In this document: positions 1-64,000 of the stretch, piece by piece
How the letters are laid out: every line of letters begins with the position of its first letter
How positions within the stretch are numbered: position 1 is the first letter of the stretch
DNA from: Candidatus Jettenia caeni
GTDB taxonomy: Bacteria; Planctomycetota; Brocadiia; Brocadiales; Brocadiaceae
Length of the DNA stretch: 64,000 bases
NCBI GenBank assembly: GCA_000296795.1
Contig: BAFH01000003.1
Location: 1,116,401 to 1,180,400 of the forward strand
Direction: 5' to 3'
Notes under the pieces: generated by a model
Databases searched by the model: none
What the model saw: the letters and a program-made list of their open reading frames with translations, nothing else
Told to the model about the DNA's origin: nothing
Translations under genes and position numbers: made by a program

Positions 1-54
1 TTTCTGGTTAATTCCTTTATCCCATAGATCTTTTCCAAGGTTTGTTTTACTCAA
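1..54 (-). CDS. Possible start of a gene running off the left edge
   Basis: After the SurA-like gene stops, a minus-strand frame opens with a TTG codon 12 bases further on and stays open to the window edge. It begins MSKTNLGKDLWDKGINQK. A GAAAG sequence lies just upstream of the TTG and could serve as a weak ribosome site. Only 18 residues are visible and I recognise no family, so this could be chance. Confidence 0.25.
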   Translation of the reverse strand, partial: MSKTNLGKDLWDKGINQK

Positions 55-66
55 CAGGCTTTCATT

Positions 67-1851
67 TTATTGAAATTTTGTGTATATCTCCATGTGTCGG
101 TTAATATCGGTCTGCCATTCGGAGATGAAAGCTTCTTGTTTCTCAAACAGGTATCGCTTGGCTATGTTCTCTTTATCTTTTTCAAAAGCGCTTTTATCAG
201 CAGGTTTTTTATCAATTACCTCTAAGATATAGCAAGCCTTTTCCCCCAAAGGTTCTACTGCAACCCCTCGTTGACCGGGTTTCAATTCAAATGCTTTTTT
301 TGCCACATTTGGTCTGTCCTCTTTGAGTGCTTCAATATACTTTGAGTCTTTGTTAAAAAGCTTTATAGGACGAGTAATATAATCGATTTCAGAAACGGGA
401 ATATCGATTTGCCCGCATTCTGCCTTTATTGATTTTACCATGTCATCAAAAGAAACCGTCTTGGCAGCTGTTCCCGCATGTTTCTCGGCAACTTCCTTAG
501 CTCTGAGCAAGGCCTTTTCCAGCTTGAGGCCAGTTACTACCTGATTTCGTATTTCTTCCAAAGGCGCCGGCGCCGGTAGTTTTTTATCAATAACCTGGAA
601 GATAACCTTGCCTTCTACAAAATCAAAAGGGACAGAAGGTTCGTATTTCTCTCTGTCGAAAGCTGCCTGAATAATCTGATCTGATCCGGGGAATATTTCT
701 AATAAATCATTCTCGGTAAGAAATTCATTCCCGGTTTTTTTCCCTTTCGGAATTTGATAGGTTACTTTATAGGTATTTGCTAGATCCTTAAAGCTTGAGC
801 GCTCTTCTTTATCAATAGATTCGTATATTTCTTCGTCTAGCTTCGTCATAATTTCGGTAGTCTTTTCTATCGCCTTTTGCCTTACAAGGATCTTTTGGAT
901 ATCCCCCTTTACTTCATCAAAAGATTTGTAGGTCGTTACGGTTTCCTCTTTGTGTTCCTTACCTTCGTCACTGTTTTTCTTCTTTTCTTTCTTCTGATTG
1001 TTTTTATTTTCTTCACTTACGGTCTTATCCGCCTTTGTATCTTCAGGTTTTGTATCTGCTTCTGTAATCTTAAATTGAACTTCCTTGTTGTCCTCATAAT
1101 ATTTTTCCATTTCATCCTCTGGAACGGACACCTGTTTTTCCATGTCGTCAAATTTTGCTATCAGACACTCCATCTTAACTCTTTCCGGAAGTTTGTAGCC
1201 TGGTTGATGGGATTCCTCGTTGTATTCATTATTTTTGTATTTCTCATAATGGGAGCGGATTTCATCCTCCGTTACATTGACAGAATTTAGAAAGCCGCTG
1301 GCCCTCAAAGTAAGTGCTTTGAACTTTACCTGCTCATTTTCCATGGAGTATCTTTGCCAGGTTTCTTCCGTTGTCATTTTTGTTGATGCGCGCATTGCAG
1401 ATTCCAGCTTTTCAACGAGTAATGCTTCCCTTAAGGTACGCTCTATATCATCCTGATTAAGCTTGAAATTGCTACAGAGGAATTGTATAAGGCTATATTT
1501 ATTCATATTCATTCCCGTTCCGAACATCTGAAAGGCAAGTCTCTGAATACCCTCTTCGATCTCTTGTGTTGTCACCATAATTCCCATTCGCTGGGCTTCT
1601 TCCACAAATATGAGTTGTTTCCATACTAACGAAACAATAGATTCGTTTGCCTGTGAGAAGAACAATCTTTGCCATCTGCGCAACATATCTGCAAACTCAT
1701 TTTGGGTAATTTTCCTGCCAAGCACCTTTCCAACGGGTTTTTTAGGTATCATTTCCATTGCAGAGTAACTGACACCCCATACAACCATTGAAAAGATCAT
1801 GATGATATAAACTGTTTTCTGATGTCTTCTGAACCAAGAACTCGAAACCAT
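67..1851 (-). CDS. SurA/PpiD-like periplasmic chaperone with N-terminal membrane anchor
   Basis: The 594-residue protein has one N-terminal membrane segment (about residues 14-32), then a SurA-type N-terminal chaperone region (VGKVLGRKITQNEFADML, about 41-58, and helices to about 175). A very charged Lys/Glu-rich linker lies near residues 262-312. The C-terminal part has the low-complexity helical pattern typical of PpiD proteins. I see no clear intact parvulin catalytic core, so chaperone activity is more likely than prolyl isomerase activity. It probably helps fold exported envelope proteins. The start at 1851 is supported by an AAGGAG ribosome site immediately upstream. It is transcribed divergently from topA. 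A role is inferred from family resemblance only. Confidence 0.75.
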   Translation of the reverse strand: MVSSSWFRRHQKTVYIIMIFSMVVWGVSYSAMEMIPKKPVGKVLGRKITQNEFADMLRRWQRLFFSQANESIVSLVWKQLIFVEEAQRMGIMVTTQEIEEGIQRLAFQMFGTGMNMNKYSLIQFLCSNFKLNQDDIERTLREALLVEKLESAMRASTKMTTEETWQRYSMENEQVKFKALTLRASGFLNSVNVTEDEIRSHYEKYKNNEYNEESHQPGYKLPERVKMECLIAKFDDMEKQVSVPEDEMEKYYEDNKEVQFKITEADTKPEDTKADKTVSEENKNNQKKEKKKNSDEGKEHKEETVTTYKSFDEVKGDIQKILVRQKAIEKTTEIMTKLDEEIYESIDKEERSSFKDLANTYKVTYQIPKGKKTGNEFLTENDLLEIFPGSDQIIQAAFDREKYEPSVPFDFVEGKVIFQVIDKKLPAPAPLEEIRNQVVTGLKLEKALLRAKEVAEKHAGTAAKTVSFDDMVKSIKAECGQIDIPVSEIDYITRPIKLFNKDSKYIEALKEDRPNVAKKAFELKPGQRGVAVEPLGEKACYILEVIDKKPADKSAFEKDKENIAKRYLFEKQEAFISEWQTDINRHMEIYTKFQ

Positions 1852-1978
1852 ATCTCCTTATTTTCCTCTTAATTGAATAGTATCAATAGTGAAATTGAAA
1901 AGTTATAATAAAAATATTATTTTATCCATAATTTTTATAATTATCAAATGGTTTTTTGCAGTGATCAAAAAAAATATC

Positions 1979-2007
1979 TTGACACTTCTTACAACCTCTG
2001 ATTAAAT
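1979..2007 (+). promoter_or_regulatory. Candidate sigma70-type promoter of topA
   Basis: A perfect TTGACA (1979-1984) is followed after 17 bases by TTAAAT (2002-2007), four of six matches to the -10 consensus. Transcription would begin about 20 bases upstream of the topA ATG. The flanking intergenic stretch is very AT-rich. Confidence 0.45.
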
Positions 2008-2036
2008 TCTTCATTTTGAGGTTATAAATATTAAAG

Positions 2037-4337
2037 ATGGCAAAAACAAAAAAAAATATGGTAATTGTTGAATCCCCTGCAAAGGCGAAGACGATTGGTA
2101 AGTTTCTTGGCTCGTCTTTCTTTGTCTGTTCATCGATGGGGCATGTGCGAGACCTGCCAGAAAAGAAACTATCAGTTGATGTGGAAAATAATTTTACACC
2201 TGAATATAAAGTAATTCCCAGCCGAAAAAAATTAGTTTCAGAATTGCTTGGTGATTCAAAGAAAGCAGACGCTATTTATCTCGCATCCGATCTTGATCGT
2301 GAAGGGGAGGCTATCGCCTGGCATCTATCTCAAGTTCTTGAATTACCCGAGAAAAAGGTGCATCGGGTTACCTTTAATGAAATAACAAAAGACGCTATCC
2401 TGGAAGCCTTTAAGCATCCTAACCCTATCAATATGGCTAAGGTGAATGCCCAGCAGGCGCGAAGGATACTTGACCGACTGGTAGGTTATCAGTTAAGTCC
2501 TTTACTCTGGAAGAAGATTACGAAGGGGCTTAGCGCCGGTCGTGTTCAATCCGTTGCTGTTCGGCTCATTGTGGAGCGTGAAAAAGAGATTAAGGAATTT
2601 ACACCACAAGAGTACTGGAAGATTACTGCTGAATTAAAGCGCATCTCAGAGAATACAGATAAACCTGAAGATAGTAAGGCTTTTAAGGCCATTCTTCAAA
2701 AATTTAAAAATGAAAATATTGAAATAAAAAATGAACAACAGGCGAAAGGCATTGTTGATGAACTTCAAAAGGCAGAATATCGTGTTGCGAGCGTAAAGAA
2801 GCAAACGAAACGTAATAACGCACCACCGCCCTTCACAACAAGTCTTTTACAGCAGCAAGCGTCTACGCGGCTGCAATTCAGTGCAAAAAAAACAATGCTT
2901 ATTGCCCAGCAGCTTTATGAAGGTATTGACATAGGTACACAGGGTACTGTCGGACTTATTACGTATATGAGGACGGATTCTTTCCATATCTCAGAACAAG
3001 CGCTTTCATCCTGCCGGATACACATTGCTGATACCTATGGTAAGGATTATCTCCCGGAAAAACCTAATATACATGCATCCAATAAACAAGGCACGCAAGG
3101 CGCCCATGAGGCTATTCGGCCTACTGTGGTAGAATATACGCCTGAATCTATAAAGGATTTTTTAACAAAAGACCAATATAAACTGTATGAACTGATATGG
3201 AAACGGTTTGTAGCCAGTCAGATGCAACCCGCTCTCTATGCTGTGACAGACGTTGAAATAATTTCAGGATTGTATACCTTTAAGGCTAGAGGGAGGGTAT
3301 TACTTTTTGATGGTCATACCCTCATTTCAGGACACGAGATAGATAAGGATGAACAAATCCTCCCGCCGTTGGAAAAGGATCAAGGGCTTGAATTAATAAC
3401 ATTATCACCTACCCAACATTTTACTCAACCACCTCCACGTTTTACCGAGGCTTCTCTTGTTAAAACTTTAGAAAAGATGGGAATAGGGAGGCCAAGCACT
3501 TATGCTACCATTATCTCTACAATACAAGATAGGGGATACGTCAAACAAGAGAAACGTGCGTTCTATGCCACGGAATTAGGGATGTTGGTTACTGAAAAGC
3601 TCATTGAGCATTTTGCTAAAATAATGGATGTAAAATTTACTTCCCATATGGAAGGAGAACTTGATAAAATTGAAGATGAAAAAATTGATTGGCTTACGGT
3701 GCTGAAAGAATTTTATGATCCTTTTAAAATGGATTTGGAAAAAGCAATGGGAGAGATGAAGAGCGTAAAGGGTACTCCTGAAGAAAGTAATCAAGTCTGC
3801 ACTTTGTGTGGGCAACCTATGGTTATACGGTGGGGGAGGCACGGGAAGTTTTTGGGATGCTCAGCGTTTCCTAAATGTAAAAGCACTCTTCCTCTCGATG
3901 AGAAAGGTGAGCCAGCACAACCTGAAACGACCGAGCAGAAATGTGAAAAATGCGGCAATACTATGGTTGTGAAGACTGGCCGGCATGGAAAATTTCTGGC
4001 CTGTTCCGGATATCCGGAGTGCAAAAATACAAAATCTCTTAGTGGTGAGGCGACAAAGGTTGAACCAACCGATGAAAAATGTGAGAAATGTGGAAGTTCT
4101 ATGGTTATTCGCTTTAGTAAGAAAGGCCGGTTCATGGGTTGTTCTGCCTATCCCAAATGCAGAAATATTAAGCCTCTTCCTACGGGAGTAAAGTGCCCTC
4201 AGGAAGATTGCGGTGGCGACTTAATACAACGCAGATCAAAACAAGGCGGGATATTCTTTGGATGTAGTAAATATCCGGAGTGCGACTATATTACAAAAGA
4301 GCTGCCAACGATTCCCCATGTATCCGAAGAGAAATAA
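2037..4337 (+). CDS. topA: DNA topoisomerase I (type IA)
   Basis: The 766-residue enzyme relaxes negatively supercoiled DNA by cutting one strand through a tyrosine ester. The Toprim domain is at the N terminus (VIVESPAKAKTIGKFLG about residues 9-25; DLDREGEAIAWHL near 84). The active-site tyrosine is Y310 in YMRTDS. The C-terminal third carries four tandem four-cysteine zinc ribbons, beginning near residue 587 with CTLCG and ending with GCSKYPECD; the last has a CPQEDCGG-type first knuckle. Length and domain order are normal for bacterial TopA. It stands alone on the plus strand and converges on htrA with about 110 bases between the stops. Confidence 0.97.
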   Translation: MAKTKKNMVIVESPAKAKTIGKFLGSSFFVCSSMGHVRDLPEKKLSVDVENNFTPEYKVIPSRKKLVSELLGDSKKADAIYLASDLDREGEAIAWHLSQVLELPEKKVHRVTFNEITKDAILEAFKHPNPINMAKVNAQQARRILDRLVGYQLSPLLWKKITKGLSAGRVQSVAVRLIVEREKEIKEFTPQEYWKITAELKRISENTDKPEDSKAFKAILQKFKNENIEIKNEQQAKGIVDELQKAEYRVASVKKQTKRNNAPPPFTTSLLQQQASTRLQFSAKKTMLIAQQLYEGIDIGTQGTVGLITYMRTDSFHISEQALSSCRIHIADTYGKDYLPEKPNIHASNKQGTQGAHEAIRPTVVEYTPESIKDFLTKDQYKLYELIWKRFVASQMQPALYAVTDVEIISGLYTFKARGRVLLFDGHTLISGHEIDKDEQILPPLEKDQGLELITLSPTQHFTQPPPRFTEASLVKTLEKMGIGRPSTYATIISTIQDRGYVKQEKRAFYATELGMLVTEKLIEHFAKIMDVKFTSHMEGELDKIEDEKIDWLTVLKEFYDPFKMDLEKAMGEMKSVKGTPEESNQVCTLCGQPMVIRWGRHGKFLGCSAFPKCKSTLPLDEKGEPAQPETTEQKCEKCGNTMVVKTGRHGKFLACSGYPECKNTKSLSGEATKVEPTDEKCEKCGSSMVIRFSKKGRFMGCSAYPKCRNIKPLPTGVKCPQEDCGGDLIQRRSKQGGIFFGCSKYPECDYITKELPTIPHVSEEK

Positions 4338-4451
4338 GGAATAAAGAATGAATACTATCGGTGATTGATCTTGGTGTTCAGGTTTCAGGAATTATTCAAA
4401 ACAAATAAAACTTCCTAATGATATTCCTGTAAGATATTTCTTTGGTTTCAT

Positions 4452-5966
4452 TTATTTTAGTGTTACAAATCCTTTGTTTTTTACAAATATACTTACTGCC
4501 CCGGTCTTATCTAAGAATTCATCCATAAGCGCCATAAATTCTATAACGGAGTCTACTTCTCTCGTTCCTACTTTTGTAATCAAATCACCGGGTTTTATAC
4601 CCGCATGTTCAGCCGGGCTATCTGATTCGACATCAACGACCAGGACACCTTTCTCACCCTCGAAACCTAGTGATTTTGCGATTTCAGGAAGGAGCTCATT
4701 TACTACCAACCCTAAAGAAAATTTTGTTGGCTCATCCAGTTTTTGAATAGCAGTATAACTTTTGCCTGCAAGATCTTCCGGTTGTGGTTCCACCACAACT
4801 TCTAACGCATTTTCTGCACCATCCCGTATGATCTTTACAATAATCGCTTTGTTTACCTTTGCATGTCGAATAGCATGCTGAAGATCTGTTGTATTTTCAA
4901 TTTTTTTCCCATCTAATTCTGAGATAATATCGCCGGGAAGAATGCCAGCCTTTGATGCAGGGGTATCACTCCAAACTTCTAAAACAAATGCTCCCTTTTC
5001 TATTGGTAACTGTAAACGATGAATAATCTCCTTTTTGTTTTTTAGACCAAGTACCCCTGCCAAATCGTCATTAATATCGTGAGTTCCTACACCCAAATAC
5101 CCTCGTACGACAGTTCCTGTAGTTATGATATTTTCAGCTGTTTCTTTTGCAATACTAGCAGAAATGGCAAATCCTACACCCTGAAAACCTCCGGACCGAG
5201 TGGCAATAGCGGTATTCACTCCAATTATTTCTCCCCTAAGGTTAACAAGCGGTCCTCCACTGTTTCCAGGATTAATAGCCGCATCCGTTTGAAAAAAGTC
5301 TTCATAAATAAAAGGGAGCACAAATGGGATAACGTGAGTTCTTCCTTTGGCGCTGATAATACCCATAGAAACTGTTTGGTGATACCCAAAAGGACTACCA
5401 ATTGCAATAACCCAGTCGCCCACTTGTACATCTTCTGAATTACCGAATTTAACCGGTAAGCAACCTTCTGCTTCTATTTTGATAACAGCAAGATCGGTAT
5501 TAGGGTCGATACCAATGATCTTGACGCTTTTATATTGTTCTCCATTATAGGTAATCACTGTGATTTCATCTTCAGAAAAACCATCGATAACATGGTTGTT
5601 CGTTAAAATATAACCATGCTCTTCTACAATAATACCGGAACCTAGCCCTTTTTTGGGTATATCTTCCATGTGAGGATCGCGTTTAGATGGAAAATGCTGC
5701 GATGGGGGGATGGGTTCTGTTTCGGAAGTGCCGCCAGGATCCCGTTTTTTTTCCGTACTTAAACTGACAACTGATGGACTGACAAGTTGTGAGACTTTCC
5801 GGAATGTCTGGATAAGTGGCTGGGTTATCTTTTCAAGCTCTAATAGTTCTTGCCTTAATTTATCAACCTCATTATTTTGGTTTGCAAAAGTAAGGGGATT
5901 ATTGAAAAAATAGAGGAGGGTTACTACCACAAATAAATAAAACATTCTTATACATTTACATTTCAT
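4452..5966 (-). CDS. htrA: HtrA/DegP-type periplasmic serine protease, two PDZ domains
   Basis: The 504-residue protein begins with a hydrophobic export signal or anchor (about residues 8-28). The trypsin-like domain holds the full triad H125 (LTNNHVID), D158 (NTDLAVIKIE) and S236 (INPGNSGGPL). Two PDZ domains follow (about 290-390 and 415-500). Family knowledge assigns protein quality control of misfolded envelope proteins. Its ATG overlaps the stop of the small membrane-protein gene upstream (ATGA overlap), so the two are probably translated together. The coiled-coil lipoprotein gene is upstream on the same strand and may share the transcript. Confidence 0.95.
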   Translation of the reverse strand: MKCKCIRMFYLFVVVTLLYFFNNPLTFANQNNEVDKLRQELLELEKITQPLIQTFRKVSQLVSPSVVSLSTEKKRDPGGTSETEPIPPSQHFPSKRDPHMEDIPKKGLGSGIIVEEHGYILTNNHVIDGFSEDEITVITYNGEQYKSVKIIGIDPNTDLAVIKIEAEGCLPVKFGNSEDVQVGDWVIAIGSPFGYHQTVSMGIISAKGRTHVIPFVLPFIYEDFFQTDAAINPGNSGGPLVNLRGEIIGVNTAIATRSGGFQGVGFAISASIAKETAENIITTGTVVRGYLGVGTHDINDDLAGVLGLKNKKEIIHRLQLPIEKGAFVLEVWSDTPASKAGILPGDIISELDGKKIENTTDLQHAIRHAKVNKAIIVKIIRDGAENALEVVVEPQPEDLAGKSYTAIQKLDEPTKFSLGLVVNELLPEIAKSLGFEGEKGVLVVDVESDSPAEHAGIKPGDLITKVGTREVDSVIEFMALMDEFLDKTGAVSIFVKNKGFVTLK

Positions 5967-6181
5967 TTTTTTTCTGTAGGAACTTTCAATTTATAAACTA
6001 AATATCCGCTACCTGCAAATATGCATACATTTACGAAAAAAGTTAACATAACAATCCTTTTAGCTACTATAGGATTGTTTGTTCTGTATACTCTTGAAAC
6101 AGCGTTAAAGGTAAAATATATAATTGAAATATATGCTAAACATAGTAACGCAATCAAGATGAATTTTTTGAACGGTTTCAT
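5963..6181 (-). CDS. Small two-helix membrane protein coupled to htrA
   Basis: This 72-residue protein has two hydrophobic stretches (about residues 8-28 and 42-64) joined by a basic segment (SRVYRTNNPIVAKR) and ends in a lysine-rich tail. Its stop overlaps the htrA start by four bases, which suggests translational coupling and a functional link with the protease. I do not recognise the family. A partner, regulator or membrane adaptor of HtrA is possible, but nothing in the sequence proves that. It lies just downstream of the lipoprotein gene. Confidence 0.6.
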   Translation of the reverse strand: MKPFKKFILIALLCLAYISIIYFTFNAVSRVYRTNNPIVAKRIVMLTFFVNVCIFAGSGYLVYKLKVPTEKK

Positions 6182-6241
6182 GTAACTGAATTAAATTTAC
6201 TGCTGAATTATGTTTAATAGACAATAATTAAGAATTTATAT

Positions 6242-6700
6242 TCAGGGATTTGCTGGAAGTTCGGTTTTCTTTTTTATCTCTTCTTTTATATCCAACTTTA
6301 CCATTTCCAGTCGGTTGGCTAATTCAATTTCAGCTTTCTGAATATCATGTATCTGCTTATTAAAATTTTCCTCAACAGTCTGATAATTAGCCTTTAAATT
6401 GCAAATATTATCATGCATAATTTTGACCAATAGTTCTATCTCTTTTACATTTTGCTGAATATCCTTGCCATGTACCTTTATGTTATCCACTTCGCTATGC
6501 AGCCTATTCCCATCGTTTACCAATAATGAAATAGATTTGGATACATCATCAATCCTTTTTTCCAACATCTGATTTGTTTTAGAAAGCTCGGCTATCTTGC
6601 GATCAGTATCCTTTTGCCATCCTTTTGAAGCAATACTGCATCCATATGAAAACAACGTTAAAAATGAGATACCAGCACATATTATTACCTGTTTTTTCAT
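6242..6700 (-). CDS. Coiled-coil lipoprotein of unknown function
   Basis: The 152-residue protein starts with a lipoprotein signal peptide ending in the lipobox-like LFSYGC (Cys at residue 21). The rest is almost wholly helical heptad-like sequence (about residues 30-145), rich in Lys, Glu, Ile and Leu. It should be an envelope lipoprotein forming a long coiled coil. It is upstream of, and on the same strand as, the small membrane protein and htrA, with about 60 bases between. No enzymatic motif is visible. The architecture recalls Lpp-like or other periplasmic coiled-coil spacers, but I cannot name it. Confidence 0.6.
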   Translation of the reverse strand: MKKQVIICAGISFLTLFSYGCSIASKGWQKDTDRKIAELSKTNQMLEKRIDDVSKSISLLVNDGNRLHSEVDNIKVHGKDIQQNVKEIELLVKIMHDNICNLKANYQTVEENFNKQIHDIQKAEIELANRLEMVKLDIKEEIKKKTELPANP

Positions 6701-6810
6701 TGTTCGTGATAATTATAATTCAATTGTGTATAAACACAAAGATAAATTTTTTAGAAAAGGGGAACTTTTTTTGGGGTATGGATGTTTTTATTAGTAATTG
6801 TTCTCCTTAA

Positions 6811-6859
6811 GGCAAGCTGACTTTTCGCTTTCCTCCTTTTCTTCGAAAGTCAGCTTGCC
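6811..6859. repeat. Long intergenic hairpin
   Basis: The arm GGCAAGCTGACTTTTCG (6811-6827) pairs almost perfectly with CGAAAGTCAGCTTGCC (6844-6859); one T is bulged. The loop is a pyrimidine-rich stretch of 16 bases. No T-run follows on either side, so it looks more like a dispersed palindromic repeat than a Rho-independent terminator. The remainder of 6701-7050, between the lipoprotein gene and tmRNA, holds nothing else recognisable apart from the tmRNA promoter. Confidence 0.6.
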
Positions 6860-6976
6860 ACTTTTAATAGACTTTTTACTAATTTTCTCATATCAAAAAT
6901 ACTTGGTCTTCAATATACTGTACAGGCGTATCATAAAATATATAATCAGGAATGTACTCGATAATCTCTTGTTCAA

Positions 6977-7004
6977 TTGCTTTTTATATTCTTTGTGTTA
7001 TAAT
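6977..7004 (+). promoter_or_regulatory. Candidate promoter of tmRNA
   Basis: A perfect TATAAT (6999-7004) lies about 47 bases before the mature tmRNA 5' end, with TTGCTT (6977-6982) 16 bases upstream as a weak -35. This spacing leaves a short 5' leader for RNase P to remove. Confidence 0.45.
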
Positions 7005-7050
7005 AGGGAATAGTTTTATACAGTTCTTTTCTTTCAATAGTTTATAAATA

Positions 7051-7404
7051 GGGGGCGAAAGGATTCGACCGGATACGTTGAGGTATAGGCGGCGTATTGA
7101 GGTTGTCAGGCGGCCTCATTAAAAACCTGGCAAAATGATTTAAATGCCGAATATCCAATGGCAATGGCTGCTTAAGTGTAGCCACGTTTAATTAACCTTA
7201 CCTGCGAGATTAATTAAACGACAACGAGCAGGATAGTTTAGTTCCTGTGCTCGGTGGGAACTAAGCGAACCTTTAAACGGAGCTAGTCATGAGAAATCCT
7301 GTCTATTGGAGTTTTTAATGGCGAAATTAAAAAATAGACTATGTACGTAGAAACCTATGCTGAAATATCCAGGGACGCGGGTTCAATTCCCGCCGCCTCC
7401 ACCA
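7051..7404 (+). ncRNA. ssrA: tmRNA (transfer-messenger RNA)
   Basis: The RNA rescues stalled ribosomes and tags the unfinished protein. The 5' end GGGGGCGAAAGGATTCGACC is the classic tmRNA start. Its first seven bases pair with CGCCTCC before the encoded ACCA at 7401-7404, and the T-arm GGGTTCAATTCCC precedes that. The tag frame ends at TAA 7173-7175 and reads ...NDLNAEYPMAMAA, ending in the Ala-Ala expected for ClpXP recognition. The resume codon is not certain: in the frame of the stop, the codon before AAT-GAT is CAA, not the common GCA, which is present one base out of frame. Confidence 0.95.
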
Positions 7405-8275
7405 TAACTTATTAATAATTAAGGACTTATAAAAGCAGTTTTACATTCAGTGACAGGCTGGTGACGGCCTTATCTTTCAACGACAAATTCGATATGTAAT
7501 TTTCAACTTCCCCCAATCGCTGTGAGCATATTTTCCGTGGCCTAATAGATGTGATCCACTAAGAAGTGGTACCCCTTTCAGGAAAAGAAGCTGTTAAAGC
7601 TTTTCAAAAAATAGTTTGGCAGATTTAGGTCCAGCACTTATTTGTAAACATCTCCTCTTGCTTCCTCAGCAGCCTTTATTTGTTCCATAAGCTCATTACT
7701 TGATAAAATTTCAAATGTTGCCTCTGCATCTTCTTTTTCTTTGAGATAATTGAGAAAATCAATAGCAACTTTTACCTTATCCTCTCTGATGACACATTAA
7801 GCGAGCGGCATGACACACCTTTTATGGCACACTTCTGAGACATGTCACATTCATTATTCTTATTTTGAATAACCTGCTCTTGATTGCCGCATAATATTTT
7901 TTAATAAAAACAGTAAGAAAATTGAAATCAAAAAGAGTAAAATTTACATAGCGGTAAAATTTAAAATAAGATTTGAATGTGCAATATTTTAGAATATACC
8001 CTCAATTTAAAAAAAAATAACCACAACGTATATCATACCCATCCATTATCCTTATAGTTTATTTTGATCCAGACCCATCCATCGCTTTTCATGGTATATT
8101 TTTTGATATAACAAATGTTTAATCTTAGAGCTAAAGCAAAATTTGTCTTAGAAATAAGGTTTTCTCCGTTGTTCATCATGTGTCTTTAGCAGATATTGTT
8201 CGGTAACTGGTTTTCCCAGGGTGAATTTTTTCTAAATTATATGGTAATTCGAAACATATTATACGGAGATTAGAT
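7405..8275. other. Gene-poor stretch downstream of tmRNA
   Basis: Apart from the antitoxin fragment and the TGGCACACTTCTGA-type motif near 7823-7838, I see no convincing gene. Base composition becomes very AT-rich from about 7890 to 8270. tmRNA 3' ends are common integration sites, but I found no second copy of the tmRNA 3' end in the window. Confidence 0.4.
7638..7799 (-). pseudogene. Truncated antitoxin-like fragment
   Basis: A minus-strand frame of about 54 codons reads VIREDKVKVAIDFLNYLKEK, then a Glu/Ala-rich helix containing EILSSNELMEQIKAAEEA. This is the style of small antitoxins found beside toxin genes, though I cannot name the family. It has no usable start: an in-frame stop sits directly upstream, and the frame breaks where TGACACA/TGGCACA motifs begin (about 7795-7838). 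No toxin gene is next to it. I read it as a remnant cut by a mobile element. Confidence 0.4.
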
Positions 8276-10174
8276 ATGGGCAGCATGTATGGATTTTCAG
8301 CACAAAAACGGATCAATAATCCCGCCATCATACTTGATAAAATGTTCAGGGCTATTCCCTCCCCATGTTTATCGGCCAATCATCAGTGGACTACACGAGA
8401 AGGACTCGTAGGTCTTGGAACAACTTATCCTGCAAAAGCCAGTGCATCCAAATATTATGCTGAAGATTTATCAAGCGGTATGTATTGTATTTTTGATGGT
8501 ATTATATACCGCGATAATAATGATCTAAACAGAAAGAGCCTTGTAGAAACTGATGGAGCTGCTTTTTTACTTGAGCAATATCAGAGATCAGGGACTAATT
8601 GTTTAAGGAATATCAATGGCAGTTTCAATGTAGCCTGGTGGGATGAAAAAGCACATCGGTTAATTTTAGCTAATGATAAGTTAGGTCACAACCTCTTATT
8701 TTTGGGTATTCGGGATAACATCCTTGTCTTTGCATCCATGCTGGCACGGATTATGGCAACCGGCATTTTATCCTCTGATATAGATATAGAGGGGTTTGCT
8801 GATCTATTAAACTACGGATACATTCTGGGTGAAAGAACCCTTTTCAAAGATATCCATGTTCTGCCACCCGCCAGTTTTCTTACCTGTGAAGGAGGTAAGG
8901 TATGCATCAAACAATATTGGCATTTGAATCAGGTGGAATCTCATGGAAGGTATGATAAACAACGGTTAGATGAACTGGAGAATACTTTTAAATTAGCAGT
9001 AAAGCGTTCTATTCTGCCGGATAAAACATGTGCTATTGACCTGACAGGAGGACTTGATTCACGGTGTATATTAGCAGCCGCTGTAAACCAACGATTACCA
9101 TTTATTACCCATACCGGTGGCCAACCGGATACTACGGATGTCGTAATTGCCAAAAGATTGTCTGCTCAAATTGGAGTACAGCATTGTTTTGAATCAATTA
9201 ACCCACAAATGTTAAGCGAATGGCTCGTTCCTATGGTACTTTATCAAGGGGGTATTTTTGCAACCATTCATTGTCACCCTTGTCAACTTCTCTATTCTCC
9301 GTTACCATTCGATGCAATAGTGCAGGGAACCGGAGGAGAATTTGCCCGGGGCGCCGATTGGGTCTCTCCCGGCGACCTCCGTATCAGCAATCTTACTACT
9401 GAGTTTATCATGCGCCGCTTATCATCAAGAACAGCTCAATGCCTAAACATGGAGCAGCTTTGGAAACGGGAATTCAGATTCATCGGCATGCATGCTCCGC
9501 GCGAACATTTACATAGCTTACTTGCGGGATACAAGCCAAAAGATTCTCCTATTGCTGTTATGAAGTACCTTTCTCTTAACGAACTTGGGCGTAAATTCCT
9601 CAATAAGGCAATTTTAATTGCGCGTGGCAGCAAGGGTGCATATTTTCCCTACTTTGACCATCAATGGGTAGAGGCTATCGCCTCTATTCCCATATCTGAA
9701 CGAGTAAACAATAGAATACAAACTGATTTAATTAAGAGGCTTTGTCCCGAAATCAAAGATATCCCCTATACCCATGATCCTTTTCCTCTGCTAGCTCCTT
9801 TGTGGAAAATCCTTATGAGAAAAGGGTATAGAGTAGTTAAACGAAGAACGTTACAAAAGTTACAATTTACTAATATTAATCCTGATGAAGTTCCCAGCAC
9901 CTATTATTTTCGTTGGTCCCGTAAGGAAATGTACAATACTTTCACTGAACTCCTCTATAATCCTCATGCTGCATTTCGAACCTATCTTAACTGGAAAACC
10001 GTTGAAACCTTGCTCAATCAGCATTTTACAGGCAAAAAGAACTGGGAAATCCTTGTAGCTGCTCTGACCGTATTCGAAATCTCTCATAAACTATGGGTAG
10101 CTCCCTATAAACCTTACACCGATGACCATGTTATTCCATTATTTTTACCATCTGATTTGAAAAAAGCGATTTGA
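8276..10174 (+). CDS. Asparagine-synthetase homologue lacking the glutaminase cysteine
   Basis: The 632-residue protein has the AsnB layout: an N-terminal Ntn-type domain (about 1-210) and a C-terminal ATP-pyrophosphatase domain with the PP-loop TGGLDSR near residues 257-263. Family enzymes adenylate a carboxylate and form an amide. The protein begins MGSMYGF, so the Cys2 that hydrolyses glutamine in true AsnB is absent and no nearby Cys replaces it. It may use ammonia or an intramolecular amine, as beta-lactam synthetase and lasso-peptide cyclases do. Two GNAT-like paralogues follow on the same strand and suggest a small biosynthetic operon. The substrate is unknown. An alternative ATG at residue 4 changes nothing. 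Confidence 0.8.
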   Translation: MGSMYGFSAQKRINNPAIILDKMFRAIPSPCLSANHQWTTREGLVGLGTTYPAKASASKYYAEDLSSGMYCIFDGIIYRDNNDLNRKSLVETDGAAFLLEQYQRSGTNCLRNINGSFNVAWWDEKAHRLILANDKLGHNLLFLGIRDNILVFASMLARIMATGILSSDIDIEGFADLLNYGYILGERTLFKDIHVLPPASFLTCEGGKVCIKQYWHLNQVESHGRYDKQRLDELENTFKLAVKRSILPDKTCAIDLTGGLDSRCILAAAVNQRLPFITHTGGQPDTTDVVIAKRLSAQIGVQHCFESINPQMLSEWLVPMVLYQGGIFATIHCHPCQLLYSPLPFDAIVQGTGGEFARGADWVSPGDLRISNLTTEFIMRRLSSRTAQCLNMEQLWKREFRFIGMHAPREHLHSLLAGYKPKDSPIAVMKYLSLNELGRKFLNKAILIARGSKGAYFPYFDHQWVEAIASIPISERVNNRIQTDLIKRLCPEIKDIPYTHDPFPLLAPLWKILMRKGYRVVKRRTLQKLQFTNINPDEVPSTYYFRWSRKEMYNTFTELLYNPHAAFRTYLNWKTVETLLNQHFTGKKNWEILVAALTVFEISHKLWVAPYKPYTDDHVIPLFLPSDLKKAI

Positions 10175-10264
10175 AAAAGCCTGTTAATATAAACAAGTTT
10201 ACTGTATGGCAAAATGGATGAATACCATAATAAATTTTGTAGCGTAATACTAAGGCAATTAATT

Positions 10265-11476
10265 ATGAACAATACAGAATTAAAGGAATTTATACTTACT
10301 GTTAAGCAAACTTGCCGGAAAACATCTTATTCACCTCGTGGGTTTCTTTCTCCCATAAGATTGTTGTACCGATTACTACAGCAGTTCGACCGTAAATTCA
10401 GAGTTAATGCATGGGTTATATCAGGAGATAGATCACTGAAAACATCCATTACTACTATCTTCACAGGAAATAAAAAAAATAAAAATTATCTTAATAATCT
10501 GCTATTCAATAATCTCTGTAGCGAGGTTCATATTGGCAAAATATGGAGATGGAATAGTATCAAAATTGTTCATAAAAAACCTCCGGGTTGTTCTCTCAGA
10601 ATTTCAGAGATTCATAAGAATTCCCGCAAATTACCCGGTAATAAGGCAAGTTTCTTTATCCCATGCTGGGTTGGTGGTGAGGCGGATCTCTCAGCAGACA
10701 TTTCAACTATTATCCATAAAAAGAGCCTTAATTCAGATCTGAATAAAATAAAACAAGGTAACATACAATTCGAGATTACCAAAGAGAAGAGCCGGTTTGA
10801 TAATTTTTATTATACTATGTATTTGCCCTATGTTACCCGTGTTCATAAGAATAGAGTTATACCATTGTCATACGAGACGATGAAAAAAAATTTTAAAAGA
10901 TGTGATTTACTTATGGTTAAAAAAGATAGTGAGTTTATTGCAGGCCAACTGATTATTTATAATAATGATATACCGCGTCTTTGGTTTACAGGTCTTAAAA
11001 ATGGTAACACTGATTATTTAAAATATCACATAACAGGCGCAATGTATTATTTTGCTATGACTTATTTGAAACAAAAAGGTTGCAAAAGAGTCCATTTTGG
11101 ATTAACAAGGCCTTTTTTAAACGACGGTGTGTTCCAGTATAAAAAAAAGCGGAATTTACAAATTACAGATTCATCAAAAATTGGATTTTTGATTCAACCA
11201 CTCGGGAAATTAACAACCGTAAAAGAATTCTTTTTGAAAAATCCTTTTATATACTTAGAGAAGGGTAAGTTCTATGGAGCAGTGTTTATCGATAATGACC
11301 AATTACACTCTCAAGAGGATTATGAAAAGATATACGAAACTTATTATATAAAAGGCTTATCAAAGTTAACTATGTATCTCTTCGGTGATAATCAAAAAAA
11401 TATGAAAGAAGCTATTCCTCCTAAACTATTTGGCAGAATGTCTCTACATTCTGCCGAAACTTTATTTGAGAAATAA
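10265..11476 (+). CDS. GNAT/FemAB-like acyltransferase homologue, copy 1
   Basis: The protein (403 residues from this start) has a C-terminal GNAT-type fold (about residues 175-330) of the Acetyltransf_6/FemAB class, with the core RFDNFYYTMYLPYVTRVHK, FIAGQLIIYNNDIPRLW and the helix ending YLKQKGCKRVHFG. Such enzymes transfer acyl or aminoacyl groups, often in cell-wall or exopolymer synthesis. I start it at ATG 10265 rather than 10214 because the next gene is a full-length paralogue whose N terminus (MSISKLKEL) aligns with MNNTELKEF here. It lies 90 bases after the AsnB homologue. The acceptor molecule is unknown. Confidence 0.7.
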   Translation: MNNTELKEFILTVKQTCRKTSYSPRGFLSPIRLLYRLLQQFDRKFRVNAWVISGDRSLKTSITTIFTGNKKNKNYLNNLLFNNLCSEVHIGKIWRWNSIKIVHKKPPGCSLRISEIHKNSRKLPGNKASFFIPCWVGGEADLSADISTIIHKKSLNSDLNKIKQGNIQFEITKEKSRFDNFYYTMYLPYVTRVHKNRVIPLSYETMKKNFKRCDLLMVKKDSEFIAGQLIIYNNDIPRLWFTGLKNGNTDYLKYHITGAMYYFAMTYLKQKGCKRVHFGLTRPFLNDGVFQYKKKRNLQITDSSKIGFLIQPLGKLTTVKEFFLKNPFIYLEKGKFYGAVFIDNDQLHSQEDYEKIYETYYIKGLSKLTMYLFGDNQKNMKEAIPPKLFGRMSLHSAETLFEK

Positions 11477-11564
11477 AATACCGTGCCTGATACCTATCCC
11501 TGTTTCTCTGTCAAAGATCTTAGAATTATCTAAGTACTTCTCATAATTTTGTAAGATCATTACC

Positions 11565-12734
11565 ATGAGTATTTCAAAATTAAAAGAATTAACAGTTATT
11601 ACCAGATTAGCTTGCCAGAAAACCCCTAACTGTTTTCATTGGCTGTTTTCTCCCATTAAGTTATTGTACAGATTAATACGTCAGCTCAATCAGAAATTTA
11701 GAGTTAATGTGTGGGTTATATCAGGAAAGGAATCTCCGGAAACACCTATTATCTTTGCAGGAAACGGAAAAAACAAAAATTACATCGGAACTTTGGCATT
11801 TGATAGTTCCTGTAACGAAATTAATATGGGCAAAATACGGAGGGGTAATCTTCCTAAGATAATCAATAAAAAGTATCAAGATTATTTCCTCAGGATCTTA
11901 GAGGTTAATAACACTTCTCATAGAGTATCTGATGCTGAGAAAGGCTTCTTAATTCCTTGCTGGATTAGTCAGGAAGCAGATATTTCTGTTGATACTGCAA
12001 CACTGAGGAAATATGAGAAGCAAATAAACAAATGGAATTTGCAGTTTGAGATGACAAATGAACGATACCAATTCGATAAATTTTATAATACCATGCACTT
12101 GCCCTATATTACTAAAGTTTATGGGAATGGAGCATTTCTCATGCCATATGAGAATATGAAAAAAAATCTTAAAAAATGTGATCTGCTCCTCATAAAAAAA
12201 GATAATGAGCATATAGGAGGAAATCTGATTATTTATGAAAAAGATGTACCTCGCTTATGGTCTCTTGGCATTAAAGATGGCAATACTGATTATTTAAAAA
12301 CCGGTGTAACAATAGCTATAGATTATTTTGCAATAAAATATTTGAAACAAAAAGGTTATAAAAAATTGAATTTTGGAGGAACACGGGCTTTTTTACATGA
12401 TGGTGTATTACAGTATAAAAAAAGATGGGGTTTACAAATTGTGGGATCATCAAAAATGGGATTTCTGATTCAACCACTAACCAAATCAGTGAATGTAAAG
12501 AACTTCTTTTTAAGAAACCCTTTCATATACATAGAGGAAGATAAGCTCAATGGTGCCGTTTTCATCGAAAGTGACCAATTGTGCTCTCAAGAGGATTTAA
12601 AAAAAATATATAAGAACTATTATGTAAAAGGTCTGTCTAAGTTAAATATATACCTATTTGGTGATAATGAGAGAAATACGGGAGAAATTATCCCTCCCGA
12701 ATTACGTGAAAGGATGTCGATACAATTGTTTTAG
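11565..12734 (+). CDS. GNAT/FemAB-like acyltransferase homologue, copy 2
   Basis: At 389 residues this is clearly a tandem paralogue of the preceding gene along its whole length. Shared landmarks are LLYRLI.Q, KFRVN.WVISG, a PCW segment, FDKFYNTMHLPYITKVY, IPRLW/VPRLW and the C-terminal YYVKGLSKLNIYLFGDN. Like copy 1 it carries a GNAT-type domain in its second half. The duplication with kept reading frames suggests that both copies are functional, perhaps adding two different residues, as FemA/FemB do in Gram-positive walls (an analogy only). Its start is a plain ATG about 90 bases after copy 1. Confidence 0.7.
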   Translation: MSISKLKELTVITRLACQKTPNCFHWLFSPIKLLYRLIRQLNQKFRVNVWVISGKESPETPIIFAGNGKNKNYIGTLAFDSSCNEINMGKIRRGNLPKIINKKYQDYFLRILEVNNTSHRVSDAEKGFLIPCWISQEADISVDTATLRKYEKQINKWNLQFEMTNERYQFDKFYNTMHLPYITKVYGNGAFLMPYENMKKNLKKCDLLLIKKDNEHIGGNLIIYEKDVPRLWSLGIKDGNTDYLKTGVTIAIDYFAIKYLKQKGYKKLNFGGTRAFLHDGVLQYKKRWGLQIVGSSKMGFLIQPLTKSVNVKNFFLRNPFIYIEEDKLNGAVFIESDQLCSQEDLKKIYKNYYVKGLSKLNIYLFGDNERNTGEIIPPELRERMSIQLF

Positions 12735-12978
12735 TAGTTATTTAACTGATATTCCAGAAAGAAAATGAAAATACCTCAAGAGAAGATTCTTCTATCACTT
12801 TACTTTCTTAGCATGGTAATATAATGACACATACCATCCGGTATTGCCAGGAACTCTGTATGGTGAGTAACTTTATAATTGAGAAGAAGGATGTGATAAG
12901 AATTTTCCGTCTATCATTCTCTTACTCCTTTTTATTTCTGTTGGGTTATACGGCTTTTTGAAGAATTCCCTATTTGCT

Positions 12979-13977
12979 ATGTGGATAAAAGGCGCTTTTA
13001 CTCTACTGATATTTCTTTGGATTCAAATTTACTTTGGAATTATTCATACTTTGATGCAAAAAGAAGTATGCTTCGCTAAGGATATAGAAACTATTGAAAA
13101 AGAGTATGATAAGGTTGCGAAGAAGATAAAACAGTTCAATAAGGACCATCCCTTATTCATGATCACAGGAAAAATTAAAAATCGGGAAGATAAGTCCATT
13201 CAGGTTTGGGGATTAGCAATACCTCGGGATAATAATCAGAATATTTTTGGCGCAGTTTGGAATGATTCCAATATTATCATTGAAAATCCTGGTCAAAATG
13301 GCATCCTGATAGATCATTACCAGGGTGAACATAATTTTTTTAGGAAACAATACGGAAAGAATATTTTTGGATCACCCGTGCCTGTTTGGGTATATGGAGA
13401 TGAACCTGAGCGGTTGAAGCTGCAAAATTTCTTATCTAAACTGAAGGGTAAAATTGAAAAATACAGACAGGCAGAATTTGAACAGGGAAAAGGTAAAGAA
13501 GTGAGGCTTACCGTTGAACGGAAGAGACTCGAGCAGGAAAAGATTAAGATTGGGAATAGTATAGAAGAGATAAAACGGGAAATAGTGAAATGTAAGGAGA
13601 GTTCTGAACTGGCAAGGCTTCATCTTAAAGATAGTCTGAGAATAGTTCAGGAAATGCTGAAAACGACTCAGGAAAGCCCCGGACAGACAGAATCTCAGCT
13701 AACGGAAAGCCTTAAAAAATTTCAAAAATTGCTTGCGCAGGAAAAGCTGGAATTTGAAAAGAATTGGGAAGAATTTGAGCAGGCAGAAGTGAAAATGAAA
13801 CAAAGCCGGGAAAAACTCGAACAGGCCAATAGCAGGGAAGAGCTTAAAAATGCAGAACCAAGGCTGAAGGAGCTTTTAGAGAAGATGAAACGGTATCGGG
13901 AAGGATTTGAGACAAAAATAAAAAATCTAAAAGAGGGCAAAGAGTTTTTCACGAATTATAGACTCGAAAAAGGATGA
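12979..13977 (+). CDS. Membrane-anchored coiled-coil protein of unknown function
   Basis: The protein (332 residues from this ATG; a TTG at 12958 would add seven) has one N-terminal membrane segment or signal (about residues 4-24). A globular part follows (about 40-150, with IQVWGLAIPRDNNQNIFGAV). A long Glu/Lys/Gln-rich coiled coil runs from about 160 to the end. I recognise no family. It stands alone, 220 bases after the GNAT pair on the same strand, and could belong to that accessory region. Neither start has a convincing ribosome site. Confidence 0.5.
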   Translation: MWIKGAFTLLIFLWIQIYFGIIHTLMQKEVCFAKDIETIEKEYDKVAKKIKQFNKDHPLFMITGKIKNREDKSIQVWGLAIPRDNNQNIFGAVWNDSNIIIENPGQNGILIDHYQGEHNFFRKQYGKNIFGSPVPVWVYGDEPERLKLQNFLSKLKGKIEKYRQAEFEQGKGKEVRLTVERKRLEQEKIKIGNSIEEIKREIVKCKESSELARLHLKDSLRIVQEMLKTTQESPGQTESQLTESLKKFQKLLAQEKLEFEKNWEEFEQAEVKMKQSREKLEQANSREELKNAEPRLKELLEKMKRYREGFETKIKNLKEGKEFFTNYRLEKG

Positions 13978-13988
13978 GGTAAAAGGTA

Positions 13989-14016
13989 GTAGAGACGCAT
14001 GGTGATGCGTCTCTAC
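13989..14016. repeat. Perfect 12-bp stem palindrome
   Basis: GTAGAGACGCAT (13989-14000), the four-base loop GGTG, and ATGCGTCTCTAC (14005-14016) form a perfect hairpin between the coiled-coil gene and the aquaporin gene. No T-run follows. Very similar GTAGAGACGC palindromes are known to me as dispersed repeats in cyanobacteria and other bacteria. It could act as a bidirectional transcript end between the convergent genes. Confidence 0.7.
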
Positions 14017-14076
14017 GATTAACCATCAAATCCAATAATTAGTTACTGATTATATAAGTCTTGTATCTCCTGATTC

Positions 14077-14787
14077 TTATTTCTTTTTAGTACTTACAGT
14101 TTTTGCTTCTTCCTCTGCAAGAATAGTATCATATAAAAATGCGGCGATGATACTACCTGCAATTGGACCAATCCACCAGACATAGTGATGGGTAAATTGG
14201 CCTGATGCGAGAGCCGGACCAAAGGAGCGTGCAGGGTTCATTACCCCGCCGCTGATAGGACCTCCTATTAAGACGCCGAATAGTACGACCAGGCCTATTG
14301 CCAATCCGGCAAATCCGCTATATGCCCTTTTATCAAGAACTGTTCCACAGAATGTTAGAACGAGCAAGAAGCTAATAATGGATTCCATAATAATACCTTG
14401 AAGAACAGAAACTTCATTTCCCAAAGTACTTGTACCTAAATAAACCGTGTACAGCGCTTCGGGAAATAATATTTTTAATGCAAAACCTGCTAATGAAGCG
14501 CCGAGGATTTGCGATAGTATATACTTAATTGCGGTATCCGGATTTATTCTTCTGGTGACCCAATGAGCAATGGTAATTGCTGGATTGATATGCGCGCCTG
14601 AAACATAACTAATGGCATAAATTACTGAGGTTGTTGCCAGACCAAAAGCAATCGAAATTCCTAAAATACCTAAACCCTGTCCACTGCTTTTTCTCAGATA
14701 ATAATCTGTGCATACCGCACCGGCTGCAATAAAAACAAGGGTAAATGTACCTAAAAATTCTGCAACATATTTTTTGAATGCATCCAT
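14077..14787 (-). CDS. Aquaporin/glycerol facilitator (MIP family)
   Basis: The 236-residue six-helix channel moves water or small neutral solutes across the membrane. Both pore NPA motifs are present: HINPA (NPA 68-70) and MNPARS (NPA 184-186) followed by the selectivity-filter Arg187. Length and spacing fit the AqpZ-type branch, but I cannot tell water from glycerol specificity by eye. It begins at an ATG with a CAGGAGA ribosome site nearby. It is monocistronic and converges with the coiled-coil gene. Confidence 0.93.
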   Translation of the reverse strand: MDAFKKYVAEFLGTFTLVFIAAGAVCTDYYLRKSSGQGLGILGISIAFGLATTSVIYAISYVSGAHINPAITIAHWVTRRINPDTAIKYILSQILGASLAGFALKILFPEALYTVYLGTSTLGNEVSVLQGIIMESIISFLLVLTFCGTVLDKRAYSGFAGLAIGLVVLFGVLIGGPISGGVMNPARSFGPALASGQFTHHYVWWIGPIAGSIIAAFLYDTILAEEEAKTVSTKKK

Positions 14788-14890
14788 CGATTTCTCCTGA
14801 TTGTTTTAAAGATATTGTTCAATGGAAATGTTAGATGAATTTAATAACTTTCCCCTGCAACCCTGAAGGTGCAGGTTATAGTGTCTAACA

Positions 14891-14986
14891 GATGAAACCG
14901 AACAGAATGGACTATGAATAATTATACCATCACGGACAAACAAGTTTGTCCGTGCCACCCGGTATAAACTACTGTTCGGTTTCATC
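14891..14986. repeat. Nested inverted-repeat element (MITE-like)
   Basis: A perfect 15-bp inverted repeat, GATGAAACCGAACAG (14891-14905) and CTGTTCGGTTTCATC (14972-14986), encloses a second palindrome with arms CACGGACAAAC (14931-14941) and GTTTGTCCGTG (14944-14954). The inner palindrome recurs exactly at 42909-42932, and a half copy of the outer arm recurs at 51649-51661. The element sits between aquaporin and cca, and could be a small non-autonomous mobile element. Confidence 0.7.
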
Positions 14987-15090
14987 CCTTTAATACTGTA
15001 ATTGAGTACTTCGATCATGGAATTTTCCGACATTCATTATAGTAAAGAAAGCAACTGCTTATACAGAGAATGAGGAAATTTGTCAAGCAT

Positions 15091-16395
15091 TTATTTCATG
15101 AATAACTCTTTTACCCTTTCAATAGCTGCTTCCTTTGTTGTGAGATTTCCGTCAAGTTGTTCATCCTCTATTTTCGTTAAAATCTCTTTAAATAAAGGAC
15201 CTGGCTGTAGTCCCATTGCTATGAGATCATGTCCTGTTATAAGAGGTTCCGGTTTAACCTCCTCACGGCTCAATTTCTGAAACATCTCCTGACAGTAATC
15301 GTAATCTGACAGATCGCCACTGCTGGCAAGTGCATCGGCACGGCATAATTCCGCCAATTCCGGATAGCCTTCCTCTGCAAATAGTCTCTTCAGCTTGTTA
15401 AGCCGCATCTTTTGGGCATCCTTAAAGCAAAGGTGTTTCAAAACGAGCCAGCGAATCCGTTCCTTATCGTCTGTAGAGGTTTTTAACCGATCACAAATTT
15501 CGGTTGCCATATCTGCCCCTACTTTCTCGTGCAGATTGAATCGGATTCGATCTGTTACCGTAAAAGTAACGGCCTTACCGATATCGTGCAACAGTACTCC
15601 CATGGCTAGTGTCCATGATGGGTTTTCCATCTTGGATAAAGCTAGCAAAGTATGGATAAACACATCGCCCTCGGGGTGAAAATTTTCCGGCTGTTGTACA
15701 CCTCTGGTATTGGATACCTCCGGTAATATTTCTTGTAAAAGATGAAGCTCTTCCAGGAGTTTGATGCCGATATGGGGATTAGGACCGGTTATTATTTTTT
15801 CTAATTCTTCCCGTATGCGTTCTGCGCTGACCATGTGAATTTGCGGCGCAAGCTGCATAATTGCCTGTTGTGTATCTTTATGGATGGAGAAATGAAAGCG
15901 GCACGCAAATCGGGCGGCCCGTATCATGCGTAACTTATCTTCGGTAAATCGTTCGATAGGATCTCCAATAGTGCGAACAATCCCTGCCTCGATATCTTTT
16001 CGCCCGCCAACATAATCAAGTATCTCATCTTTTACCGGATCATAGAGGAGACCATTTATAGTAAAATCTCTTCGTTTTACATCGTTTTCGGGAGTACTGA
16101 AGCTTATCCGGTCGGGATGGCGTCCGTCGCTGTATGAGTCCTCCGTGCGGAAGGTTGCTACTTCAAAATTATGTCCTTCTTTAACGACAATAACAACGCC
16201 AAATTGTATTCCTACGGGAATGGTTTTCTGAAAGATTCTTATAACATCGTGAGGCATGGCATCCGTGGCAATATCGTAATCAAAAGACTCCTTGCCCATA
16301 ATCATATCGCGTACACATCCGCCCGCAAGAAAGGCCTTATAGCCATGTTTCTGCAAAGTTTGTACGATTTGAACAGCATATTGTTTGATGGTCAT
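15091..16395 (-). CDS. cca: CCA-adding tRNA nucleotidyltransferase with HD domain
   Basis: The 434-residue enzyme adds or repairs the CCA end of tRNAs, or is the related poly(A) polymerase. The nucleotidyltransferase core has GGCVRDMIMG (25-34) and the metal-binding D39/D41 in FDYDIAT. The RRDFTINGLLYD and ERIREELEKI segments of the class II family follow. An HD domain starts near residue 248, with H270-D271 in VLLHDIGKA, giving possible phosphohydrolase activity. The usual plain CCA-adding assignment fits the length; telling it from PcnB needs a tree. It lies upstream of aquaporin on the same strand, separated by a repeat. Confidence 0.9.
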   Translation of the reverse strand: MTIKQYAVQIVQTLQKHGYKAFLAGGCVRDMIMGKESFDYDIATDAMPHDVIRIFQKTIPVGIQFGVVIVVKEGHNFEVATFRTEDSYSDGRHPDRISFSTPENDVKRRDFTINGLLYDPVKDEILDYVGGRKDIEAGIVRTIGDPIERFTEDKLRMIRAARFACRFHFSIHKDTQQAIMQLAPQIHMVSAERIREELEKIITGPNPHIGIKLLEELHLLQEILPEVSNTRGVQQPENFHPEGDVFIHTLLALSKMENPSWTLAMGVLLHDIGKAVTFTVTDRIRFNLHEKVGADMATEICDRLKTSTDDKERIRWLVLKHLCFKDAQKMRLNKLKRLFAEEGYPELAELCRADALASSGDLSDYDYCQEMFQKLSREEVKPEPLITGHDLIAMGLQPGPLFKEILTKIEDEQLDGNLTTKEAAIERVKELFMK

Positions 16396-16602
16396 TTTTA
16401 CGGTAATTTACCAAAAGTTGATTTTCGTTGAAGATGTTGCATTCGCGGGAGCAGTAAGGCCGTTACCACAGAAGTTTGTTGCATTATCTATGGGGAAGCG
16501 GCCTACTGATTATAGAAAAGAAACCATAGGGAACATACTAAGAACTTTCATAAAAATTAATGCTTGATCCATATATTCCTGTAATAGATTGACTGTTATG
16601 GT

Positions 16603-18117
16603 TTATCTGTTCATTCTCAGTAAACCAAGATGGGGTTCTTTGAAGGAATAGAGATTATGGACACTGCCTTCAGTTTGAGCAGATTGTGAACGCATTTCAA
16701 ATCGCAGTGTATCATCATATAATCCCTTGTGAAGTTCCTGAATATTTTTGGATCCAAGTTCCTGGAATGAATGCAATAAGCTTTGCATTAAATATTGGAC
16801 AAAATGTACAACAGAACCTTTATCTACAACAGTACCTGAAACACCCTGTGAAACCTTTACCCTGTCTTCAGCAGAGAGATATCTTTTCCCTCCTCCTTTT
16901 TCCATTGCCTCTTGAGAAGCCATACCCCGGTATTTTTTAACGCGCATCCCACCTTCGTAAAAATATTCTCCGGGCGCCTCGCTCGTTCCTGCAAGTAAAC
17001 CACCCATCATAACGGTGCTTGCACCCAGGGCCAGCGCTTTTACAATATGCCCGATATGGGCTATACCACCATCTGCAATAACGGGTATATTGGCGTATTC
17101 CCTTGAGAATTTTGCCGTATGATATACCGCTGATCCTTGGGCCCTTCCCACAGAAAGGGTATCCTGCGTTATACAGATCGAACCGCTGCCCATACCGATA
17201 CGGAGCGCATCTACCCCGGCATCAATGAGTGACTTGCATTGTCTGGCAGTAACGACATTTCCGCCGATTACATCAAGATGCGGGTATTTTTTCTTGATAT
17301 GGTGTACCATGTTGATTTGAAAAACAGAATCGCCCTGAGATGAATCAATTACGATAACATCTACACCTGCCTTCACCAGTTCATCGAGACGTTCTTTATC
17401 ATCTTCACGGGTAGAGAGCGCAGCTCCTGCGAGGAGTTGTTTATCTCTGTTTTTCGATGAAAAGGGGAAGTCATTGTTCTTGAGCAAATCAGTACGGCTC
17501 ATGAGAGAGACGAGGCGGCCTTGCTTATCAACAATGGGAAGTTTTCCCTTCTTACTCTCCTTGAGTATCTTGTTACCCTCTGCCAGAGATATACCAGCCG
17601 GAGCCGTAACCAACTGAGTGGTCATTACCGCTTTTAGTTTTTTAGTCCGGTCTTCTTCAAAATCCGTATCCCGCTTGGTTACAATACCGATGAGTTTCGA
17701 ATGTAATGTGCCGTCCTCTGTAATGGGGATACCTGAGAAGCCATACATCTCTTTGAGAATATCAACGTCCTTAATGGTATGATTTGGGCTGAGGACAACA
17801 GGCTCAGAGATAAATCCATTCTCAAATCTCTTGACCCGACGTACTTCTTTTACCTGCTCCTCAATAGTGTTATTGTAATGGATAATGCCGATACCCCCTA
17901 ATAAAGCCATGCTAATAGCCATCTTGGATTCAGTTACCGTATCCATAGGAGAACTGACCACAGGTCTTTTAATCTTTATGTTACGGGTAAGATTGGTTTC
18001 GAGACTTATCTCATCGAGTGAAAAATTGATATGACCTGGAAGCAGGATAAAATCGTTGTACGTAATACCCCCCTGATACTCAAAAAATGTTTTTGCATCC
18101 AGTCCGTTAGGTGACAT
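16603..18117 (-). CDS. guaB: IMP dehydrogenase
   Basis: The 504-residue enzyme oxidises IMP to XMP, the first step to GMP. The barrel opens with [10 protein letters not shown] (19-28). Two CBS domains are inserted at about 105-220, as in typical GuaB. The catalytic cysteine is C315 in GSGSICIT, and the flap region carries [10 protein letters not shown] near residue 400. All features are standard. It is the last core gene before the integrase remnant, so the genomic island was inserted upstream of guaB. Confidence 0.97.
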
Positions 18118-18319
18118 AAGAGTTGTTTTATTACCTCCGATGTAAAATTGTTATTTGGCTATAGAATTATTTTGTAGCTATTATAGTAATCTTACTGCTA
18201 TAAAGTTATGAAGATACGAGGATAATACAATCTTTATTCTTTACAGGTGTCTTTCTTTGTGTCTTTTTGCCTTGTAAGTTAACTTATATTATTATACCAT
18301 CATATGGTAATTAACGAAA

Positions 18320-19430
18320 CTATAAATTGCCTGAATTATCCAGTAAAATCAATGCTTTCATGTGCTTAAAACATTTCTGTTTTCTCTCATTGTAGTCAAC
18401 TTTTTCCAAAATCGCAATTCCTGCCCTTAAACTCTCTGGACAATGGTGTGCATAACGCCGTGTCATAGTAATATTGACATGACCTAACAATTTTGAAATA
18501 GTATACAGATCAACCCCTCTTTGTGCAAGGCGTGTTGCAAAGGTAAGCCTTAGGTTGTGGAAGCGGAAGTCATCAATCCCTGCTTTTTCCCTAGCAATAA
18601 TGAAGTGCTCCGTTACCCAGCTTATACTGATTTTTTACCCACGGTATTCGTAAATACCAAATTTGTTTTTATACTTCTTATCCGGGTTTTTCTTCCAAAA
18701 TACCCATCGCAATACTTGTTAAAGGAATAGTTCTTGCCCTTGCGTTTTTCAACTTCTGAATAACAATTGTCTTTTGCAGAAATTACCCTATCCCATGTTA
18801 GTGAAAGCAATTCGTCCCGCCTTAAATCCTGTATGTAAGGCTATATGTAAGGCTAATAGTACTATCTCCCGTAATCACCCCGGTATGTTCTCCAATAGCC
18901 GCCGCTCGCCTTCCTCAGATAACCACTTGCCATACTGGTTGTTTTCCTTATCCTTGGGAATTTTACTAACAGGGTTTTCCTTTAGCCATTCCCTAATAGC
19001 AATAGTAAACATTTTGGAAAACATTGCCTGCTTTAAATTATACGTACCTGGTTTAATACCTTTACTGTATTGCATGGCCTTGTATTTAGATATCTTTTTA
19101 GGAGTTATTGAAGTCAACTTCATATTACCAAAAAAGGGAAGCGAATGATTCAGTGTTGTTTTGTAGTACATTTGTGTTCTTTTTGAATTTTTAGGAGCAT
19201 ATTCCAACATGAAACGGTCTGCCATGTCTTTAAAAGTCTTATCTCCACCCTCGCACTGATTAAAATACTTACCTTCGATAAGTTCTGTTCGTAACTTAGT
19301 TTCAATAGACTCAGCAAGCTTCTTGTTATCGATCTCGAGGCTTCTCTGTATTTGCCTTCCCCGGCACTTGATACATGTCCACCAAACTCGCCACGTTTAA
19401 ATATAAATTCCTCTTCTTCCGTGACCGGAA
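18320..19430 (-). pseudogene. Decayed phage-type tyrosine integrase
   Basis: Read across several frames on the minus strand, this is one tyrosine recombinase. The arm-type N terminus reads WWTCIKCRGRQIQRSLEIDN (about 19385-19325). The core-binding domain lies at 18875-19225. RRDELLSLTWDRV is near 18800. The C-terminal catalytic part has HNLRLTFAT and GHVNITMTRRYAHH (HxxR box and nucleophile Tyr, about 18430-18570), ending at the stop 18320-18322. At least three frameshifts separate these parts, so it cannot be functional. An exact 12-bp tandem duplication, TATGTAAGGCTA twice at 18832-18855, lies at one break. Confidence 0.85.
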
Positions 19431-19466
19431 GGTATCCTTATGACTGTGTTAAAAATTATATATGCT

Positions 19467-19655
19467 TTAACTTACATCTGCAATAACCTTATGAAGAATT
19501 TTCTCGCGGTGCCTGGTATCTTGTTTCAGGAAAGCCATAAAAGAGCCAATGTTATTCAGATCAAAGAGTATTCGCCGCCCAAGTTTAATACTGGGGAGCC
19601 GTCCTGTTCTTGCCCATTCGTATAGTGTTTAATAAGATAATTCATTACGAAGAGT
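19467..19655 (-). pseudogene. Excisionase-type helix-turn-helix fragment with in-frame stop
   Basis: The minus-strand frame reads NELSY, a stop, then TLYEWARTGRLPSIKLGRR and ILFDLNNIGSFMAFL, ending at TAA 19467. This is the small MerR-like HTH (HTH_17/excisionase) usually encoded beside integrases. The in-frame stop and missing N terminus mark it as decayed. It sits directly upstream of the integrase remnant on the same strand, as expected for an int-xis module. Confidence 0.65.
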
Positions 19656-20543
19656 TTGTACTTATCGTACTTCGCTTCTTTGAATAGGGCATGACCTTTG
19701 AAGTACGCATTGAATGCCGTTGTGTATTTCCTGAACATTTGTGAAATCAACAGAAAATCGTAGATTCGGTGAAAATTTTTCGCCTCCTTTGCCTCAAAAG
19801 AGCAAAAATCTTTCGCTAATTCAACGCAAAACAATATCTTCAATAAGCTTTTTATCTTTCCATACATACACCTATTATTTCCCTTTAGATATCCCTTGAA
19901 AGGAATTAAGCCTGGGTTGCCAAGTAGTAACAACTTTTCCCAATGATCAGGCTAGCCTTGTTTATGACTTATAATCAATATGTTGTACAGGAAAAAGATT
20001 ATGATGCAACTAATAGCAGAAAGTCAAAAGGTTTCTTATTTAATCTTGTCTGTTTTTAAATTTTCTTGCACCTTTCGATATGTATTGATATCGTAATATT
20101 GTCATTTTTAATAGGTAGAATATTCGATGTTAAGGATAATACGAAGATCTCAATTCTTAATAGAGGCATTCATGATACCAAGATAAGAATTCTTGAAGGT
20201 AAATGTGTTAATAAGGTTGGCTAAGTATCTAACGAATGGATTAAACAATATCGAGAGCTAAAAATTTGCGTTTAAATCTGTAAAAAACTTAAAGATGTAA
20301 AGTGGGCAAAAATGGCTTCTTCCGGTAATTTAAATGAAGCAAGGTCGTCTATGAAATTGCATATAATATATAAGAATAGTATGTTCATTAAATACTTGTT
20401 TTACTTGACTTTTAAATATGTTTAACGATAGTATGCCGACAATTATAGAATAATGAATGTTATATGCTTTCAGAACATCAAAAAGAGTTAATCAATTCCA
20501 TAATTATTGTTAAATTGAATAACGAAACGATTTAGATTTTATT
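19656..20543. other. Island spacer without a clear gene
   Basis: About 890 AT-rich bases separate the excisionase fragment from vsr. A plus-strand fragment near 20125-20220 (containing DVKDNTKISILNRGIHDTK) and another near 20228-20275 look like pieces of decayed coding sequence, but I cannot assign them. No RNA gene or repeat array was seen. Confidence 0.4.
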
Positions 20544-20978
20544 ATGGCTGATGTCCATAACAAAGCCACTCGCAGTTTTAATATGAGCAGAATCAGGTCA
20601 AAAGACACAAAACCTGAGATGATGGTACGTAAGTTTCTGTTTGGAAAAGGTTACCGTTACAGACTGTATGACAAGAAACTCCCCGGCAAACCCGATTTGG
20701 TTCTCTCTAAGTATAAAACTGTAATTTTTGTCCATGGATGTTTCTGGCATGGACACACAGGATGTAAATACTTTGTAGTACCCAAAACGAAAACAGAATG
20801 GTGGCTGAACAAAATAAACAGGAACAAAGAACTTGACCGGAAAAGCGTAAAGAAACTGAAGACGGATGGTTGGAAAGTAATAATAATCTTTGAGTGTAAA
20901 CTGAAAGATGGCAAAGCCGGAAAAACATTGGAAAACATAGCAAATCGAATAGAGGCAAATGGAAATACCAATCATTGA
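20544..20978 (+). CDS. vsr: Very short patch repair endonuclease (Vsr)
   Basis: The 144-residue endonuclease nicks at T:G mismatches produced when 5-methylcytosine deaminates, so it protects the host from mutations caused by its own Dcm-type methylase. The signature SRIRSKDTKPE (15-25) is present, as are the catalytic D51 (PGKPDLV), H64 and H69 in FVHGCFWHGH. These numbers coincide with those of the E. coli enzyme. Its 3' end overlaps the methylase gene by 20 bases, so the two are co-expressed. It is the first gene of the defence cassette. Confidence 0.95.
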   Translation: MADVHNKATRSFNMSRIRSKDTKPEMMVRKFLFGKGYRYRLYDKKLPGKPDLVLSKYKTVIFVHGCFWHGHTGCKYFVVPKTKTEWWLNKINRNKELDRKSVKKLKTDGWKVIIIFECKLKDGKAGKTLENIANRIEANGNTNH

Positions 20979-22473
20979 CATATTTGCCGGCCCGGGCGGA
21001 CTTGGTGAAGGATTCAGTGCTTTACTTCATTCGGAAACAAAACGCAGAGTATTCAAAATAGTACTTTCAGTCGAAAAAGACGAGTACGCCCATCAAACCC
21101 TGACTCTGAGAAGCTTTTTTCGTCAGTTTGCCTCCGGAGAAGTTCCTTCGGACTACTATGAATTTGTTAAAGGAAATATTTCCCTGGCGGAACTCTATAA
21201 AAAATGGCCGGTACAGGCCGGAAAAGCAAAGGCTGAAGTATGGCTTGCTGAATTGGGAGATGGCAAAGAGTTCGTATCCAATAAAACAGTGGACGAAAAA
21301 ATTAAAGAGGCTCTCAGTGGCAGAAAAGATTGGCTATTGATTGGATGCCCGCCATGCCAGGCTTATTCTGTTGTTGGCCGATCAAGAAGGCAGGAAAAAA
21401 TTCTTGATGAGAAAAAAGACGAGCGTGTCGGGCTGTACAAGCAATACCTGAGAATCCTTGCGATACACAACCCCGCAGTATTTGTAATGGAAAACGTAAA
21501 AGGATTGCTTTCTGCCAAAACGCAGGAAAGTCCGGTACTCTCCAAAATACTCAGTGACCTTGCTGATCCGGTAAAAGCTTATCTTTCTGAATACAGAAAC
21601 AATGGAATTAAGTTAGACTGTCCGGGATACCGGATATATTCCCTTGTGGCTGAACCTGTATCCTTTGATGCCAATGACAATCCCGTTTTCAGGCAGGAGG
21701 ATTTTATTATTTACTCTGAGAAATATGGTATTCCACAAACCCGGCACAGGGTAATACTTTTGGGCATACGGAATGATATTGACCACAAGCCGGGAATACT
21801 TAAAACGCAGAAAGAGATTCCTGTTTCATCTGTACTTAGCGGATTGCCCAAGCTCAGAAGTACGCTCTCCAAAGCAAGAGATAACGGAGAAACATGGAAA
21901 GCATCTGTGAAGAAAATACTGTCAAAAGGTGTGTTGTCTGACATTGACGAAGAAGTGAAACAGGAAACTGTAAGGCAACTTGATAAAATAGCCCTGCATC
22001 AAAAAGAATCAGGCGGAGAGTATTTACCATACACAAAAACTGGAACCGGATACTGCCTGGACTGGTATCTGGATGAGAAGCTTGATGGAGTATGTAACCA
22101 TGTTTCAAGAGGCCACATGGAAAGTGATTTGCTCCGGTATTTTTTTGCATCCTGCTTTGCGAAAGTAAAAAAACGATCTCCCAAACTGGAAGATTTTCCG
22201 TTTGCCTTACTGCCCGCTCACAAAAATGTGCAGGCCGGGATTGAAGGCAAGAAGTTTGCGGACAGGTTCCGGGTTCAGCTATGGGACAGTCCATGTAAAA
22301 CTATTACCAGCCATATTTCAAAAGACGGTCATTATTATATCCATCCTGACCCGACACAATGCAGAAGTTTTACCGTGAGGGAAGCAGCCAGAATCCAGAC
22401 CTTTCCGGACAATTACTATTTCCGCGGGCAGAGAGCTTCGCAGTTCATTCAGGTGGGAAATGCGTACAATTGA
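20959..22473 (+). CDS. dcm: DNA (cytosine-5) methyltransferase, C-terminally clipped
   Basis: The 504-residue protein methylates cytosine in its recognition site. Motif I is DIFAGPGGLGEGFSA (7-21). Motif IV GCPPCQAYS gives the catalytic C133, motif VI is ENVKGL, motif VIII is QTRHRVILLGIR, and motif X is reached at the end with QVGNA. A large insert between motifs I and IV is typical of this Vsr-linked group. The protein stops at QVGNAYN, where family members continue (QVGNAVPP... plus a final helix), so about 20-30 residues are missing. The break faces the DUF2075 gene. Activity may be reduced. Confidence 0.92.
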   Translation: MEIPIIDIFAGPGGLGEGFSALLHSETKRRVFKIVLSVEKDEYAHQTLTLRSFFRQFASGEVPSDYYEFVKGNISLAELYKKWPVQAGKAKAEVWLAELGDGKEFVSNKTVDEKIKEALSGRKDWLLIGCPPCQAYSVVGRSRRQEKILDEKKDERVGLYKQYLRILAIHNPAVFVMENVKGLLSAKTQESPVLSKILSDLADPVKAYLSEYRNNGIKLDCPGYRIYSLVAEPVSFDANDNPVFRQEDFIIYSEKYGIPQTRHRVILLGIRNDIDHKPGILKTQKEIPVSSVLSGLPKLRSTLSKARDNGETWKASVKKILSKGVLSDIDEEVKQETVRQLDKIALHQKESGGEYLPYTKTGTGYCLDWYLDEKLDGVCNHVSRGHMESDLLRYFFASCFAKVKKRSPKLEDFPFALLPAHKNVQAGIEGKKFADRFRVQLWDSPCKTITSHISKDGHYYIHPDPTQCRSFTVREAARIQTFPDNYYFRGQRASQFIQVGNAYN

Positions 22474-22699
22474 CTATTGTAATACATCCCCAATGAAGCT
22501 GGCAGAATAATACCGGTCAATCTTCAACCACAACGCAATTTGGCTGAAAAGCAGTACAGAAGAGTCCTTCCTCGAATTTTTTGAAAGATATGGAAAAATG
22601 ATAAAATCTAAGTTTTTTAATATATTTGAATGGTATAGGGAAAGATTACAAATAATTAATGGGGCTTTGTATCATCTGAAATATTAGAATATTACTGCT

Positions 22700-24676
22700 A
22701 TGCCAAATTACTATTTTAAAGATGATATTCAATCATTTATCACTAAAAGCACTGAAGAGATTATTGGTCAAATTACCATCTCTAATCAGTTTGATTCAAC
22801 ATTGAATCAAAACAAATCCTGGGAAGTTCAGATTTCAATCTTGAAGGAAGCATTACAAAATTTTAATGGAACTATCTTTTTTGAATTTTCCATACCCAGG
22901 ATGGGAAAGCGTGTAGATGTATTGGTTACAATCAAAAATATTGTATTTGTTATTGAATTTAAAGTGGGTGAGCATAAATATTATCGTTCGAATTTTGAGC
23001 AGGTTTGGGACTATGCTTTAGATCTGAAGAATTTTCATGAACCAAGTCATAAGGCTCTGGTAGTACCTGTTTTGGTCTCTACCGAAGCTAAACAATCATT
23101 TATTGAAATTGGCACAACATCACATAATGACAATTTGTTACTTCCATTAAAGAGTAATAAATTTGACTTGCGAGAGGCAATAAAAAGTACTGTTGATTTT
23201 TTCAATGAAGGAGATGAGTTAAATGCGGAACAATATTCTGCGGGCCGTTACTTCCCAACACCCACAATTGTGGAAGCCGCTCTTTCACTGTACAACACAC
23301 ATACTGTTGATGAAATTACAAGAAGTGATGCTGGCGCTAAGAATTTAACAAGCACTACATTAGTTATATCTCAATTAATTTCTAAGGCTAAAATTGAACA
23401 GAAGAAAATTATTTGTTTTGTAACAGGTGTTCCTGGTGCTGGCAAAACGTTGGTTGGGTTAAAAGTTGCTACTTCCCATCTCGATGAAGAAAATGGAAAT
23501 GCCAGTGTTTATCTATCTGGAAATGGACCCTTAGTTGCAATTCTTCAGGAAGCACTTGCCAGGGATAAAATTAAAAATGAAAAGGTAAAAGGAAACAACC
23601 TGACAAAGGGTAAAGCAAAAGCTAGCGTGAAGGCTTTTATTCAGAATATACATCATTACAGGGACGCTTATTTGGTTGACCCTAATCCGCCTTACGATCA
23701 TGTTGCTATTTTTGATGAAGCACAGCGAGCTTGGAATAAAGAACAGACCGTAAAGTTCATGAAGCAAAAGAAAGGGCAGCATGATTTTGACTATTCAGAA
23801 CCTGAATTTTTAATCTCTTGCCTTGACAGACATCAAGATTGGGCGGTAATTGTTTGTCTGGTTGGCGGTGGACAAGAAATAAATACTGGAGAAGCAGGCA
23901 TATCAGAATGGTTTTATGCAATCAAAAACAGATTCACATCATGGGAGGTTGCCATTTCACCAAATCTTACAGATTCTGAATATGCAGCAATAGAGGCAAT
24001 ATCTCAATTAATGAATGTAACCAAAGTTAGTTTAAATCCTGATTTACATTTATCCGTCTCTATGCGTTCATTCAGAGCTGAAAATCTTTCTCTCCTAGTC
24101 AAATATATCTTGGATTTGGATATTAGTTTAGCTCGTCAGACATATTCAGGAATTTCAAATAATTATCCAATTATACTTACACGAGATTTGATAAAGGCTA
24201 AGAAATGGCTCAAGGAGAAAGCGAGAGGAAGTGAGAGATACGGACTAATCGTTTCATCTCAAGCGCAAAGACTTAAACCATATGCAATTGATGTTAAATC
24301 TCCAATGAATCCTGTGTATTGGTTTTTGAATGACAAGGACGATGTGCGTTCATCCTTTTATCTGGAAGATGTGGCAACTGAGTTTCATGTGCAGGGTCTT
24401 GAATTGGACTGGGCTTGTGTTACATGGGATGGGGATTTACGTTATTCTGAAAATGGCTGGAAAACATTCTCTTTTGCTGGTAATAAATGGCAACACATTC
24501 ATAAAGAGGAAAGAAAAACTTATTTGGTCAACGCATATCGGGTTTTGCTTACCAGAGCCAGACAAGGAATGATAATAGTTGTGCCAGAAGGTAGCAAAGA
24601 AGACCATACAAGAAAGGCTGAGTATTATGATCATACTTACAATTATCTGAAAAGCATAGGTATAAAAACAATTTAG
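22700..24676 (+). CDS. Nuclease-fused DUF2075 ATPase/helicase
   Basis: The 658-residue protein joins a PD-(D/E)XK-like nuclease domain (E62, D73 and the E86-x-K88 pair in VIEFKVG, then Q101..Y105) to a DUF2075 P-loop ATPase. Walker A is GVPGAGKT (243-250) and Walker B is IFDEAQRAW (D339, E340). Late helicase motifs are VQGLELDWACVTWDGD and YRVLLTRARQGM. DUF2075 proteins are superfamily-1-like ATPases often found in defence islands, so cleavage of foreign DNA or RNA powered by ATP is plausible. It sits between the clipped dcm and the clipped DUF4420 gene, where related cassettes usually hold a GHKL ATPase and a Z1 protein. Confidence 0.8.
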   Translation: MPNYYFKDDIQSFITKSTEEIIGQITISNQFDSTLNQNKSWEVQISILKEALQNFNGTIFFEFSIPRMGKRVDVLVTIKNIVFVIEFKVGEHKYYRSNFEQVWDYALDLKNFHEPSHKALVVPVLVSTEAKQSFIEIGTTSHNDNLLLPLKSNKFDLREAIKSTVDFFNEGDELNAEQYSAGRYFPTPTIVEAALSLYNTHTVDEITRSDAGAKNLTSTTLVISQLISKAKIEQKKIICFVTGVPGAGKTLVGLKVATSHLDEENGNASVYLSGNGPLVAILQEALARDKIKNEKVKGNNLTKGKAKASVKAFIQNIHHYRDAYLVDPNPPYDHVAIFDEAQRAWNKEQTVKFMKQKKGQHDFDYSEPEFLISCLDRHQDWAVIVCLVGGGQEINTGEAGISEWFYAIKNRFTSWEVAISPNLTDSEYAAIEAISQLMNVTKVSLNPDLHLSVSMRSFRAENLSLLVKYILDLDISLARQTYSGISNNYPIILTRDLIKAKKWLKEKARGSERYGLIVSSQAQRLKPYAIDVKSPMNPVYWFLNDKDDVRSSFYLEDVATEFHVQGLELDWACVTWDGDLRYSENGWKTFSFAGNKWQHIHKEERKTYLVNAYRVLLTRARQGMIIVVPEGSKEDHTRKAEYYDHTYNYLKSIGIKTI

Positions 24677-24736
24677 ACAATTTCGAGTTTTTGAATTTTT
24701 TATCTTATCGACAGACTACACTGCATTGCCGCTCAT

Positions 24737-25588
24737 TTGAGTGCTTTTGTTGATTTGCAGGTAAAAAGCTGGGATAAGTTGCGGGATATAAAAATCGAAA
24801 TACTTCCTGATGAAAAGCACACTGAAAAACAGTTTCTTCTGGTGCTTCTTCTGAATAATCAGCACAGCGATATTTTCTCAGCACTTTGCGAAGACCTCGT
24901 ACAGCAGGTTGCACATGTTACCCGGGAAACAGAGCTTATCAAACAGTTGCTGCTCCGCCTGGAAAAATGGCGTCTGCTTTTTGAGAAAATGGGCCAGCAG
25001 GGACTTTCAGAAGAGGCACAAAGGGCGTTGTATGGAGAACTATATTTTCTGAGAAAGTTTCTGCAAAACATACCTAAACCGGATTATTGTATTAATTCCT
25101 GGAAGGGCGCGGAAAAATCAGTCCAGGATTTTCAGTTTGCTGACTGGGCGGTTGAAATCAAAACTACCCATGGTAAAAACCAGCAGAAACTTCATATTTC
25201 CAGTGAACGACAGCTTGATATTTCTCTTGTTCCAAGAATTTTCCTGATTCATTATTCGCTTGAAGTCCGCCAGAATCATGGAGAGACATTAAACAGTATC
25301 GTTGATAATTTACTCAAAATGTTGTCAGGAAATCCGTCTGCACACAATGTTTTCAGACTCAAATTACTGGAAGCAGGTTATTTTGATATTCACAGGCCCC
25401 TCTATAACAATACAGGCTATTCCATAAGGCAGGAAAACATTTACCGGATTACGGATGATTTCCCGAAAATCACAGAGGCCCAGATACCTTCCGGTGTCGG
25501 AGATGTCCGCTATTCTCTCATTGTATCGGCCAATGAAGATTGGACACTGGATGAAAAGCTTTTGTTTCAAAATTTAAAAGAGGATTAA
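24737..25588 (+). CDS. DUF4420-type PD-(D/E)XK protein, N-terminally truncated
   Basis: The visible 283 residues match DUF4420 proteins, nuclease-like partners in Dcm/Vsr/Z1/AIPR restriction cassettes. The core is SWKGAEKSVQDFQFADW, then AVEIKTTHGKNQQKLHISSE, giving the D...ExK motif; the C-terminal part ends near SLIVSANEDWTLDEKLLF. From memory, family members have about 45 more N-terminal residues. Here the similarity already begins upstream of the TTG start (DRLHCIAAHL in frame), behind a stop, so the original start is lost. It may be inactive. It is six bases upstream of the AIPR gene. Confidence 0.75.
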   Translation: MSAFVDLQVKSWDKLRDIKIEILPDEKHTEKQFLLVLLLNNQHSDIFSALCEDLVQQVAHVTRETELIKQLLLRLEKWRLLFEKMGQQGLSEEAQRALYGELYFLRKFLQNIPKPDYCINSWKGAEKSVQDFQFADWAVEIKTTHGKNQQKLHISSERQLDISLVPRIFLIHYSLEVRQNHGETLNSIVDNLLKMLSGNPSAHNVFRLKLLEAGYFDIHRPLYNNTGYSIRQENIYRITDDFPKITEAQIPSGVGDVRYSLIVSANEDWTLDEKLLFQNLKED

Positions 25589-25594
25589 AATAAA

Positions 25595-27703
25595 ATGTTT
25601 GAAAACGAGGAGCTGATCAAATTTTACACTGATATTCAGGAAGAAATAAAATTTTCTTTATTAACAGAAGAAGAGGGAGCCAACCCGGAACAAATTTTTA
25701 CTGATGTTGCATTAACGATGCTATCGGATGCAGGTGAAACTGAAAATTACAGAATATGTTATGATGAAAAATTAAGTAAAAGAGGAGTAGAACATAAATT
25801 AAATGCTTATGCTCTCTCCGAAAATTATGAGACTCTGGATCTTTTCATAACAATTTATAATGTGGATTCAAAGATTGAAACAATTGCAAAAGCAGATGCA
25901 GATAAGGCATTGACTAAATTATCAAAATTTTTTCACAATTCATTCAACAAATTATATGTAAATGAAATAGAGGAGAGTTCTGAAATATTTGATCTGGCAA
26001 ATACACTTTCAAACCTTCCTGAGATTCAAGAAAACCTCGTCAGAATCAATGCTTTTCTTATTACCAATCATGAATTTAAAACTGATTATAAAACTTCTAA
26101 GAAAGTTGCAGGATATCCGATATTTTATCGGGTAATTGATATTAACTATCTTTTCAATTTGTCTGAGAAATCAAGAATTCCCATTGAAATAGATTTTCAG
26201 AAATTGAGTATTCCTCTACTCTGTATAAGCAGCAATGTTGAACTGGAAGGTTATCAGTCATACCTCTCCATAATTCCGGGTACTGTTTTGGCTCATATTT
26301 ATGAATCGTATGGCTTAAGGCTATTGGAACAAAATGTCCGTTCATCTCTACAGTTTACGGGTAAAATAAATCAAGGAATAAGAAATACTATTTTAACTGA
26401 ACCTCATATGTTTCTTGCATTTAATAATGGTATTGCAGCCACAGCAGAAGAAGTCAGATGCATTGATCTGCCAGATGGTCAAGGTAAAGCAATTTCTTTT
26501 ATTAAAGATTTTCAGATTGTAAATGGTGGACAGACTACTGCGGCAATTTATCATGCCTCGAAAAAATACAATGCAAAAATCACTGATATTTACGTTCAGA
26601 TGAAACTTACAACAATAAAAAATACTGATAAATTTGCTGAAACAGTCGGGAGAATTGCTGAATACGCAAATACGCAAAACAAGGTATCAGTTTCAGACTT
26701 AAGCTCAAATAAAGAAAGTCTTATTATGCTTGAGCACCTTTCCAGAACGATCTGGGCGCCACCCAAAACAGGTGAATCGGTACAGACCAGATGGTTTTTC
26801 GAAAGGGCCAGAGGACAATACAAAAATGAGCGAATCAGACAAGGCTTTACACCTTCGAAACGTAAATCTTTTGATTTAAAAAATCCAAGAAACCAAATGT
26901 TTACAAAGGAGCAGTTAGCCAAATACATTAACAGTTATCAGGAAATATACAAAAATAATAAATTACTTGTTGGTCCACATCATGTTGTTCTCGGCAGTCA
27001 AAAAAATTATGCTCAGTTTTTACTGCACAATTTCCCGGAAAAACCAGATGAAATTTATTTTCAGGATACCGTATCTAAAGCAATCATCTTTAAAACAGCA
27101 GAAAAGGTATATGGTGTAAGTCCGGATTCTATTGGAGACATGAGATATATCACTGTCCCTTATTCGATTGCTTGGTTAACTCAAAAAATATCAAATAAAC
27201 TGGATTTATACTTTATCTGGAAAAACCAATCTCTATCAGATGATTTCAACAATCTGCTTTATGATTTGATGTCTCAGGCAGACAGATTTATAAGAGAAAA
27301 TGCACCCGGTGCATTGTACGGTGAATGGGCCAAGAAAAAAGAATGCTGGCTTGTAGTCAAAGATCAGGCCTTCGATGTAGATTTAGCTCTGATTAACAAA
27401 TATTTAAAAAAAGAGGAAAGTGATTCAATCCACAGTGGTGATCAACAAAATATTGATACGTTATTAAGGCAGAAAAAATTACAAGAAATCAAAGAGCTTG
27501 GTGCGGAAAACTGGAAAACAATTTTTTTATGGTGCAAAAACAATGATTCCTTTCCATTGTTTTATACAAATTTGGCACACACTATAGGTCGAAAGCTACG
27601 CGATTCGATTACTCTGACACACAGAGAAATCTGTGGTGGATCGATGCTGCTTGAAGAAATAGCAAAGAAAAGCAGTTTGTTACAGGATATTTATGAAATG
27701 TAA
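25595..27703 (+). CDS. AIPR-family abortive-infection phage-resistance protein
   Basis: The 702-residue protein carries the AIPR core: FNNGIAATAEEV near residue 276 and FQIVNGGQTTAAIYHASKK near 306-324. The family is named after a lactococcal abortive-infection determinant and is common at the end of Dcm/DUF4420 restriction cassettes; its biochemical act is not established. A purine-rich ribosome site (AAAGAGG) lies at the end of the upstream gene, with a six-base gap. The frame is intact and ends normally, so this is the best-preserved effector candidate of the cassette together with the DUF2075 gene. Confidence 0.85.
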   Translation: MFENEELIKFYTDIQEEIKFSLLTEEEGANPEQIFTDVALTMLSDAGETENYRICYDEKLSKRGVEHKLNAYALSENYETLDLFITIYNVDSKIETIAKADADKALTKLSKFFHNSFNKLYVNEIEESSEIFDLANTLSNLPEIQENLVRINAFLITNHEFKTDYKTSKKVAGYPIFYRVIDINYLFNLSEKSRIPIEIDFQKLSIPLLCISSNVELEGYQSYLSIIPGTVLAHIYESYGLRLLEQNVRSSLQFTGKINQGIRNTILTEPHMFLAFNNGIAATAEEVRCIDLPDGQGKAISFIKDFQIVNGGQTTAAIYHASKKYNAKITDIYVQMKLTTIKNTDKFAETVGRIAEYANTQNKVSVSDLSSNKESLIMLEHLSRTIWAPPKTGESVQTRWFFERARGQYKNERIRQGFTPSKRKSFDLKNPRNQMFTKEQLAKYINSYQEIYKNNKLLVGPHHVVLGSQKNYAQFLLHNFPEKPDEIYFQDTVSKAIIFKTAEKVYGVSPDSIGDMRYITVPYSIAWLTQKISNKLDLYFIWKNQSLSDDFNNLLYDLMSQADRFIRENAPGALYGEWAKKKECWLVVKDQAFDVDLALINKYLKKEESDSIHSGDQQNIDTLLRQKKLQEIKELGAENWKTIFLWCKNNDSFPLFYTNLAHTIGRKLRDSITLTHREICGGSMLLEEIAKKSSLLQDIYEM

Positions 27704-28155
27704 AACTCTGAGTGCATATAAAACCGCATTAACACGGATGCTGAAGCTCTCCGTGATTTCATGTTTTGAACAGTATCACAACTTTTATCTTTTATCAAGT
27801 TAAAGTTTCCTGAATGGTTGCGCCGGTTATGCCGGGCATGCATGCTATGATGCTTGGGAGTGGATGTCCCCTGTCCAGGCAGATGAGGCCGAAGAACAAG
27901 AGAAATCACAAGGGCATCATCGTGAGATAGTGTCTGGAGAAAGGGCGATTGAAAAAAAATAATTTTAAAACATCAATTTTTTATCCTTTAGTTGTTACAG
28001 ATAAATGAAGAAAAATATTCAAAAGAACCTTTTTCCTATTATTCTTGGTATTATCAAAGAATCGGTTATTCTAAAATATTTATTCGAATGATAAAGATTA
28101 TGTCTAAATTACGAAGAAGGGAAAAGATACCAATTTCATTTAGTGTATGGTTTGG
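27704..28155. other. Spacer between AIPR and toxin genes
   Basis: No convincing gene is seen. A plus-strand frame near 27992-28155 reads SYYSWYYQRIGYSKIFIRMI but matches nothing I know and runs into the antisense of the toxin gene. The bases near 27820-27860 are more GC-rich than the surroundings and may be a fragment of another element. Confidence 0.35.
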
Positions 28156-28556
28156 CTATTTTGTGGAGACAATATTTAAATCTTCCACCATTTTAAAATA
28201 TCTTATATTCTTGGTGAGAAGGGTTAAATTATAACAAAGGCAAGTTGCGGCTATTAAAAGGTCGAAATCACCTATTACTATTTTAAGCTTTCTCAGTTTT
28301 CCCCGCTCTTTTCCGAAGATTTTACATATTTCATCTTCAAGTCCCAAGATTGAAACCCGGTTAGAAAATCTTCTAAAGCTTTTTTATCCCCTTCAGGATT
28401 CGTGGAATAATAAACACCCTCGTATAACTTGGCCAAAGAAATAACGCTCATAGCCAGCCCTTCTTTTCTGAGAGCCAAAAGCCTTTTAACTATCTCTCTT
28501 TGTCCATTGGGATAATGAATAATCCAATCGGTATCAATAAGATACAAAGGTGTCAT
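28156..28556 (-). pseudogene. vapC: PIN-domain VapC-type toxin with a frameshift
   Basis: The first part reads MTPLYLIDTDWIIHYPNGQR (first PIN acidic residue D8) and VISLAKLYEGVY (Glu of the active site). The second part, one frame over, reads VIGDFDLLIAATCLCYNLTL then LTKNIRYFKMVEDLNIV, the remaining PIN motifs. The two frames overlap near 28293-28347. Joined, they make one PIN ribonuclease of normal size (about 130 residues), so a single-base indel has broken it, or the assembly has an error. Its start overlaps the antitoxin gene by four bases. Confidence 0.75.
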
Positions 28557-28789
28557 GGTTTTGGTTCATTTCTGGTGGATGTAAGTCGGTCCTCATAAAT
28601 ATCTTTTATGAGTTTTTCAGCGTCAATAGTTTTCTTCCACCTTCCCGCCGATTTTTCAAATGCATCTTTTTTTCTTAGAGAAGGAATTTCGATTATTGTT
28701 CTAGTAATTTCCTTTCCTTCCGCAATGTCTAGTTTTTCCATTGGCTCAATTACCCCTTTGGAAAATCTGGCTTTAATTGTTTTTCCCAT
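28553..28789 (-). CDS. DUF104-type antitoxin
   Basis: The 78-residue protein starts MGKTIKARFSKGVIEPMEKL and continues DIAEGKEITRTIIEIP, the short beta-barrel signature of DUF104 (AF2212/PG0164-like) antitoxins. A helical C-terminal tail would wrap the toxin. It overlaps the start of the frameshifted PIN toxin by four bases, the usual antitoxin-toxin order. It would neutralise the PIN ribonuclease and may repress its own promoter. With the toxin broken, the gene may survive only by chance. Confidence 0.8.
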   Translation of the reverse strand: MGKTIKARFSKGVIEPMEKLDIAEGKEITRTIIEIPSLRKKDAFEKSAGRWKKTIDAEKLIKDIYEDRLTSTRNEPKP

Positions 28790-28906
28790 TTTTAACCTTC
28801 TTTTTTAAATTTGAGATCATACTTTCCGTAATGCTTTTGTACATACATAGGTAAGAATTTCTTGTTAGAAGTTGATCTCTATTTCCTGACTCTTAGTCTT
28901 CCATCT

Positions 28907-29041
28907 TTATAAACACAAAATTTCTTTATCAGAGAGGCGTGGGTCTATATCCCTAACACTTTTTGTATCATATCCCTGATTTACGAGCCATTTTTCTATC
29001 TTTTTTCCTACCCCTACATCAACTAAGAATTTTAAGTTTTT
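28907..29041 (-). pseudogene. DUF5615 PIN-like toxin fragment
   Basis: The minus-strand frame reads KNLKFLVDVGVGKKIEKWL then NQGYDTKSVRDIDPRLSDK and stops. This is the N-terminal third of a DUF5615 (Mut7-C/PIN-like) protein, the usual partner of DUF433 antitoxins. It has no start codon, because a stop precedes KNLKF directly, and it is cut after about 45 residues. It follows the DUF433 gene with 12 bases between. Confidence 0.65.
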
Positions 29042-29052
29042 TTATTCCACCT

Positions 29053-29298
29053 TTAAGTACCAGTACCAACTTCAAACACTTGTTCTTCACTTACTAATTC
29101 AGCCGCATAAAGTAAAACGGCTTGAATATCTTCAGGCTCTAATTCAGGGTAATCTTCAAGCAGTTCCTGTACCGTAATTCCAGCAGCTAATGCCTTCAAG
29201 ATTTGTTCGACAGTAATTCTTAACCCTCTGATAGTTGGTTTACCAATCATTACTTCTGGATTAATGGTAATTCTATCAAGTAATTGTTTGGAATCCAT
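29053..29298 (-). CDS. DUF433 antitoxin-like protein
   Basis: The 81-residue protein contains the DUF433 core: RITINPEVMIGKPTIRGLRI (9-28), then VEQILKALAAGITVQELLED and YPELEPEDIQAVLLYAAE. The family has a winged-helix-like fold and is usually the antitoxin gene next to a DUF5615 toxin. The frame is complete, with an AAGGAAGG-like ribosome site just upstream of the ATG. The partner downstream is only a fragment, so the module is no longer active as a toxin-antitoxin pair. Confidence 0.85.
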   Translation of the reverse strand: MDSKQLLDRITINPEVMIGKPTIRGLRITVEQILKALAAGITVQELLEDYPELEPEDIQAVLLYAAELVSEEQVFEVGTGT

Positions 29299-29620
29299 CT
29301 TTCCTTCCTTCTTTCATTGCTTTTTGTGTAAATAGTTTGAGTGCATTTTAACCTTAATTTTAGTTAGTAATTTACCAAATTATATACCCTTTTAGACCGT
29401 ATTTCACCTTGTTTTCCCATTTTATATAAGATCACTTAAACATTTATATTCTACTGTAGTCAATTGTAATCAAAACGTAGTCAACTCCATCGGAATGAGC
29501 AGGAATACACAGGAATCAGCAAGAAATGAATTTATATCATAAGATATTTTACTGCAAAATATTATAGTCATAAGAGACACCCTTCCAGCCACTTATAAAA
29601 AATGGTAAAAATGCCCGTTT
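29299..29620. other. Right border of the island, no gene
   Basis: About 320 AT-rich bases separate the DUF433 gene from priA. The part 29455-29535 carries partial repeats (GTAGTCAA twice; CAGGAAT twice) that could be remains of an attachment region. I found no long direct repeat shared with the guaB side. Confidence 0.35.
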
Positions 29621-31891
29621 TCACAACATCATATAGGGGTCAACATCAACCATAGCTTGCACACCTTTTGAAGATTTTAGCATATCTGCAATGCCTTGAA
29701 GGGTATGGTGAATGCTATCGTAGTTCTGTGCCTTTAGTAAAAGATGCCACCGGAACATATTATTGATTTTCGTTAGAGGTGTTGGTGATGGTCCGAGGAT
29801 TTCCAGGCAATTGCCATTCGCTTTTACCATCTCTTTTAATGTATTGGCAACCAGAGATGCTTTCTCCTTCACTTTCTCCTCATTTGGACTCCGGAATACA
29901 ATCCTGGTTAATTTTCCAAAAGGAGGGTAGTTCAATGGTTTTCTATATCCCAATTCTTTTTCTGCAAATCCATCATAATCGTGTGCAGCAGCATAGGTAA
30001 TACTGTAATGCTGAGGGTTAAAAGATTGTACTACAACGCGTCCTCCCTTTGGTCCTCTCCCTGTGCGGCCGGCAACTTGTGAGATAAGTTGAAAAGTCCG
30101 TTCACTTGCCCGGAAATCGGGCAGGTTGAGTACCGTATCTGCCGAGATTACACCGACTAAGGTGACATTGGGAAAGTCTAACCCTTTTGCTATCATCTGT
30201 GTACCGAGTAATATTTGAATTTCTCCCCGTTCAAATGCGGTTAAAGCCTTTTCGTGTGCGCCCCGCACACGCATGGAGTCACTATCCATCCGTATGATTT
30301 TATAATGAGGGAATTTCGCTATAATCTCATCCTCAATTTTTTCTGTCCCAAAACCCCGATAGTTTATGTGGCTGGCCAGGCAATCCGGACATGACTCCGG
30401 CGGGGTTGCTTCTGCATGACAATAATGGCATAGGGTGATATGTAACTTTTTATGAAAAGTTACAGGAATATCACATTGGTGGCATTTTAATACAAATCCA
30501 CACCGTTTACAATGGATATATGGTGCAAATCCTCTGCGATTCAGAAACAGGATTACCTGCTCATTCCTTGCCAGGGTCTGGTTCATATAATATTCCAGCC
30601 GTTGGGAAATAATACGATACCTTTTGCGTTTACAAACTTCTTCACGCATGTCTACAATCTCGACAGAAGGAAGTTGTCGATCTCCAATTCTCTTGGGAAG
30701 AACAATTTTCTCATAATCTCCACATGATGCACGATAATAACTCTCAAGAGAAGGGGTGGCTGATCCCAGTATTACTAAGGCATTTTCATAGGTTGCTCTG
30801 AGAATCGCAATATCCCTTGCATGATAGCGCGGAGCGTTTTCCTGCTTATAGGTGTTCTCATGCTCTTCGTCAAGAATAATGAGTCCGATATTTTTTAAAG
30901 GGGCAAATATGGACGACCGTGCGCCAATTACGATATCTATCTTATTTTCTTTAATATCATTCCATTGCGAATGATGAAAGGTTCCCAGAAGATGGCTGTG
31001 CAGCACAGCTACATGGTTAAACCGCGCCCTTATTCTTTCGATGGTCTGAGAAGTAAGAGATATTTCGGGAACCAGGAATATAACTTTGCGATTTTGTCCA
31101 ATTACTTTACTCATAGTTTGAAGATAGATTTCTGTCTTTCCACTTCCGGTAATACCATGAAGCAGGATAACACCTGGCATGGGCTGTGTGAGCTTTTTGT
31201 TAATTTTATCGAATGCATCCTGCTGTTCCTGGGTGAAAGTTAAATGTTGCTGCAATAAGGCAATATCAACGGGTGGATTTTCTGCCTCCAGGAGTTTTCT
31301 TTTCACAATAATAAGGCCTTTTTTCTCCAGTTGGCGAAGGCCCTGCATTTGACAGCCGCTGATACGGCTCAGTTCTTTAGCGCTTATTTCACCTGAGAAT
31401 TCTCTGAGAATTTCCAACGCCCTGGCCTGTTTCGGCGCACGTGTCTTTATTTCTGAGAGGGTTGTATGGTCAAGCATTGGGATATGATCGGCGCCTTTAA
31501 TAAAGATATTCCATTTCTCTTTTACCCTGCTCCGTACAACGGGCGGGATAACAGCATATATAGCTTCTCCCCATCCACAGCAATAATGGGATGATAACCA
31601 TTGAGTGACCTGAAGCATGCCATTATCAATGAGCGGAGCTGTATCCAGCACGCTTATGATATCTTTCATAGTGTAAGGAAGAGGGGTATTAGCAAACCCG
31701 ACACAAATACCGGTAACTATTTTATTACTAAAAGGTATTTTTACCCGCATACCTGTGGTGAGATTTTCTTTGAGACCCGGAGGTATATTGTAATGAAATA
31801 CCCTGTTTAGGGGAATATTGATAACTACTTCTGCATATGATGTATCTAACTGCTGATTTGGGGATACGAATTGATTTTTTGATAGCATCAA
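29621..31891 (-). CDS. priA: Primosomal protein N' (PriA helicase)
   Basis: The 756-residue SF2 helicase reloads the replisome at stalled forks. Walker A is GITGSGKT (246-253) and the DEAH-type box is DEEH (341-344, in IILDEEHENTY). A cysteine-rich zinc module starts near residue 470 (CKRCGFVLKCHQC...CHYCH...CPDC). The C-terminal helicase motifs include QVAGRTGRGPKGG. Length and order are normal. The start is ATG at 31891; a second ATG one codon later is possible. It marks the right side of the accessory island and is transcribed away from purA. Confidence 0.96.
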   Translation of the reverse strand: MMLSKNQFVSPNQQLDTSYAEVVINIPLNRVFHYNIPPGLKENLTTGMRVKIPFSNKIVTGICVGFANTPLPYTMKDIISVLDTAPLIDNGMLQVTQWLSSHYCCGWGEAIYAVIPPVVRSRVKEKWNIFIKGADHIPMLDHTTLSEIKTRAPKQARALEILREFSGEISAKELSRISGCQMQGLRQLEKKGLIIVKRKLLEAENPPVDIALLQQHLTFTQEQQDAFDKINKKLTQPMPGVILLHGITGSGKTEIYLQTMSKVIGQNRKVIFLVPEISLTSQTIERIRARFNHVAVLHSHLLGTFHHSQWNDIKENKIDIVIGARSSIFAPLKNIGLIILDEEHENTYKQENAPRYHARDIAILRATYENALVILGSATPSLESYYRASCGDYEKIVLPKRIGDRQLPSVEIVDMREEVCKRKRYRIISQRLEYYMNQTLARNEQVILFLNRRGFAPYIHCKRCGFVLKCHQCDIPVTFHKKLHITLCHYCHAEATPPESCPDCLASHINYRGFGTEKIEDEIIAKFPHYKIIRMDSDSMRVRGAHEKALTAFERGEIQILLGTQMIAKGLDFPNVTLVGVISADTVLNLPDFRASERTFQLISQVAGRTGRGPKGGRVVVQSFNPQHYSITYAAAHDYDGFAEKELGYRKPLNYPPFGKLTRIVFRSPNEEKVKEKASLVANTLKEMVKANGNCLEILGPSPTPLTKINNMFRWHLLLKAQNYDSIHHTLQGIADMLKSSKGVQAMVDVDPYMML

Positions 31892-31977
31892 TTGAGTAGA
31901 CCTATTGTGTAGTTAAACGGGTAAAGGTGGGGATGCTACCATAAATAATGGTACGATGTCAAGGTAGATACTAACGT

Positions 31978-32127
31978 GAGTTATTTGAAAAGATCGCTCA
32001 GTTTTCTACGGAAAGATATGTAAAATATGAGCAGGAATTTGCTTACAATTTATTGAATGATTTTTCCGAATCCAGGGATAAAGAGAATGAAAAATTCCTC
32101 TCAAAAATATCAAAATATTTTTCATAA
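31978..32127 (+). other. Orphan coding remnant upstream of purA
   Basis: A plus-strand frame without a start reads ELFEKIAQFSTERYVKYEQ then EFAYNLLNDFSESRDKENEK and stops at 32127. Its composition looks like real protein rather than noise, but an in-frame stop precedes it and I know no family. It may be the tail of a deleted gene. The rest of 31892-32228 holds nothing else clear; a GGAGG near 32205 is too far from the purA start to be a normal ribosome site. Confidence 0.35.
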
Positions 32128-32183
32128 GAGGCTAAAAGTGTATTCCCTTGACATTCGCTAGCCTGTTTTTTATAATCTTGTAA

Positions 32184-34233
<2,050 letters not shown>

Positions 34234-34237
<4 letters not shown>

Positions 34238-35097
34238 GTACACTTAAGACAAGAATCATACTTGGTATCGTGATGTTTGGAATGTTCTTTGGCATTCTGT
34301 GCTTCGATGTAATATTTCATACTGATATAGGATTTGGTTGTCTGGCTATCCTGGCGGGAGCTATTAGTTTATATGAGTTTTACACTATTGCGGGTAAAAG
34401 CGGTTTCTCTCCATTCCGGATATCTGGTATTGGCATTGGCGGATGGCTATTTGCAGTATACTGGTTATCCCTGCGCAAAAATACTGGAATTGATCCCTGT
34501 TTTTTCAGGCAAGAAGTCCTTATTATACTTATCTTTTGGCTATTTTTACTCCAGGCTATTACTCATGGTACAAAAGATGCTATTAAAAATATTTCAGTAA
34601 CGATATTTGGTATTTTCTATATATTTTTCCTTTTAAGTTTTGCCATTGCTATACGTCATCTTCACCAGGGTATTTGCATAGTAATTATGGTTTTGTTAAT
34701 ATCTAAATTTGGTGACGCAGGAGGTTATCTTTTAGGCCGAAAGTATGGCAAGCATAAGCTCGTGAAGTCTATCAGTCCAAATAAGACGATCGAAGGCGCC
34801 TGTTTCTCCCTTTTATGTAGTGTTCTTATTGCAGTAATTTTTAATCTCATTCCTCAAATTAAGGTAATTGATCTGCCGTGGTCAATCCTGTTTGGAATCG
34901 TAATAGGTTGTTCAGCCATATTGGGTGATCTGGCAGAATCCCTTATTAAAAGGGATGTTAATGCGAAAGATGCAAGTAACCTGGTACCTGCCTTTGGTGG
35001 TATACTGGATATTATTGACTGTTTACTGGTTAGTATGCCAGTTGCATATTATTTCTTCGTGTTTTTTAAGTTTGTTTCGTATGAACCAAAAGGTTAA
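34234..35097 (+). CDS. cdsA: Phosphatidate cytidylyltransferase
   Basis: The 287-residue integral membrane enzyme makes CDP-diacylglycerol from phosphatidic acid and CTP. It has about seven or eight hydrophobic helices. The family signature is near the C terminus: SLIKRDVNAKDASNLVPAFG, then GILDIIDCLL. The canonical His-Gly-Gly and Asp-Arg parts are altered (AFGG, LDIID), a variation I associate with planctomycete-like lineages but cannot verify. The GTG start overlaps the uppS stop. Confidence 0.93.
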
Positions 35098-35140
35098 AAC
35101 ACAAAATTATTTTACTGATAAGGAGGATTATTAAGAACCA

Positions 35141-36073
35141 TTGACACATCAAAACACCGTTATTGTACAAAATGATACAGAGGCATCTATATTATATGGT
35201 AGTCATGACCGATATCTTCGTCTCGTTAGAGACGCTTTTCAGGTGCAATTAGTAGCCCGCCGTGGATTACTGAAACTGGAGGGAGAAAAAGAACAGGTCG
35301 ATACAAGTAGAGAGGTATTAAATAAATTGCTGGAAATTGTTCGTTCTACGGGAAGATTAGATTTAGAAGATGTGGAACAAGCCATCGTAGATGCAAAGAG
35401 TGATGCAGGTGAAGAAACTACCCAGGTTATCGATGTCTTCCTGAAAGGTATTTTTATAAAACCAAAGACGGAAGGTCAGGCGAAATACATAGAAGCCATT
35501 AAAAAAAATGATTTGGTTTTTTGTATTGGCCCTGCCGGGACAGGAAAGACATATTTAGCAGTAGCTATGGCCCTTTCTTTTCTAAAAAGCGGACGTATAA
35601 GAAGGATCGTACTTGCCAGACCAGCAGTTGAAGCGGGTGAAAAACTTGGATATTTACCTGGCGATATCAAGGCTAAGGTAAATCCGTATTTACGGCCACT
35701 CTACGATGCAATAGCAGATATGATGGATGTCGGACACGTTAAAAAATATCTGGAAAGTGATATCATAGAGATTCTGCCGCTTGCTTATATGCGGGGGAGA
35801 ACACTGAATGACTCTTTTATTATTCTTGATGAAGCACAAAACTGCACCGTGAAGCAAATGAAGACTTTTCTAACGAGACTCGGTATGAGATCAAGGGTTG
35901 TTGTAACAGGGGATATTACCCAGGTTGACTTGCCTGCAGGAGAGATGTCTGGCTTAATTGATGTGCAAGAGAGGCTCATGAATATCCAGAATATCTCTTT
36001 TGTGTATTTAACCAAATCTGATATTGTCCGTCACAAACTGGTTCAAGACATTGTTGACGCATATGAGATGTAA
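35141..36073 (+). CDS. phoH: PhoH-like ATPase
   Basis: The 310-residue protein has a small N-terminal RNA-binding-like domain (about 10-100), then the PhoH P-loop ATPase: Walker A GPAGTGKT (about 129-136) and Walker B FIILDEAQNC (about 227-236). PhoH proteins are RNA-linked ATPases whose role is not settled; they usually sit beside ybeY, as here. It starts with TTG after a strong AAGGAGG-type site (35120-35127). The 11-base gap to ybeY suggests co-translation and a joint function in RNA processing. Confidence 0.93.
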   Translation: MTHQNTVIVQNDTEASILYGSHDRYLRLVRDAFQVQLVARRGLLKLEGEKEQVDTSREVLNKLLEIVRSTGRLDLEDVEQAIVDAKSDAGEETTQVIDVFLKGIFIKPKTEGQAKYIEAIKKNDLVFCIGPAGTGKTYLAVAMALSFLKSGRIRRIVLARPAVEAGEKLGYLPGDIKAKVNPYLRPLYDAIADMMDVGHVKKYLESDIIEILPLAYMRGRTLNDSFIILDEAQNCTVKQMKTFLTRLGMRSRVVVTGDITQVDLPAGEMSGLIDVQERLMNIQNISFVYLTKSDIVRHKLVQDIVDAYEM

Positions 36074-36084
36074 TAGTTACCACT

Positions 36085-36612
36085 ATGATGAAACTGGAAA
36101 TTATAGACCTGCAGGATCTCTATCCTATCAATAAAAGTTGGGTAAAAAGACTTTTAAAAGCCATTCTGAAAATGGAAGGAAAGAATGCAGAACTTAACAT
36201 GGTCTTTGTTGATAATAAAAGAATAAAAGAGATTAACAAGGCATTCCTGGGACATAATTATGCTACTGATGTGCTTAGTTTTGCTTATGATGAACCTTTC
36301 CTCTCCAGGAATAGTCTGACGCCATATAGTCAGAGTAAAACGAATCACCGTATACCTTCAGGCGAAAAGGAAAAGAATCTTTTATCAGATGATACTATCA
36401 TAGGTGAAATAATAATCTCTGTTGAAATGGCTAAAAAAATAGCCCAAAAGCACAGATATGCAGTTGAAGGAGAAATTGCCCTTTATCTCATTCACGGATT
36501 ACTTCACCTGCTTGGATACGATGACAAGCAAAAAAAAGAGGCAAAAGAAATGCATCGAAGAGAAAAAGAATTACTTCTGAATTTTGGCTATAGTATTCCT
36601 GTACCTCATTAA
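36085..36612 (+). CDS. ybeY: Endoribonuclease YbeY
   Basis: The 175-residue zinc-dependent RNase acts in rRNA maturation and ribosome quality control. The zinc motif is HGLLHLLGYDD near residues 137-147, with Asp in the third position where many members have His; GYDD variants are also known. Between NYATDVLSFAYDEP and DDTIIGEIIISVE lies an insertion of about 25 mostly polar residues, which accounts for the length above the usual 150-160. It is placed between phoH and recO, the normal order. Confidence 0.93.
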   Translation: MMKLEIIDLQDLYPINKSWVKRLLKAILKMEGKNAELNMVFVDNKRIKEINKAFLGHNYATDVLSFAYDEPFLSRNSLTPYSQSKTNHRIPSGEKEKNLLSDDTIIGEIIISVEMAKKIAQKHRYAVEGEIALYLIHGLLHLLGYDDKQKKEAKEMHRREKELLLNFGYSIPVPH

Positions 36613-36647
36613 AAATTTTTCTATAAAGAAGTTTGTTTTCATAAACT

Positions 36648-37400
36648 ATGTCTGTCTTAAAAACAGAGGCAATTGCACTGGGAAGGACAGATTACAGTAA
36701 TTCCAGTCAAATAATTACTTTCTATACGCGTGACTACGGAAAGATCCGTGCCCTTGCTAAGGGATTCAAGCGTTCATCGGGAAAGTACAGCTCGAAGGCA
36801 ATTGATCTTTTAACGTACTATCAAATCCTCTTTATCAGGAAAGAGCATACATCGCTTCATCTCCTTACAGACGCTATTTTACGCGATAATTATCCGTTGT
36901 TTCGGAGTAATCTGGATAAATACTATAAGGCTTCGTATATAGCGGAGCTTTTAAATGAATTTACTGAGGAAAGCGATCCCAGTGAACAACTTTTTGATAT
37001 TTGCTTAAATACATTAATTGGCATATCCGTTGATGAAGATACTACCATACGATTGTTAGCCTTCGAATTGAAAATGTTGAGGATTTTAGGCTATCTGCCA
37101 GAATTGGGATATTGTGTAAATTGTAAAAATAGCATTGAGCAAATATCTGAAGTGCATTTTGATGCAAAAGAAGGAGGAGTCTTATGCAGGAAATGCCAGG
37201 GAAGATCTAAGAATGGGATTGTTATTCCTACCGGCGCTGTTCTCATTGCCGGCCGGTTAGTGAACTTCACCCTGCAAAGGCTGGAGCGTATCAGAATACA
37301 ATCATCTATTTGTATTGAAATAGAAAAGATGCTGAGATATTATATCACTTTTGTACTGAATAAGGAGTTAAATTCCTGGAAATACATGAGTCTTTATTAA
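36648..37400 (+). CDS. recO: DNA repair protein RecO
   Basis: The 250-residue protein helps RecR load RecA on SSB-coated DNA. The N-terminal OB fold starts MSVLKTEAIALGRTDYSNSS. A zinc-finger-like pair of knuckles, CVNCKN (about 157-162) and CRKCQG (about 182-187), is in the helical C-terminal half. Length is standard. It follows ybeY by 35 bases and precedes the TPR gene by 10 bases. Confidence 0.92.
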   Translation: MSVLKTEAIALGRTDYSNSSQIITFYTRDYGKIRALAKGFKRSSGKYSSKAIDLLTYYQILFIRKEHTSLHLLTDAILRDNYPLFRSNLDKYYKASYIAELLNEFTEESDPSEQLFDICLNTLIGISVDEDTTIRLLAFELKMLRILGYLPELGYCVNCKNSIEQISEVHFDAKEGGVLCRKCQGRSKNGIVIPTGAVLIAGRLVNFTLQRLERIRIQSSICIEIEKMLRYYITFVLNKELNSWKYMSLY

Positions 37401-37410
37401 AGATATTTGT

Positions 37411-38343
37411 ATGAATAAGAGGATGAAACTACACTATATTCTTTCTGTAGTATGCATTGTAAAATGTATAATGGCAACACCTTCCTATGGGAAATGGGTA
37501 TGGAATAAAGAGACAGGCTGGATGGAATCTCCTTCAACAGCGATTACTACCCTGGAACAACGGTATAGGTATGCGCTTTCTCTTCTCGTAGAACAAAAAT
37601 ACGTTAATGCAGTAAAAGAATTTGAATCTATTATTAAGGCTGAACCTGCCTCTGAATATGCAGAGGTTGCTCAAATAAATATTGGATGGGCCTACTTTCT
37701 CAATGGCGATTACAAAAGGGCGCTAAAGGCTTATGAGAAGGTATTGCAGAAATATCCTGGTACGAAAAGGACAAAAGAAATACTTGAAAAAGAATATCAA
37801 GTGGGTGTTGCTCAAATGGATACGAATGAAGAGGCAGCTATAGCAGTTTTTGAAAAGATTATCGAAAAGCATCCGCTCGGACCTGTAGCTCCTGATGCAC
37901 AGGTTAAAATTGCAGATTCTTACTTTAAACTTGGCCAATATGAGGAAGCTCTTGATGCCTATGAGAAATTTTTGGAAAATTATCCGAAAAATGAATGGAT
38001 TCCTTATGTGCAATATCAAATACCTCTTACAAAAGTGCACCATGAGAAACTGCAGGAGCGTAATTATGGTCTCCTCATCTCTGCGCGAGAGGGTTTTGAA
38101 GAATATTTAATCTCAAATCCACACGGTGTGCATGTAGGGGATGCAAAGAGGATGATTGAAGAGATAAGAACTATCGAGGCAGAACGAGAATTCAACATTG
38201 GAGATTTTTATTTAAGAGTCAAGAGGCCTGCTTCTGCCGCTATGTACTTTGAGTTTGTGATAAACGATTTTCCCGGTACCATTTGGGCAGAGAGAGCAAG
38301 TGAAAGATTAGAATTCCTAAGAATGATAGAAGCTATAAAATAA
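37411..38343 (+). CDS. Exported TPR-repeat protein (BamD/YbgF-like)
   Basis: The 310-residue protein has an N-terminal signal (about residues 4-24, ending ...ATPSYG). TPR-type helical repeats follow from about residue 48 (YRYALSLLVEQKYVNAVKEF; AQINIGWAYFLNGDYKRALKAYEK; AQVKIADSYFKLGQYEEALDAYEK). The arrangement resembles outer-membrane lipoprotein BamD or CpoB/YbgF, but no lipobox cysteine is seen. It probably works in outer-membrane assembly. It is 20 bases upstream of the LptE-like gene, which supports an envelope role. Confidence 0.8.
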   Translation: MNKRMKLHYILSVVCIVKCIMATPSYGKWVWNKETGWMESPSTAITTLEQRYRYALSLLVEQKYVNAVKEFESIIKAEPASEYAEVAQINIGWAYFLNGDYKRALKAYEKVLQKYPGTKRTKEILEKEYQVGVAQMDTNEEAAIAVFEKIIEKHPLGPVAPDAQVKIADSYFKLGQYEEALDAYEKFLENYPKNEWIPYVQYQIPLTKVHHEKLQERNYGLLISAREGFEEYLISNPHGVHVGDAKRMIEEIRTIEAEREFNIGDFYLRVKRPASAAMYFEFVINDFPGTIWAERASERLEFLRMIEAIK

Positions 38344-38363
38344 AAGGGAAATGATACGATAAA

Positions 38364-38942
38364 ATGATTATGGTAAGCTATTTCTTTACGCAAAAATTTT
38401 TTATGTTCCCGTTGCCGGTGAAGCCAAACGTTATTTTAAACTCCTGTAAGATATCCATGTATTCCATTGCCTTATTGTTACTGTTTGTTATTCCGATGGG
38501 AGGATGCGGTTATTCGTCAAAATCGTTACTCCGTTCCAATGTTCGGAGTGTCTATATTCCAATCTTTGATAATGATACCTTCCGCAGAGGATTTGAGTTT
38601 GATCTTACGAAGGCCATACGTGATCAAATACTAATGAGAACTCCCCTGAATATCGTAAATAAAGATGAGGCAGATTCTGTCTTGTTTGGAAAGATTACGA
38701 ATGTGTATGAGAATGTATTAATCGAAGATACGAGGGATAATATAGTCGAGAGCAGGGTTACTATCGGATTAGAAATCCGGTGGGTTGATAAGAGGACAGG
38801 AAGGGTTATTGTTGAGCGAAAAAATATCCACGCACCGGCAGAATTTATTGTTCGTAGAAATGAAACACTTACTTCTGCAAGTAATGAAGCGTTTGTGAGA
38901 GTTGCCCGGAGTGTTGTGGAAGCGATGCAAGAGGATTGGTAA
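38364..38942 (+). CDS. lptE: LptE-like LPS-assembly lipoprotein
   Basis: The protein is 192 residues from this ATG. The lipobox-like VIPMGGC (Cys48) is too far from that start for a normal lipoprotein signal; an inner ATG at 38457 would give a 17-residue signal and is my preferred start. The mature part has the LptE pattern: YIPIFDNDTFRRGFEFDLTK, ADSVLFGKITNVYENVLIED, then GLEIRWVDKRTGRVI. LptE plugs the LptD pore that inserts lipopolysaccharide in the outer membrane, so this organism should have a Gram-negative envelope. Confidence 0.85.
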   Translation: MIMVSYFFTQKFFMFPLPVKPNVILNSCKISMYSIALLLLFVIPMGGCGYSSKSLLRSNVRSVYIPIFDNDTFRRGFEFDLTKAIRDQILMRTPLNIVNKDEADSVLFGKITNVYENVLIEDTRDNIVESRVTIGLEIRWVDKRTGRVIVERKNIHAPAEFIVRRNETLTSASNEAFVRVARSVVEAMQEDW

Positions 38943-38944
38943 TA

Positions 38945-40138
38945 ATGCGGGAGGTAGCTATTTTAAATATTCCGAGAATAGTTGGATATAGTTATTTAGA
39001 GGGAGTAACATGCGAAATACAAAACACGAATAAGGCAGGTAAAGATAAACAACAACCAGAACAGAATGAGTCTTATGTGTTGAAGTTTGATCGTCTCTCT
39101 CCCCATGCATATAAATTGCTAAAAAGCAAATCATTATGCAATAACTCCACGTCCCTGTTTGACCACTCAAACAAACTATTATATATTACCCGCAGACAGC
39201 TTGAGTATATTATGTCTTGCGATACAGAACAATCAGATGAATCAATTGAACATGCTATCGTGGATACTATTGATAATTTTAAAAAAGAATTCTTCGATAT
39301 ATCGCATCCTCATGGTATGTTACATCTTGGCAATAAAACACACGTTATGGGAATTCTCAACGTAACCCCAGATTCATTCTATGATGGTAAACGGTATACT
39401 ATGCTGCAAGATGCGATTAGCCGTGCGCATAAAATGGTGGAAGAAGGGGCTGATATTATCGATGTTGGCGGTGAATCCACAAGACCCGGCGCCGATCCTC
39501 TCTCAGTGGCAGAAGAAATAAAAAGGGTAATCCCCGTTATAAAAGAATTATCAAAACAAATCCGTAAACCTATTTCTATCGATACCTATAAAGCAAAAGT
39601 TGCCGAGAAAGCAATTCATGCAGGGGCATCAATGATAAACGATATCGGCGGGTTGTTGAAGGATAAACAGATGGCAAAGATTGCTGCTGAAGCAAAAGTG
39701 CCCGTTGTCATTATGCATAAAAAGGGAACACCGAAGACTATGCAAAAATATCCCATACGGAAAAATTTATTATCGGAAATACTGTCGTATCTGAGGAGAT
39801 CTGTTACTCTTGCAATTGATGCTGGAATAGAGAGGGATAAAATCATCTTAGATCCGGGTATTGGCTTCGGTAAGACATTGGAACACAATCTGGAGATATT
39901 GAAAAGGTTAAGAGAATTAAAAAGTATGGGATTGCCGCTCCTGGTTGGCACATCAAGAAAGAGGTTTATCGGTGCTGTTTTGAATGTTTCAGCTCAGGAA
40001 AGTTTATACGGAACACTTGCAACCCTGGCGGTCGCAGTTATGAACGGTGCCCACATTGTACGAGTGCATGATGTACATGAAGCTGTTCAAATAGTAACCA
40101 TGTGTGATGCAATGAGAAATGTAAAAAATAAAACGTAA
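38945..40138 (+). CDS. folP: Dihydropteroate synthase with N-terminal extension
   Basis: The protein (397 residues from this ATG; a TTG at 38936 overlaps the lptE stop) makes dihydropteroate for folate. The catalytic barrel begins near residue 130 with MGILNVTPDSFYDG, followed by DVGGESTRPGADP, PISIDTYKAKVA and LDPGIGFGKT. About 125 residues precede the barrel and contain no motif I know; ordinary FolP is about 280 residues. Similar extended forms occur in other phyla, and the extension may be structural. It lies directly after lptE and before the c-di-AMP genes. Confidence 0.93.
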   Translation: MREVAILNIPRIVGYSYLEGVTCEIQNTNKAGKDKQQPEQNESYVLKFDRLSPHAYKLLKSKSLCNNSTSLFDHSNKLLYITRRQLEYIMSCDTEQSDESIEHAIVDTIDNFKKEFFDISHPHGMLHLGNKTHVMGILNVTPDSFYDGKRYTMLQDAISRAHKMVEEGADIIDVGGESTRPGADPLSVAEEIKRVIPVIKELSKQIRKPISIDTYKAKVAEKAIHAGASMINDIGGLLKDKQMAKIAAEAKVPVVIMHKKGTPKTMQKYPIRKNLLSEILSYLRRSVTLAIDAGIERDKIILDPGIGFGKTLEHNLEILKRLRELKSMGLPLLVGTSRKRFIGAVLNVSAQESLYGTLATLAVAVMNGAHIVRVHDVHEAVQIVTMCDAMRNVKNKT

Positions 40139-40166
40139 TCCATCAAAACATCGATAAAGGTTTTCC

Positions 40167-40985
40167 ATGCCTGGAAAAATAGTTGAATTGTTTGAAAATG
40201 TAAACGTCTGGATGGTAGGAAGGTCGCTTGGCGAGATATTTCTTATCTATATGGTAGTTTATGTTGTCCTGAGAATTATGCAGGGAACACGGGGTACAAG
40301 TGTGCTCAGGGGTTTGGCATTCATCATCGTCATGATTTCTGTTGGTGTACTATTTTTTGTCAGAAAATTACAACTCTATACAATCGATTGGCTTATAACA
40401 GAATTTGTCCCTGTATTCATCATTCCCATAATTATCCTTTTCCAGCCTGAATTCCGGCGAGCGCTGTTGCGGCTCGGTCAAAATCCCGTTTTCAAGGTAT
40501 TTTTAAAACCAGGATACCAGGTAACGAACGAAATTATAAAGGCTATTGAGATTTTGTCTAAAGATAAAATTGGCGCATTAATTGCCATTGAAAGGGAAGT
40601 TGGCCTGGATAATTTTGTGGAAACGGGGACGAAGTTAAATGCAGATGTCTCGAGTGAATTAATACGTACTATATTTTGGTCTGGCTCGCCTTTACATGAC
40701 GGGGCAATTATTATTCAGGAACAAAAGATAAGCGCCGCAGGCTGTTTACTTCCCCTTACCGAAAACACAGAATTATCGAAGAGCCTCGGTACTCGCCATA
40801 GGGCGGGCATAGGGCTTACCGAAGAGACCGATGCTATTGTTATTATTGTATCAGAAGAAACAGGTACGATCTCAACTGGGTTCAAAGGGGGGCTAAATCG
40901 GGGTAACGATGTAAAAGGGTTAAAGAAAATTCTCGATGAGCTATTTACCGAAAGATTTGGCGCCGCCAGGAGTGCTCAGGAATGA
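40167..40985 (+). CDS. cdaA: Membrane diadenylate cyclase CdaA
   Basis: The 272-residue enzyme makes cyclic di-AMP from two ATP. Three N-terminal membrane helices (about residues 16-90) precede the DAC domain, with the catalytic DGAIII (about 173-178) and GTRHRAGIGLTEETDA near 203-218. It overlaps the ybbR/cdaR gene by four bases, the normal pair. c-di-AMP commonly controls osmolyte and K+ uptake and cell-wall homeostasis; the presence of aquaporin and a trehalose synthase in the window is consistent with osmotic control, but the link is inference. Confidence 0.95.
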   Translation: MPGKIVELFENVNVWMVGRSLGEIFLIYMVVYVVLRIMQGTRGTSVLRGLAFIIVMISVGVLFFVRKLQLYTIDWLITEFVPVFIIPIIILFQPEFRRALLRLGQNPVFKVFLKPGYQVTNEIIKAIEILSKDKIGALIAIEREVGLDNFVETGTKLNADVSSELIRTIFWSGSPLHDGAIIIQEQKISAAGCLLPLTENTELSKSLGTRHRAGIGLTEETDAIVIIVSEETGTISTGFKGGLNRGNDVKGLKKILDELFTERFGAARSAQE

Positions 40986-41971
40986 TCAAAAAGATAATTA
41001 CCGGTAATATTCTTACCAAGCTTATGGCTCTTGTTATGGCGGTTGCCCTTTGGCTTTATGCAATTAACCGGCATACAGGAGATGTAACAGAGGTAGTAAA
41101 ACTGAACATCCTTGTTCCTGATGGCGTTGCGATAGTTGAACAAGGTGCAGAGGAGATTACTATACATCTTCGCGGTCCACAGAATATTATTGATGGTCTA
41201 ACGAGCATGATAAAGGAACAAAAAATTCAGGCAACCTATACTATAGAGGAATCCCGTACCAAAATCGAAGACCAGGAGAAACAGACGATTCTTATATCAC
41301 GGGAACATCTGAATATACCAAATGATGTTAAATTAATGGGTTTATATCCTGATAAAGTCGATGTAGTACTGAGCAAACTCCAACAGAAGAGATTAAAAGT
41401 CAATGTACAAAAGAAAGGCGAGCCTGCTATCGGATATAGTGTTGCGAATGAATTCGTATTTCCTTCTGAAATAGAAGTGACAGGGCCTCTTAACACATTA
41501 AAGGAGGCTTCTTCTATCAATACGGTTCCGATTGATATTGATGGGATTACGATAGAGCAAAATCGTACATTTCCATGGAGGATCGGAATTGATAAGAAAA
41601 TAACAGTCACGAGGGGTGATAAGAATATTTCAGTGCCTGTCGAGTGTAAAGAGGATGTAAGGGTATGGTTGCAGATCGTGGAACAGCAAGATACAAAATT
41701 TTTTGAGAAGATAAAGATTAAAGTAATGAGTCCGGCAGATTATCCTTATGAGATTAAATTACAGGACGAATTTACGAATATAAAAGTAAAAGGTCCTAAA
41801 CTTGTATTGGATAAACTGAACAATGAAAATATTTTGTTATATATAGACGTTACCTCTTTAAAACCACCAGGGCCTTATAAACAACCAATAAAATATGTTC
41901 TGCCTAAAAATGTTGAACTTTTTGATAAATTACCAGAGGCGCATTTAGACATTCGGGAAACTGTTCGTTAA
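40982..41971 (+). CDS. cdaR: YbbR-domain protein (CdaR-like regulator)
   Basis: The 329-residue protein has one N-terminal membrane helix (about 10-28) and then several YbbR repeats of beta-rich extracytoplasmic domains; PVNVQ/LKVNVQKKGEPAIGY and VEVTGPLNT-type repeats are seen. In Firmicutes, CdaR binds and tunes CdaA. The start overlaps cdaA by four bases, which supports partnership here. It is 15 bases upstream of pdxJ. Confidence 0.88.
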   Translation: MIKKIITGNILTKLMALVMAVALWLYAINRHTGDVTEVVKLNILVPDGVAIVEQGAEEITIHLRGPQNIIDGLTSMIKEQKIQATYTIEESRTKIEDQEKQTILISREHLNIPNDVKLMGLYPDKVDVVLSKLQQKRLKVNVQKKGEPAIGYSVANEFVFPSEIEVTGPLNTLKEASSINTVPIDIDGITIEQNRTFPWRIGIDKKITVTRGDKNISVPVECKEDVRVWLQIVEQQDTKFFEKIKIKVMSPADYPYEIKLQDEFTNIKVKGPKLVLDKLNNENILLYIDVTSLKPPGPYKQPIKYVLPKNVELFDKLPEAHLDIRETVR

Positions 41972-41986
41972 TCAGAGGGAAAAAAG

Positions 41987-42742
41987 ATGAAGTTAGGGGT
42001 AAATATAGACCATATTGCTACCATTCGACAGGCGCGAAAGACGTTTGAGCCTGATCCGGTAACCGCAGCATCACTTGCGACTCTTGGGGGTGCAGATATC
42101 ATTACTGTCCATCTAAGAGAAGACCGGAGGCATATACAGGACCGCGATGTGAGATTACTCAAAGAGATGGTGTTTACGAAATTGAATCTTGAGATGGCTG
42201 CTGCACGCGATATAGTAGACATTGCAGTTGAAATAAAACCAGATCAGGTTACTCTTGTTCCTGAGAGAAGACAGGAGATTACAACGGAAGGTGGATTAGA
42301 CGTTGTGTCTCAAAAAGAAACACTGGCGGAGGTTATCAAGAGACTGAAGAACGCCGGCATATTGGTCAGCCTTTTTATCGACCCGGAAGAAAGTCAGATA
42401 TCCGTATCAAGAGATGTGGGTGCACAGTATATCGAATTGCATACAGGAAATTATGCCCTTGCAAGGGATGATGTATCAAGGGGTAAAATGATTGAGAAAC
42501 TTCAGATGGGGCTAAAGACCGCTCAAAAGCTAGGCTTACAGGTAAATGCAGGGCATGGACTAACATATCATAATACTGGTCTCATCGTAGAATCTTTAGA
42601 CGTTGAGGAACTGCATATTGGCCATAGTATCATATCACGTTCAGTCTTCGTAGGAATTCAGAAGGCTGTCTCTGAGATGAAAGAGCTCATTATCAGGCAT
42701 TCTTCACAGAAACAACAATCCAATAGAAAGGATGACTATTAA
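41987..42742 (+). CDS. pdxJ: Pyridoxine 5'-phosphate synthase
   Basis: The 251-residue TIM-barrel enzyme condenses 1-deoxyxylulose 5-phosphate with 3-amino-2-oxopropyl phosphate in the DXP-dependent vitamin B6 pathway. The N terminus [14 protein letters not shown] and the motifs [31 protein letters not shown] and [11 protein letters not shown] are typical. The AGAGGGAAAAAAG upstream serves as ribosome site. It is the last gene of the long plus-strand run that starts at purA. Confidence 0.97.
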
Positions 42743-43199
42743 GGAGCTTAGAGTAAAAGATATAAAAGTATATAAATCATGATAAGATTCGGTTTTATTT
42801 TTGGATTACTATAGGTTTTTGAAAAATAACCCTATAGGGATATATGCGCTACCTTAAGAGGTAAAATACATCTTACCTTGTGACTATAACCGCACCTCCC
42901 AGGTTGAACACGGACAAACAAGTTTGTCCGTGCCACCCCATAACTCGTAACACGATAGTCTTTTGAAAAACAACCCCATAGGGGTGAAATGTTTATAGAA
43001 ATTTCTGTTCAGCAACAGATCTAGATAAAGATATATTGCTTTCACCTGTTGTTTTCAGAACATATCCGGGGAATTGTATCAATTCATTATCCTTCTGGAA
43101 TAAAGTCTGTGTACCGGGAATTTTTATTGACAATTTATTTTACTAAAGTTAGTATGTGATCACTTACATACCATAAAGATTAAAAAAATAAGTTTGTTT
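42743..43199. repeat. Repeat-bearing intergenic region before the efflux operon
   Basis: Two imperfect copies of TTTTGAAAAAnAACCCnATAGGG lie at 42817-42839 and 42961-42982, each ending in a small palindrome (CCCTATAGGG; CCCCATAGGGG). Between them at 42909-42932 is the palindrome with arms CACGGACAAAC and GTTTGTCCGTG, identical to the one at 14931-14954 and followed by the same CCACCC. No gene is seen. The right end holds the promoter and operator of the tetR gene. Confidence 0.65.
43127..43171 (+). promoter_or_regulatory. Promoter and TetR-type operator of the efflux operon
   Basis: TTGACA (43127-43132) and TAGTAT (43150-43155) are 17 bases apart. An inverted repeat GTATGT (43152-43157) and ACATAC (43166-43171) with an eight-base centre overlaps the -10 box. 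This position suits autorepression by the TetR-like regulator encoded next. Confidence 0.55.
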
Positions 43200-43778
43200 A
43201 TGAAAACAAAGGATAGAATTCTAAAAACCGGATTAAAACTCTTTTCTAAAAAGGGCTATCTTGGTGCAACGACAAAGGAAATAGCAAAAACGGCTGGTAT
43301 TGCAGAGATTACTCTCTTCAGACATTTTCCTTCAAAGGAAAGACTCTTTGAAGAAGTGATAAATACCTATTCATTTCTTCCGGCTCTAAAGGGACTTCTC
43401 CCGGAAATTGCAGAGTTATCATACGAAGAGGGATTGCGGATAATTGCAAAAAGATTTCTAGACTCACTTACCATAAGAAAAGGTTTAATACAAATAATGC
43501 ACTCAGAAATACACCGGTATAGTGAAAAAATCCACAGGATTTACCATTCCATTATTGACGAAGTATTTAAAACCCTCGCGTCCTATTTTGCTGAAATGCA
43601 AAAAAAAGGAGTCTTGAAAGCTTTTGATACAGAATTAGGTGCAAGGGCATTCCTTGGAATGTTCTTTTCATATTTTGATGCAGAGAATTTCTTAATGCTG
43701 AAAAAATACCGGCGCACTGATACGGAAACCACTATCAAAGAATTTGTGATGATATTTGCCGAAGGGACAAAAAAATGA
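43200..43778 (+). CDS. TetR/AcrR-family transcriptional regulator
   Basis: The protein (192 residues from the ATG; a TTG at 43194 would add two) has the TetR DNA-binding domain at its N terminus: RILKTGLKLFSKKGYLGATT, then KEIAKTAGIAEITLFRHFPS with the recognition helix. The C-terminal ligand domain is unassigned. It overlaps the adaptor gene by four bases, so it should be the local repressor of the RND pump, released by a pump substrate. The operator upstream fits autoregulation. Confidence 0.92.
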   Translation: MKTKDRILKTGLKLFSKKGYLGATTKEIAKTAGIAEITLFRHFPSKERLFEEVINTYSFLPALKGLLPEIAELSYEEGLRIIAKRFLDSLTIRKGLIQIMHSEIHRYSEKIHRIYHSIIDEVFKTLASYFAEMQKKGVLKAFDTELGARAFLGMFFSYFDAENFLMLKKYRRTDTETTIKEFVMIFAEGTKK

Positions 43779-44938
43779 AACCATTCCTCGTCACAAAATT
43801 CTGTTTCGTTTTAGGATGTACGGCCGTTGTTGCTGCTTGTTCCCCTGGAACAATGGAAAAAGCCGGGATACCGAATGGTGTGCCAGTTACCGCAGCCATT
43901 GCAGTACAAAAAGACGTTCCTGTTCAAATGTCCGCTATTGGAAATGTAGAGGCTTATTCTACGGTATCGGTCAAAACACAAGTCGAAGGGGAACTGTTGC
44001 GTGTCTGTTTTCAGGAAGGTCAGGAAGTAGAAAAAGGAGATCTTCTTTTCATCATTGATCCCCGCCCTTTTAAAGCATTACAGAGACAGTTTGAGGCCAA
44101 TTTGGCAAGAGATAGCGCTCTGATGAATAAGGCAGAGACTGATGCCGGTCGCTATGAGGAACTATTCAAAAATGGTATTGTCTCCCAACAAGAATATGAT
44201 CAATATCGTACTAATTTTGAAGCCCTGAAGGAGACCGTTAGAGCTGATGCTGCTGCCGTAGTAAATGCTAAACTACAGGTAGGGTACTGCTATATCCGCT
44301 CCCCGATTAATGGGCGGGTTGGAAAGCTCTTCGTCAACCAGGGTAACGTTGTTAAAGCCAATGATACCGTATTGGTAACTATTAACCAAACGAAGCCAAT
44401 ATACGTTACTTTCCACTTACCAGAGCAGAAATTATTGAAAATTCGGAAATACATGGCTCTGGGAAATGTGAAGGTAGAAGCAATTCTTCCTCAAAATGAA
44501 ATAAAACCAGTCATTGGAGAGTTAACCTTCATAAACAACGAAGTAAATAATTCTGCAGGAACTATTTTCCTGAGAGCGGTCTTTGCTAATACGGAAGAGT
44601 TCCTTTGGCCAAAGCAGTTTGTTCATGTTGCAATAACACTTACCATGCAACGCAATGCGGTGGTTGTTCCCGCACAAGCGATTCAAACAGGACAAGAGGG
44701 TAAATATGTCTTTATTATCAAGTCCGACCTTACTATAGAATATCGCCCCGTTATTCCGGGGACTGGTTTTGATCAGGAAATCATCGTTGTAAAAGGGGTT
44801 CAGCCAGGCGAGAAAGTAGTAACGAACGGGCAACTTCAACTTACTTCTGGTAGCAAAGTTGAAATAAAAAACGACTCGGGGCGCTGGGCTCAAAAGGCCT
44901 CTGGTTTGAATGATCAGGAAATGGTAACGTATGAGTAA
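43775..44938 (+). CDS. RND efflux periplasmic adaptor (membrane fusion protein)
   Basis: The 387-residue lipoprotein has a lipobox-like VVAAC (Cys about 22). The lipoyl/barrel-sandwich halves flank a helical hairpin (about residues 95-165, ARDSALMNKAETDAGRYEEL and the following DQYRTNFEALKE), then beta-barrel and membrane-proximal domains (VNQGNVVKANDTVLVTINQT). It is of the MdtA/AcrA type and joins the inner-membrane pump to an outer-membrane channel. It overlaps tetR by four bases and the pump follows at once. Confidence 0.93.
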   Translation: MKPFLVTKFCFVLGCTAVVAACSPGTMEKAGIPNGVPVTAAIAVQKDVPVQMSAIGNVEAYSTVSVKTQVEGELLRVCFQEGQEVEKGDLLFIIDPRPFKALQRQFEANLARDSALMNKAETDAGRYEELFKNGIVSQQEYDQYRTNFEALKETVRADAAAVVNAKLQVGYCYIRSPINGRVGKLFVNQGNVVKANDTVLVTINQTKPIYVTFHLPEQKLLKIRKYMALGNVKVEAILPQNEIKPVIGELTFINNEVNNSAGTIFLRAVFANTEEFLWPKQFVHVAITLTMQRNAVVVPAQAIQTGQEGKYVFIIKSDLTIEYRPVIPGTGFDQEIIVVKGVQPGEKVVTNGQLQLTSGSKVEIKNDSGRWAQKASGLNDQEMVTYE

Positions 44939-44967
44939 TCTTGCAGGCAAAACCAGGATATGAACGC

Positions 44968-47900
44968 ATGAATATCTCGGAACCATTCATTCGTCGTCCT
45001 GTCATGACAACGGTTGTCATGATAGGGGTACTCCTCGCGGGCATTATAGGGTATAGGATTCTACCCGTAAGCGATCTTCCCAATGTTGACTTTCCGACAC
45101 TCCTGATCAGTGCAAATCTTCCCGGGTCGAGTTCTGAGACAATGGCTTCTTCCGTTGCTACCCCCCTGGAGCGGCAATTTTCTACCATAGAAGGTCTCGA
45201 TTCTATGACATCTGTCAGTTCCTTAGGAAATACTCAAATCACGCTCCAGTTTGATTTGAACCGGGATATTGATGCTGCTGCCCAGGATGTTCAGACTGCG
45301 ATTACTCAGGCTACACCGTTCCTGCCCCGGGATATGCCGCAACCTCCGACGTATGAAAAGGTAAATCCTGCTGATCAACCTATCCTGTTCATTGCTTTAA
45401 CTTCCCGTACACTCCCTCTTTGGGAGTTGAATGATTATGCAGATACACTCATGGCTCAGAGTATTTCTATGATCAGTGGGGTAGCACAGGTACAGATTTT
45501 CGGACCTCAGAAGTATGCTGTTCGTGTTCAACTTAATCCGCACTTACTTGCAAGCCGGGGAATTGGAATTGATGAAGTAGAAGAATCTCTCCGGAATGAA
45601 AATATCAATTTGCCTACAGGGTCTCTGTATGGACCACAGAAAGCATTTACTATTCTGGCTACCGGACAGTTATTCAAAGCCGATTCCTATCGTTCCATCA
45701 TTACTGCTTATCGTAACGGTTCTCCGGTATATCTTGAAGAATTGGGAAAGGTTATTGACAGCGTCGAAAACGATAAAGCAGCAGCCTGGTATACAAATCA
45801 GGATGGAAGTCAACGGGCTATTGTTCTTGCGATACGGCGTCAGCCAGGAACGAATACTGTTGCAGTAGCAAAAGCTGTCAAAGAACTGTTACCTGTCTTT
45901 GAATCGTATCTTCCACCTTCGGCCAAGTTACATATTCTTTATGACCGGTCAGAATCGACCCGTGAATCAATTTACGAAGTCAAATCTACTATGGTATTGA
46001 CCTTAGCTTTAGTCATTATGGCTATATTTCTTTTCCTGCGTAATCTCTCAGCCACGGTAATTCCCAGCCTGGCGCTCCCCTTATCTATTGTGGGCACCTT
46101 TGCAGCTATGTATCTGCTAGGCTACAGCATAGATAACCTTTCCCTTGTTGCCCTTATTCTTGCTATTGGGTTTGTCGTAGATGATGCCATAGTCATGCTT
46201 GAAAATATCGTTCGGCATATGGAGATGGGAAAGAAACCTCTTCAGGCAGCACTCCATGGCTCAAAAGAGATAGGTTTTACTATCTTATCCATGACACTTT
46301 CACTTACCGCTGTGTTTATTCCGGTACTCTTTATGGGAGGGGTTGTTGGGAGATTATTTCGCGAGTTTGCCGTAACGATCTGTGTGGCAATTTTGATTTC
46401 TGGCTTTGTTTCTTTAACCCTTACTCCTATGCTTTGCAGTCGCTTTTTACGCCCGTTGAAAGAGAAAAAATACGGACGTTTTTATATGATCACTGAGCGT
46501 TTGTTTGATGGTATGCTTAAGATTTATGAGTGGAGTCTCAGGAGGGTTTTAAACCACCGGTTAGCTGTTATGGTTATTTTTGGCATCATATTTCTTGCTA
46601 CAGGTTATCTTTTTACCGCGATACCAAAAGGATTTCTTCCTAATGAGGATCAAGGTACGATCTTTACTATTACCGAAGCACAACAGGGAACCTCTTTTGA
46701 TAAGATGGTACAGCTTCAACAAAATGTTGCTGATATTATTCAAAAAGACCCGAATGTCAAGAGCTTCTATTCAAGTGTTGGTAGTTCTGGTATAACTGCC
46801 AGTCCCAACCAGGGCGCTATGTTTATCCATTTAAAACCTCGCCCGGAGCGTCGCCTGAGTTCTGAAGAAGTAATCGAACAATTACGCTCAAAACTGACTG
46901 CGATCCCTGACATCAGAGTTTTTATGCAGGATCCTCCTGAGATTCGCATAGGAGGCCAAATGACAAAAAGCCTTTATCAATTTACCTTACAGAGTCCCAA
47001 TATAGAAGATCTTTATCATTATGCTTCAATTCTGGAAGTTAAAATGCGTGAATTGCCGATATTACAGGACGTTACCAGCGATCTGCAGATGAACAATCCC
47101 CAGATAAATGTTACGATTCACCGGGATAAGGCCTCAACCCTTGGTGTAACGGCAAAACGGATTGAGAATACGCTTTATTGCTCTTATGGTAATCGATGGG
47201 TCTCGACTATCTATGCGCCAAATGATCAATATAAGGTTATTATGGAATTGGAGCCACAATATCAGACGGACCCCAGCGCCTTGTCCATGCTCTATGTGAA
47301 TTCTTCGAATGGTTATTCAGTTCCTTTACATACCGTTGCAACGCTGACAGAGAATCTGGGGCCACAGACAATTAATCACTCAGGACAGTTTCCCTCTGTT
47401 ACGATCTCATTTAACCTTAAATCAGGGATCTCGCTGGGTGAAGCTGTAGCAGAGGTAGACAAGCTTGCACATGAGCTATTGCCTCCCGCTATGAAGACCA
47501 GCTTTCAAGGCGCCGCACAAGAGTTTCAATCATCATTAAAAGGTTTGGGAATCCTGCTTCTTTTTGCTATTGCGGTTATTTATATGGTACTCAGTATCCT
47601 TTATGAGAACTTTATCCATCCAATAACCATTTTATCAGGACTTCCCTCCGCAGGATTTGGAGCACTCCTGACATTGTTTGTTTTCGGTATTGATCTGGAC
47701 GTTTATGCTTTTGTGGGCCTCATTATGCTGATAGGCATCGTCAAGAAGAATGCCATTATGCAGATTGATTTTGCTTTGGAAGCCCAGAGGCAGGGGGGCA
47801 AAACCCCCTTAGATGCAATCTATCAGGGTTGCGTTGTCCGGTTCCGCCCGATTATGATGACGACCCTGGCTGCTTTTTTGGGTGCTTTACCCCTTGCGGT

Positions 47901-48105
47901 AGGCTTTGGTACAGGAGGAGAGGCCCGTCGTTCATTAGGCATTGTCATGGTAGGAGGTCTGCTCTTTTCACAAATTATCACACTCTATCTTACCCCTGTT
48001 TTTTATACGTATATGGATACATTTCAGGAAAAAATCCGAAAATTCTCACAACGCTTATCGTATAAAAAGGAGATAAGCCCTGGATGTGCTGAAAAAGCAA
48101 AGTAA
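44968..48105 (+). CDS. RND efflux transporter (HAE1/MdtB-like)
   Basis: The proton-driven pump is 1045 residues from this ATG; a TTG at 44941 lengthens it by nine. An AGGA site precedes the ATG. It has the RND plan of two repeats with six membrane helices each and two large periplasmic loops. The proton-relay aspartates are in GFVVDDAIVMLENI (about residue 402). GFLPNEDQGTIF and the GIVKKNAIMQIDFA motif of the second half are typical of the MdtB/MdtC branch. Substrates are unknown; drug or metabolite export is assumed. Confidence 0.95.
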   Translation: MNISEPFIRRPVMTTVVMIGVLLAGIIGYRILPVSDLPNVDFPTLLISANLPGSSSETMASSVATPLERQFSTIEGLDSMTSVSSLGNTQITLQFDLNRDIDAAAQDVQTAITQATPFLPRDMPQPPTYEKVNPADQPILFIALTSRTLPLWELNDYADTLMAQSISMISGVAQVQIFGPQKYAVRVQLNPHLLASRGIGIDEVEESLRNENINLPTGSLYGPQKAFTILATGQLFKADSYRSIITAYRNGSPVYLEELGKVIDSVENDKAAAWYTNQDGSQRAIVLAIRRQPGTNTVAVAKAVKELLPVFESYLPPSAKLHILYDRSESTRESIYEVKSTMVLTLALVIMAIFLFLRNLSATVIPSLALPLSIVGTFAAMYLLGYSIDNLSLVALILAIGFVVDDAIVMLENIVRHMEMGKKPLQAALHGSKEIGFTILSMTLSLTAVFIPVLFMGGVVGRLFREFAVTICVAILISGFVSLTLTPMLCSRFLRPLKEKKYGRFYMITERLFDGMLKIYEWSLRRVLNHRLAVMVIFGIIFLATGYLFTAIPKGFLPNEDQGTIFTITEAQQGTSFDKMVQLQQNVADIIQKDPNVKSFYSSVGSSGITASPNQGAMFIHLKPRPERRLSSEEVIEQLRSKLTAIPDIRVFMQDPPEIRIGGQMTKSLYQFTLQSPNIEDLYHYASILEVKMRELPILQDVTSDLQMNNPQINVTIHRDKASTLGVTAKRIENTLYCSYGNRWVSTIYAPNDQYKVIMELEPQYQTDPSALSMLYVNSSNGYSVPLHTVATLTENLGPQTINHSGQFPSVTISFNLKSGISLGEAVAEVDKLAHELLPPAMKTSFQGAAQEFQSSLKGLGILLLFAIAVIYMVLSILYENFIHPITILSGLPSAGFGALLTLFVFGIDLDVYAFVGLIMLIGIVKKNAIMQIDFALEAQRQGGKTPLDAIYQGCVVRFRPIMMTTLAAFLGALPLAVGFGTGGEARRSLGIVMVGGLLFSQIITLYLTPVFYTYMDTFQEKIRKFSQRLSYKKEISPGCAEKAK

Positions 48106-48118
48106 TATTTTATGAGAT

Positions 48119-48207
48119 GCAGGACAAGACTTGAATAAGTGATGTTTTATGTTATAGTATTACGAAATGGTCAAAAGATTTTTTTATTGAAAAATCTTGT
48201 CCTTGCA
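48119..48207 (+). promoter_or_regulatory. Structured leader and candidate promoter of dapA
   Basis: GCAGGACAAGA (from 48119) pairs with TCTTGTCCTTGC (48195-48206), with one bulge. Inside lies a second stem, AAGATTTTT (48175-48183) and AAAAATCTT (48190-48198). TTGAAT (48131-48136) and TATAGT (48153-48158), 16 bases apart, form a possible promoter within the loop. It may be a repeat, an end of the efflux transcript or a control element; it resembles no lysine riboswitch I can recognise. Confidence 0.4.
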
Positions 48208-48263
48208 TGGGATGTGTAAGGAGGGAACGTATTTGATTTCAGATGGAATAAAGGAGAATAAGT

Positions 48264-49139
48264 ATGTTTGAGGGTTCCTTTGTAGCATTAGTCACACCAT
48301 TTAAAAATGGAGAAGTTGACTATAAAAAACTAAAAGAACTCATTGAGTACCATATTGAGAATGGGACAAATGGGATTGTCCCCTGTGGCACGACGGGTGA
48401 GTCTGCAACCCTTTCATTTGATGAACACGAACGGATAATTGGCGAGGTTGTCAGCATGGCGGCAGGGAGAATCATCGTTCTGGCAGGAACCGGTTCAAAC
48501 AATAGCAGGGAAGCGTTACGCCTGACAAAGCATGCTAAAAAATCGGGTGCGCATGGGGCATTGCTCATTACTCCTTACTATAATAAACCCACACCAGAGG
48601 GGCTTTACCGGCATTACAAATTGATTGCAGAAGAGGTCGATATTCCTATTGTAATATATAATGTCCCTTCCCGAACTGGTATATCCATTCTGCCAGAGAC
48701 CGTAGCAAAACTTTCCGAAATGAAAAATATTGTTGGAATAAAAGAAGCGAGCGGAAATATTGATCAGACAACTCAGATACTGCAATGGTGTAATATCACA
48801 GTTCTTTCAGGGGACGATTCTCTTACCTTGCCTATTATGTCAGTTGGAGGGAAGGGGGTAATATCGGTAGCAGCCAATATTGTTCCTGCGGATGTAGCCG
48901 CATTGACCCGTCATTGTTTAGAAGGCAATTTTGACGCAGCGAGGAAGTGCCATCATAAACTTTTTCCGCTTTCAAAAGGCATGTTTATAGAAACAAATCC
49001 TATTCCGGTAAAAACTGCTATGAGATTGTTGGGAAGAATAAATGGTGAGATGCGTTTACCGCTTTGCGATATGACTCAGGAGCATGAGAGCCAGTTAGTG
49101 GGTATTCTGAAAAAATACGGTTTAATGTCTACGGTTTGA
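48264..49139 (+). CDS. dapA: 4-Hydroxy-tetrahydrodipicolinate synthase
   Basis: The 291-residue aldolase condenses pyruvate with aspartate semialdehyde, the branch point to lysine and diaminopimelate of peptidoglycan. The Schiff-base lysine is in GIKEASGN (about K162); the CGTTGESATL phosphate-binding segment (about 42-51) and YYNKPTPEGLYRHY are present. The AAAGGAG ribosome site is ideal. The gene supports a peptidoglycan-containing wall, which anammox planctomycetes have. Confidence 0.95.
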   Translation: MFEGSFVALVTPFKNGEVDYKKLKELIEYHIENGTNGIVPCGTTGESATLSFDEHERIIGEVVSMAAGRIIVLAGTGSNNSREALRLTKHAKKSGAHGALLITPYYNKPTPEGLYRHYKLIAEEVDIPIVIYNVPSRTGISILPETVAKLSEMKNIVGIKEASGNIDQTTQILQWCNITVLSGDDSLTLPIMSVGGKGVISVAANIVPADVAALTRHCLEGNFDAARKCHHKLFPLSKGMFIETNPIPVKTAMRLLGRINGEMRLPLCDMTQEHESQLVGILKKYGLMSTV

Positions 49140-49302
49140 TTTCCTCGTTGAGCGATATAACAAGCAAAACGAATAGGGAAAGATAAGAATACATAAATTT
49201 GACGTATCGGTAGGGGTTGAAGATTTTTAGTCTTTACGCTGAACGTTTTATCCAAAAAGTTGCCAATGGCTTCCTCATTGAACGTATAGAAGTTTCAATC
49301 CT

Positions 49303-49330
49303 GTAGGGCAACCCTAAAGCCTCGCCCTAC
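49303..49330. repeat. GTAGGGC palindromic repeat, copy 1
   Basis: GTAGGGC (49303-49309) and GCCCTAC (49324-49330) form a hairpin around AACCCTAAAGCCTC. A longer version of the same unit is at 54619-54667 inside the N-ATPase operon. The rest of 49140-49424 shows no gene. Confidence 0.65.
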
Positions 49331-49424
49331 ATCAACTCTGTTTTGTTCACGAGTAGGGATAGATTTATAACGTGCTCCTACTGCCAAAGGTAGCTTAATT
49401 TAAGACACGGAAAAGGAGTTTATT

Positions 49425-49988
49425 TTGGTAGATAAAAAGAAGATTATAGAATCTATCCGTTTGTTCATCGAGGGTATTGGTGAAGATCCTGCTCGTGAGG
49501 GTCTTAGGGAGACACCGGAAAGAGTTGCCGATATGTGTGAAGAGATATTTGCAGGCATTGGAATAGATTCACATGCAGAGATAAAGGTATTAAAATCTGA
49601 AAAGTACGATGAGATCGTACTTTTAAAGGATATTCCCTTTTACTCAATATGTGAACATCACCTTCTCCCGTTTAGTGGCGTCGCACATGTAGCCTATATT
49701 CCGCAAGGAAACAGAGTAACAGGGATTAGTAAACTGGCAAGGGTTGTTGAAATAGAGGCAAAGCGCTTGCAAGTTCAGGAAAGACTCACCACAGACATAG
49801 CAGAGTCCATCATGAAGGCATTGCGCCCCAAAGGCGTACTCGTCATTATCGAGGCCGGGCATCTTTGCATGACTATGAGGGGCATTAAGAAACCGGGTAC
49901 AACAGTACACACATCTGTTGTGCGTGGTATTTTCCGGGATAATCCTGCTACTCGTGCAGAAGCTATGGCACTTATTAAAGGACATTAA
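49425..49988 (+). CDS. folE: GTP cyclohydrolase I
   Basis: The 187-residue enzyme opens folate (and pterin) synthesis by converting GTP to dihydroneopterin triphosphate. The zinc ligands are in [10 protein letters not shown] and [13 protein letters not shown]. The TTG start is chosen because an AAAAGGAG site lies at 49409-49416, at proper distance, and the N terminus [20 protein letters not shown] is family-like. With folP in the same window, two folate steps are present. Confidence 0.96.
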
Positions 49989-49999
49989 CTCAAATACCC

Positions 50000-51619
50000 A
50001 TGATAAAAAAAATTACCAAAGACAGGAATCCTTACCGTAAAATATTCTTTTTAGCCAGTACCTTATTTCTGATTTTATCTTATGGCGCTTTTTCCTTTGG
50101 CGAAGAAGATCAAACGACGGTACAGATACCTTCTGCAATATCACCGGAAAATACTATAGAAATAGTTGCAAATCTAAAGTCTCTTAGTCTTGGTGTAAGA
50201 GAAAGTATTCTTTATGCATTGCGCAATAATTTTGATATCGAATTATCAAGATTGAATTCAGACTTAAGTGATTATGATATTACTATAGAAAAAGCAAGGT
50301 ACGACCCTGTCATGGCGTTAACCGGTACTATTGAAAATAATGATACCCCGATTAATAGTCAATTGGTTGGCGGCTTTGGAACAACAGCCTTTACTCCTTT
50401 TATTCAACGGGGAAGAACAGCGAACGCCGTGATTCAATCTCTCATCCCTACAGGTGCAACCCTGGCTTTAGAGTATAACATATTTAGAGATTTTGTCGAT
50501 CCCAACCGTTTCCGGTTCTTAAATCCATCCGTTACCAACTTCCTTGAGGCAAGGATTACACAACCTTTATTAAAAGGCGCTGGCTGGTTTTATAACAGGA
50601 GCCTTATTTATATCGCCCGAAATAATAAAAAGATTTCCCTTGCTCAATTTAAAACTACGGCAATAGAGGTCTCTAATTCTATTCAGGAAGCATATTGGAA
50701 TTTTGTTAAGGCATTGGAGGATTTAAAAGTAGCACAAAAATCTCTGGAACGTGCAGAAGATTTATTGAGAAAGAATAAAATACAAGTAGAAGCGGGTACC
50801 CTTGCACCAATTGAGATTATCGATGCAGAAGCCGGGGTAGCATCGAGGGTTGAGGCAGTAATTTCTGCGGAGAATGCTATTAAGGATAGTGAAGACGAAC
50901 TCAAAAGAATTATGAATCTGGAAAATAACGAGATTATTTCGGATGCTACTATTATTCCTATTGACGAGCCAGGTTTTGAGCCGAAAAAAATTGAATTAAA
51001 GGATGCGATTAAGACAGCTATGGAGAGGCGTCCTGAATTATATGAACTTCAACTCAGGGTTGAAAATGCAGGTATGCAGACCAGAAGACGAAAGAACGAA
51101 TTATATCCACAATTAGATTTTACCGGAGGAGTGCGATACACAGGTCTTGGGGAGGATGTAGATGATGCCAATTCTTCCGCAGTCTCTGAGGACTTTCAGG
51201 GTGAATTTTTTGGACTTTCCCTGTCAATTCCTATTGGGAACCGGTCAGCGAGGAGCGAATATAATAAATCAAAAATCGAGAAACGACAAGCTCACATGAA
51301 TGTTAAAAAAAAGGAATTAGATATTGTCGTAGAGGTGCGGGAGGCCGTTCGGGATGTGATAACAAATAGAGGACGGGTTAATGCTACAAGGAAATCCAGG
51401 GAATTGGCGCAAGAGAGGTTAGAATCTGAAGAGAAGAAATTTAGTGTGGGCAGAACAACAAGTCTGGAAGTATTACGTGCGCAGGAAGATTTGGCAACTG
51501 CGGAAGGTAATGCGGCAAAAGCAATTGTCGACTATGAGATATCTCTCGGTAATTTAGAAAAGGCTAAAGGAACGATCCTCGATGCTTATAATATCATGTT
51601 GGAAGAAGAAATTATGTAA
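50000..51619 (+). CDS. TolC-family outer-membrane channel
   Basis: The 539-residue exported protein has a signal segment (about residues 14-34, ...LFLILSYGAFSFGEE). Two OEP repeats of long helices alternate with short beta strands, as in TolC; QARITQPLLKGAGW-like, SIQEAYWNFVKALEDLKVAQ and the second-half LRAQEDLATAEGNAAKAIVD show this. It forms the outer-membrane duct for efflux. It lies 12 bases after folE and two genes after the RND pump, which has no channel of its own beside it, so it may serve that pump. Confidence 0.9.
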   Translation: MIKKITKDRNPYRKIFFLASTLFLILSYGAFSFGEEDQTTVQIPSAISPENTIEIVANLKSLSLGVRESILYALRNNFDIELSRLNSDLSDYDITIEKARYDPVMALTGTIENNDTPINSQLVGGFGTTAFTPFIQRGRTANAVIQSLIPTGATLALEYNIFRDFVDPNRFRFLNPSVTNFLEARITQPLLKGAGWFYNRSLIYIARNNKKISLAQFKTTAIEVSNSIQEAYWNFVKALEDLKVAQKSLERAEDLLRKNKIQVEAGTLAPIEIIDAEAGVASRVEAVISAENAIKDSEDELKRIMNLENNEIISDATIIPIDEPGFEPKKIELKDAIKTAMERRPELYELQLRVENAGMQTRRRKNELYPQLDFTGGVRYTGLGEDVDDANSSAVSEDFQGEFFGLSLSIPIGNRSARSEYNKSKIEKRQAHMNVKKKELDIVVEVREAVRDVITNRGRVNATRKSRELAQERLESEEKKFSVGRTTSLEVLRAQEDLATAEGNAAKAIVDYEISLGNLEKAKGTILDAYNIMLEEEIM

Positions 51620-54242
<2,623 letters not shown>

Positions 54243-54243
54243 C

Positions 54244-54552
54244 ATGGTTAAGAATAAAAAAGAAAAATATAGCCACGGAGAAGAATTTAGCAAAAAGGTA
54301 GGAATAAAAGAATCGCGCAGGATAAAGGCCCGGCAGAAGAAAGGGTTTAGTATTCTCTATGGATTAAGTATGTTTGGTATGGTTGGTTGGTCGGTAACTA
54401 TTCCAACCATAATTCTTACCCTAATCGGAATCTGGCTGGATAGAAAGTGGCCTGGCAGATTTTCATGGACCCTTACGCTCATTGTCATGGGAGTAATCCT
54501 TGGATGTCTGAATGCATGGTATTGGGTAAGAAAGGAGAGCCGGGGCGATTGA
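54244..54552 (+). CDS. atpQ: N-ATPase accessory subunit AtpQ
   Basis: The 102-residue protein has a basic N terminus (about 1-36) and two membrane helices (about 42-66 and 74-96) with GWSVTIPTIILTLIGIWLDR. It is related to AtpZ/AtpI-type assembly helpers. In N-ATPase operons atpQ sits between atpC and atpR. Its job is unclear; assembly of the c ring or Mg2+ handling have been proposed for related proteins. It is separated from atpR here by an unusual 370-base insertion. Confidence 0.85.
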   Translation: MVKNKKEKYSHGEEFSKKVGIKESRRIKARQKKGFSILYGLSMFGMVGWSVTIPTIILTLIGIWLDRKWPGRFSWTLTLIVMGVILGCLNAWYWVRKESRGD

Positions 54553-54925
54553 GTTTATATAGATAACGTTATCATAATTATGGTATATCCTGATTTAACA
54601 TTGAGGAATTTCAATTATGTAGGGCAATCCTTTAGGGTTGTCTGGCAAGGCTAAAGCCTCGCCCTGCATATGATCTATGTAACTGCAGAGTGAGAGAACA
54701 ATGACCAGAGGGTGTTTCTATTTAAGTTACTTATAGATGGTATTGTAAACCTAATGCAACGTTTAGAAAATCCAAACAGTGGCTCTTATTTCGATCTGCT
54801 TGTTTTGCTTTGCTCGTTCCCAAACCATGTCTTCATGAAAATGGGAATGAGTTTAGGATTAAGCAGAAAAATCTCTGTCAAAGACAGCCTCTTAAAAGTG
54901 TAGAAAATGTAAAGAAGGCACAGGT
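54553..54925. repeat. Repeat-bearing insertion inside the N-ATPase operon
   Basis: The arms GTAGGGC (54619-54625) and GCCCTGC (54661-54667), enclosing AATCCTTTAGGGTTGTCTGG and AAGGCTAAAGCCTC, are a longer version of the repeat at 49303-49330. Further on, CTCGTTCCCA (54813-54822) and TGGGAATGAG (54842-54851) make another imperfect palindrome. A 63-codon frame at 54712-54903 matches nothing. Other genes of this operon are spaced by less than 60 bases, so this looks like inserted DNA. Confidence 0.6.
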
Positions 54926-55234
54926 ATGGCAAATGATATTATTTTTATCGTATTGTCTCTTGCCAATGGTATTGGACTGAGCATACTGTATTTTGGAGGT
55001 CTTTGGTTAACGGTACAGGTTCTCCCTGTATCGGGTCGCCCTGCATTTTTTATGGCAGGTAGTTTTCTTATGCGTATTGCAGCTATCTTGTGTGGTCTTT
55101 ATGTTATTATTCCTCATGGTGAATGGAAATCTTTCTTGGCTTTCATGCTGGGGTTTCTTTTCATGCGGATTGTTTTGATCCAACGATTACAATCACGGCA
55201 TATTAATTTTAGACTTTTACTAAAGAAAAGATAA
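54926..55234 (+). CDS. atpR: N-ATPase accessory membrane subunit AtpR
   Basis: The 102-residue protein has three membrane helices (about 5-30, 40-60 and 68-88). It keeps arginines within or next to helices (SFLMRIAAILCGLYV and FLFMRIVLIQRL), which is the mark of AtpR, thought to contact the c-ring carboxylate during assembly. It is unique to N-type operons, so its presence fixes the ATPase type. It is two bases upstream of atpB. Confidence 0.88.
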   Translation: MANDIIFIVLSLANGIGLSILYFGGLWLTVQVLPVSGRPAFFMAGSFLMRIAAILCGLYVIIPHGEWKSFLAFMLGFLFMRIVLIQRLQSRHINFRLLLKKR

Positions 55235-55236
55235 TT

Positions 55237-55914
55237 ATGGAAATAAGTCCTGACTCTGTCACGATTTTTACCTGGGGATATTTTCGTATCAACGCCACCA
55301 TCGTATATACCTGGGTAGTAATGGTCTTATTGATCATTGTTTCCCTCTTAGTAACTCAAAATCTTTCTGCAGGATTTGCATTATCCCGCTGGCAGAACTT
55401 TCTCGAGACCATTGTAGATTCTATGAGGAACCAGATTCGTGAAATTATTCGCCAGAGACCGGAGCCGTACTTATCTTTCATAGGTACATTGTTTCTGTTT
55501 ATCTCGATTTCAAACTTTCTCAGCATTGTGCCTGGATATCATCCTCCAACAAGTTCGTTTTCGACTACAGCAGCATTAGCTATTTGTGTGTTTTTTGCGG
55601 TTCCCTTTTTCAGTATTACACAATCAGGACTTGCAGGGTATCTGAAGTATTATATAAAACCTTCAATATTCATGCTTCCCTTTAATATTCTCGGGGAAAT
55701 TTCACATACGCTGACACTCGCAATCCGGCTATTCGGGAACATAATGAGCGGAACCTTAATCGGTGCAATATTGATTTCAGTTATACCTTTTTTTATTCCG
55801 GCAGTGATGGAGGTATTAGAGTTATTAATTGGACAAATTCAAGCCTATATCTTTGCTATCCTTGCTGCTGTATATATTGCATCTGCGACCCGTGCTGGCC
55901 GCAACGAGGGATGA
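55237..55914 (+). CDS. atpB: N-ATPase a subunit (ion channel)
   Basis: The 225-residue membrane subunit provides the half-channels next to the c ring. The essential arginine is R164 in LAIRLFGNIMSG. It has five or six hydrophobic helices and ends with IFAILAAVYIASATR. It is shorter than the usual E. coli-type a subunit (about 270), as is normal for N-ATPases. It is coupled with atpR, and atpE follows by 33 bases with a good AAAGGAG site. Confidence 0.95.
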   Translation: MEISPDSVTIFTWGYFRINATIVYTWVVMVLLIIVSLLVTQNLSAGFALSRWQNFLETIVDSMRNQIREIIRQRPEPYLSFIGTLFLFISISNFLSIVPGYHPPTSSFSTTAALAICVFFAVPFFSITQSGLAGYLKYYIKPSIFMLPFNILGEISHTLTLAIRLFGNIMSGTLIGAILISVIPFFIPAVMEVLELLIGQIQAYIFAILAAVYIASATRAGRNEG

Positions 55915-55947
55915 TCAGGAAGGATTAAACAGAAAGGAGATCGTAAC

Positions 55948-56226
55948 ATGGAAATGAAAGATATTGTTAGTTTAGCTTCAATCATTATTGCAGGACTTAC
56001 TATTGCTATTGGTTCGATTGGTCCTGCACTGGGAGAAGGACGGGCTTTAGCTCAGGCATTGAGTTCCATTGCGCAACAACCAGACGAGGCTAGTACCATT
56101 ACCCGAACGTTATTTGTTGGTTTGGCAATGATAGAATCCGTTGCTATTTATTGCTTTGTTATTTCTGTAATTCTTATTTTTGCCAACCCATTTTGGAATC
56201 ATGTAGTCTCGCAGGCGGGAAAATAG
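55948..56226 (+). CDS. atpE: N-ATPase c subunit (rotor ring)
   Basis: The 92-residue hairpin forms the ion-carrying ring. The outer helix has E63-S64...Y68 (MIESVAIY), the same pattern as the Na+-binding E65-S66-Y70 of the Ilyobacter ring. The inner helix has E30 in GPALGEG at the place of its Q32, so two carboxylates may face the site. The polar loop is QQP instead of RQP. Whether it carries Na+ or H+ cannot be settled by sequence; the double carboxylate could favour H+. The ribosome site is AAAGGAG. Confidence 0.95.
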   Translation: MEMKDIVSLASIIIAGLTIAIGSIGPALGEGRALAQALSSIAQQPDEASTITRTLFVGLAMIESVAIYCFVISVILIFANPFWNHVVSQAGK

Positions 56227-56229
56227 CCT

Positions 56230-57054
56230 ATGCAGATTGATGTACTCACGTTAATAGCGCAAATAATCAATTTTGTAATACTGGTGGTCCTGCTAAAGTA
56301 CTTTCTGTATAACCGGATTGTTAAGGTTATGGATGAACGTAAAGAGAAAATTATTTCGCAGTTAAAAGACGCAGACCAGAAGAAACAGGAGGCGGAGCAG
56401 GAAGCTGAATCTTATCGGAAAAAACTCAAAGAGCTGGATGATAAATACGAAGAAATGCTTTCAAAAGCTCATGAAGAGGTAGAATCTCAGCGAAAAGAAT
56501 TACTGAAAAAGGCTCATGGTGAGATAAGGGAAGCCCAGGTTAAGTGGTATGAGGCAATTCAGCATGAGAGACAATTATTCATGAACGACATCCGCCAACA
56601 AGCGGGCAAAGAGGTTTGTGCTGTTGCACGTCGCGCCCTGGCAGATTTGGCAGATGCCGATCTTGGGCGGCAGATAATTGACTTCTTTATCAAAAAAATC
56701 CAAAGGTTGGATAAACAGGAAAGAGATACCCTGAGAAGATCTATACAGGGATCGAAAAAGTATGAAATTGATATAAACAGTGCATTTGAGATTCCACAGG
56801 AAATGCGCCAAAAAATGATACATGAAATACAAAAACAAATTACCAGTAATAGTAATGTGCGGTTTACGACATCGCCTAACCTGATCTGTGGAATAGAACT
56901 AAAAGTGGATGGACATAAAATTTCCTGGAATCTGGAGAATTACTTACGTGATCTGGAAGATAATGTAACCAATGCTATCGAAAGAAAAGTAAGGGAAAAT
57001 CAAGAAAATATGTATCAGGAAAAGCAAAATGGAAAACGCCAGGAAAAAGAATGA
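56230..57054 (+). CDS. atpF: N-ATPase b subunit with delta-like C-terminal part
   Basis: The 274-residue protein has one membrane helix (about 5-27), then a long coiled-coil stalk (about 30-140). A C-terminal part (about 180-245) has NLICGIELKVDGHKISWNLE, which resembles the end of a delta subunit. Ordinary b is about 160 residues. As N-type operons lack atpH (delta), this fusion would supply that function. It lies three bases after atpE and 49 before atpA. Confidence 0.92.
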   Translation: MQIDVLTLIAQIINFVILVVLLKYFLYNRIVKVMDERKEKIISQLKDADQKKQEAEQEAESYRKKLKELDDKYEEMLSKAHEEVESQRKELLKKAHGEIREAQVKWYEAIQHERQLFMNDIRQQAGKEVCAVARRALADLADADLGRQIIDFFIKKIQRLDKQERDTLRRSIQGSKKYEIDINSAFEIPQEMRQKMIHEIQKQITSNSNVRFTTSPNLICGIELKVDGHKISWNLENYLRDLEDNVTNAIERKVRENQENMYQEKQNGKRQEKE

Positions 57055-57103
57055 ATGCAGGAGGGAAAAAGATCCTTTCAGATGAAGGAGATAAAAAACG
57101 AGG

Positions 57104-58678
57104 ATGGTGAACACGGGGAAGAATAAGAGAGAGCTGAAAACTGTTCTGGACGATACTTTTCAGGTTCTTAACGGAACACTTCGGGAGCACAAGGCCAAAC
57201 TCGAATCCCGGGAGACAGGCGCTATACATTTTATTGGCGAAGGCATTGCCCGGGTGAAAGGATTACCGGATGTTAAACTTAACGAACTCATTCGTTTTTC
57301 AGATAATAAAACAGGAATTGCATTCAATCTCGATCCGGAAGAAATTGGCATCGTTTTACTGGATGAGGCGCAGACTTTAAAAGCTGGTAGTGAAGTTTAT
57401 CGTACCGGCAGAGTTTTGGATACACCAGTAGGCGATGCTCTCCTTGGCCGTGTTGTTGATTCTCTGGGTCGTCCTCTGGATGAACGGGGACCATTACATG
57501 CTTCCCAGCGGCAGCCTATTGAACGGGAAGCTCCGGGAATTCTGGACCGTGCACCAGTAAGTGTTCCTCTGCAAACAGGAATTCTGGTAATTGATGCCCT
57601 GATTCCTATTGGAAGAGGTCAACGGGAATTAATTCTTGGCGATAGGCAAACTGGCAAAACTTCCATTGCAGTTAATGCTATAATCAATCAGAGGGATAAA
57701 GATGTTATTTGTGTTTATTGTTCAATAGGGCAGAAAATTTCCGGAGTCGCAAAGGTAATTGATGACTTACGTAAATACGGGGCAATGGAAAAATGTATTG
57801 TAGTAGTAGCTACCGGAGAGGATTCTCCGGGACTAAGATTTGCTGCTCCGTACGCCGCTACCTCTATGGCAGAATACTTTATGGAACAAGGGAAAGATGT
57901 CTTAATCGTATATGATGATTTATCCCATCATGCGCGTACGTATCGGGAGATCTCTTTGCTTCTTCGTAGACCTCCTGCCAGAGAGGCGTACCCTGGCGAT
58001 ATATTCTATATTCACTCGCGATTGCTTGAGCGTTCTACTCATCTGAGTAAGGAGTATGGTGGCGGTTCTCTTACTGCTTTGCCTATTGTTGAGACAGAAG
58101 CACAAAATATATCAGCATATATTCCAACGAATCTTATTTCTATTACTGATGGCCAAATTTATCTTTCTCCCGAGCTATTTCAAAAAGGTATTTTGCCTGC
58201 TCTTGATGCTGGGAAATCAGTTTCCCGCGTGGGAGGAAAAGCGCAATTATCAGCATACCATGAAATTGCCGGTAATTCGCGCCTGTCTTATTCTCAGTTT
58301 GAAGAATTAGAATCATTTGCGCGTTTTGGAACACGACTTGACGAAAGAACGCGAAAGATACTTGCGCGTGGTCAGCATATCCGTGAGATTTTGAAACAAT
58401 CGCCGTATGATTTACTATCGGCTCCTGAGCAGGTTGTTATCCTCTTGTCGGTGACACAAGGCCTCTTTGATAATGTCCCAATCGGTAAGATGAATGAGGT
58501 TAAAAAGGCTGTTCGAAAGGTGACTTTGGAAAAGCTGTCCGATATAGGGAAACGGATTCTGGCAGATGAAAAACTGAATAATGATGACAAAAAAGCAATA
58601 CTCGGTACGGTAGAAAAGACCATACAATCAGGTAATTATTCAAAAAAAGGAAAAGAGATCGGGAATGGAAACGTATGA
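57104..58678 (+). CDS. atpA: N-ATPase alpha subunit
   Basis: The 524-residue subunit of the catalytic hexamer has the P-loop GDRQTGKT (179-186), [16 protein letters not shown] and the late SRVGGKAQ segment with the arginine finger. The N terminus ([20 protein letters not shown]) is longer and lower in similarity than usual, as in other N-type alpha subunits. It overlaps the gamma gene by 14 bases. Confidence 0.95.
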
Positions 58679-59567
58679 GTCGTTGCGGGGTAAATTGAGA
58701 AGCGCACAAGAATTAAAGTCTATCGTCAGGACTATGAAGACTATAGCTGCAGTTGCTATCCGGCAATATGAGAGGGCTGTAGAATCGCTTTCCGAGTATA
58801 ACCGGGCCGTTGAACTGGGGTTCCAATTTCTTTTGAAAAAAGAACCTGAGAGGGTGATGGAACGAGGCCAAATGCCGGGCGGCAATCTTTGTGCAATAGT
58901 CTTTGGTTCAGATCAGGGCATGTGTGGACAGTTTAATGATCGAATCGTATCGTTTGCAATTGATAACATGAATAGGATTCAAAAACCGGAAGGCAGAATA
59001 CTTTTGGGTATTGGTGTACGGGTAGCTGCGCGTCTTGAAGGGGAAAAGCAGCCCGTGGAAGAACAATTTTCAGTTCCCGGATCAGTTGAAGGCATTACTT
59101 CCATGGTACAAAAGATATTGATTAGAATAGAGGATTTACGCTCCAATAAAGAGATTGACCAGATTATCATTTTTTATCATAAACGCATATCAGGCTCAAC
59201 GTATAACCCCCGCATGGTATATCTTCTTCCTTTAAATAAAGAGTGGCTTCGAAGCTTAGAAGAAAGGGAGTGGCCTGCACGTGTTCTTCCCCTATACACT
59301 ATGGATTGGAATCAATTATTTTCAGCATTAATCCGCCAATACCTGTTCTTTTTGTTATACCGCGCATCTGCGGAATCTCTTGCCAGTGAGAATGCCAGTC
59401 GTTTATCATCAATGCAGGCTGCAGAGAAAAACATTGAGGATCGTCTGGAAGAGCTCAGAACTCAATTTAATCAGCAACGCCAGGATTCAATTACTGCCGA
59501 AATGATGGATATTGTGGCCGGCTTTGAGGCATTAACCAGCGAGAGAAGAGAGGAGCAATTTTCTTGA
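58665..59567 (+). CDS. atpG: N-ATPase gamma subunit
   Basis: The 300-residue central shaft has a conserved N-terminal helix ([22 protein letters not shown] near residues 4-24 in two parts) and the C-terminal helix [20 protein letters not shown]. The middle part with [14 protein letters not shown] matches the gamma family. It overlaps atpA by 14 bases. It is the last gene of the operon; the PfkB-family kinase gene follows after 15 bases and may share the transcript. Confidence 0.93.
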
Positions 59568-59582
59568 GAAAGCAGAGAAGAT

Positions 59583-60518
59583 ATGCAGATTATTACCCTG
59601 ACGATGAACCCCACGATTGATACCAGTTGCAGCGTAGATCATGTTGTTGCTGAGAAAAAATTGCGGGGTAAAACTTCCCGCCATGAGCCGGGCGGCGGCG
59701 GTATCAATGTTTCCCGCGCAATAAAAAAATTGGGTGGAGAATCCACAGCTCTGTATACTTCAGGAGGACCAATAGGACAGATGTTGCAAATATTGCTTAA
59801 TCAGGAGAAGATCAATCACCAGCCAATTGAAATCGAAGGAATGACGCGTGAAAATTTTATTGTATTAGAAGAGTCTACACGGCGGCAATTCCGTTTTGGT
59901 ATGCCAGGACCAACGTTACATGACAGGGAATGGCAGCAATGCTTAGATAGTATATCTCGTATCACACCGAGCCCGGAGTATATTGTTGCAAGCGGAAGCC
60001 TTCCGCCTGGAGTACCTGATGATTTCTATGCACAGGTAGCACAGAGAGCAAAAAAGCCTGGCAGCCGAATATGTATTGATACATCAGGTGAAGCATTGCG
60101 TTTAGCGGCAGATGCGCATGTATATTTGCTCAAGCCTAATATGAGTGAACTCCAGTACCTTGCAGGGGAAAAAATTAAAAATGAATCACACATGAAGGAA
60201 GTAGCAAAGAAGATTATTGAAAGGGGAAAAAGCGAAGTTGTTGTTATTTCTCTCGGTGCGGCAGGCGCCTTCCTGGCGTCAAAGGATGGGTATGAGAGCA
60301 TACGGGCGCCCGTAGTGCCAATAGAGAGTAAGGTTGGTGCTGGCGACAGCATGATGGCTGGTATAGTAGTAAGCCTGGCAAAGGGAAGTTCGCTGCGGAA
60401 TGCTGTCCGTTTCGGTATAGCGACCGGATCTGCTGCAGTAATGACTCCTGGTACCGAATTGTGCCGCCGGGAGGATGCAGAGTACTTATATCAGCAGATG
60501 ATTTCAGGAATTGCATAA
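59583..60518 (+). CDS. pfkB: PfkB-family sugar-phosphate kinase (phosphofructokinase II type)
   Basis: The 311-residue kinase has the N-terminal MQIITLTMNPTIDTSCSVDH and the sugar-binding GGGGINVSRAIKKLGG. The catalytic GAGDSMMAG near residues 257-265 closes the family signature. It most resembles 6-phosphofructokinase II or 1-phosphofructokinase; 6-phosphotagatose kinase is another option. It is directly behind atpG and 22 bases before the trehalose synthase gene, so sugar-phosphate supply for trehalose or glycolysis is likely. Confidence 0.9.
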   Translation: MQIITLTMNPTIDTSCSVDHVVAEKKLRGKTSRHEPGGGGINVSRAIKKLGGESTALYTSGGPIGQMLQILLNQEKINHQPIEIEGMTRENFIVLEESTRRQFRFGMPGPTLHDREWQQCLDSISRITPSPEYIVASGSLPPGVPDDFYAQVAQRAKKPGSRICIDTSGEALRLAADAHVYLLKPNMSELQYLAGEKIKNESHMKEVAKKIIERGKSEVVVISLGAAGAFLASKDGYESIRAPVVPIESKVGAGDSMMAGIVVSLAKGSSLRNAVRFGIATGSAAVMTPGTELCRREDAEYLYQQMISGIA

Positions 60519-60540
60519 GATTTTGAAGAGGTGTTAAACA

Positions 60541-61770
60541 ATGGAGGATAGCAGGCTCGTTAAGGTTGAAGACTATGAAGTGATTGTTGGTAGTGAGAAA
60601 GTTGAACGGGTGAGAGAAAAAGCTAAGCTCCTTCAGGATCTTCATGTTGTTCATATAAATTCAACATATTATGGCGGAGGTGTAGCTGAGATATTATCGT
60701 CGTTGATACTTTTGATGAACAGTACCGGTATTAAGACTGGATGGAGAGTGATTCAGGGATCTCCCGATTTTTTCACTATTACGAAAAAGATACACAATGC
60801 CTTGCAGGGTGGGGATATTAATCTTACCGATCGTAAATTGAAGATTTATGAGGATGTTGTGTATGAGAATGCCATTCGAAACCATCTGGATCACGATATG
60901 GTTATTATTCACGATCCTCAACCTCTTCCGATGATCAGGCATTATAAAAGGAAATGCCCCTGGATATGGCGTTGCCATATCGATTTGACAAATCCAAACA
61001 GGGAACTATGGAATTATTTGTCTCCGCTTATAGAAAGATATGATGCTGTAATCTTGAGTATCAGGGAATATCAGCAGAAATTGAAGACACCACAATTATT
61101 TTTTCTGCCGGCAATCAATCCCTTTTCTATTAAAAACCGGGATATGACAGAAGCAGAAATACAAGAGCGTTTGGTACATTATAATATCCCAACAGATCTT
61201 CCTTTGGTAGTACAGGTTTCCCGATTTGACCGATGGAAAGATCCTGAAGGTGTTATTAGGGCATTCAAAATAGCAAGAAAGGAAATTGATTGTACTCTTG
61301 TGTTGTTAGGCAATATTGCAACAGATGACCCGGAAGGAGAAGCGGTGTATGATTCTCTGATTAAACAGAGAGAAGATCGTATCATTATTCTTTCCCATCA
61401 GGATACGGCGCTGGTGAATGCCCTTCAGAGAAGGGCGACTGTTGTGATGCAAAAGTCAATTCGTGAGGGCTTTGGTTTGACCGTAGCAGAAGCCATGTGG
61501 AAGGGTGCCGCTGTTATTGGAGGAAATGTTGGTGGTATACGATATCAGATTGAAGACGGGGTAAATGGATTCCTCGTATCATCTGTAGAGGAAGCAGCAG
61601 ACAGGCTTATTCAGTTACTTAAAAATAAGAAATTGCGGGAAGAAATGGGGCAAAGGGCAAGAGAAACGGTACGGGAGAAGTTTCTCCTGATTCGTCTTTT
61701 GGAGCAATATCTTGACCTGTTCGGGTCTTTTGAGACCCTTTATTTACTGAGAGGGTCAATTGTTGTCTAA
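60541..61770 (+). CDS. treT: TreT-like trehalose synthase (glycosyltransferase family 4)
   Basis: The 409-residue enzyme is a GT-B glycosyltransferase. TreT makes trehalose from NDP-glucose and glucose in one step. Typical marks are HINSTYYGGGVAEILSSL near the N terminus, VIIHDPQPLPMI, VSRFDRWKDPEGVI for the nucleotide-sugar half and EGFGLTVAEAMWKGAAVIGG for the C-terminal EX7E-type motif. Trehalose is a compatible solute. With the N-ATPase upstream this suggests a salt-stress block, but a common regulator is not visible. Confidence 0.9.
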   Translation: MEDSRLVKVEDYEVIVGSEKVERVREKAKLLQDLHVVHINSTYYGGGVAEILSSLILLMNSTGIKTGWRVIQGSPDFFTITKKIHNALQGGDINLTDRKLKIYEDVVYENAIRNHLDHDMVIIHDPQPLPMIRHYKRKCPWIWRCHIDLTNPNRELWNYLSPLIERYDAVILSIREYQQKLKTPQLFFLPAINPFSIKNRDMTEAEIQERLVHYNIPTDLPLVVQVSRFDRWKDPEGVIRAFKIARKEIDCTLVLLGNIATDDPEGEAVYDSLIKQREDRIIILSHQDTALVNALQRRATVVMQKSIREGFGLTVAEAMWKGAAVIGGNVGGIRYQIEDGVNGFLVSSVEEAADRLIQLLKNKKLREEMGQRARETVREKFLLIRLLEQYLDLFGSFETLYLLRGSIVV

Positions 61771-61808
61771 CTCTTTCCTCATAGAGCACAACCTTAAGAA
61801 GCGCTGCA

Positions 61809-61828
61809 GAAAGATGGGAATCTTTTTT
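61809..61828 (+). terminator. Weak terminator-like hairpin after treT
   Basis: AAAGAT (61810-61815), loop GGGA and ATCTTT (61820-61825) are followed by TT and CC. The stem is short and AT-rich, so the stability is low. It would end the N-ATPase-pfkB-treT transcript. Confidence 0.3.
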
Positions 61829-61876
61829 CCTCAATACAATCTAAAATTCTCGTAACAATACTTTGGGAGGTGTCCT

Positions 61877-63016
61877 ATGTTTGGGAATCGAATTACATTA
61901 TTTAAGTTGTTTGGTTTTGAGGTAAAGATTGATATTAGCTGGCTGATTCTTGCAGTACTCATCACCTTTACCTTAGCCAGGGGATTTTTCCCCCATTATT
62001 ATAAGGGTTTGCCACTGTTAACGTATTGGTGGATGGGGTTAAGCGGCGCTTTAGGTTTTTTTGCCTCGATTATTTTCCATGAATTCTGGCACTCCTTTGT
62101 CGCACGGAGATATGGATTGCCGATGAAAGGGATTACCCTGTTTATTTTTGGCGGTGTAGCGGAAATGGGAGATGAGCCTCCCAACGCAAAAACTGAGTTC
62201 CTGATGGCAATTGCCGGTCCTCTTTCAAGTATTTTCCTTGGATTTGGATTCTTTGGGATAAATCTGCTCATTCCCAGGAGTGATCCATTACTGCCAATGA
62301 AAGGTGTAATCGGTTATCTTGCGTATATTAATCTCATTCTGGCAGCATTCAATCTGTTGCCTGCTTTTCCTCTTGATGGGGGACGTATCCTCCGGTCAGC
62401 CATTTGGAAATGGACTGACAATATTCGTTGGGCAACGAGGGTAGCATCATGGACCGGCTCTTTTTTCGGTATAGCGCTTATGATTTTAGGGATTCTTAGT
62501 ATTTTCCAGGGAAATTTTATTGGCGGAATATGGTTCTTTGTGATAGGTATGTTTGTGAAAAATGCGGCTCAAATATCGTATCAGCAAGTGCTGCTCCGTA
62601 ATGTGCTCGCAGGTAAAAGGGTAGGCTATTTTACGAAATTAGATCCTGTTTTTGTGCCGCCTTCAATATCGATAGAGCAGTTTGTGGAAGAGTATTTCTA
62701 CAAATACCACTTCAAAATGTTTCCTGTCGTGGAGGATACAAACATCGTAGGGTGTATCAACATTGCTCAGGTGAAAAATATTCCCCGGAATGAATGGAAC
62801 CAGCATACGGTTAGAGAACTTGCAAAAAAATGTTTGCCTGAAAATACCATTTCTCCGGAAGCCGACACGCTGAAAGCCCTTTCTTTAATGAAACAGAATG
62901 GCAATACTAAGCTTATGGTTGTTGAAGATCGCAAGTTAATCGGTATTATTACTCTCAAAGATATTTTACAGTATTTTTCCGCCAGAATGGATCTGGAAGA
63001 ATACTCGGGAAAATAA
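61877..63016 (+). CDS. Site-2 protease (M50 family) with CBS domains
   Basis: The 379-residue membrane metalloprotease cleaves within membrane helices. Zinc ligands are in HEFWH (H68, E69, H72), and the second motif is LLPAFPLDGGRIL (about 155-167). About six hydrophobic segments cover residues 15-235. Two C-terminal CBS domains (about 250-370) may sense nucleotides and control activity. The membrane-metalloprotease-CBS form (SpoIVFB-like) is common. The ribosome site is GGGAGG. Substrates are unknown; a role in stress signalling is possible. Confidence 0.93.
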   Translation: MFGNRITLFKLFGFEVKIDISWLILAVLITFTLARGFFPHYYKGLPLLTYWWMGLSGALGFFASIIFHEFWHSFVARRYGLPMKGITLFIFGGVAEMGDEPPNAKTEFLMAIAGPLSSIFLGFGFFGINLLIPRSDPLLPMKGVIGYLAYINLILAAFNLLPAFPLDGGRILRSAIWKWTDNIRWATRVASWTGSFFGIALMILGILSIFQGNFIGGIWFFVIGMFVKNAAQISYQQVLLRNVLAGKRVGYFTKLDPVFVPPSISIEQFVEEYFYKYHFKMFPVVEDTNIVGCINIAQVKNIPRNEWNQHTVRELAKKCLPENTISPEADTLKALSLMKQNGNTKLMVVEDRKLIGIITLKDILQYFSARMDLEEYSGK

Positions 63017-63189
63017 CATGCAATAGCACATGCTATCAATTTTATCAACGAAACACGGATGACAAAGAGTATTCGCCAATGGGGAAATGCTGATAGTATT
63101 TTACCCTGTGTTTACCGGTAATTACTTTAATTCGGATTGAAGATATTTTCTTTATCTCTTCCTTCCGGAATCTGAGAAAGAAGTTACCT

Positions 63190-64000
63190 ATGAGAACAGT
63201 ACAATTACGATTTACTGATTTAATTATTGGAAAAATACTATCTTTCCGATGGAATCAAGGTGTAATGAAGATGCTCCCCGTGGCTTGCGTGTGCATACCC
63301 ATTTTGATTCATACCACATCTTCACCTATTTGTGCACAAAATCAGTACATGAAGGATATCTATATTCCATTTGCTATAGAGGCCAAATTGTTAGCTGATG
63401 AAATGACATCTCGCCATTTGATAAATATCCGGACAAAAGATGGTGTTGTTACCCTTTCAGGGTACGTGGATAATCCTCTCGATTGTGAACGAGCAATTAA
63501 GATGGTTGAAGCGATGAGTGATATCCAATCTGTTGTTAACAATATTTCTGTAACTCATATTGTCCGGCCTGATAATCAAATTATGTTCGGCAGGAAAAAG
63601 AATTCCAATTTAACTCATGCGCGGGATTTTCAAAAGATCGATATGGATTTCAAGAAAAGAATACTGCCTCTATCTTATGGTAACTTTATTGCCGGAGCTT
63701 TTCCTGTAGATCCTACAGCTCTTGAGATTAAAAGAAAAATGACTGATACACTACTGCACGAGGATGAACGTGGAAATACATCTGACGAGGAAATTAAAAG
63801 AGCCGTGAGAGATGCTATTTTTCATAATCCAAAGGTAGTTTCAATCAATATACAGGTAGAAGTAAAAGAAGGGGTAGTTATTTTGACCGGTGCAGTAGAT
63901 AACCCGGAAGCGAAAACTGCTGCCGGGGAAGAGGCGAAGAATACGACAGGTGTATTCATGGTTAAAAATTATTTGAGAATACGGCCCTGGATGTTACCCG
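63190..64000 (+). CDS. BON-domain envelope protein (cut by the window edge)
   Basis: An ATG at 63190 opens a frame that runs to the window end (270 codons so far). A hydrophobic stretch near residues 27-46 (...LPVACVCIPILIHTTSSPIC) serves as signal. Two BON domains follow: about 52-118, with NIRTKDGVVTLSGYVDNP, and about 195-262, with QVEVKEGVVILTGAVDNP. BON domains bind membranes or phospholipids and occur in OsmY-like stress proteins. The gene is right after the M50 protease. The C terminus is outside the window. Confidence 0.75.
   Translation, partial: MRTVQLRFTDLIIGKILSFRWNQGVMKMLPVACVCIPILIHTTSSPICAQNQYMKDIYIPFAIEAKLLADEMTSRHLINIRTKDGVVTLSGYVDNPLDCERAIKMVEAMSDIQSVVNNISVTHIVRPDNQIMFGRKKNSNLTHARDFQKIDMDFKKRILPLSYGNFIAGAFPVDPTALEIKRKMTDTLLHEDERGNTSDEEIKRAVRDAIFHNPKVVSINIQVEVKEGVVILTGAVDNPEAKTAAGEEAKNTTGVFMVKNYLRIRPWMLP

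Follow-up and report, generated by a model that had tools for sequence, protein, structure and literature searches.

Introduction

Two kinds of short mobile repeat that bear on the locus studied here, IS630-type MITEs and REP palindromes mobilized by REP-associated tyrosine transposases (RAYTs), are each already known. According to the parts of PMC2229807 and PMC2817692 that deal with them, Correia/NEMIS of Neisseria and RUP of Streptococcus pneumoniae are IS630-type MITEs of about 100–200 bp that have terminal inverted repeats, 5'-TA termini and a TA target, and for RUP the supply of transposase by an IS630 element was proposed from shared ends. REP/RAYT systems likewise figure as known in part of the latter source (PMC2817692). 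A clear precedent for nesting is found in Anabaena variabilis, in which, as section 7 of PMC3733652 describes, dimers of GTAG-15 REPs lie inside TATAGGA...TCCTATA palindromes; by the account in that section, the palindrome is not found there without REPs.

The nested palindrome that we analyzed in Jettenia shares features with each of these systems. With Correia/NEMIS and RUP, as far as those partial descriptions go, it has in common the size class, terminal inverted repeats, TA termini and target and a link to IS630, but it differs in its end sequence and host and in carrying a RAYT-type REP as cargo, with other cargo in other subfamilies. As in REP/RAYT systems (REPs, BIMEs and REPINs), the inner unit is a short tagged palindrome, and pairs of REPs stand on both sides of a RAYT-family gene; however, the tag tetranucleotide is GTGG, inside GGGTGG, instead of the usual conserved GTAG at one end, the stem is longer (11 bp), and half of the near-perfect Jettenia REPs lie inside a DDE-type MITE. 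Excerpted accounts of other hosts also mention GTGG, in the majority of the GTAG-20 elements of O. terrae and at the start of some Pseudomonas REPs (GTGG or TGTGG). The A. variabilis palindrome, in the section cited, resembles ours in that REPs lie within a longer palindrome that starts with TATAG and finishes with CTATA, but it holds REP dimers where the Jettenia MITE holds a single REP; moreover, the Jettenia shell also occurs with other cargo, and a likely transposase and empty sites are identified for it. The open-licence literature was searched for such repeats in anammox bacteria and for nested MITE/REP elements, and none of the papers listed describes them. What is added here is a likely transposase for each layer, precise insertions of the whole block, shells that carry alternative cargo and a locus at which the cargo was apparently exchanged.

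Results

Extent and setting of the element

The window, G000:C3:1116401-1180400, is a stretch of 64,000 nucleotides; the genome to which it belongs, hereafter the own genome, measures 4.09 Mb and is assembled in four contigs. At 14891-14986, the preliminary description had recorded a perfect 15-bp outer repeat enclosing a palindrome with 11-bp arms. Both are present and the nesting stands, but the element is larger than the span first given, as in aligned flanks of arm matches the conserved MITE end extends outward to TATAGT (Table 1). Its limits come from a search of 39 genomes (the own one counted) with the DNA of window positions 14300-15600. In two sisters of the same genus, G001 and G002, query positions 1-579 and 700-1301 matched with an overlap of 2 bases in the sister, that is, at an empty site with a single TA, which sets the element at 14879-14998 with a duplicated TA. 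Identity in the flanks was 97.5-97.8% for G001 and 94.9-95.7% for G002. Because both sisters lack the element, the simplest reading is that it was inserted in the own lineage.

Table 1. Positions of the composite element, its parts and related copies in the window
Feature	Position	Strand	Remarks
Composite MITE, IS630/Tc1-mariner type (very probable), REP inside	14879..14998	.	120 bp excluding duplicated TA; G001 and G002 lack exactly this block; ends common to IS630-family element
TA target-site duplication, left copy	14877..14878	.	2-base overlap of two sister matches
TA target-site duplication, right copy	14999..15000	.	2-base overlap of two sister matches
Left terminal inverted repeat including TA, TATAGT-N10-TGAAACCGAACA	14877..14904	+	
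Right terminal inverted repeat including TA	14973..15000	-	22/28 positions like left
Inner REP: tag GGGTGG and palindrome CACGGACAAAC-TT-GTTTGTCCGTG	14931..14960	-	
Middle 7-bp arm pair around REP: TTATACC 14922-14928 / GGTATAA 14961-14967	14922..14967	.	
Solitary REP, identical 30-mer, no MITE ends around	42909..42938	-	surrounding region also in G001
Decayed solitary MITE right end	42786..42813	-	95 bp before REP 42909-42938
Solitary MITE right end	51651..51678	-	G001 has ~2.1 kb of other sequence there

No listed open reading frame of at least 100 amino acids overlaps the element, and Rfam at gathering thresholds has no match there, its sole match being tmRNA at 7051-7404. The neighbors are two genes on the minus strand, a MIP-family gene (14077-14787) and a CCA/polyA-polymerase-like gene (15091-16395), past whose end the MITE stands. 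It could be supposed that the structure is not mobile at all but is a selected regulatory hairpin of these genes, such as a terminator, an RNA stabilizer or a promoter, as it lies between two same-strand genes, 91 bp before the start of the MIP-family gene, and has a strong predicted fold (-47 kcal/mol over 124 bases, a raw value without shuffle control). However, both sisters are without it at the same place and the genome has many further copies, so that we regard this explanation as very unlikely. An effect of the MITE on the expression of its neighbors is nevertheless possible.

Filled and empty sites of other composites

For eight further composites of the own genome, the flanks were joined and used as queries against G001 and G002 (one query was incomplete). 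Empty sites with a single TA were found for C3:968562 (in G002; the site in G001 holds ~170 bp unlike the MITE), C3:75569 (in both sisters, with a flank deletion in G001), C3:938646 and C4:627809 (in both) and C4:1014763 (in G001). The check for target-site duplication thus found TA duplicated and empty sites present in the sisters. Altogether, the 13 own composites comprise six that are empty in a sister, including that of the window, two that are shared, one that is apparently exchanged and four without assignment (C4:841724, no flank match; C4:839867, partial only; C4:199982 and C4:137196, outside the search). Those at C1:67284 and C4:11129 have counterparts in G001 within matching flanks (95.4% and 91.8%, respectively) and are therefore older. 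C4:841724 and C3:968562, in turn, share 96.6-97.9% identity, over 145-156 bp, with three copies that have different flanks in G001; as near-identical copies stand in unrelated flanks, the composite block appears to have been copied whole. G002 also has a composite, in its contig 11 (40027-40137).

Abundance of the ends and an IS630-family partner

In the own genome, 139 sites match the end pattern TATAGT-N10-TGAAACCGAACA at up to 3 mismatches, versus 8 for a reversed-pattern control. Four other genomes are similarly rich in ends (control in parentheses): G001 with 135 (9), G002 with 251 (11), G005 with 106 (3) and G012 with 80 (4). The remaining 34 of the 39 have 0 to 10 matches; some exceed their control slightly (G016, 6 versus 2; G019, 4 versus 1), and G022 has one perfect match. 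Copy number is thus far above the control and not at the chance level against which the preliminary description had set the family. Within the window, the 13-mer CTGTTCGGTTTCA taken by itself exceeds chance only mildly at 2 mismatches (4 versus a shuffle mean of 1.47; 4 of 100 shuffles reach 4).

Six DDE_3 matches were found in the own genome. One of them, C2:70386-71438, is a stop-free frame of 359 codons (351 if counted from the first ATG used), whose product matches the NCBIfam IS630 model NF033545 (E 1.3e-61), and the element that contains it (C2:70378-71532) has TATAGT-N10-TGAAACCGAAC at both ends, the same architecture as the MITE. By the search used, this is the single IS630 gene copy of the own genome. 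The other five loci were rejected as partners, as the two end parts were not seen together at the right spacing there (judged by eye). Three end pairs ~1.42 kb apart, considered as an autonomous element, were also rejected because they contain an IS110-family relic inserted in a MITE. These near-identical relics (C3:451478-452907, C4:398808-400238 and C4:1037898-1039328; 252 amino acids) are inserted in the GTCATTGCGAGG motif of a second MITE cargo, described below, in both orientations of the motif; their C-terminal part alone matches the IS110 model, below the cut-off. That the same shortened gene occurs in three copies suggests movement in trans.

Relatives of the IS630 gene with at least 69% identity were found only in the own genome, G002 and G005, all of which are end-rich (hypergeometric 0.001 for the 39 genomes, kinship ignored). 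The G005 relative is 85% identical and has the same ends; that of G002 has two stops, and no matching ends were found at its locus at up to 4 mismatches. In the end-rich G001 and G012 no close relative was found, and their copies should therefore be relics or depend on some other enzyme. Distant matches (23-27%) occur in G006, G011 and G030, and no such ends were seen at the loci in G011 and G030. Separately, locus L244 on C18 of G005 is an IS630 copy shortened to ~0.87 kb that kept both ends and lacks the middle of the gene, possibly a MITE in the making.

The inner REP and its RAYT

On sequence grounds, the inner unit, GGGTGGCACGGACAAAC-NN-GTTTGTCCGTG, belongs to a RAYT system as its REP, and its cleavage by a RAYT is predicted. 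With up to 3 mismatches, the palindrome occurs twice in the window (0.00 expected from shuffles) and at 30 places in the genome, 20 of them exact, with no control matches; at up to 1 mismatch there are 26 REPs, and again none in the controls. In all 24 whose flanks were examined, the GGGTGG tag is on one side. Several REPs were found at just one of the nine PF01797 loci in the own genome, C4:119432-119947, whose product scores 88.6 bits (cut-off 80) for the NCBIfam REP-associated tyrosine transposase. This gene lies between REP pairs, with GGGTGGCACTGACAAAC... facing ...GTTTGTCCGTGCCACC on each side, so that the suggested search for a REP-associated transposase was successful. As for the other PF01797 loci, seven have no REP (up to 3 mismatches, ~3.2 kb), and C1:47307-47666, which has one stop, has one REP-like copy that differs at 3 positions.

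When named genomes were scanned for exact matches to the 30-mer, with the centre left free, 90 stretches were obtained from hosts that include Brocadia, Jettenia, Loosdrechtia, other Planctomycetota, Nitrospirae, Desulfobacterales, Syntrophaceae and SAR324; Candidatus Jettenia ecosi, for example, has a REP at 40068-40097 of contig SULG01000011.1. The composite in contig 11 of G002 coincides with this REP, so that G002 probably represents this species and the own genome a relative in Jettenia. These stretches are at most 8 kb each, and one free of a RAYT is thus uninformative on the rest of its genome. Eight of them, from Brocadiaceae, a groundwater planctomycete and Desulfobacterales, encode a RAYT relative at 56-78% identity (that of L069 is a fragment); REP-like copies with up to 2 mismatches stand on both sides of it in every one of the eight. 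Across the 39 genomes, REPs are more numerous in the seven that have a RAYT match (Mann-Whitney 8e-5, kinship ignored). There are exceptions, in that REPs also occur in genomes without such a match (G025, 44; G017, 15; G005, 10; G013, 7). G025, of the same order (1.6 Mb, 77% complete), holds with its 44 near-perfect REPs the most of the 39 genomes and has no RAYT match at E 1e-20.

Regularity of the nesting

How the two repeats are combined was examined for 24 of the 26 REPs with up to 1 mismatch, using ends with up to 5 mismatches. Thirteen lie between two MITE ends, two beside one end and nine without an end within 150 bp. The same 13 composites were recovered at up to 4 mismatches, at which the end pattern gives 103 matches versus 1 for the control in 274,275 bases (at 5 mismatches, 127 versus 20). 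In all 13, the tag side of the REP is 45-46 bases from the MITE end, and the composite bodies align end to end across loci. No MITE shell of the same body without REP was found.

It is extremely improbable that this nesting arose by chance, with a REP having fallen into one MITE and the likeness of the composites being coincidental. Some overlap is indeed expected, as both repeat families are abundant, but of the 24 REPs examined, 13 are enclosed by a pair of ends at that constant spacing, reversed-pattern ends of equal laxity number just 20 in 274,275 bases, and the alignment of bodies between loci is also at odds with coincidence. The whole might instead be an unusually large REP or REPIN moved by the RAYT, with the outer arms as RAYT substrate, since a REP stands at its centre and a RAYT gene is present in the genome. 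However, the ends outnumber the REPs (139 versus 26), enclose other cargo too and bound an IS630-family gene, and the REPs next to the RAYT gene itself (C4:119388) showed no MITE end. Single-strand IS200/IS605-type enzymes, moreover, do not leave a TA duplication and DDE-type ends, and we thus consider this explanation highly unlikely. The earlier guess of a modular MITE/REP family is supported by the copy number, by the TA duplication with empty sites and by the REP-flanked RAYT; it is refined in that the two modules come from unrelated families: the shell is an IS630-type MITE, and its cargo is a RAYT-type REP.

Alternative cargo and an apparently exchanged locus

A second cargo, REP2, is an inverted pair, GTCATTGCGAGG...GAAGCAATC, which is found inside MITE end pairs and also outside them (for example, C3:798257-798488). 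Among 31 end pairs at most 420 bp apart in the examined sequence of the own genome, 13 enclose the REP, 13 enclose REP2, one both by lax match and four neither. At C3:1504648, both sisters hold a MITE of ~230 bp with REP2 cargo at the same TA where the own genome has a REP composite. The left end of that composite matches the resident sister end at 31 of 31 positions in G002 and 30 of 31 in G001, and the own REP2 MITEs at 27-30 of 31, versus just 21-25 of 31 for the twelve other composites with the inner REP (REP1). In the next 14 bases, it matches seven of those twelve at 13-14 positions. The simplest reading, at this one locus and from sequence comparison, would be that the cargo was replaced through an exchange inside the shared end, by recombination or gene conversion; a second insertion into the same TA is a less likely possibility.

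We tentatively suggest, although we consider it somewhat less than an even chance, that IS630-type MITE shells may be exchangeable carriers of palindromes of other systems, with cargo swapped within shared ends and REPs spread by a DDE transposase even without a RAYT. This reading is prompted by the finding that one shell family holds two main types of cargo, by the chimeric locus C3:1504648 and by G005, which has eight composite-like matches besides its REPs and no RAYT match.

Other copies in the window

The identical copy of the inner unit that had been reported at 42909-42938 is present as a 30-mer. At the place of the decayed end near it, G001 has ~294 additional bases with a left end and a decayed REP. 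A 29-nt repeat (42815-42843 and 42959-42987, 76% alike) around CCCTATAGGG and CCCCATAGGGG stands on both sides of this solitary REP. As to the half copy noted at about 51650, the outer arm is there (51650-51662), but it is really part of a solitary MITE end, which stands behind an outer-membrane-efflux gene. Window positions 50330-58318 are 99.7% identical to C2:845416-853400, near the end of contig C2 (853,441 bases), reflecting either a recent duplication or an assembly effect.

Discussion

The element is very probably a MITE of the IS630/Tc1-mariner type, a non-autonomous DNA transposon, with a REP inside it as a passenger. This explanation draws on its boundaries, the TA duplication, the empty sites in the sisters, the many copies of its ends, the IS630 gene with the same ends, the REP-flanked RAYT and the near-identical composites at unrelated sites. 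Against it stand the end-rich G001 and G012 with no close IS630 relative found, the G002 relative with its two stops and no matching ends at its locus, the single IS630 gene copy of the own genome, the failure to find a REP-free shell of the same body, and the REPs in genomes that lack a RAYT match. A REP would first have got into a MITE through its own RAYT system and would thereafter have been copied along with the MITE; the IS630 transposase would bind the 28-bp ends in trans, and the whole block would move by cut-and-paste into TA sites. The nested palindrome consists of two mobile repeats, one within the other, for each of which the genome holds a likely transposase gene, and the earlier guess is largely right.

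The locus provides a case of a repeat within a repeat with a likely transposase for each layer and precise filled and empty sites. REPs are usually tied to a RAYT. Half of the near-perfect REPs here lie in a MITE that is probably moved by another class of enzyme, which could help to explain REPs in genomes free of RAYTs. Cargo exchange, if it proves frequent, could allow short palindromes to move from one mobile family into another, unrelated one. Moreover, the pairs of filled and empty sites mark recent activity of repeats in slow-growing bacteria that probably belong to the anammox genus Jettenia.
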